Shown here piece by piece: positions 1 to 24,018 of a DNA stretch of 24,018 nt. The position numbers were made by a program, and so were the translations under genes. The notes below the pieces were generated by a model. The model was not told the DNA's origin, made no database searches, and worked only from the letters and a program-made list of their open reading frames with translations. Numbering within the stretch: the stretch's first letter is position 1; each line of letters opens with the position of its first letter. This stretch comes from a virus: the IMG/VR virus record IMGVR_UViG_3300009002_000043, positions 1 to 24,018 of that record. The stretch is one strand, 5' to 3'.

Positions 1-450
1 AACTGTATAGGTAACTTGATTAGGAGTAAATTGATATCCAGCTAGTGTAGGTTTAACTGGAACCATAAGCGGGCTAAAGATCAAGTCGCCTTTCACAAAG
101 CCCTTGAAGTCTGTTGGCACGGACTGTTCTAGGAAACCAAACATGTGGTAGAAGTCCTGTGCCATCAATTTACGCCAGTCTTCGCCTTGGCCAACTGTTA
201 ACACGTGAGTTCTGATATCTTCGGGTGTATATGATGGTTTGTTTTTGCGCCAACCGTAAATCGTAGCCATGCAAAACTTACCATCGCTATCGCGCCCATA
301 ATACAATGCTGCTTTGCCGTCCCATTTAATACTGATGTCATCTTGGCTAGATGCAAACGAAGCTAGGATATCTGTTGCTTGTGTTGCACCTTCGCTACCG
401 TAAAAGAACACTAAGTCTTCAATGTGATTGAATTCTCTGCCCTTTGTCAT
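1..450 (-). CDS. KxDG ligase-like (nucleotidyltransferase-fold) phage protein, 3' end outside window
   Basis: The frame is open from ATG at 450 to the window edge, giving the first 150 residues. The sequence around residues 41-48 (IKWDGKAA) resembles nucleotidyl-transfer motif I (K-x-D-G) of the DNA/RNA ligase and capping-enzyme superfamily, with K42 as the candidate nucleotide-accepting lysine. Residues 117-126 (FVKGDLIFSP) resemble the G-[ED]-L motif III of the same fold. Phage proteins with a KWDG core are common in marine myoviruses and mostly have no assigned function. The start codon overlaps the stop of the upstream nucleotidyltransferase gene (ATGA), so the two are probably translationally coupled. 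The ligase-fold assignment is inference from two short motifs. The remaining motifs (IV, V) would lie outside the window. Confidence 0.6.
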   Translation of the reverse strand, partial: MTKGREFNHIEDLVFFYGSEGATQATDILASFASSQDDISIKWDGKAALYYGRDSDGKFCMATIYGWRKNKPSYTPEDIRTHVLTVGQGEDWRKLMAQDFYHMFGFLEQSVPTDFKGFVKGDLIFSPLMVPVKPTLAGYQFTPNQVTYTV

Positions 451-1238
451 TTCAAGTATTCCTTAATTTCATCTGGCACACCAAGCTTTTGAATATTCGG
501 GTCAGCTTCCAAATCACGCGCAATTCGACTGACAACTGCTGAGGGTTGATTTTTTAGAATAGAAGCCCAAACAGTTTCAAAGCTATCTAAATTTTGAATA
601 CTATCAAGTTTCAATCGAGCAACAATAATTGCAGGGCTATACCAAGGACCATCAATCACTGTGTTGATAACTTGTTTGGTATAACCCTTTCCATCCTTAC
701 GAGGTTTCGGCTCACGTGTAATGCGAACAAGCCCTCGGTTAGACGAAAACATATATCGTTTTGTCAACGGCGTCATATCGATGGGATCATTAGTTTCATA
801 TCGATCGACATATTGACTAAGTGCACCCAATGTGATGTTTCGGTGAGCGCCTTTGTATTTGCTGACGCCTTCTGCAGGTGCATGATAAAACGTTTTAAGC
901 CATGCAATATTGGGATCAGTCATAAAGTCAACTTGCACATATCCTGTACGAGGTTGATCAGTTTCAACTGTGCTGTCATAGTTTTGGATTTCAACACGCG
1001 CAATAACAACAAGGACAGACTTCTTTGCAAAATCTACAATCTTGCATTTGTTGAGTCGGTCCAGTAGTATCGGGATCTGTTCTTTGTCAAGCTGCACTGC
1101 AACATCAATGTCACCTGATATTGTTCGTTTACCTGTGCTGCCTAGCATGTTGTTGCATAAATCAAATCCTAAGTCTTGCTCCAGTCGTCGCAAGGTAGGT
1201 TCGATTTCACTTATGTGGATTGCTCCTTCGCCTTTCAT
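447..1238 (-). CDS. DNA polymerase beta-type nucleotidyltransferase
   Basis: A 263-aa protein when started at ATG 1238. A GTG nine bases upstream is possible, but the AAGAGG ribosome site is correctly spaced (8 nt) only for the ATG. Residues 33-46 carry the family signature: GS, then SGDIDV. A third acidic residue lies in a VQVDFM strand (D104). D43, D45 and D104 therefore make a complete metal-binding triad of the Pol-beta nucleotidyltransferase superfamily. Such enzymes add nucleotides to RNA, proteins or small molecules, and the substrate here cannot be told. The gene lies in a probable late unit behind an 86-aa gene. Its stop overlaps the start of a ligase-like gene, so the pair could work together, for example on nucleic-acid ends. 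That joint role is inference. Confidence 0.8.
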   Translation of the reverse strand: MKGEGAIHISEIEPTLRRLEQDLGFDLCNNMLGSTGKRTISGDIDVAVQLDKEQIPILLDRLNKCKIVDFAKKSVLVVIARVEIQNYDSTVETDQPRTGYVQVDFMTDPNIAWLKTFYHAPAEGVSKYKGAHRNITLGALSQYVDRYETNDPIDMTPLTKRYMFSSNRGLVRITREPKPRKDGKGYTKQVINTVIDGPWYSPAIIVARLKLDSIQNLDSFETVWASILKNQPSAVVSRIARDLEADPNIQKLGVPDEIKEYLK

Positions 1239-1260
1239 GGCGTACACCTCTTGATAAGGG

Positions 1261-1521
1261 TTAACGTTTGCTGCGGCGGCTTTCGCTTATTTTGCGGATG
1301 CCACGCTGAAACTTTTTCGGGTCTTGAGTACGTATAGCATTTAATAGACGTTTTGTCAAGTCATCTGCTGTCTCTTGATCATAAGATTCGGCAATGAGAT
1401 TGATTAAATTTTGTGTGCCTGCAATAATATTGTCAGCTTTGCCTTCGATCATGTGCTCTCGGTCTTTTGCAGTGGCTATTGAATTGATTTCTTCAAGAAT
1501 ACTGCGGGTTCGCTTTTTCAT
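1261..1521 (-). CDS. hypothetical small basic phage protein
   Basis: An 86-aa, mostly helical, charged protein ending in a basic tail (SRRSKR). I do not recognise a named family. The pattern of a helix-rich middle (NLINLIAESYDQETADDLTKRLL) followed by a DPKKFQRGI segment looks like a conserved small marine-phage protein. It is the first gene of a unit controlled by a NATAAATA-type late promoter at 1547-1554, with an AAGGA ribosome site upstream of ATG 1521. It is followed after 22 nt by the nucleotidyltransferase. Late expression suggests a morphogenesis, virion or DNA-end-processing role, but nothing in the protein shows which. Confidence 0.7.
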   Translation of the reverse strand: MKKRTRSILEEINSIATAKDREHMIEGKADNIIAGTQNLINLIAESYDQETADDLTKRLLNAIRTQDPKKFQRGIRKISESRRSKR

Positions 1522-1546
1522 AACAGATGAGTCCTTATATTATGCT

Positions 1547-1554
1547 TATTTATC
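1547..1554 (-). promoter_or_regulatory. T4-type late promoter (GATAAATA)
   Basis: Reads GATAAATA on the minus strand and matches the NATAAATA/TATAAATA late promoter of T4-like phages. Using T4 spacing, the predicted +1 is near 1541, giving a 20-nt leader with AAGGA before ATG 1521. It lies in the gap directly after the helicase stop codon, so it separates a late unit from the early replication genes. Confidence 0.6.
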
Positions 1555-1555
1555 G

Positions 1556-2944
1556 TTATTCAGTACGACGCAGGATATTCTTAAGTTTATCTGCGTTATT
1601 GATGACTGCTTCTGCTTGGTTTGGTTTGTGACTGCTAGCCGACTGTGTAGCTGTACCGCCTTCTTGTAATTTTTTGTACAATCCGGATGTAGTCACTGTT
1701 TCTGAATCCTCTGCGTCTTCATCTAAGTCACTAATGCGCAAACTGTCAAGATTGAAATCTAAGTCAATCTTTTGACCGACGCCGCTACTAGAACGTGTTT
1801 TCATAAACTGAATTTGAATACGGCCTCGTTCCTTCATTGCACGACTTGTAAAGATACCAATCACGTTGTCTGCTGTTTGAATTTTACTCAAACCACCTGC
1901 AATGTGACTGTGGTCGAACTCAATCTCATCAACTGCGCCTCTGTTCAACTGTGACGCGGTTGCAAACAAGTAATTGCCTTCCATTGCAAAGTTGCGCAAT
2001 TCTTCACTTACATGCTTGTCCTTTTGCGAAATGTTATCGCTTGAGATTTTAACCTTTGCTGGGTTCATCAAGTCAAGGTAGTCCAACAGCACACAATCAA
2101 CTGTTAGTTTGTGCTGAATTTGATATTCTTTAATGTATGCTTTAAGATCGTTTACGTTGATACCGTTAGGTAACTGCACGATTTGCAGTTTGCCAAACTT
2201 TTTGCCCTTTAACGCAATCTTTAACGCAACATCATCTTTGTTCTTAAATAAATCCTTGGTTGTGTATCCTGTTAACATGCTGTCTAGTCGCATACCACAA
2301 AGGTCTTCTGAAAGTTCCAAAGACACATACAATACGTTGTATCCTTTTTCTGCCCAATTCAACGCAAGGTTTTGTAAGAACAAACTCTTACCTGCGCCTG
2401 AGCCACCAGCAAAGATGTTGAGTTCACCTCTGTTAAATCCACCGTAAAGTGGATAGTCCATGGTTGTCCAACCAGTGCTTGTGCCGCCCTTGTCTGCTGC
2501 AATGCGTTCTAGTCGTGCTAATGGATTCTCCCAATAGTCTGTGCCCAGCTCTTTAGCCAAGCCAATTGCAACAGCGTCTTTAATCAACTGTTCAACTGCA
2601 CCGTATTCCTGCTTTTCAAGTTTGTCTGTGCTCGCAAGAATTGCGCGTTCAAGTGCCTTGTGTCGGCAGAATCTCTCAAAGTCATCAATAAACCATTTGC
2701 GGTGGTCTTCACTGCTTTGGCCTAGAGCTTGTAACTCTGTTCCAGTCTTTGCTTTAATTTGATTGAGTTCAGGTATACGTCCATATTCTTCTACGTAGTC
2801 ACGCAAAAACTTCACAGTTGGTTTTAGTGTGCGGTCAAAAAATTCCTCGTCGAGAATTGAGTTGCAACGTACAAACAACTCGTGGTCGCTTACTAAAAAC
2901 TCAACATATAGTTTTTGTAATTCAATCGTGTATTCTTCTGCCAT
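1556..2944 (-). CDS. 41: replicative DNA helicase (T4 gp41 / DnaB family)
   Basis: A 462-aa hexameric 5'-3' helicase that unwinds the fork and works with the primase encoded just upstream. Residues 1-130 form the helical N-terminal domain. The RecA-like motor follows with Walker A GGSGAGKS (about 180-187), the Walker B strand VDCVLLDYLDL (282-292) and an SQLNR segment near 331, as in DnaB-family helicases. The length matches T4 gp41 (475 aa). ATG 2944 is preceded by AAGGAT and begins 3 nt after the stop of the 89-aa gene. The order primase, small gene, helicase mirrors the functional gp61-gp41 pairing of T4. The C-terminal 60 residues are low-complexity and polar, which is usual for this family. 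Confidence 0.95.
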   Translation of the reverse strand: MAEEYTIELQKLYVEFLVSDHELFVRCNSILDEEFFDRTLKPTVKFLRDYVEEYGRIPELNQIKAKTGTELQALGQSSEDHRKWFIDDFERFCRHKALERAILASTDKLEKQEYGAVEQLIKDAVAIGLAKELGTDYWENPLARLERIAADKGGTSTGWTTMDYPLYGGFNRGELNIFAGGSGAGKSLFLQNLALNWAEKGYNVLYVSLELSEDLCGMRLDSMLTGYTTKDLFKNKDDVALKIALKGKKFGKLQIVQLPNGINVNDLKAYIKEYQIQHKLTVDCVLLDYLDLMNPAKVKISSDNISQKDKHVSEELRNFAMEGNYLFATASQLNRGAVDEIEFDHSHIAGGLSKIQTADNVIGIFTSRAMKERGRIQIQFMKTRSSSGVGQKIDLDFNLDSLRISDLDEDAEDSETVTTSGLYKKLQEGGTATQSASSHKPNQAEAVINNADKLKNILRRTE

Positions 2945-2947
2945 TCG

Positions 2948-3217
2948 TTATCCTTTAAGGTACGTATAACCCTCGAGGTCAATACGTGTCGGCTCGTCTA
3001 GCAATGTACTTAGTCGCATAATGATGTCATCATCTGGTGTCAGATACAACTTTTTGATGACCGATACGCTTCGGTAGCTGGCAATATATGCGATGTGGAA
3101 ACATGGCTGTTGGTAAATCAATGTGCCATAGTATGACCATCGTGGTGCGTTAACATAGGTTGGTAAGATATCACGCGCTGTTATTTTCTCTAGCTGGCGT
3201 GGCATCAGTTCGTCCAT
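2948..3217 (-). CDS. hypothetical protein between primase and helicase
   Basis: An 89-aa protein with no family I recognise. It has a beta-rich centre with aromatic residues (WSYYGTLIYQQ, FHIAYIASYRS) and an acidic helical end. It starts 10 nt after the primase stop and ends 3 nt before the helicase start, so it is certainly co-transcribed with both. ATG 3217 lacks a clear ribosome site, and an in-frame ATG lies four codons further on. Its position suggests a primosome accessory role, but that is inference from context only. Confidence 0.65.
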   Translation of the reverse strand: MDELMPRQLEKITARDILPTYVNAPRWSYYGTLIYQQPCFHIAYIASYRSVSVIKKLYLTPDDDIIMRLSTLLDEPTRIDLEGYTYLKG

Positions 3218-3227
3218 CTGTCAAGGT

Positions 3228-4241
3228 TCATTTCAGATACTTTCGCGCTAACACCCTAATCTTTGTAGGGTTAGAGATAGCTGCGTCAATTACTGACTTT
3301 AACACAAATGATCTGCCATATTCTTCTGCTGCGCTTGCTGCATCCTTGTGCGTGTCCATCCATTCAGGAAACGAAACTGACCAATCATTTTTAATGGCCG
3401 GTTCAATTAATTCACTTCCCGGCTTGTCTGCGTCTGGCAGTAATATTGTTTTCTTTTTGAGCTCGTTAATCAAACTGGCTTGACCTTCGCTCACACTGTT
3501 GCTGCCAAGGGCCATGCCGTCTAACACAATTGCATCAAAGTCGCCTTCAGTTACAATTGCTAGCTTTCTACTTCTGCTTTGTCTATCCAAGTTGAACACA
3601 AAGTTAGGTGGCGTACTTCTCAAGTATTTAGGTGTCAAGTCGTTTGGTGGTGTGCCAATATAACGAGCAGTATGTCCAACAATGTTGCCCTTGTAACGAA
3701 ACGGCAATATGATGCGCTTCTTAAATTTGAAGTCACTTGCCGTGTAAGCCCAGTCAGTCCAATGCAGCAATTGTCGTTGCTGCAACATCTCTATGCCCTT
3801 CACAAAATTTGGATGTATTGTGTCAGAATCTTGATGCAGTAACAGCGTCGATCCTGCAGGCAAATCAACTGTTGGCCATTCAGGAACAAACGCAGGTGTT
3901 TCTTCTTGCATAGGGTTTAGAAACCTAGTTGTTTCTTCCTCCCGCAATAACTCCAAACTCATGCGCTGTATCTCTGCTTCTTCTACACCAAAGCCCTTTA
4001 ACAGTAAACGGTTCTTGTCTGTTATCTTTTGTCCAACCTTCCAGCCAGTAGCAAAATGACAGTTAAAGCAATGGTACACCCATTCGTCTTCTCCAAACTG
4101 AAATCCGCCTCTGCGCTTTACATCATTACGAGCTTCGCCGTTGTGTACGCAGACAGGACAGTTGCCAGATAGCCAGCCGCCGCTCTTTAGTGTCCAGCCT
4201 GCTGGAACCCGAGATCTGATAAATTGTACGAAAAAATGCAT
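3228..4241 (-). CDS. 61: DNA primase (T4 gp61-like)
   Basis: A 337-aa DnaG-type primase that makes RNA primers for lagging-strand synthesis. An N-terminal zinc-binding domain is visible with CPVC (C28, C31) and CFNC (C58, C61). The TOPRIM catalytic core has the acidic motif TEGDFDAI (E232) and the second metal motif LPDADKPG (D270, D272). Length and domain order match T4 gp61 (342 aa). The protein is read with the downstream helicase gp41. The start has no Shine-Dalgarno sequence, and a sigma70-like promoter (4249-4277) places +1 at or one base before the ATG, so the mRNA may be leaderless. Confidence 0.93.
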   Translation of the reverse strand: MHFFVQFIRSRVPAGWTLKSGGWLSGNCPVCVHNGEARNDVKRRGGFQFGEDEWVYHCFNCHFATGWKVGQKITDKNRLLLKGFGVEEAEIQRMSLELLREEETTRFLNPMQEETPAFVPEWPTVDLPAGSTLLLHQDSDTIHPNFVKGIEMLQQRQLLHWTDWAYTASDFKFKKRIILPFRYKGNIVGHTARYIGTPPNDLTPKYLRSTPPNFVFNLDRQSRSRKLAIVTEGDFDAIVLDGMALGSNSVSEGQASLINELKKKTILLPDADKPGSELIEPAIKNDWSVSFPEWMDTHKDAASAAEEYGRSFVLKSVIDAAISNPTKIRVLARKYLK

Positions 4242-4248
4242 TTAAAAC

Positions 4249-4277
4249 AGTATACTACATATGTGGTAGTTTGTCTA
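4249..4277 (-). promoter_or_regulatory. sigma70-like early promoter of primase
   Basis: On the minus strand, TAGACA (4277-4272), a 17-nt spacer and TATACT (4254-4249) match the host housekeeping consensus at five of six and five of six positions. The expected +1 is 4242/4241, which is the primase start codon. The spacer contains an 8-bp ACATATGT palindrome that could be an operator. Confidence 0.6.
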
Positions 4278-4316
4278 CCGGTGTCTGCGGCTTGATATTA
4301 GCGTCATACAACGCGA

Positions 4317-4742
4317 TTAGGTATTAACGAAGTCCACTACGTCTAAAACAAATCTAGGACGACTGCGCATGGTTTGCACTGCAACTTCTGTACCAAAATC
4401 ATCAATGTATGTGATAACAAGGTTATAGAATCCCGGTAGCAGCGGTGCAGTTGTTGCTGTGTCAAGTTTGATTTGGCCCGCGCCAATTATTCCTGGAATA
4501 GGATTGACTCCAACTTCTGCAACTTTTGTATTGTTGCGATCATGAATGTGTGCAGTCATTGTTCTGCCTTCTATCCAAAATGCTTTGTTGTTGTGGTCCT
4601 GGAAAGCAAAATACAATGTCACGCTGTAACCTTTGCCTACTTGTATTGGTGTTGGCGTATCCGAAACTACTCGGCTTGTGCCTGCACGCCTATCATTAAT
4701 AGGTGATGCAATTTGCGGTGTGTGATATGCGAAAACTGTCAT
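4317..4742 (-). CDS. hypothetical beta-sandwich-like protein, probably late/virion-associated
   Basis: A 141-aa protein made almost entirely of alternating polar and apolar strands with glycine and proline turns (for example VGKGYSVTLYFAFQD, LLPGFYNLVITYIDD). This suggests an immunoglobulin-like or baseplate-type beta domain. I recognise no specific family. A late promoter GATAAATA (4769-4762) and an AGGAAG ribosome site precede ATG 4742, so late expression and a structural role (fibre, baseplate or head decoration) are plausible but unproven. It is transcribed divergently from the plus-strand gene at 4800. Confidence 0.7.
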   Translation of the reverse strand: MTVFAYHTPQIASPINDRRAGTSRVVSDTPTPIQVGKGYSVTLYFAFQDHNNKAFWIEGRTMTAHIHDRNNTKVAEVGVNPIPGIIGAGQIKLDTATTAPLLPGFYNLVITYIDDFGTEVAVQTMRSRPRFVLDVVDFVNT

Positions 4743-4761
4743 TTGTTCTTCCTGCTATTAT

Positions 4762-4769
4762 TATTTATC
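4762..4769 (-). promoter_or_regulatory. T4-type late promoter (GATAAATA) of the 141-aa gene
   Basis: GATAAATA on the minus strand. The expected +1 is near 4756, leaving a 14-nt leader that holds the AGGAAG ribosome site before ATG 4742. It lies back to back with the plus-strand CATAAATA at 4787. Confidence 0.65.
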
Positions 4770-4786
4770 TCACCAAGACTTCTCGA

Positions 4787-4794
4787 CATAAATA
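4787..4794 (+). promoter_or_regulatory. T4-type late promoter (CATAAATA), leaderless arrangement
   Basis: CATAAATA on the plus strand. Five bases separate it from ATG 4800. In T4 the TATAAATA box spans -13 to -6, so +1 would be exactly the A of the start codon. No Shine-Dalgarno sequence is present between box and start. Confidence 0.55.
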
Positions 4795-4799
4795 AAAGC

Positions 4800-5168
4800 A
4801 TGACAGCAAATAAACTCCTTGAAGAATTTCCATTCTTAACACTTGCCACATATGGTAAGAATGAGTATCTTGGAATTATACAAAACCAAGATGGCAACCT
4901 CATTTCGATGTATGTATACGAAGAGATAAAAACAGCAGAATTGCGTAAAGCATTTCTAGATCATGGAGCAGAATGGTGGTGGGAAACAAACCGAACCATT
5001 CCAATCAACATCATTTTAGGCGAACGTTTTACCATCTACCGCGACAGCCTGCGCACATTCAATATCAAGGACTTTTTAATTGTAACAGGACCAAGTGTAT
5101 GTCTTAAGGACATTATGCAAAAGCGTGTAAAACGAAAGAATGTCCAGCTTATCCGTCGTGTAGACTAG
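4800..5168 (+). CDS. hypothetical protein, one of two plus-strand genes
   Basis: A 122-aa protein of mixed alpha/beta type with a tryptophan-rich centre (EWWWETNR) and a strongly basic end (KRVKRKNVQLIRR). I recognise no family. The reading frame is open further upstream (to 4713), but that part overlaps the divergent gene and would give an implausible cysteine/phenylalanine-rich extension. ATG 4800 is preferred because it sits immediately downstream of a late promoter box. The last 20 bases overlap the convergent 2OG oxygenase gene. The basic tail suggests nucleic-acid contact, which is inference. Confidence 0.75.
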   Translation: MTANKLLEEFPFLTLATYGKNEYLGIIQNQDGNLISMYVYEEIKTAELRKAFLDHGAEWWWETNRTIPINIILGERFTIYRDSLRTFNIKDFLIVTGPSVCLKDIMQKRVKRKNVQLIRRVD

Positions 5169-5826
5169 ATTCGTACGCAACCAATTCGTCAACTATATCA
5201 CCTTCAACATAATTAAGCAACAGTACATATCGCTTAGTGGTCTGATGATTGATCATTTGCGAATGCAGTGTTCTGGCATCCCAAACAGCAATGTCACCAA
5301 ATTCTAAGTGTATTGTTTGTGATTTTTCCTTAAACATCTCATTGTACGTTCCTTTGTAACATTCTTCAATCGGCCATGTCTTTCGGTGGCTGTGTGCCAA
5401 GAATGCAGTGCCACCCATTCCATCATACCATTCATTAAGAGGCACAGACATTTGAATGCCTAATCGTCTATCAGGAGAATGATTCCATGGTGGGTGTCTA
5501 TGTGGTGTGTCAACATGCGGCCTAATAAGACTTGATCCGGGCGCCAATACACTTACATCACTTCCATAAAAATATGCGTCATCAAGCAAAGTGCCTGCAA
5601 TCTCATCCAAACGCTTGCGTATTTGAGTTACATGATAATTTTCAGTTAAGTCTACTCCCCAATAGTTAGACCAATCTACATTGGGTGTCGGCCGATCATA
5701 ATAATTGCCTTTACGGTCGTGTCCGCGTTGAGGAATATCCCACGCAGGGCACATTTCAATAAGACTTAGTAGCTGGACGACAGGTACTTCTTTTTCAATT
5801 TTTGTAAAACCTATATCATGTATCAA
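5149..5826 (-). CDS. 2-oxoglutarate/Fe(II)-dependent dioxygenase (PhyH/aspartyl-hydroxylase-like)
   Basis: A 225-aa double-stranded beta-helix oxygenase. The iron-binding facial triad is visible as H104-x-D106 (IRPHVDTPHR) and H188 (TLHSQ), with R199 as the 2-oxoglutarate-binding arginine. GDIAVWDARTLHS is the typical strand before the distal histidine. Such enzymes hydroxylate proteins, nucleobases or lipids and are common in marine T4-like phages. The substrate cannot be read here. The start is most probably TTG 5826, which overlaps the stop of the upstream mini-DnaE gene as TTGA, and no in-frame ATG occurs for 28 codons. The 3' end overlaps the convergent gene ending at 5168. Confidence 0.85.
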   Translation of the reverse strand: MIHDIGFTKIEKEVPVVQLLSLIEMCPAWDIPQRGHDRKGNYYDRPTPNVDWSNYWGVDLTENYHVTQIRKRLDEIAGTLLDDAYFYGSDVSVLAPGSSLIRPHVDTPHRHPPWNHSPDRRLGIQMSVPLNEWYDGMGGTAFLAHSHRKTWPIEECYKGTYNEMFKEKSQTIHLEFGDIAVWDARTLHSQMINHQTTKRYVLLLNYVEGDIVDELVAYESSLHDG

Positions 5827-6401
5827 TTATATTGCTCCGTTAACAAGTTCATGTGCAGTTTGACTGCCATAGCATATCCCACAGCGTGTGACTTCTTAAA
5901 GAAGTATTCATCGTTGTCGGGCACTAGCCATACTTCATCCATTACTTCATCCCAGCTCTTTCCGACCAAATGTCGTTTTGCTGGGCGGATCATAGCCAGC
6001 ACTGCGGCCAGTTGTGAGATTGTTTTTGGCTTCATTGTTTGGCACAAGCTGTGGTGTCCACGCATGTGGAACAACATATCGCAAAAGTCTTTTTCTTCGA
6101 GCAATTCCCACATCGGTTCACGCTCTAGCAATTGATCCATATGTTGATTGCCTTTCACGTCTTTGTAAATGCTAACGTTGAGTACGTCAATTTTAAAGTA
6201 GCCAATATCTTCTGCTTCTTTGTAATCAAGTGTGCAACGGTTAGTGAAAGGATCAACAGGCACATCGTGAAAGTATACGCCTGTGTTGTGTCCTTTCTTT
6301 TTGCCACTTGAATGGTTGCTTGCTGCAACGTGCTTGAATAGTTTTAGTACCTCGGTTCTGTCGGGTACGTCAATGTCAATATCTGTTACGACTGGCTTCA
6401 T
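5823..6401 (-). CDS. miniature DnaE-like protein (C-family DNA polymerase palm, 192 aa)
   Basis: Several landmarks of bacterial DNA polymerase III alpha occur in the correct order. They are the TDIDIDVPDR motif (D7, D9, D11; DnaE has PDxDxDF with two catalytic aspartates), an HNTGVYF segment (39-45; DnaE HAAGVVI), GYFKIDVL (67-74; DnaE LLKxDFLG, third catalytic aspartate D72), an AMIRP segment (136-140; DnaE LYRPG) and KKSHAVGYA (169-177; DnaE NKSHAAAYA). DnaE is about 1100-1200 aa, and this protein keeps only a condensed palm and parts of the fingers, with no PHP, beta-binding or OB domain. I chose ATG 6401 (TAATG overlap with the upstream stop, GAGGTGG before it) over GTG 6410. The homology is inference from motifs. 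The activity is unknown, and it may be a small polymerase, a non-catalytic regulator or another nucleotidyl transferase. Confidence 0.75.
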   Translation of the reverse strand: MKPVVTDIDIDVPDRTEVLKLFKHVAASNHSSGKKKGHNTGVYFHDVPVDPFTNRCTLDYKEAEDIGYFKIDVLNVSIYKDVKGNQHMDQLLEREPMWELLEEKDFCDMLFHMRGHHSLCQTMKPKTISQLAAVLAMIRPAKRHLVGKSWDEVMDEVWLVPDNDEYFFKKSHAVGYAMAVKLHMNLLTEQYN

Positions 6402-6670
6402 TAGCACCACCTCAATTTAAACAGCACGATTGTAGCTTCATCTTGAAACACAACAACTGGACCATCAAATTTAATATCATAGTCCTTGCTCCATTCTTCC
6501 ATTTCGTTCATTAAACATTCTGTCCAATAAGCTTTGTTTGGAAGTATGTATCCATAACCGTTGTAAACATGACGTCCGAGCGGTAGCATTTTACATGTCC
6601 ATCGTTCGTTTTCAGACATAGTGGCTACTCTTATCATTTCTTCAAATACAACATCCGGATCTCTCTTCAT
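6401..6670 (-). CDS. hypothetical protein upstream of mini-DnaE
   Basis: An 89-aa protein when started at ATG 6670, where ATGA overlaps the stop of the zinc-finger gene. A longer frame is open to 6730 but would overlap that gene by 64 nt. The sequence has an N-terminal helix (DPDVVFEEMIRVAT), a GYGYILPNK turn and two C-terminal strands (GPVVVFQDEATIVLFKLRW). I recognise no family. Tight coupling on both sides (ATGA upstream, TAATG downstream) suggests it is made together with the mini-DnaE protein. Confidence 0.65.
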   Translation of the reverse strand: MKRDPDVVFEEMIRVATMSENERWTCKMLPLGRHVYNGYGYILPNKAYWTECLMNEMEEWSKDYDIKFDGPVVVFQDEATIVLFKLRWC

Positions 6671-7329
6671 GCTAATACTTCTCTTATCCATTGCACAGTT
6701 GACTTGTTTAATCCAATCTTGCGATTCCAATATGCCAAGTCAATAGTGTCTGCAATCTCATTTAACACTTCATCAGGCATCTGTTCAAGTTGTAGTCGTG
6801 CAGGCTGATAGCTCAACAACACCCAAGGAGATATTTTACCCATCTTGACATCGTGCACAATTCTGTTCATGCCTGCACTCTGCCAATACTGAGTCCAATG
6901 GTGTCCTGTGCGTTCACTCCACTCTTGTGCATGTAGCACAAATCGTTCGAGCCCGCGCTCTGCTGTTTCTTTCTTGCTTTGAAATGCAAGGTAGCGATTG
7001 TAAACTGAATCCTTTGCCCAATCATCAATCTTAACAGCGTTGTCAACTAGCCAATGCATATATTGCTCAGGCGCAAAGATACGTGCCTCAAGCACATACA
7101 TTCCAAAACGCACAAACGCTGCATAGTATTGGCTTTTTGCAAAGTCGTCATATGTCTTGGCTTTGCGACTGCCCATTGCACGTCTATACCAATCATCAAA
7201 AAACTTTAGACCAAGTCTAACGTGCTGTTCGTCCTTTTGCAGATATCGTTTTTTATTACGACACATGTGCTTTGCTAAGGTTGACTCGCGTTTGTATTCG
7301 CTGCCACAATATTCACATTTAAACGTCAT
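6667..7329 (-). CDS. zinc-finger-containing conserved phage protein
   Basis: A 220-aa protein with an N-terminal C2H2-like zinc finger (C5, C8, H21, C23; CEYCGSEYKRESTLAKHMC) followed by a basic linker and a long helical domain rich in tryptophan and tyrosine. The finger suggests binding to DNA, RNA or a protein partner. I know no experimentally defined function for this architecture. The start at ATG 7329 overlaps the stop of the gp62-like gene (ATGA), and the stop overlaps the next start (ATGA). It therefore lies in a chain of translationally coupled replication-associated genes. Confidence 0.75.
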   Translation of the reverse strand: MTFKCEYCGSEYKRESTLAKHMCRNKKRYLQKDEQHVRLGLKFFDDWYRRAMGSRKAKTYDDFAKSQYYAAFVRFGMYVLEARIFAPEQYMHWLVDNAVKIDDWAKDSVYNRYLAFQSKKETAERGLERFVLHAQEWSERTGHHWTQYWQSAGMNRIVHDVKMGKISPWVLLSYQPARLQLEQMPDEVLNEIADTIDLAYWNRKIGLNKSTVQWIREVLA

Positions 7330-7790
7330 TTTACATAGTCTTTAATTGACTTCTTTGGAATGCCAGCCTCCAGCAACATCTCTTTAACTTCGTCCTTGCC
7401 CATGCTGTCTAACACAAAGATTGCTTCATCATCGCTCAAGTGTGGATACATATTGAGATAAAACGCTAGCACTTTGCTGCCCTGTTTTGCTTTTTTCTTT
7501 GGAGGAGGCGGCACCCATTCATGTAGTTGACTGGTACCAATTCCTACGCATTGTAACAACCGCATTTGTAGTTCGGGATGGTGTCTCAGTACGTGATGAT
7601 TAACATTTACTAGGTCATTTGTCATGATCAAATAGTGTGCTTCGATCTCTGCGATCGAAGTCTTTACGCTGCTTGAATAACGTTGCAGTACCCACATGCT
7701 CAACTTCTTTTGTTCATCTTCAGTTAGTGTGTTCCACCAACCGTGTTGACGCAAGTCGATCGCATTCATTTCTTGTTTAATTGTTGGCAT
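7326..7790 (-). CDS. 62: probable clamp-loader small subunit (T4 gp62-like)
   Basis: A 154-aa helical protein. The spacing of features recalls T4-type gp62: a helical N-terminus, then MTNDLVNVNHHVLRHHPELQ, an LLQCVG-x-G segment, HEWVPPPPKKK (compare the R/K-rich 'xxKW' turn in gp62) and a terminal YPHLSDDEAIFVLDSM helix. gp62 forms the sliding-clamp loader with the AAA subunit gp44. The match is weak at residue level, gp62 is a fast-evolving family, and gp44 itself is not in the window, so the call is tentative. The downstream zinc-finger gene is coupled by ATGA. Confidence 0.45.
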   Translation of the reverse strand: MPTIKQEMNAIDLRQHGWWNTLTEDEQKKLSMWVLQRYSSSVKTSIAEIEAHYLIMTNDLVNVNHHVLRHHPELQMRLLQCVGIGTSQLHEWVPPPPKKKAKQGSKVLAFYLNMYPHLSDDEAIFVLDSMGKDEVKEMLLEAGIPKKSIKDYVK

Positions 7791-7813
7791 TGTATCCCAA
7801 TATCTTGTCTAGT

Positions 7814-8314
7814 TTACCATAAGTGGCCAATGTCTAATACGTCCGGTATCTTGTTTGTTTCTTTTACAAAGTAAGCACACATGCTCTTGGGTTCATCACT
7901 TAATGGAACGCCAAGCAAATGTCCTTGCTTTAGCTTTGGAAAGTGCCATTTTACTTCGTTGTACACGCTAACGATTTCAACTGTTTGATATTGTGGCATG
8001 TAGCTTGAAATTGGATTAAGTGTAAAAGCTTTGAAGCCTCTGTCGTTAAGTGAAGTAATTGGTACCACTTCGGGCTCGCCTACTTCAGGATCACAAATAA
8101 TCAAACTCCAGTCAATAGGCATCTTGAATGTGTGTTCGCCAATGCGCAACACAGCGGCTGGCGCATTAAAGATTTCAAGAAACACTAATGGCATAAAGTA
8201 GTAATCAGGATTGTGTTTATCAGTATAGTCTAACACACAATACCGTATGTCGTCAATCTCATCTGGCACAAAATCCAGTTCGTATGTAAGATTTTCGCTT
8301 GTTAGGATTTTCAA
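7814..8314 (-). CDS. hypothetical protein downstream of uvsW
   Basis: A 166-aa, beta-rich, slightly acidic protein with proline-rich turns (DPEVGEPEVVPI, LNPISSYMPQ) and a KQGHLLGVPLSDEPK segment near the C-terminus. I recognise no family. The only reasonable start is TTG 8314, which overlaps the stop of the 43-aa gene as TTGA. The next in-frame ATG is 40 codons inside. It belongs to the uvsW operon, so it is probably expressed early to middle. Confidence 0.65.
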   Translation of the reverse strand: MKILTSENLTYELDFVPDEIDDIRYCVLDYTDKHNPDYYFMPLVFLEIFNAPAAVLRIGEHTFKMPIDWSLIICDPEVGEPEVVPITSLNDRGFKAFTLNPISSYMPQYQTVEIVSVYNEVKWHFPKLKQGHLLGVPLSDEPKSMCAYFVKETNKIPDVLDIGHLW

Positions 8315-8442
8315 TGCGTGTCTCTATATTTTGCCATGGCTGATTGTATTACAGCCTGGACTCTGTCTGCTGGCATGTTGCCAACATCAACTTGGTATAC
8401 TGTTCTGCCATCGGGCAACAGATTCTTTTCTATTGTTGTCAT
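8311..8442 (-). CDS. 43-aa small protein coupled to uvsW
   Basis: A short gene between uvsW and the 166-aa gene. ATG 8442 overlaps the uvsW stop (ATGA), and its TGA overlaps the TTG start of the next gene (TTGA), so it fills the gap exactly. The product has a beta hairpin (LLPDGRTVYQVDVG) followed by an amphipathic helix (ADRVQAVIQSAMAKY). No family is recognised. The perfect double coupling is the main support for it being real. Confidence 0.65.
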   Translation of the reverse strand: MTTIEKNLLPDGRTVYQVDVGNMPADRVQAVIQSAMAKYRDTH

Positions 8443-9992
8443 TTATTCTGCCTCTGTTTAAATCGTGCTGCAATTCCAGTGTCCTTGCGCCAATCAACTT
8501 TGAGAATCTTGTATGGATAATTTGCGTCCTTGTAAAACTTCTTGCGACTGGTGAGGTGTCGTTTACTAAATTTAGCAGTTGACGTAAAGTCGTAAATATT
8601 GACAAAGTCTTTATCTTTCGCTTTACGCAAACCACGACCAATACTTTGGATAACTCTAACAAAACTCTTGCCCGGTTCGAGCAGGACCATGTTAAAGATG
8701 CGTGGCACGTTGATACCTACGGCTGCAACACCGTAAGTGGCGACAATGATTTTATTGTCGCTGGAGGCAATCTCTTTATAGTGATCCCTCCGACTGTCAT
8801 TTTTCATTTGCCCACTAACCAACACTGTGCGGTCAGCAGGTAGTCTGTCAACAAGTCCTTGTCCTGCTGCAATACGATCAACCAGAACCAGCGTGTTGCC
8901 GCTTTCTGATATTTGAAGTATTGTCTCAGCAATGTAGTCAAGTCGTTTGCTGTCTGTTGTAAGATACGTGAGTTCGTTTTGGTAATTGTCGTACAACACG
9001 TCGTCTACCATTTGTATGACATCAACGTGACAGTTACTCAAGATGCCTTCTTCTTGCAGTGTTGATGCAGCTAGTTCTCCGACCACGCTGCCCAAGCTTA
9101 CTTTGATACCCATCTGTTCATGTTCAGCTTTTGGTATGGTACCTGTTAGTCCCCAACGTAATGGCACATTCTTAAATGGGCCTGTCAAGAGCTTTTTGAG
9201 TACATCAGCTTTAGCTTGGTGTGTTTCGTCAACAATCAGTGCTATAACACCTTCCGAAAACTCCTCGAGGCTGAGTTCGCTTTCGCCGTCCTTAAACGTC
9301 TTGTGTATTCTTTCCAAGCTTTGCCATGTGCAAATGGTGTGTGTCTTGCCAAAGTCCTTGCGGTCGCCAAAATACACACCAACGTCAAGTCCGAGGTTGA
9401 TGTAGTCTTCTTCTGTTTGCGTTACTAATCCTTTGTTTGGAACGATAACAATTGTTCGTCCAACACTAGAGCCTGTGCCCAGCTTGTGGATAAACTGGTC
9501 GTCTTGTGACAGTGATTGTTCGACAATTTGGCTAAGGGCGGCAGTGATAAGTGTCTTACCTGCGCCCGTAGCAATTTCTTGGATGCTCATTGGATTGTCA
9601 AGGAATTGATTGATTACCTTTTGTTGGTAATCTCTCAGCATTACAGGTTCACCTTCTACAGGATGACCTTTAGGCCAATTCTTATCTGCAAAGTGATCTA
9701 TGTTAATTTGGGGGAGGTCAAACTGGTAGCGTACACGTTCGTCTTGCAACTCGACTTCATACCCTTCGTCCAACAATATTGGAAGAATATCTTCGAGCAA
9801 TGCTACATATGTCAATGCGCCGAATGTGAAGAATGTTGTCTTACCGTCCCATCGTCCTAATTTAAAGGATGGAACATGATAAGCATGTGGCAAAATAAAG
9901 GAAAACTTTTCCTGTAATTTTTTGCGCGTTGCTGCACTCAGTCCGTGTATTTTACAGTTAACCTCATCTTTTAATTCGATGGTGGCTATCAT
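8439..9992 (-). CDS. uvsW: UvsW-type superfamily 2 DNA helicase
   Basis: A 517-aa SF2 helicase related to T4 UvsW, which unwinds R-loops and branched recombination intermediates and promotes the switch to recombination-dependent replication. Visible motifs are Q-motif/motif I LRDYQQ then ATGAGKT (141-147), motif II DETH (255-258), motif III LTGTIPK, and motif VI QSIGRGLRK. The N-terminal 110 residues correspond to the small accessory domain of UvsW. No Shine-Dalgarno sequence precedes ATG 9992, and a strong sigma70-like promoter puts +1 on this A. It is the first gene of a long coupled run extending to 5149. Confidence 0.93.
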   Translation of the reverse strand: MIATIELKDEVNCKIHGLSAATRKKLQEKFSFILPHAYHVPSFKLGRWDGKTTFFTFGALTYVALLEDILPILLDEGYEVELQDERVRYQFDLPQINIDHFADKNWPKGHPVEGEPVMLRDYQQKVINQFLDNPMSIQEIATGAGKTLITAALSQIVEQSLSQDDQFIHKLGTGSSVGRTIVIVPNKGLVTQTEEDYINLGLDVGVYFGDRKDFGKTHTICTWQSLERIHKTFKDGESELSLEEFSEGVIALIVDETHQAKADVLKKLLTGPFKNVPLRWGLTGTIPKAEHEQMGIKVSLGSVVGELAASTLQEEGILSNCHVDVIQMVDDVLYDNYQNELTYLTTDSKRLDYIAETILQISESGNTLVLVDRIAAGQGLVDRLPADRTVLVSGQMKNDSRRDHYKEIASSDNKIIVATYGVAAVGINVPRIFNMVLLEPGKSFVRVIQSIGRGLRKAKDKDFVNIYDFTSTAKFSKRHLTSRKKFYKDANYPYKILKVDWRKDTGIAARFKQRQNK

Positions 9993-9998
9993 ACTGTT

Positions 9999-10027
9999 AT
10001 ATTACATGAAAAAGTCAATAAAGTCAA
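9999..10027 (-). promoter_or_regulatory. sigma70-like promoter of uvsW
   Basis: On the minus strand, TTGACT (10027-10022), a 17-nt spacer and TAATAT (10004-9999). The expected +1 is 9992, the A of the uvsW start codon. A second TTGACT lies nine bases closer (10018-10013) but has no acceptable -10 at 16-18 nt. Confidence 0.6.
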
Positions 10028-10033
10028 TGACTT
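10008..10033 (-). repeat. 26-bp element shared with the gp32 promoter, copy 1
   Basis: Minus strand reads AAGTCATTGA, four variable bases, then ATTGACTTTTTC. All 22 fixed bases are identical to the element at 17206-17231. It contains the -35 boxes and short AAGTCA/TGACTT inverted copies, so it may bind a regulator common to uvsW and gp32. Confidence 0.7.
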
Positions 10034-10074
10034 AATGGTCGTCGCACTCTTGTGCTGAAGTATTTAGCTGGTGT

Positions 10075-10314
10075 TTATACGCCCGATAGACACAGCTTGG
10101 CTATTTCTAAACTTCCTGGTTCTTTAAATTTAGCCACAAGATGATCTGCGGAGGTCATATCGCGGACCATCTCAAACTCAAGTCCAGTTCCTATTTGTTC
10201 GAGTAGCATAGCCTCTACATCTTCTTCGTCACCTAGTAAACCACCATCTATAATATACAACAGATTGCGTTCGAATTCAAATTCGAATCTAACTCCTAGG
10301 TTTAACAACATCAT
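10075..10314 (-). CDS. small acidic protein, paralogue B of tandem pair
   Basis: A 79-aa acidic protein starting at ATG 10314, which overlaps the stop of paralogue A (ATGA), or at the next ATG (10311). It has a beta-rich FEFEFE start, an acidic helix and the C-terminus SLEIAKLCLSGV, which is identical to that of the upstream gene. The family is unknown. The acidic composition would fit a DNA-mimic or regulatory protein, but this is speculation. The next gene is uvsW, 82 nt further down. Confidence 0.75.
   Translation of the reverse strand: MMLLNLGVRFEFEFERNLLYIIDGGLLGDEEDVEAMLLEQIGTGLEFEMVRDMTSADHLVAKFKEPGSLEIAKLCLSGV
10082..10104 (-). repeat. direct repeat, copy 1 (3' end of paralogue B)
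   Basis: The 23 bases CCCGATAGACACAGCTTGGCTAT (plus-strand reading) are identical to 10318-10340, and three of the four preceding bases also match. The repeat encodes the shared C-terminus of the two paralogues. Confidence 0.9.
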
Positions 10315-10544
10315 ACTCCCGATAGACACAGCTTGGCTATCTCCAAGCTGGACTCTTCTTCAAATTCCATTACAATGGTATCCGGTGTGCACAAATTATG
10401 CATGATTTCGAACTTGAGTTCTCTTCCTATTACATTAGACAATATAACGCCAGCTTCAACATGTCGGTAAAAACCATTGTCTATTATAACAAGTTGACGT
10501 TTTTCGAAGTCGTACTCAAAATTTGTGGATGTACCAAATTGCAT
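10311..10544 (-). CDS. small acidic protein, paralogue A of tandem pair
   Basis: A 77-aa protein started at ATG 10544, three bases after the AAA ATPase stop and preceded by GGGGGTG. An upstream in-frame GTG/ATG extension would lie inside the ATPase gene. It shares overall pattern with the next gene: N-terminal strands (NFEYDFEKRQLVIID), a middle helix, a second strand pair (LKFEIM) and the identical end SLEIAKLCLSGV. The family is unknown. It is a tandem duplicate of the gene at 10075-10314. Confidence 0.75.
   Translation of the reverse strand: MQFGTSTNFEYDFEKRQLVIIDNGFYRHVEAGVILSNVIGRELKFEIMHNLCTPDTIVMEFEEESSLEIAKLCLSGV
10318..10340 (-). repeat. direct repeat, copy 2 (3' end of paralogue A)
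   Basis: Identical over 23 bases to 10082-10104, while the rest of the two genes has diverged strongly. This suggests selection on the C-terminus or recent gene conversion at the 3' ends. Confidence 0.9.
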
Positions 10545-10545
10545 A

Positions 10546-11529
10546 TCACCCCCGCAAGCAAGTGTTGGTTGCGTACACGCGCCACTTCTTTGCGTCCATC
10601 TTGCGCAAGTCTGCAATCTTCTTTACCATACGCAGGCTTAGTTCGCGCAAGTTAGGCAAGTTATCGCGGATAAAGTCCAAAATCTCGCGCTTCTCAAACT
10701 CTTCAAAGCCGTAGGATTGCAACATGCCATCGCGTACAATCTGCTCGCAACGTAGGTACTTTTCGTGCTGGTCGCTAATACCCATGTCCAAGTAATGACA
10801 ACGCGACATAAGTGCGCCAAGGTGTGCGCCAATCTTACCGCGTGTATTTTCAAAGTCCAAGTTGGTAATAAAAATGATCGAACCCTTAAACTCAAACGTG
10901 TTTGGAATGCTTGCGTTAGCTAGTGTATTTGATTCGGAATACCAGTTTAGGCGTCTGCTGCGCCCGCTGTCTAGTGCTGCTTTTAGCAAGTTAAGCGATG
11001 TTTCGTCGTACAGCACTGTATCGCTGTCATCTAGCACCAGCAAGCTGCCTGGTTTTGAATACTTGTACAGCAACTGGTACAAACCAATCGCGCTTGCGGA
11101 GCCTTTTTCAACACCAAATACCATGTCAGTGTCGCCTAGCTTGCGGATCACATCTGCTTCGTCGACAATACGTTCAACGCCAAAGCTTTTACCAATGCCC
11201 GGAGGACCTGTAACAATCAACCCGCGCACTGTGCCTTCACAGCAAGCGTATGTCATATCGTCAAGCACACTAAACTTTTCACGCATATTTTGCATGATCT
11301 CTTCGTCGCTCAACTGCGGCTGTGGAACAATGCTGCCGCCAACGTCGATGTCTTCGGGTGTGTCGAACTTAACGCGAATTTTGTTATCGGGCAAACCAAC
11401 ATGTGGAGTAGCATCAACTGTTACAAACCAACCTTTAGCGCCCATCTGCGGCGCCTTAACCAAATCAAACTCGACATTAACAATGTCTTGATTGCGGTAG
11501 CTGCCGTTTTTAATCAAAATCGTTTGCAT
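10546..11529 (-). CDS. AAA-family ATPase (not gp44-like)
   Basis: A 327-aa protein with an N-terminal domain of about 95 aa of unknown type followed by an AAA module. Walker A is GPPGIGKS (108-115), Walker B is LLVLDDSD (163-170, DD instead of the usual DE), sensor 1 is an asparagine in IIFITNLD (N223), and a candidate arginine finger is in LMSRCH (R243). A helical lid with LSLRMVKKIADL ends the protein. It does not resemble the T4 clamp loader gp44 in length of motifs or surrounding sequence. It may be a replication, remodelling or MoxR-like ATPase. An AAGGAT ribosome site precedes ATG 11529. A structured intergenic region lies upstream. Confidence 0.85.
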   Translation of the reverse strand: MQTILIKNGSYRNQDIVNVEFDLVKAPQMGAKGWFVTVDATPHVGLPDNKIRVKFDTPEDIDVGGSIVPQPQLSDEEIMQNMREKFSVLDDMTYACCEGTVRGLIVTGPPGIGKSFGVERIVDEADVIRKLGDTDMVFGVEKGSASAIGLYQLLYKYSKPGSLLVLDDSDTVLYDETSLNLLKAALDSGRSRRLNWYSESNTLANASIPNTFEFKGSIIFITNLDFENTRGKIGAHLGALMSRCHYLDMGISDQHEKYLRCEQIVRDGMLQSYGFEEFEKREILDFIRDNLPNLRELSLRMVKKIADLRKMDAKKWRVYATNTCLRG

Positions 11530-11580
11530 TATAGTGTATCCTTTGTTGCTTACAGTATTAACTTATACTCTAGGCACCCA

Positions 11581-11632
11581 TAGGTCAACAACAAACCTGC
11601 ATTATATAGCAGATTTGTTGCTTCTAGACCTA
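11581..11632 (-). terminator. long intergenic hairpin between 246-aa gene and AAA ATPase
   Basis: A 12-bp stem (11589-11600 with 11609-11620, one G-U wobble in the transcript, 8-nt loop) is enclosed by an outer 6-bp stem TAGGTC/GACCTA (11581-11586 with 11627-11632). No clean U-tract follows in the minus direction, so it could be an attenuator, processing site or stabilising structure rather than an intrinsic terminator. Confidence 0.55.
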
Positions 11633-11645
11633 ATTAGTGGCGGAC

Positions 11646-12386
11646 TTATTTCTCAATCTTAACGCGATTGAACATTGTTTCGTGACAGCCCGTGTACTCG
11701 CTTATTTGCTGATCGCGCACTGCGCCAACAAAAGTAATACGCTGGTCGCGCAGTCGTTCGCTTACGTCAACGTCGTTGTCCTTTAGAAAGAACTTGACAA
11801 TCTGATCGTTGTCAGTAACCATTGTGACAAGATAGATGTTGTTCTTTGGGATCCACTTTGCGTCAAGAACCTTTGCTTCGACCTTAACACGTTCCTTGGG
11901 CTTGCCAACATAGCTGCCGATGTGCTTGTTTTTGAGGTAAAACTCCTCCATCTGATCACGCCGTTCTTGGATCACATAGCTGTTTGGCAACGATGCAATC
12001 ATAGACAAGTCACGCGCATGGTCGACATTTTCTTCGCCGAAGATTTCAATCAGCTTTTCGTCATACTCGTTAATGTCGTCGCTCAACTTTGCGATCATTG
12101 TCTTTTGGTCGAAGAAGCGACACACCTTTGCAGCGTGTTCACGGTCTTCGTCGGTGATAGTTGCTACGTGGATCTTTTCGTCGCGCTGGTCCTCAGGGCG
12201 CAATGTGTTCAACACAATTTCTCGGCTTTCAGCGACCTTCATGTTTGACTTGTGGTCAATATAGTTTTGTCCACGACGGACAAATCCAAACTCGCGATAT
12301 ACTGCGCATGCCGCAGCCATTGCTTCAAGCAACGGATAAACTTCACTTGTTTTGCGGTATGCCCGCGCCGTTTTATATCTGTGCAT
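11646..12386 (-). CDS. phage protein with probable C-terminal OB-fold
   Basis: A 246-aa protein. Residues 1-160 are helical and charged. Residues about 165-246 read as five strands with the typical OB layout (VKVEAKVLDAKW, YLVTMVTDNDQIVKFFLKD, then RITFVGAVRDQQ and TMFNRVKI), like the nucleic-acid-binding domain attached to several phage replication proteins. No named family is recognised. Binding of single-stranded DNA or RNA is inference. A sigma70-like promoter (12416-12444) and an AAGGA ribosome site precede ATG 12386, and the AAA ATPase follows after a hairpin. Confidence 0.75.
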   Translation of the reverse strand: MHRYKTARAYRKTSEVYPLLEAMAAACAVYREFGFVRRGQNYIDHKSNMKVAESREIVLNTLRPEDQRDEKIHVATITDEDREHAAKVCRFFDQKTMIAKLSDDINEYDEKLIEIFGEENVDHARDLSMIASLPNSYVIQERRDQMEEFYLKNKHIGSYVGKPKERVKVEAKVLDAKWIPKNNIYLVTMVTDNDQIVKFFLKDNDVDVSERLRDQRITFVGAVRDQQISEYTGCHETMFNRVKIEK

Positions 12387-12415
12387 TTTCTAATCCTTAG
12401 GTTTCTAACAGTGTT

Positions 12416-12444
12416 ACTATAGCGAGATATCGTATTGCTGTCAA
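12416..12444 (-). promoter_or_regulatory. sigma70-like promoter of the 246-aa gene
   Basis: Minus strand TTGACA (12444-12439, perfect -35), a 17-nt spacer and TATAGT (12421-12416). The expected +1 is near 12409, giving a 23-nt leader with AAGGA. The -35 box overlaps the stop codon of the upstream 58-aa gene. Confidence 0.75.
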
Positions 12445-12617
12445 GTCCTATCCTTAGTTATAATTGTATATTCTACATCAATGTCTTTAAAGTCGACATC
12501 TGATACAGAGACATGATAGCCTTTAATTACACCGGAAGCAGCTGAATCTTGATTGCTTGTGTATACTGGCGGCCCGTCGCCCATTTCGTTATAGATTCGA
12601 TATAGTTTCTGTGTCAT
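12441..12617 (-). CDS. 58-aa hypothetical protein
   Basis: A short gene filling the gap below 12617. ATG 12617 overlaps the upstream stop (TAATG), and an AGGAG-like site lies before it. The product begins with LYRIYNEMG and ends with a strand DIDVEYTIITK that resembles the C-terminal strands of the paralogues at 13168 and 13446 (QDIDVDLYVVKRI). It may therefore be a shortened member of that family. Its TGA forms part of the -35 box of the next promoter. Confidence 0.65.
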   Translation of the reverse strand: MTQKLYRIYNEMGDGPPVYTSNQDSAASGVIKGYHVSVSDVDFKDIDVEYTIITKDRT

Positions 12618-12943
12618 TACACTACTCCTGTATATTTGTCATTTGAAACAATCACTTTAATACGCTTGTCGATCATTTCGATCTCAACCGGCTCAAGTAA
12701 CCAATACTTGATGCGATTGCCATTGCCACGTGCTGTTGCTGTTAACATAAACTTCTTGGGCGTTTCGATGCCCTTAAAATGGATAGCAAAGCCGACGTGT
12801 TCATTTGTAACATCGCTAAACATACTGCCGTCGCTTGCGCTTTGCAGCTCACTCGAATCTGCAGTCAGTTCATTTTTTTCAGTGTGGTATGTAAAGAAGC
12901 GGTCATCAAAAACTTTGATGCCCATAATTTCCGTGGCGGTCAT
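12617..12943 (-). CDS. hypothetical beta-rich protein
   Basis: A 108-aa protein from ATG 12943, which has a good AGGAG site (the frame is open further up, but that part lies over the next gene). The sequence alternates strands and turns (FDDRFFTYHTEKNELTADSS, FAIHFKGIETPKKFMLTATARG, IEMIDKRIKVIVSND), suggesting a small beta barrel. No family is recognised. It starts two bases after the upstream stop and is coupled by TAATG to the 58-aa gene. Confidence 0.75.
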   Translation of the reverse strand: MTATEIMGIKVFDDRFFTYHTEKNELTADSSELQSASDGSMFSDVTNEHVGFAIHFKGIETPKKFMLTATARGNGNRIKYWLLEPVEIEMIDKRIKVIVSNDKYTGVV

Positions 12944-12944
12944 A

Positions 12945-13184
12945 TCAGTCTCCTGTTTCGTTGTGGTAACGATAGCTGAAATCTTCGTACACGTCAACCT
13001 CAAACTGTCGAAGATATGTAGTGCCCAGTCTAGTCTCGGGCGTCTGCCACATTTCTTGGAGGTATTCACGTGCTAGTTTTTTCGCAATCCAAAAGGCTTC
13101 ATCTTTGGTGCAGGCATCGATATAATACCGTTGATCATCCTCGATGATACTGTATCCAAATTCAATTCTATATGTTTGTATCAT
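12945..13184 (-). CDS. small protein, possible distant member of a tandem family
   Basis: A 79-aa protein with the same order as the two genes upstream: an N-terminal strand (TYRIEFGYSI), a second strand, a helix (KDEAFWIAKKLAREYLQEM) and a C-terminal strand (LRQFEVDVYEDFSYR). The start overlaps the upstream gene by 17 nt. The function is unknown. Membership of the family is inference from the pattern, since sequence identity is low. Confidence 0.65.
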   Translation of the reverse strand: MIQTYRIEFGYSIIEDDQRYYIDACTKDEAFWIAKKLAREYLQEMWQTPETRLGTTYLRQFEVDVYEDFSYRYHNETGD

Positions 13185-13449
13185 GTTCAGGCATATGTTG
13201 GATTCGTTTCACTACATACAAGTCTACATCGATGTCTTGTACTTCGGGCAGCGCAAAGAATTCTGTAACTCGAAAATGACTTTTTGCTGTTTGGCGGTTT
13301 TCCATTGTATCAATGCATTGTTTTACATAGTACAACGCTAGATTTTCAGCATCAAGTGCATCAAGTGCTTCGACGTTTACTGTACACTGGTTCCATATTC
13401 TATCGACGGTATAGATTTCAATGTTGACTTTGTATATGTATATGTTCAT
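13168..13449 (-). CDS. tandem-family small protein A
   Basis: A 93-aa protein, clearly a paralogue of the gene at 13446-13715: both start M-x-IYIYKV-x-I-x-IY, have TVNVEA, then AENLAL-x-Y, an AKS-x-FR-x-T segment, and end with V-Q-[DE]-ID-x-[DE]-LY-x-V-x-RI. The predicted fold is beta-beta-helix-beta-beta. It starts at ATG 13449, overlapping the upstream stop (ATGA). The function is unknown. Confidence 0.75.
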   Translation of the reverse strand: MNIYIYKVNIEIYTVDRIWNQCTVNVEALDALDAENLALYYVKQCIDTMENRQTAKSHFRVTEFFALPEVQDIDVDLYVVKRIQHMPEHDTNI

Positions 13450-13715
13450 GTTATCCGCTCAACCTTGTACAACTCTGCGTCGATTTCTTGTACTTGAGGA
13501 AATGCAATATCTGTTGTGCGAAAATAGCTTTTTGCTCGTTTGTACCCTAGCAGCTCTCCCATCGAGTGCCTTATATAAAGTAGTGCTAGATTTTCAGCAG
13601 CCATCGGGGCAACTGCTTCGACATTTACAGTAAACTGATGCCAGCTATCTTTATCGTATGGGTTTTCTGCCCTGATGTAGATATCAATATCAACTTTGTA
13701 TATGTAAATGCTCAT
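13446..13715 (-). CDS. tandem-family small protein B
   Basis: An 89-aa paralogue of the preceding entry with the same strand-strand-helix-strand plan and a six-residue insertion (ENPYDK region) in the first loop. The 5' ends of the two genes also match well at the DNA level, so the duplication is probably not ancient. The function is unknown. The gene follows the recombination cluster after 27 nt and no promoter is visible, so it is probably transcribed from upstream. Confidence 0.75.
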   Translation of the reverse strand: MSIYIYKVDIDIYIRAENPYDKDSWHQFTVNVEAVAPMAAENLALLYIRHSMGELLGYKRAKSYFRTTDIAFPQVQEIDAELYKVERIT

Positions 13716-13742
13716 TGCTTACATGTAATACAGAATCAATCG

Positions 13743-14204
13743 TTAGTCAAGAGCAATATCTTCCATGCCTGCTGCACGAAGTTTAACAATGTTGTTGATG
13801 GAAAAGCTTTTGGCTTCTAGGCCCTTCATTAAGCCGAGCCATTTGTTACGAACAAGGGCAAACTCGTTTACCAAGTGCTCCATGTCGATTACATCAGGTT
13901 CGCCGTCTGCAAACTTGTCTGCGTCACGGCTGCTCAGTACCTTGTTGTAGTTTTCAAGATACTTGCGATAGTGCTTGCGCTGGATGCGGCGCGATTCGAT
14001 GTTGAGGTGTTCAAGGATAGCTTCAATTTCTTGAAGCTGCCCAAATCTGTATGCTACAATGCCCGGAATATCTCGTGCATTGCGCTCTACGTTTCCTTTA
14101 AGACTTGTTTCACGACGTGCGTCGTTTAACTCTATTTCAAAGTGATCGATTGCTGCAACCACAGCGTTGAGGTCTGCTTTGACAGCATTATAATGTCCTG
14201 CCAT
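13743..14204 (-). CDS. conserved helical protein of the uvsX operon (recombination accessory candidate)
   Basis: A 153-aa, almost all-helical protein with long heptad-like stretches (residues about 1-90) and a conserved-looking end (NEFALVRNKWLGLMKGLEAKSF, then LRAAGMEDI). The size, helical nature, basic middle (RRIQRKHYRKYLENYNK) and place three genes after uvsX make it a candidate for the UvsY mediator role, which in T4 is 137 aa and helical. I see no direct sequence match to UvsY, so this is inference. ATG 14204 overlaps the upstream stop (TAATG). Confidence 0.65.
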   Translation of the reverse strand: MAGHYNAVKADLNAVVAAIDHFEIELNDARRETSLKGNVERNARDIPGIVAYRFGQLQEIEAILEHLNIESRRIQRKHYRKYLENYNKVLSSRDADKFADGEPDVIDMEHLVNEFALVRNKWLGLMKGLEAKSFSINNIVKLRAAGMEDIALD

Positions 14205-14530
14205 TAATCTTCCCGCCTATCATAAAAATATGTTGTGCCGGGGCCCGTAATTGTATACGAGCCCTGACCTAGTTCTTCAAGTAAAAAGTCCGCTATGTTG
14301 GTGATTGCATCAAGCAGTGTGTCCGGGTCACGCGGAAATCTAGGATAGTTGATCAGCTTGACAGCGAATCCACTTTCCATGCCGTATTTGTAAACGTAGT
14401 CTGTTGCAGTAACAGAAACACATTCACCGCGCGTCACATATGATTGTAACAGATGCATGGCATGATCATAACTGCCCGCCATGTACAATGTGTATTCACA
14501 TGACGGCGCAGTTATAAACTTGCTGGCCAT
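14204..14530 (-). CDS. hypothetical protein in uvsX operon
   Basis: A 108-aa mixed alpha/beta protein with an N-terminal strand/helix (CEYTLYMAGSYDHAMHLLQSYV), a central strand pair and a C-terminal GSYTITGPGTTYFYD segment. No family is recognised. The start follows the upstream stop directly (TAAATG) and the stop overlaps the next start, so it is firmly part of the uvsX transcription unit. Confidence 0.7.
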   Translation of the reverse strand: MASKFITAPSCEYTLYMAGSYDHAMHLLQSYVTRGECVSVTATDYVYKYGMESGFAVKLINYPRFPRDPDTLLDAITNIADFLLEELGQGSYTITGPGTTYFYDRRED

Positions 14531-14788
14531 TTAATCGTCCCACTCTTCAAAGTCTGACGTGTCTTCGACCAAACCATTCTCTTCGCAGTATGTGCGAAGT
14601 GCAAGATCAAATACATCACAAACACCGTACATTTCGCTTGCTGATGTGCTAAGATCAGCAAGTCCGCTGTCGTCAAGCATTGCAATATATTGTTCAGCCG
14701 CTTGTTTTTGATCTTTAACAGGCACATAATTTCTAATGCCTGACCAAAGTTCAACTAACGCAATGGCGTCATTTGCATGTAACTTCAT
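14531..14788 (-). CDS. small acidic protein following uvsX
   Basis: An 85-aa acidic protein (end EDTSDFEEWDD) with two helices, AIALVELWSGIRNYVP and EMYGVCDVFDLALRTYCEENG. It begins two bases after the uvsX stop. Proteins of this look often lie next to uvsX in marine T4-like phages, but I know no function for them. A regulator of UvsX is possible from context only. Confidence 0.7.
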   Translation of the reverse strand: MKLHANDAIALVELWSGIRNYVPVKDQKQAAEQYIAMLDDSGLADLSTSASEMYGVCDVFDLALRTYCEENGLVEDTSDFEEWDD

Positions 14789-14790
14789 CT

Positions 14791-15891
14791 TTAATCCTCT
14801 GTTGTTTCTTCAATTGCTTCAGCGTCAATATCATTGTCATCCATTTCAACTTGGATATCGTGCATATCAAACTCATTCATTACTACGTCTAAGCAACCGT
14901 CGTCGTTACGTTCCCATCCTTTGCGGAACAACTTAAACACTTCGCCTGTTTCTTTGCTGATGTATTCAAGCTTGTTGCCTGTTTTAGCAAGCAACCCTGT
15001 TCCTTCAAAAAAGTCTGTTAGACCCGAGTATGGATTCATACCAGTCTCGTAAGGAATTTTGATCTGAACTGTTTCAAACGGCTTTGCATAACGTGTCTTG
15101 ACAACCTTGCATGATGCACGGATACCTTTAACTTGCGAAATCTTGTTGCCGTCTTCGTCCTCTTTCAACTTGAGCTTTTTCATTGCAACCACAATTGATG
15201 ATGCAAAAATCATGCCCGAGCCGCCCGAGATCTTGTCGTCTGGATCAAACATGTCTTGGCTTGCATATGTGTGGTTGGTACATACGAGTCCAATGTTTAA
15301 GTCACCAAACATGTTGACACAGTTGGTTACAAGTGCTTTAAGCTGCTTGGCCTTACGACCAAAGTCACCTTTCATGTCACCTGCCTGGAACTGATTGATT
15401 TCAGTTGGCGACATAAGCATACCCAAACTGTCTACAACAAACATAACTGGTGGACGTTCTTCGTCAGGTACGCTGCTGTAGTCTTCACGATAACTTGTAA
15501 CAAAGTCGCTAATAACTTTACCGACTTCGTCAATCATTGCCATGTTTAACTTTAACAGCTTGTCCTCTGTTGTGTCAACATCTAATGCATGTAGCCATTT
15601 TTCGTCAAGTGCGTTCTCGCTGTCAATTAGTACAACGTAGATGCCTTGCTCTTGTGCGCTCTTAACAAGGTTGCCCGAACAGATAAAGCTTTTGCCTGCG
15701 CCGCTTTCGCCTGCAAACATTGTAACCTTACCTAGTGGAACACCTTTGTGGAAATCGCCCGATATCAATTTATTGAGTGTGTAGTTGCCTGTTGAGACCC
15801 ATGTGTCCGGGTCACGGAATCCTACACTAATTCCTTTAACACTTTTTGTCACGCCTTTGCGGAACTTTGAAACGTCAAATGCTCTTGCCAT
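14791..15891 (-). CDS. uvsX: UvsX recombinase (RecA/Rad51 family)
   Basis: A 366-aa strand-exchange protein that forms filaments on single-stranded DNA and drives recombination-dependent replication together with gp32 and UvsW. Walker A is GESGAGKS (61-68), the Walker B strand is MFVVDSLG (D154), and a C-terminal acidic tail (EMDDNDIDAEAIEETTED) resembles that of other RecA-family proteins. The length is close to T4 UvsX (391 aa). ATG 15891 overlaps the stop of the 52-aa gene (TAATG). The gene sits in an operon with gp32 upstream and several small genes downstream. Confidence 0.95.
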   Translation of the reverse strand: MARAFDVSKFRKGVTKSVKGISVGFRDPDTWVSTGNYTLNKLISGDFHKGVPLGKVTMFAGESGAGKSFICSGNLVKSAQEQGIYVVLIDSENALDEKWLHALDVDTTEDKLLKLNMAMIDEVGKVISDFVTSYREDYSSVPDEERPPVMFVVDSLGMLMSPTEINQFQAGDMKGDFGRKAKQLKALVTNCVNMFGDLNIGLVCTNHTYASQDMFDPDDKISGGSGMIFASSIVVAMKKLKLKEDEDGNKISQVKGIRASCKVVKTRYAKPFETVQIKIPYETGMNPYSGLTDFFEGTGLLAKTGNKLEYISKETGEVFKLFRKGWERNDDGCLDVVMNEFDMHDIQVEMDDNDIDAEAIEETTED

Positions 15892-16049
15892 TATTCTTCC
15901 TCTTCTTTTATAACTTGATATGGAATTTTTACAATCATTTCCATTTGAAATGATTTTGGATTTATTACCATTCCTTCGACTTCAAGTATGCCGTCATCTG
16001 GACATTGGTCAAGAATTTCTCGCACCTGCGCGACAGTAAAATTACTCAT
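15891..16049 (-). CDS. 52-aa protein between gp32 and uvsX
   Basis: A short gene with an excellent ribosome site (AGGAG, 16053-16057 region) before ATG 16049 and a TAATG overlap with uvsX. The product has a helix (FTVAQVREILDQCP), two strands and a very acidic tail (KEEEE). No family is recognised. It is supported by the ribosome site, exact fit in the gap and coupling to uvsX. Confidence 0.65.
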   Translation of the reverse strand: MSNFTVAQVREILDQCPDDGILEVEGMVINPKSFQMEMIVKIPYQVIKEEEE

Positions 16050-16074
16050 ATACTTCTCCTAATATGTAATGGAA

Positions 16075-16100
16075 AATGCTAGACCCGAAGGCCTAGCATT
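16075..16100 (-). terminator. C(UUCG)G hairpin after gene 32
   Basis: In the minus-strand transcript an 11-bp stem (one G-U pair) closes a CUUCGG tetraloop, then UUUU follows. This is the classic T4-type terminator or mRNA-stabilising hairpin. The downstream 52-aa/uvsX genes need read-through or another promoter. Confidence 0.8.
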
Positions 16101-16103
16101 GAT

Positions 16104-16124
16104 GAAACAAACTTAGTTTGTTTC
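16104..16124 (-). terminator. perfect 9-bp hairpin with the gene 32 stop codon in its loop
   Basis: GAAACAAAC and GTTTGTTTC flank the three bases of the TAA stop codon at 16113-16115. It lies three bases before the C(UUCG)G hairpin, so the 3' end of gene 32 is a double stem-loop. Confidence 0.7.
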
Positions 16125-17105
16125 TTTACGTGCGCGAATTGCAGCAAGGATATCTTTTGCATCCTTAGTGCCTTCGCTTGCAGCCGGCTTTTCAACTGGT
16201 GCAGGTGCTGATGCAATTGGTGCATCCTCAACTGGAGTTGATGCTTTTGTTTCTGCTGCTGGAGTAGATGGTGCAGGCTCTGCTGTTTGAGTGCTACCAG
16301 TATTTGGCTTGTCAAGGCCCCATGGACGGTAGTAGTCTGCAAAGCGCTCTGGATCGTACAGTTCGCCTTCAACACTTGCTTCAAACATTTCAAAAATTGC
16401 ATTCAATTCTTCTGCGTTTGGTTCTTTTGGCATGTAATCGTTTAGATTGTGCAAGCCATGTTCCGCGATGATGTCGCGCTCTGCTTGATCTAATCCGCGC
16501 TCTTTACGTGCCCAGCCGGATGTGCTATAGTCTGCATATTGACCCTTTTGCGTCTTAGTAATGCGGAAGTCAGTACCGTTTTCAATGTCAGTTGGAAGGT
16601 AATCACCAAAGTCCGGATCCATCAATGCACCGCTAATTGTCTTGTAGATAGACGGCGAGATTGTGAAACGACGAATTGGGTTAGCTGGAGCGTCATCCTC
16701 TACCAGAGGTGAATCTACAATCAATCCTTGGAAAAGATAGCTGCGCTTTTTCCAATACTTACGCGCCATATCTTCCATGGTCGGATCTTTAAACCATGGA
16801 CGAATTTCACGGTGTACCGGACATTCTTTGCCCCACATCTCAATGCATGGCACTTGAACAATAACTTGCTTTGACTCGTCATGTCCTTTAACGCCAGTAA
16901 ATGGGATCTTAATCATCAGGCGCTCGCGCCAGAAGTAATCGTTAGTCGCGTCTCCATCTTCTAGAAAGCGAACTGTTACTGTTGAATTGTCTGGAATGTT
17001 CCAATGTGGGAAAACTGAGTTGTCTCTGTTTCCGCCTGTTGCGTTTCCGCCTTTTGTCTTTTCTGCCGCGAGTAATTTTGCGCGGATTTCTGCTAGTGTA
17101 GCCAT
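16113..17105 (-). CDS. 32: single-stranded DNA-binding protein (T4 gp32-like)
   Basis: A 330-aa replication/recombination SSB. Residues about 30-230 form the OB-fold core, with a zinc-binding set H75, C87, C95, H98, similar in spacing to T4 gp32 (H, C, C, C). Residues about 265-315 are an alanine/proline/threonine-rich linker. Unlike T4 gp32 the extreme C-terminus is basic (DILAAIRARKETN) and looks like a copy of the N-terminal LAEIRAKLLAAEK helix. AGGAG precedes ATG 17105. A sigma70-like promoter and a 76-nt leader with a tandem repeat lie upstream, and a double hairpin follows. Confidence 0.92.
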   Translation of the reverse strand: MATLAEIRAKLLAAEKTKGGNATGGNRDNSVFPHWNIPDNSTVTVRFLEDGDATNDYFWRERLMIKIPFTGVKGHDESKQVIVQVPCIEMWGKECPVHREIRPWFKDPTMEDMARKYWKKRSYLFQGLIVDSPLVEDDAPANPIRRFTISPSIYKTISGALMDPDFGDYLPTDIENGTDFRITKTQKGQYADYSTSGWARKERGLDQAERDIIAEHGLHNLNDYMPKEPNAEELNAIFEMFEASVEGELYDPERFADYYRPWGLDKPNTGSTQTAEPAPSTPAAETKASTPVEDAPIASAPAPVEKPAASEGTKDAKDILAAIRARKETN

Positions 17106-17114
17106 TATGTTTCT

Positions 17115-17139
17115 CCTATGTTAGCCTATGTTAGCCTAT
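17115..17139 (-). repeat. 10-bp tandem repeat in the gene 32 leader
   Basis: CCTATGTTAG (plus reading) occurs twice and a half directly before the AGGAG ribosome site. T4 gp32 represses its own translation by binding its mRNA leader, so this repeat is a candidate operator. That role is inference. Confidence 0.7.
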
Positions 17140-17187
17140 AATTGCTTGAGATAAGCTTGCTGCCAATTCTTTTGGTGCAACAACTTA

Positions 17188-17216
17188 AATTTACACTATT
17201 TTTCGGAAAAAGTCAA
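17188..17216 (-). promoter_or_regulatory. sigma70-like promoter of gene 32
   Basis: Minus strand TTGACT (17216-17211), a 17-nt spacer and TAAATT (17193-17188). The expected +1 is near 17181, giving a leader of about 76 nt. It overlaps the 26-bp element shared with uvsW. Confidence 0.6.
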
Positions 17217-17231
17217 TGTTTTCAATGACTT
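17206..17231 (-). repeat. 26-bp element shared with the uvsW promoter, copy 2
   Basis: Minus strand AAGTCATTGA-N4-ATTGACTTTTTC. It is identical to 10008-10033 except for the four central bases. Confidence 0.7.
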
Positions 17232-17245
17232 CAAGGTGCCTTGGT

Positions 17246-19048
17246 TTAGGCTCCGAATATTTTGTGTACAGTATATTTATCAAATGTTTCGTCTATTTTT
17301 AACTTCTGTTCTTCGTATGCGTTAATTTTTTTCATGTGTGCTTGTTCTGCAACACTTGCGTTTTGCTTGATCACTTTGATTGCTTGCATTGCCATGCCAA
17401 CGTGCTTGTCGCTTGCACTGTATACATCGTCGGACATCTTCATCATCATGTTGGATAGTTTGTCGTCGCCGATGTATGGCGCAAGGTATTCAACCCACGC
17501 TGCAACTTCCGTTGCGCGATCGTTGTACTCGCGGCAGTCTGGGCAGTCTGGGTCATCTAAGTCTAGTTCACGGTTAAGTTGAATCGAGTCTTGATTTTTG
17601 ATTACATAACGTGCAAAGTCAGCAATGTCAGTGTCTTTAGCTTGACGTCCACGTAGGCCTTCAATAATTCTAGCCACATATGGAAGCGAATCTGCAATCG
17701 CCTCGTCAAAGTAACGAACGGTTACTGCGTCTTGTAGTTCATTTAACTGCTCGTCGCTTGCGCCTTCGTCGTTGCCGCTTTGGGCTGTAAAGCTTTCAAA
17801 GTGCTTGGAGTATCCTTTTGGACCTGAAATCTGCTTGAGTGTTGAACGTAGTTCAGTAATACGTCCAGTCACTTCTTCATTAATCTCTTGCTCATTCTCG
17901 AAGAATTTGTTACGACGGTTATAGCCGTCAAACTTCTTCAACTGTTGCAGTTCTTCCATCACATTGTAGATGTGCTGTCCAAAACTGTCATGTGGAGCGC
18001 CGCCTTCTTTAACGTGCTTGAGCATTGCTTTGGCTGCGGTGATGTTTTTGTTTGGAAACTTAAAACGCTCGCCCTCTGCATTTTCAATAAAGATGGATTC
18101 AATCTGACGTGTTCTTGCGCCGCGCTTTTCTTCGTCGACATTGCGACGATGGCGTACAATCAAACGTGCATCACCTAATTCGTTAATGCTCTTACGTGCT
18201 GTGCCTGACCAACCACTAAAGCCTTCGCCTAACTCAATAGCTTCGTTCATTTGTGCTAAATCAACTGCACGGAGATAATTCATTTTTGGATTGCTAAAGT
18301 ATTCCTGCTCGTTGCCATTTACAACTACTGAAATGCCTACGCCGTCGCTGTGTATTACATTACCATTTTTTAGGTAATACGCATCGCCTTTAATACTTTC
18401 ATTGTGTTTAAAAGGTACGCCGGCTTTTCGCAATGCTTGGGAAATTCTATCGTGCACATAACTTTTTTCTGTTGTTGTTTCTTCAGTTATTCCACCTTGT
18501 AATTTTGATTTAGCTAGCATGACAAGTTTAGCAACTCTCGGGTCTCTTGGATTCATCATCATCGACTGCGGTCTATTGTTATCATCCATCCACTTTCGGT
18601 AAACACGTCCTTTTGTAAGATCAACTGTATAGTTCTTGCCGCCAGTTTTTAAGTCTACTGTGTTTCTATCTTCGGTCATGTTGCGCTCCATTGCTTTAGC
18701 TTCGCCGACAACTTTGGCTTGGTATGCAAAGTCCTTAGGATCAATTGCTTTACCAAATGTCTTAACAGTGTATTCAATAATATAACGGTTGGCTAGTGTT
18801 CTAATTGAGTCTAGCAGTGGTTTAATTGTGTCTATATCAATACCTTTGCTTAGGTTAATAACCAGCTCACTTGTGTTTTCATCGTTAATAAAATTGATCA
18901 TTGTTTGCAGATCTTTTATATAGAACCTACGTGCTTCTGTCGGGTCAATTGTTTCTTTGCCCTCTTCAGTGTACAAGATGACTGAGTGCCGAGCACCCTT
19001 AATTATCTTGAATAGTTGTTCTGATATTTGTTCTGCTGCATTTGTCAT
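17246..19048 (-). CDS. large hypothetical protein, probably late
   Basis: A 600-aa hydrophilic protein of mixed helical and beta segments with no membrane segment, signal or family I recognise. Noted features are a KNYTVDLTKGRVYRKW segment near residue 140, a run of basic residues around 310 (RHRRNVDEEKRGARTR), a single CPDC pair (C502, C505) and a charged coiled C-terminal helix. A late promoter CATAAATA (19061-19054) with leaderless spacing precedes ATG 19048. The size, late promoter and highly soluble character would fit a virion-internal or assembly protein. This is inference. It overlaps no neighbour and is separated from gene 32 by a 140-nt promoter region. Confidence 0.75.
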   Translation of the reverse strand: MTNAAEQISEQLFKIIKGARHSVILYTEEGKETIDPTEARRFYIKDLQTMINFINDENTSELVINLSKGIDIDTIKPLLDSIRTLANRYIIEYTVKTFGKAIDPKDFAYQAKVVGEAKAMERNMTEDRNTVDLKTGGKNYTVDLTKGRVYRKWMDDNNRPQSMMMNPRDPRVAKLVMLAKSKLQGGITEETTTEKSYVHDRISQALRKAGVPFKHNESIKGDAYYLKNGNVIHSDGVGISVVVNGNEQEYFSNPKMNYLRAVDLAQMNEAIELGEGFSGWSGTARKSINELGDARLIVRHRRNVDEEKRGARTRQIESIFIENAEGERFKFPNKNITAAKAMLKHVKEGGAPHDSFGQHIYNVMEELQQLKKFDGYNRRNKFFENEQEINEEVTGRITELRSTLKQISGPKGYSKHFESFTAQSGNDEGASDEQLNELQDAVTVRYFDEAIADSLPYVARIIEGLRGRQAKDTDIADFARYVIKNQDSIQLNRELDLDDPDCPDCREYNDRATEVAAWVEYLAPYIGDDKLSNMMMKMSDDVYSASDKHVGMAMQAIKVIKQNASVAEQAHMKKINAYEEQKLKIDETFDKYTVHKIFGA

Positions 19049-19053
19049 GCTAG

Positions 19054-19061
19054 TATTTATG
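19054..19061 (-). promoter_or_regulatory. T4-type late promoter (CATAAATA) of the 600-aa gene
   Basis: CATAAATA on the minus strand, five bases before ATG 19048, overlapping the last codons of the glycosyltransferase-like gene. T4 spacing puts +1 on the A of the ATG. No Shine-Dalgarno sequence is present. Confidence 0.55.
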
Positions 19062-20130
19062 CCTTGACGACATTTTTGATCTGTATCTTGACAGGATCAA
19101 TTTTGTTCTCACGGCTAAGATAGTTTTTGGAGTTAGAAAAATTGTAGTGCTTCATAACATAATGATCGGACAAGTTTTCCTTTATCCAATCGTTTACGTC
19201 ATTTTTAGACATTGGCTCTGGTAATTCCCACATGTGGAAATCAAACATTTCTTTCCATGCTTTGGCTTCCATAAATTTGATGCGATCCCTAGACCCCATT
19301 AGTCGTACCTTGACTGTACCAGTTGACTTAGCAACTGTATATCCAACTGCAATAAACTTTGACGAGATACTGCGATCAGTGTAAACCCATTCCAGTCTGT
19401 CATATGCTTCTTTCAGTGCTTGGTTGTTTTCTTTGTAGTCGCCTGCTTTGTGCGCCCATGACGATGTTGTAACTAGCTCGTCTTGAATAATGTTGTTGAT
19501 CTGTGCTGCTTTCCAACCATTCGCATAACACCATTCAGACATCAAGATTGATTCACCTGTTGCCATTGTTTGTTCTGTGTTGCGCTCGTTTTCAAGATAG
19601 CTGTAATTGATTTGCAATTCAACATCAGCATGTTTCTTCCAATTCAGCATAATGAACGCTGATTCTTTCCACTTGAATGGTGATGTCTTTAATAGGAAAT
19701 ACTGGTCTAGTTCTTCTTTGTTTAATGCGCCACGTGGAGTTCTGATAGGATCGATAAATGTCATCAATCCAATTTTGTTTTCTAGCAGTGTTGGAATTGC
19801 TTGATCAAAGTTTTTGATAATTTCAAGATCGGACACTTCGTCTAAAATCGTGTCGTTGTCTAGGAATAATGCGTAGTCGTCATCTGTTTGTTCAAAGTGT
19901 TTGAACAATATGTTTCTAGCATCAACAGGTCGATACGAACTGTTGTCGCCAATATAAGTTACACCAGCTGCTTCATAATGACAGTCTTGATAATTCTGAT
20001 TTAGGATGTAAACGTCAAAATTGTTTCGTAACAACCACGTCAATTGCATCGAATGTGCAGTTTGTCTAGCATAGTTCAACTTGGTGTCAATCTTTTTGCT
20101 ACTCATATATGAGATTATGTATGCTTTCAT
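19057..20130 (-). CDS. glycosyltransferase-like protein, paralogue 1
   Basis: A 357-aa protein. The N-terminus MKAYIISY begins a Rossmann-like GT-A fold, and DDDYALFLDNDT (D91-x-D93) is the DxD metal/nucleotide-sugar motif. A conserved GES-x-L-x-[SA]-E-x-CYANG segment lies near residue 195. The same order occurs in the divergent gene at 20223. Phage enzymes of this type may glycosylate virion proteins, DNA or host surface sugars. The acceptor is unknown. AAAGGA precedes ATG 20130. A late-promoter variant (20168-20161) lies 30 nt upstream. Confidence 0.8.
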   Translation of the reverse strand: MKAYIISYMSSKKIDTKLNYARQTAHSMQLTWLLRNNFDVYILNQNYQDCHYEAAGVTYIGDNSSYRPVDARNILFKHFEQTDDDYALFLDNDTILDEVSDLEIIKNFDQAIPTLLENKIGLMTFIDPIRTPRGALNKEELDQYFLLKTSPFKWKESAFIMLNWKKHADVELQINYSYLENERNTEQTMATGESILMSEWCYANGWKAAQINNIIQDELVTTSSWAHKAGDYKENNQALKEAYDRLEWVYTDRSISSKFIAVGYTVAKSTGTVKVRLMGSRDRIKFMEAKAWKEMFDFHMWELPEPMSKNDVNDWIKENLSDHYVMKHYNFSNSKNYLSRENKIDPVKIQIKNVVKA

Positions 20131-20160
20131 TATCGTTCCTTTGAAATATAGTTATACTTT

Positions 20161-20168
20161 TATTTAGC
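20161..20168 (-). promoter_or_regulatory. late-promoter variant (GCTAAATA)
   Basis: GCTAAATA on the minus strand differs from NATAAATA at one position. The predicted +1 near 20155 gives a 25-nt leader with AAAGGA before ATG 20130. Confidence 0.4.
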
Positions 20169-20195
20169 ATTAAATACTCTGTTAACTCTTGCCGT

Positions 20196-20203
20196 GATAA
20201 ATA
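20196..20203 (+). promoter_or_regulatory. T4-type late promoter (GATAAATA)
   Basis: GATAAATA on the plus strand. The predicted +1 near 20209 gives a 14-nt leader holding AAAGGA before ATG 20223. Confidence 0.65.
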
Positions 20204-20222
20204 TATTTGTAAAGGAACACAC

Positions 20223-21284
20223 ATGAAAGCATACATTATTTCTTACTTTGGAACAAAGGAACCAGAGAAGCGTAAAGAACAACACCTACAGCAACTTGAG
20301 TTTTTAAAGGAGCACAACTTTGATGTATATGTGCTCAATCAAGAATATAACGAAAACGATTACAGTCCCAACGTTTCATACATTGGCGACAATAAGCGTA
20401 TGCGTCCTGTCGACGGGCGAAACATACTGTTTGAACAGTTTTATAATACAGATGATGACTATGCGTTCTTTTTTGACAACGACACACTGATAACTGTTTA
20501 TTCTGAACGAAACGTTCTTGAGGCAGTGTTTAGGAAAGAAACGCATCAAGCATTGCTTGATGCACACATTGGCTGCGCATCGCTTGCAAATCCAATCCAT
20601 GTGCCCGGCGACTTGATATATTCACTAAACAAAGAACTATATGACACAAAACTAATGGTTAGAACTACGCCGGTTGAGTTTAAAGAAAGCTGCTTTATGA
20701 TGGTGAATTGGAATAAACATTTAGGACAGAAATTCTATGTTGATTACAACTTGCTTGTGAATGAGCGCAATCGTGACTTCAATATGGCAAATGGCGAGTC
20801 AATGCTAGTGGCCGAGCAGTGTTATGCAAACGGATACAAGGCAGCATCATTACCACAATTGATGCTATCAGAATTCTCGTCTAAGTCTACTTGGGCAGGA
20901 TCACAAGCTGAATACCGTTCCAACATCATTGCTAAAGAAGAAATGTTTAAAAGACTAGGCTGGAAATATCAATCAATTCGAGCAGGTGAGACAAAGTATC
21001 GCTATATTGGATACGTGCAGACTGAAGGCAAAGATCGCATTTCGTACAGACGAATTAGAGATGAACGGCGCATTGCTGATTTACATGGCTATAAAAAGCA
21101 CAATCAGAAATTTGAGTATTGGCATCTTCCATATCCGATGACTAACAGCGAAATGTCCGAACATGCTCGAATTGAGTTTGCTGAACATCCTATTATGTCT
21201 AAGTTTCCTGCCTATTCAGATAGAGACAAGATCAAATTGATTGGACGCCCTAATTTTGTTCCAGGGTTAGATTTGCCTCTTTAA
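20223..21284 (+). CDS. glycosyltransferase-like protein, paralogue 2
   Basis: A 353-aa protein and clear paralogue of the divergent gene. Shared blocks in order are MKAYIISY, HNFDVYVLNQ, YIGDN, RPVDGRNILF, DDDYAFFFDNDT (DxD at 85-87), KES-x-F-MMVNW-x-KH, NGESMLVAEQCYANGYKAA and a C-terminal LPYPM segment. It is one of only two plus-strand genes. Its stop overlaps the terminase stop within a shared TTAA. The function (sugar donor and acceptor) cannot be told. Two diverged copies may act on different acceptors. Confidence 0.8.
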   Translation: MKAYIISYFGTKEPEKRKEQHLQQLEFLKEHNFDVYVLNQEYNENDYSPNVSYIGDNKRMRPVDGRNILFEQFYNTDDDYAFFFDNDTLITVYSERNVLEAVFRKETHQALLDAHIGCASLANPIHVPGDLIYSLNKELYDTKLMVRTTPVEFKESCFMMVNWNKHLGQKFYVDYNLLVNERNRDFNMANGESMLVAEQCYANGYKAASLPQLMLSEFSSKSTWAGSQAEYRSNIIAKEEMFKRLGWKYQSIRAGETKYRYIGYVQTEGKDRISYRRIRDERRIADLHGYKKHNQKFEYWHLPYPMTNSEMSEHARIEFAEHPIMSKFPAYSDRDKIKLIGRPNFVPGLDLPL

Positions 21285-22837
21285 AGAAAGCCGACTGGCA
21301 TTGGTGAACGATAATCACTTTCGTCAAAGCTGTCTTTGAGATCAAGGAATGCTTCTTCATCATATCGTGAAATCTGCATTGCCATACGCACAACCAACAG
21401 TGTCGACATAACCAAGTCATCAGTCTCACCATCCTTAGCTGCATAGCTTGCGCCACGTGCTACAAACGTCTTGAGTTCTCGTGTCAACATTTTGCTGCGT
21501 ATTTTCATCTTGTCTTCTTCTACCCAGCGCTTGAGTTTTGCACAGCTTGAAAGCTTTGATGAATTAGTAGTGTTGAAACCTTTTCTAAAGCGACGAACGT
21601 TGCCTTTACGCTTGGGTTCGCTTAAAAAGGTTCCGGGCATGTTTTCTTCACCCATTTCTTTAATTGAGATCAATGCAGCTTCGCCAATTGTGTTGTTTTC
21701 AATACTGTAATAAATTTCACTGTTTGGTGCTTCATTTTCAATATGTTCAAGGATGCTCTTGAGTATTTTGATTTGGTCTTGAATTGGAGTCTTGTTGTGT
21801 CGCCACTCTCCTATTTGTTTCATTCCGGGTATAGCAAAGATTTGAATAGCTGACGGGTCGCCGCCAGTGCCAAGACTTGGATCCAATCCAAGTATATAAG
21901 TTTGTCCATCTACAATTTTGTCATACCAACGTACATGTCCTGTTCGCTGCATCGGTTCTTGTCCAAGGTCCATTTCAGCTAAGAAGAGTGAGTTAATAAG
22001 TGTTTCGTCAAACGTGATGAATTCACATTCGTGTTCACGACGGAAACGTTCTTCGCCAATCTTTGCTCGTTCTTCGCTTGCCCAGTCTTCGTCTCTGTCA
22101 GGGTGTTGTGACCAATGTACTCGAAATGAACGAAAGCCATTCTTGCCTACTTCTGTTTCGTTACCATGTTCATCAAATCTGTTTTCAGCAGATTTCCAAA
22201 TACGTGCAAATTGGTCATCATCTTGGTTAGGCGTAGATGTGATAATACATTTACCACCTGTACTCAATGTCGGGCTCAATGATGTCCAAAATTCCTGTGC
22301 AATACGCGGATTAACGAATGCAAATTCGTCCAAGTAAACCAATGTCAAACTCAAACCACGTCCTGTGTTATCAGTTGTTGCTTGTGCAACAATACGGGAT
22401 CCGTTGTCAAACGTAATACTACCTTTGTTATATTCTGTAACTCCTGCACGAGCAAAGTCTGCACAGTTTTCATACATGTAACGAATACGTGTCATAATTT
22501 CTTGCGCGCCGTCTCGTTTGTGTGCAGCAATTAGGATGGTCGAATCTGGCATGTACATTGCATACCAAAGTAGATAGCCTGCTGCACAAGTAGATTTACC
22601 TGTTTGCCGCGGCAATAGTGAGATTGAATATCTGTAATTATGATAGCTGTTGATCAATTCTTCTTGGTAATCAAAGAGATCAAACGCCATACGACCCTTA
22701 GTTGGGTGCTGAATAAAACAATAATTCAATATAAAGTGCTTTGGGTCACGTGCGCACCGCATAAATTCTTTAAGTTCCCCGTGCGTATAGGTCTCTTGCG
22801 AATACGGTTTTTTGATTAGATCTGTGTTAGCTGACAT
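21281..22837 (-). CDS. 17: large terminase subunit (T4 gp17-like)
   Basis: A 518-aa packaging motor and nuclease. The ATPase domain has Walker A PRQTGKS (residues 76-82) and Walker B VYLDEF (167-172), followed by a coupling motif STPN near 201. The RNase H-like nuclease domain begins with LGLDPSLGTGGDP (D319) and ends with the acidic GETDDLVMS motif. I chose ATG 22837 because AGGAG stands 8 nt upstream. An earlier in-frame ATG (22885) has no ribosome site and overlaps the promoter region. A late-promoter variant GGTAAATA and a bidirectional terminator precede it. The stop shares TTAA with the convergent glycosyltransferase. Confidence 0.95.
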   Translation of the reverse strand: MSANTDLIKKPYSQETYTHGELKEFMRCARDPKHFILNYCFIQHPTKGRMAFDLFDYQEELINSYHNYRYSISLLPRQTGKSTCAAGYLLWYAMYMPDSTILIAAHKRDGAQEIMTRIRYMYENCADFARAGVTEYNKGSITFDNGSRIVAQATTDNTGRGLSLTLVYLDEFAFVNPRIAQEFWTSLSPTLSTGGKCIITSTPNQDDDQFARIWKSAENRFDEHGNETEVGKNGFRSFRVHWSQHPDRDEDWASEERAKIGEERFRREHECEFITFDETLINSLFLAEMDLGQEPMQRTGHVRWYDKIVDGQTYILGLDPSLGTGGDPSAIQIFAIPGMKQIGEWRHNKTPIQDQIKILKSILEHIENEAPNSEIYYSIENNTIGEAALISIKEMGEENMPGTFLSEPKRKGNVRRFRKGFNTTNSSKLSSCAKLKRWVEEDKMKIRSKMLTRELKTFVARGASYAAKDGETDDLVMSTLLVVRMAMQISRYDEEAFLDLKDSFDESDYRSPMPVGFL

Positions 22838-22857
22838 ACTTTGTCTCCTGTTATTAG

Positions 22858-22865
22858 TATTTACC
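22858..22865 (-). promoter_or_regulatory. late-promoter variant (GGTAAATA) of gene 17
   Basis: GGTAAATA on the minus strand has one mismatch to NATAAATA. The predicted +1 near 22852 gives a 15-nt leader containing AGGAG. Terminase is a late gene in T4, which supports the call. Confidence 0.45.
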
Positions 22866-22923
22866 AATAAATCTTGAAAAATCATGGTGTAAACAGAGTA
22901 TTTTACTCGAGCGGGTGGTCAAT

Positions 22924-22953
22924 AAAAAAGGGCTACCTAAGCAACCCTTTTTT
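22924..22953. terminator. bidirectional intrinsic terminator
   Basis: AAAAAAGGG (22924-22932) pairs perfectly with CCCTTTTTT (22945-22953) around a 12-nt loop. Each strand has a U-tract after the stem, so it can stop transcription in both directions. It isolates the terminase gene from the gene ending at 22972. Confidence 0.85.
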
Positions 22954-22971
22954 ACCGTAGTGTGAAGTGTG

Positions 22972-24018
22972 TTATCTAGTGTTACGAGCATCTTGTGAAT
23001 GCTGCTTCATTGTATCCTGTCCAAGGCGTTTGCCTGCGGACTTAATGCCTTTTTTTCTATTGTTTAGCTTTGATTGTGCTGTTTTCTTAACGCCATCAGG
23101 TAAGTTAGGATCCATATTGAGCACTGCATTAGCTTGACTAAATGATTTCTTTGCATATGAATTAACTGTGTCATTCGAAATTTCATCAATTTTCTTTGAA
23201 CTCTTATAAACGTTTGCGTTTGATTTATAGCCTCTTGATTCAGGTGGATTTTGCTTTGCTCTGCCTGTTGATTTGTCATATGCTAATTGAGAGCCATCTT
23301 CGCGGTTCTTGCGCTTGCGTGATCCTGCTGGATGAAACGGTTCTGCATGTGATTTTTCTCTGTAGCTATCAATTGTGCTTTGTGAGATTTCATTAACTTT
23401 CTTTTTACCTTTAAAGCTTTTGTATTCTTTAATCAAGTCTTTGCTGTTATATGCTTCTACAACTTTTACATTATGTGGTTCTGCATCCAAGTAACGACGC
23501 AAACTCAAGTCAACTGTTTCGCCGTCTGGCTGTGCCATTACTGTGCCACGGTCTTCAATTTTAGCGCCAACACTGTTAGACCATTCGCGCATTTGTTCTT
23601 CTTTAGTTAACTTGTCTACAGCCTTGCCAACGCCGGCTACGCGGTTTTGTCTACGGTTTGCAGCTTTCATTGTTTTGTCGACATCATATGCGTTTGCTGC
23701 GGTAGTTGCATCACGTTGGATGCTAGGTAATTGTTTTGCTGCTTTCTTAACATAAGAACCAAGTGTAGCTTTGCCAAGTTCATTTACTTGCTCGCCACCC
23801 TCTAACCAATTCATTAAGAAGTCGTCCATTTCATTACTGCGGATGCCTTCAATTTGATCATGGAAATCAGCAGCTTCATCACCTTGTAGGTATACTGACT
23901 TGCCATTTCCTGTAATTTTTACATGTCCATCACGGTCAATACGGAATTGCATGTCGCCATTTTCATAGCTTTCTACAGTGTCATCTTCATCTACTGGTTC
24001 AGGTTGACCGGGCATCGC
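22972..24018 (-). CDS. basic repeat-containing phage protein, 5' end possibly outside window
   Basis: At least 347 aa. ATG 24015 is the first in-frame start, but the frame is open to the window edge, so the true start may lie beyond. Residues about 15-55 form a small beta domain (MQFRIDRDGHVKITGNGKSVYLQG). Three copies of [VI]-[ND]-E-[IL]-x-x-x-T-x-x-SY-x-x-K occur at about 77-93, 207-223 and 276-292. Copies 1 and 3 are followed by a K-x-x-NR-x-x-G-[IV]-x-x-A-x-x-[KR]-L segment (117-136, 311-331). The family is unknown. The basic, disordered, repeated character suggests DNA or scaffold binding in the head, which is inference. It ends just before the bidirectional terminator. Confidence 0.7.
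   Translation of the reverse strand, partial: AMPGQPEPVDEDDTVESYENGDMQFRIDRDGHVKITGNGKSVYLQGDEAADFHDQIEGIRSNEMDDFLMNWLEGGEQVNELGKATLGSYVKKAAKQLPSIQRDATTAANAYDVDKTMKAANRRQNRVAGVGKAVDKLTKEEQMREWSNSVGAKIEDRGTVMAQPDGETVDLSLRRYLDAEPHNVKVVEAYNSKDLIKEYKSFKGKKKVNEISQSTIDSYREKSHAEPFHPAGSRKRKNREDGSQLAYDKSTGRAKQNPPESRGYKSNANVYKSSKKIDEISNDTVNSYAKKSFSQANAVLNMDPNLPDGVKKTAQSKLNNRKKGIKSAGKRLGQDTMKQHSQDARNTR

Follow-up and report, generated by a model that had tools for sequence, protein, structure and literature searches.

The window, that is the whole stretch of DNA that was analysed, is a virus record of 24,018 bases, and the genome of its phage is known from these 24 kb alone. Its minus strand carries a replication and recombination operon with genes for a gp32-like single-stranded DNA-binding protein (SSB), UvsX/RecA, UvsW, several small conserved proteins, the protein studied here (hereafter C), a primase and a DnaB helicase. 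The C gene is an ORF of 192 aa that starts with ATG at 6401 and ends with TGA at 5825-5823; a plus-strand reading of 5823-6401 was rejected because stops close the frame. The synteny of UvsX, UvsW, primase and helicase is shared by the window and its relatives, and the features are as follows.

1556-2944, minus strand: DnaB-type replicative helicase (T4 gp41), PF03796 at 9.6e-20
3228-4241, minus strand: putative primase of the T4 gp61 type, assigned from its position as in relatives and a zinc-ribbon motif (CPVC..CFNC) only; no Pfam match
5823-6401, minus strand: C, 192 aa, probable subunit of a split minimal DNA polymerase III alpha, assigned from phrog_11778, conservation, AlphaFold2 and Foldseek
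6405-6414, minus strand: Shine-Dalgarno-like GAGGTGG just 5' of the ATG at 6401, from the sequence
6401-6730, minus strand: ORF of 109 aa upstream of the C gene, its stop overlapping the C start (TAATG); no PHROG match
6667-7329, minus strand: C2H2-zinc-finger-like protein of 220 aa, a conserved neighbour (phrog_11058)
8439-9992, minus strand: UvsW-type helicase, in conserved synteny, with the same order in relatives
14791-15891, minus strand: UvsX/RecA recombinase, in conserved synteny
16113-17105, minus strand: gp32-like ssDNA-binding protein, PF08804 at 1.6e-5, just under the cut-off

A neighbour resembling the zinc-finger-like protein was also recognised by eye in a marine relative (L196). 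Directly downstream of the C gene, with a 4-base overlap, lies a gene for a 225-aa PhyH-like (phytanoyl-CoA dioxygenase-type) protein (5149-5826, minus strand), for which the Pfam match is sub-threshold, and most relatives have an opposite-strand gene at that place. Two genes downstream of the DnaB helicase, a 266-aa protein (447-1247, minus strand) carries a signature of the Pol-beta nucleotidyltransferase superfamily (GSTGKRTISGDIDVAV); searches of Pfam, PHROG, NCBIfam and PDB gave no match, and distant homologues were found only in PA5oct-like phages (a 'structural protein', MS-detected) and in Phosso. A divergent, duplicated pair of related proteins of ~355 aa (MKAYIISY...; 19057-20130, minus strand, and 20223-21284, plus strand), glycosyltransferase-like by eye, adjoins the terminase gene.

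The C protein contains the motifs DIDID (residues 7-11), HNTG (38), KID (70-72), IRP (138-140) and KSHA (170-173) in the order in which DnaE has them. It matched the profile phrog_11778 ('DNA polymerase') over its full length, from residue 5 to 190 of 192 (2.7e-63), and as a single sequence it also matched the full-length phage DnaE family phrog_405 in two stretches (1e-7). A single-sequence search of the PDB returned nothing meaningful, with DnaE appearing only at E=1.1, and a family profile was therefore needed. The best match of this profile, built from 34 sequences, among 177,635 distinct PDB sequences was DnaE (5lew, E=0.0025), aligned in four colinear pieces at positions 412-425 (DIDID), 483-524 (weak), 568-663 (the region from the third aspartate to the fingers) and 773-788 (KSHA). 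Aligned profile to profile with DnaE of E. coli and phages, C scored 37.6, compared with 17.3 +/- 3.1 and a maximum of 27.0 for 100 column shuffles, and as far as these profiles reach the motif matches to DnaE are no chance; against cellular DnaE alone, hhalign gave a probability of 30% only.

The AlphaFold2 model of C (pLDDT 92.6, pTM 0.76) retrieved PolIII alpha from the PDB at Foldseek ranks 1 to 16 and nothing else sensible, with probabilities up to 1.00, which points to the Pol-beta-like palm fold of PolIII alpha; the E-values are modest (1.7e-3 for C, and 1.4e-2 for the partner protein N described below), and the TM-scores to PolIII alpha are about 0.34-0.51. Pfam recognised in C only a sub-threshold finger domain (PF17657, 15.6 bits against a cut-off of 22), and neither the PHP, full fingers, HhH and OB domains nor a beta-clamp-binding region. 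The spacing between DIDID and HxxG is also shortened, with ~30 residues in C versus ~110 in E. coli DnaE. Judged from these profiles and from the predicted model, the 192-aa protein is a true DnaE relative, since its best PDB profile match is DnaE, its model matches PolIII alpha, and D7, D9, D11 and D72 are invariant.

These metal ligands are kept by all distinct relatives whose sequence extends over them. The three aspartates of DxDxD are present in 99/99 distinct C sequences, and the third aspartate, the R-P of the fingers and the histidine of KSHA in 103/103 each, at an overall identity in the family of about 50%; the conserved residues also include H38/G41, R139-P140 and H172. A sequence-only reading of the window had described the protein as a miniature DnaE with every palm landmark in order. 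The present analysis bears out its homology to the DnaE palm, its counterparts of the three catalytic aspartates and its lack of the PHP, beta-binding and OB parts; the profile score lies above the level of chance and the predicted structure does resemble a Pol-beta-like palm. The claim of a complete set of landmarks holds for DIDID, HNTG, KID, IRP and KSHA and fails for GRGS.

GRGS is the first palm motif of DnaE (R362-G363-S364 in E. coli), and it is absent from C together with the preceding helices, although complete C-family polymerases (DnaE/PolC) carry it in the same chain. The GRGS loop holds the triphosphate of the incoming nucleotide. When 11 relatives were searched whole with phrog_405, each proved to have another small ORF, N (family phrog_11127), that corresponds to DnaE positions ~322-437. 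N ends with ...GVGRGSSVASYxLYLIGxHxVDSxKYxLDxxEFLK, the counterpart of ...GRGSGAGSLVAY...FERFLN in DnaE, where MPDFDVDF follows a few residues past FERFLN, which is where C starts (TDIDIDV). The end of N and the start of C thus fall at adjacent DnaE positions, and the split point is the same in all phages seen. The N profile (44 sequences) matched DnaE at E=2e-10, with a score of 81.4 versus a null maximum of 22.0, and its PDB sequence matches were exclusively PolIII alpha; the N model (pLDDT 92.5) had PolIII alpha at ranks 1 to 17. Matches of the N profile keep R, G and S of the GRGS motif in 86/86 cases. Fused single-ORF forms of N and C were not found among 186 sequences, and at three loci a 566-aa ORF with a match resembling N proved to be a separate single-chain DnaE and no fusion.

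In the 11 phages, N and C lie 14-224 kb apart, and N is located close to the clamp loader in CBB and, as recognised by the motif WTEKYRP, in several other records. No N gene was found in the 24-kb contig itself, nor in the contig of its closest relative (L026, 110 kb); we infer that the phage of the window has one as well. The two genes co-occur nearly without exception. Both are present in 11/11 relatives searched whole, and in a phage collection with C in 63 records (60 of them listed) and N in 60, a comparison of the lists shows that, of the 60 listed records with C, 59 have N too, the sole one without it being PP728206 (109.5 kb). Among 20 long viral contigs examined, nine reach 200 kb or more, and eight of these carry N as well as C; the ninth (G003, 219 kb), with C and no N, is an IMG/VR record that may be incomplete. 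Each half gave at least 600 pattern matches in viral contigs.

The relatives also encode a family-B polymerase, with PolB (PF00136) over the cut-off in 11/11, and the motifs SLYP, K...NSLYG and DTDS are intact in the two that were read (RaK2 and Phosso). An A-family polymerase as main replicase was rejected, with no PolA over the cut-off in the relatives. A DnaQ-like exonuclease occurs in 9/11 phages and is absent from Phosso and SCTP-2, for which reason it was rejected as an obligatory third subunit. With PolB present in the relatives, and intact in the two read, their gene content indicates that the split polymerase is an addition to gp43 and does not replace it.

Considering these findings, we propose, with a probability of roughly 0.7, that T4-related jumbo phages possess a minimal C-family polymerase made of two chains, which works beside a PolB replisome, and that the C gene encodes its C-terminal subunit, the one that binds the metals. 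The palm would be cut between the GRGS loop, at the end of N (~170 aa), and the DxDxD strand that opens the 192-aa C, which would also carry the third aspartate and shortened thumb and fingers. Since the full active site is on neither chain alone, N and C, which are encoded far apart, are expected to dock; together, their about 360-370 residues would form a single Pol-beta-like active site, in which N would contribute GRGS and C would hold the metals. The processivity of such an enzyme would be low, as the PHP, clamp-binding and OB parts are missing. The position of C in a UvsX-UvsW-primase-helicase operon, and the complete B-family replicase of the relatives, suggest limited DNA synthesis alongside gp43, which may consist of gap filling, repair, recombination-coupled synthesis or synthesis of one strand, and perhaps primer processing. 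The reading in which N and C together form a working polymerase for a distinct step beside PolB, perhaps the smallest C-family enzyme with its ~360-370 residues, has in our estimate about an even chance.

An unlikely alternative is that N and C form a PolIII-alpha-like complex that is no DNA polymerase and instead acts as a nucleotidyltransferase on some other substrate or, by binding nucleotides or DNA, as an accessory to the gp43 replisome. The strong shortening of fingers and thumb (~30 versus ~110 residues), the absence of the tandem HhH, OB and clamp-binding parts altogether and the full PolB in the relatives are consistent with it, but the residues that line the polymerase site (GRGS, DxD, the third aspartate, the R-P of the fingers and the histidine of KSHA) have been conserved as a set, which fits templated addition of nucleotides. 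Far less probable is that C alone mimics the DnaE palm, binds partners of the host replisome and blocks host replication, a decoy role that the sequence-only reading had considered. C is small and, without GRGS, has no full active site by itself; a decoy would nevertheless have no need of metal ligands that are invariant in the distinct sequences covering them, nor would it be expected to co-occur with a complementary fragment, and the clamp-, tau- and epsilon-binding regions of DnaE are among the parts that are missing, while the operon is the phage's own for replication and recombination. Slightly less probable still is that C forms a minimal polymerase complete in itself, in line with the earlier suggestion of an enzyme active in short-patch synthesis on its own: three catalytic aspartates lie on one chain with a compact, confidently predicted fold, yet the GRGS loop and the helices before it sit in a separate, co-conserved gene. 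A decaying, host-derived DnaE gene left in pieces is hardly credible, for although the polymerase is in two parts and shorter than cellular DnaE, each half is widespread in viral contigs, residues are invariant at an overall identity of about 50%, all phages seen share one split point, the ORF is intact with a ribosome-binding site, and frequent frameshifts or losses of catalytic residues were not seen in the relatives.

Marine relatives encode, in addition to C, a separate single-chain DnaE of ~560 aa with palm and fingers and without PHP (PF07733 at 1e-39, PF17657 at 1e-15); its gene belongs to the C operon, where it follows primase and helicase and lies a few kb downstream from C. Examples are L028:9100-10779, L196:8001-9683, L248, L272 and others. 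This single-chain DnaE gave 311 matches in viral contigs, and C was found at 38/80 of its loci. In the marine contigs that have it, which are fragments of up to 91 kb, no separate N and no PolB were seen. The uncultured 484-kb phage LR756508 has a single-chain DnaE (L186:2989-4713) together with PolB, and the split pair was not detected in it. Downstream of the single-chain DnaE of L196, an IscU-like iron-sulphur scaffold protein was recognised by eye (11619-12050, minus strand), and the PolB of LR756508 (260623-266900) is spread over two separated ORFs of 1022 and 625 aa, perhaps being split or containing an insertion. In hhalign, the C profile scored 47.3 against the single-chain family versus the 37.6 against E. 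coli and phage DnaE, with template alignments that differ in depth; as a weak test, this hints that C is nearer to the single-chain family, and thus at a reduction within phages. The presence of a PHP-less single-chain DnaE beside C is new to us. If N and C do make up a working enzyme, this protein would either be another polymerase with a task of its own or offer a third way in which the missing half-site is supplied.

The idea of a split enzyme is itself not new. In group 2.2 jumbo phages, Iyer et al. (2021) described a 'phage-specific minimal version' whose two proteins are encoded far apart, put it forward as a model for the ancestral enzyme, and suggested that it works together with PolB, either on one strand or in repair (PMC7824862). 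The sequence-only reading had likewise considered an ancestral minimal enzyme. The N piece had been noted before as a truncated or small DnaE, both as CBB_328 (172 aa; PMC5259590) and as Atu_ph07 gp316 (PMC6102473), and PF07733 was reported as the only PGC_A-unique gene in over half (51.9%) of a marine jumbo-phage cluster (PMC9123017). Our literature search, which included later papers, found no laboratory test of the split enzyme. The sequence-only reading had called a C-family core unexpected in T4-type phages; the relatives do retain a PolB resembling gp43 in addition, and the surprise is lessened by the description from 2021. What the current study contributes is a fixed split point, a near-perfect co-occurrence and clear residues to mutate. 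If active, the pair would represent the minimum for an active site of the bacterial replicase type, assembled from two chains, and a test system for the origin of C-family polymerases and for what the PHP, thumb and clamp-binding parts add. For a widespread phage group, it also raises the question of why a second, unrelated polymerase is kept next to gp43. In other phages, PHROG 13169 (463 aa) matches DnaE near its C-terminal end and PHROG 12219 (823 aa) in the first third, and these two 'DNA polymerase' families suggest, from their matches, another, larger split DnaE.

Overall, the window adds a member to the kind of split minimal PolIII alpha (PHROG 11778 for C, 11127 for N) described in 2021, with which it agrees in family and replication operon and, in its relatives, in the two-gene split, the distant genes and the coexistence with PolB. 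It differs in that the nearest isolate homologue of C, that of Sinorhizobium phage Phosso, shares 54% identity with it, and in that the C gene alone is seen in an uncultivated 24-kb contig. With cellular DnaE (PF07733 and PF17657; E. coli DnaE and M. tuberculosis DnaE1, 5lew), C shares counterparts of the palm residues D401/D403(/D405) and D555, the H-x-x-G motif, the R-P of the fingers and the K-S/P-H-A helix; in contrast, it has one sixth of the length, a short thumb and fingers, no PHP, HhH, clamp-binding or OB parts, and GRGS on another chain. The single-chain DnaE (L028, L196, L248, LR756508) is, like C, a reduced C-family palm with fingers and without PHP, but it is unsplit, has longer fingers and is much closer to cellular DnaE (PF07733 at the value given above). 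The family-B polymerase T4 gp43 (PHROG 262) is found in the same phages and the same replisome context as the split enzyme, whereas its palm fold is unrelated and it is a full-length polymerase with an exonuclease.
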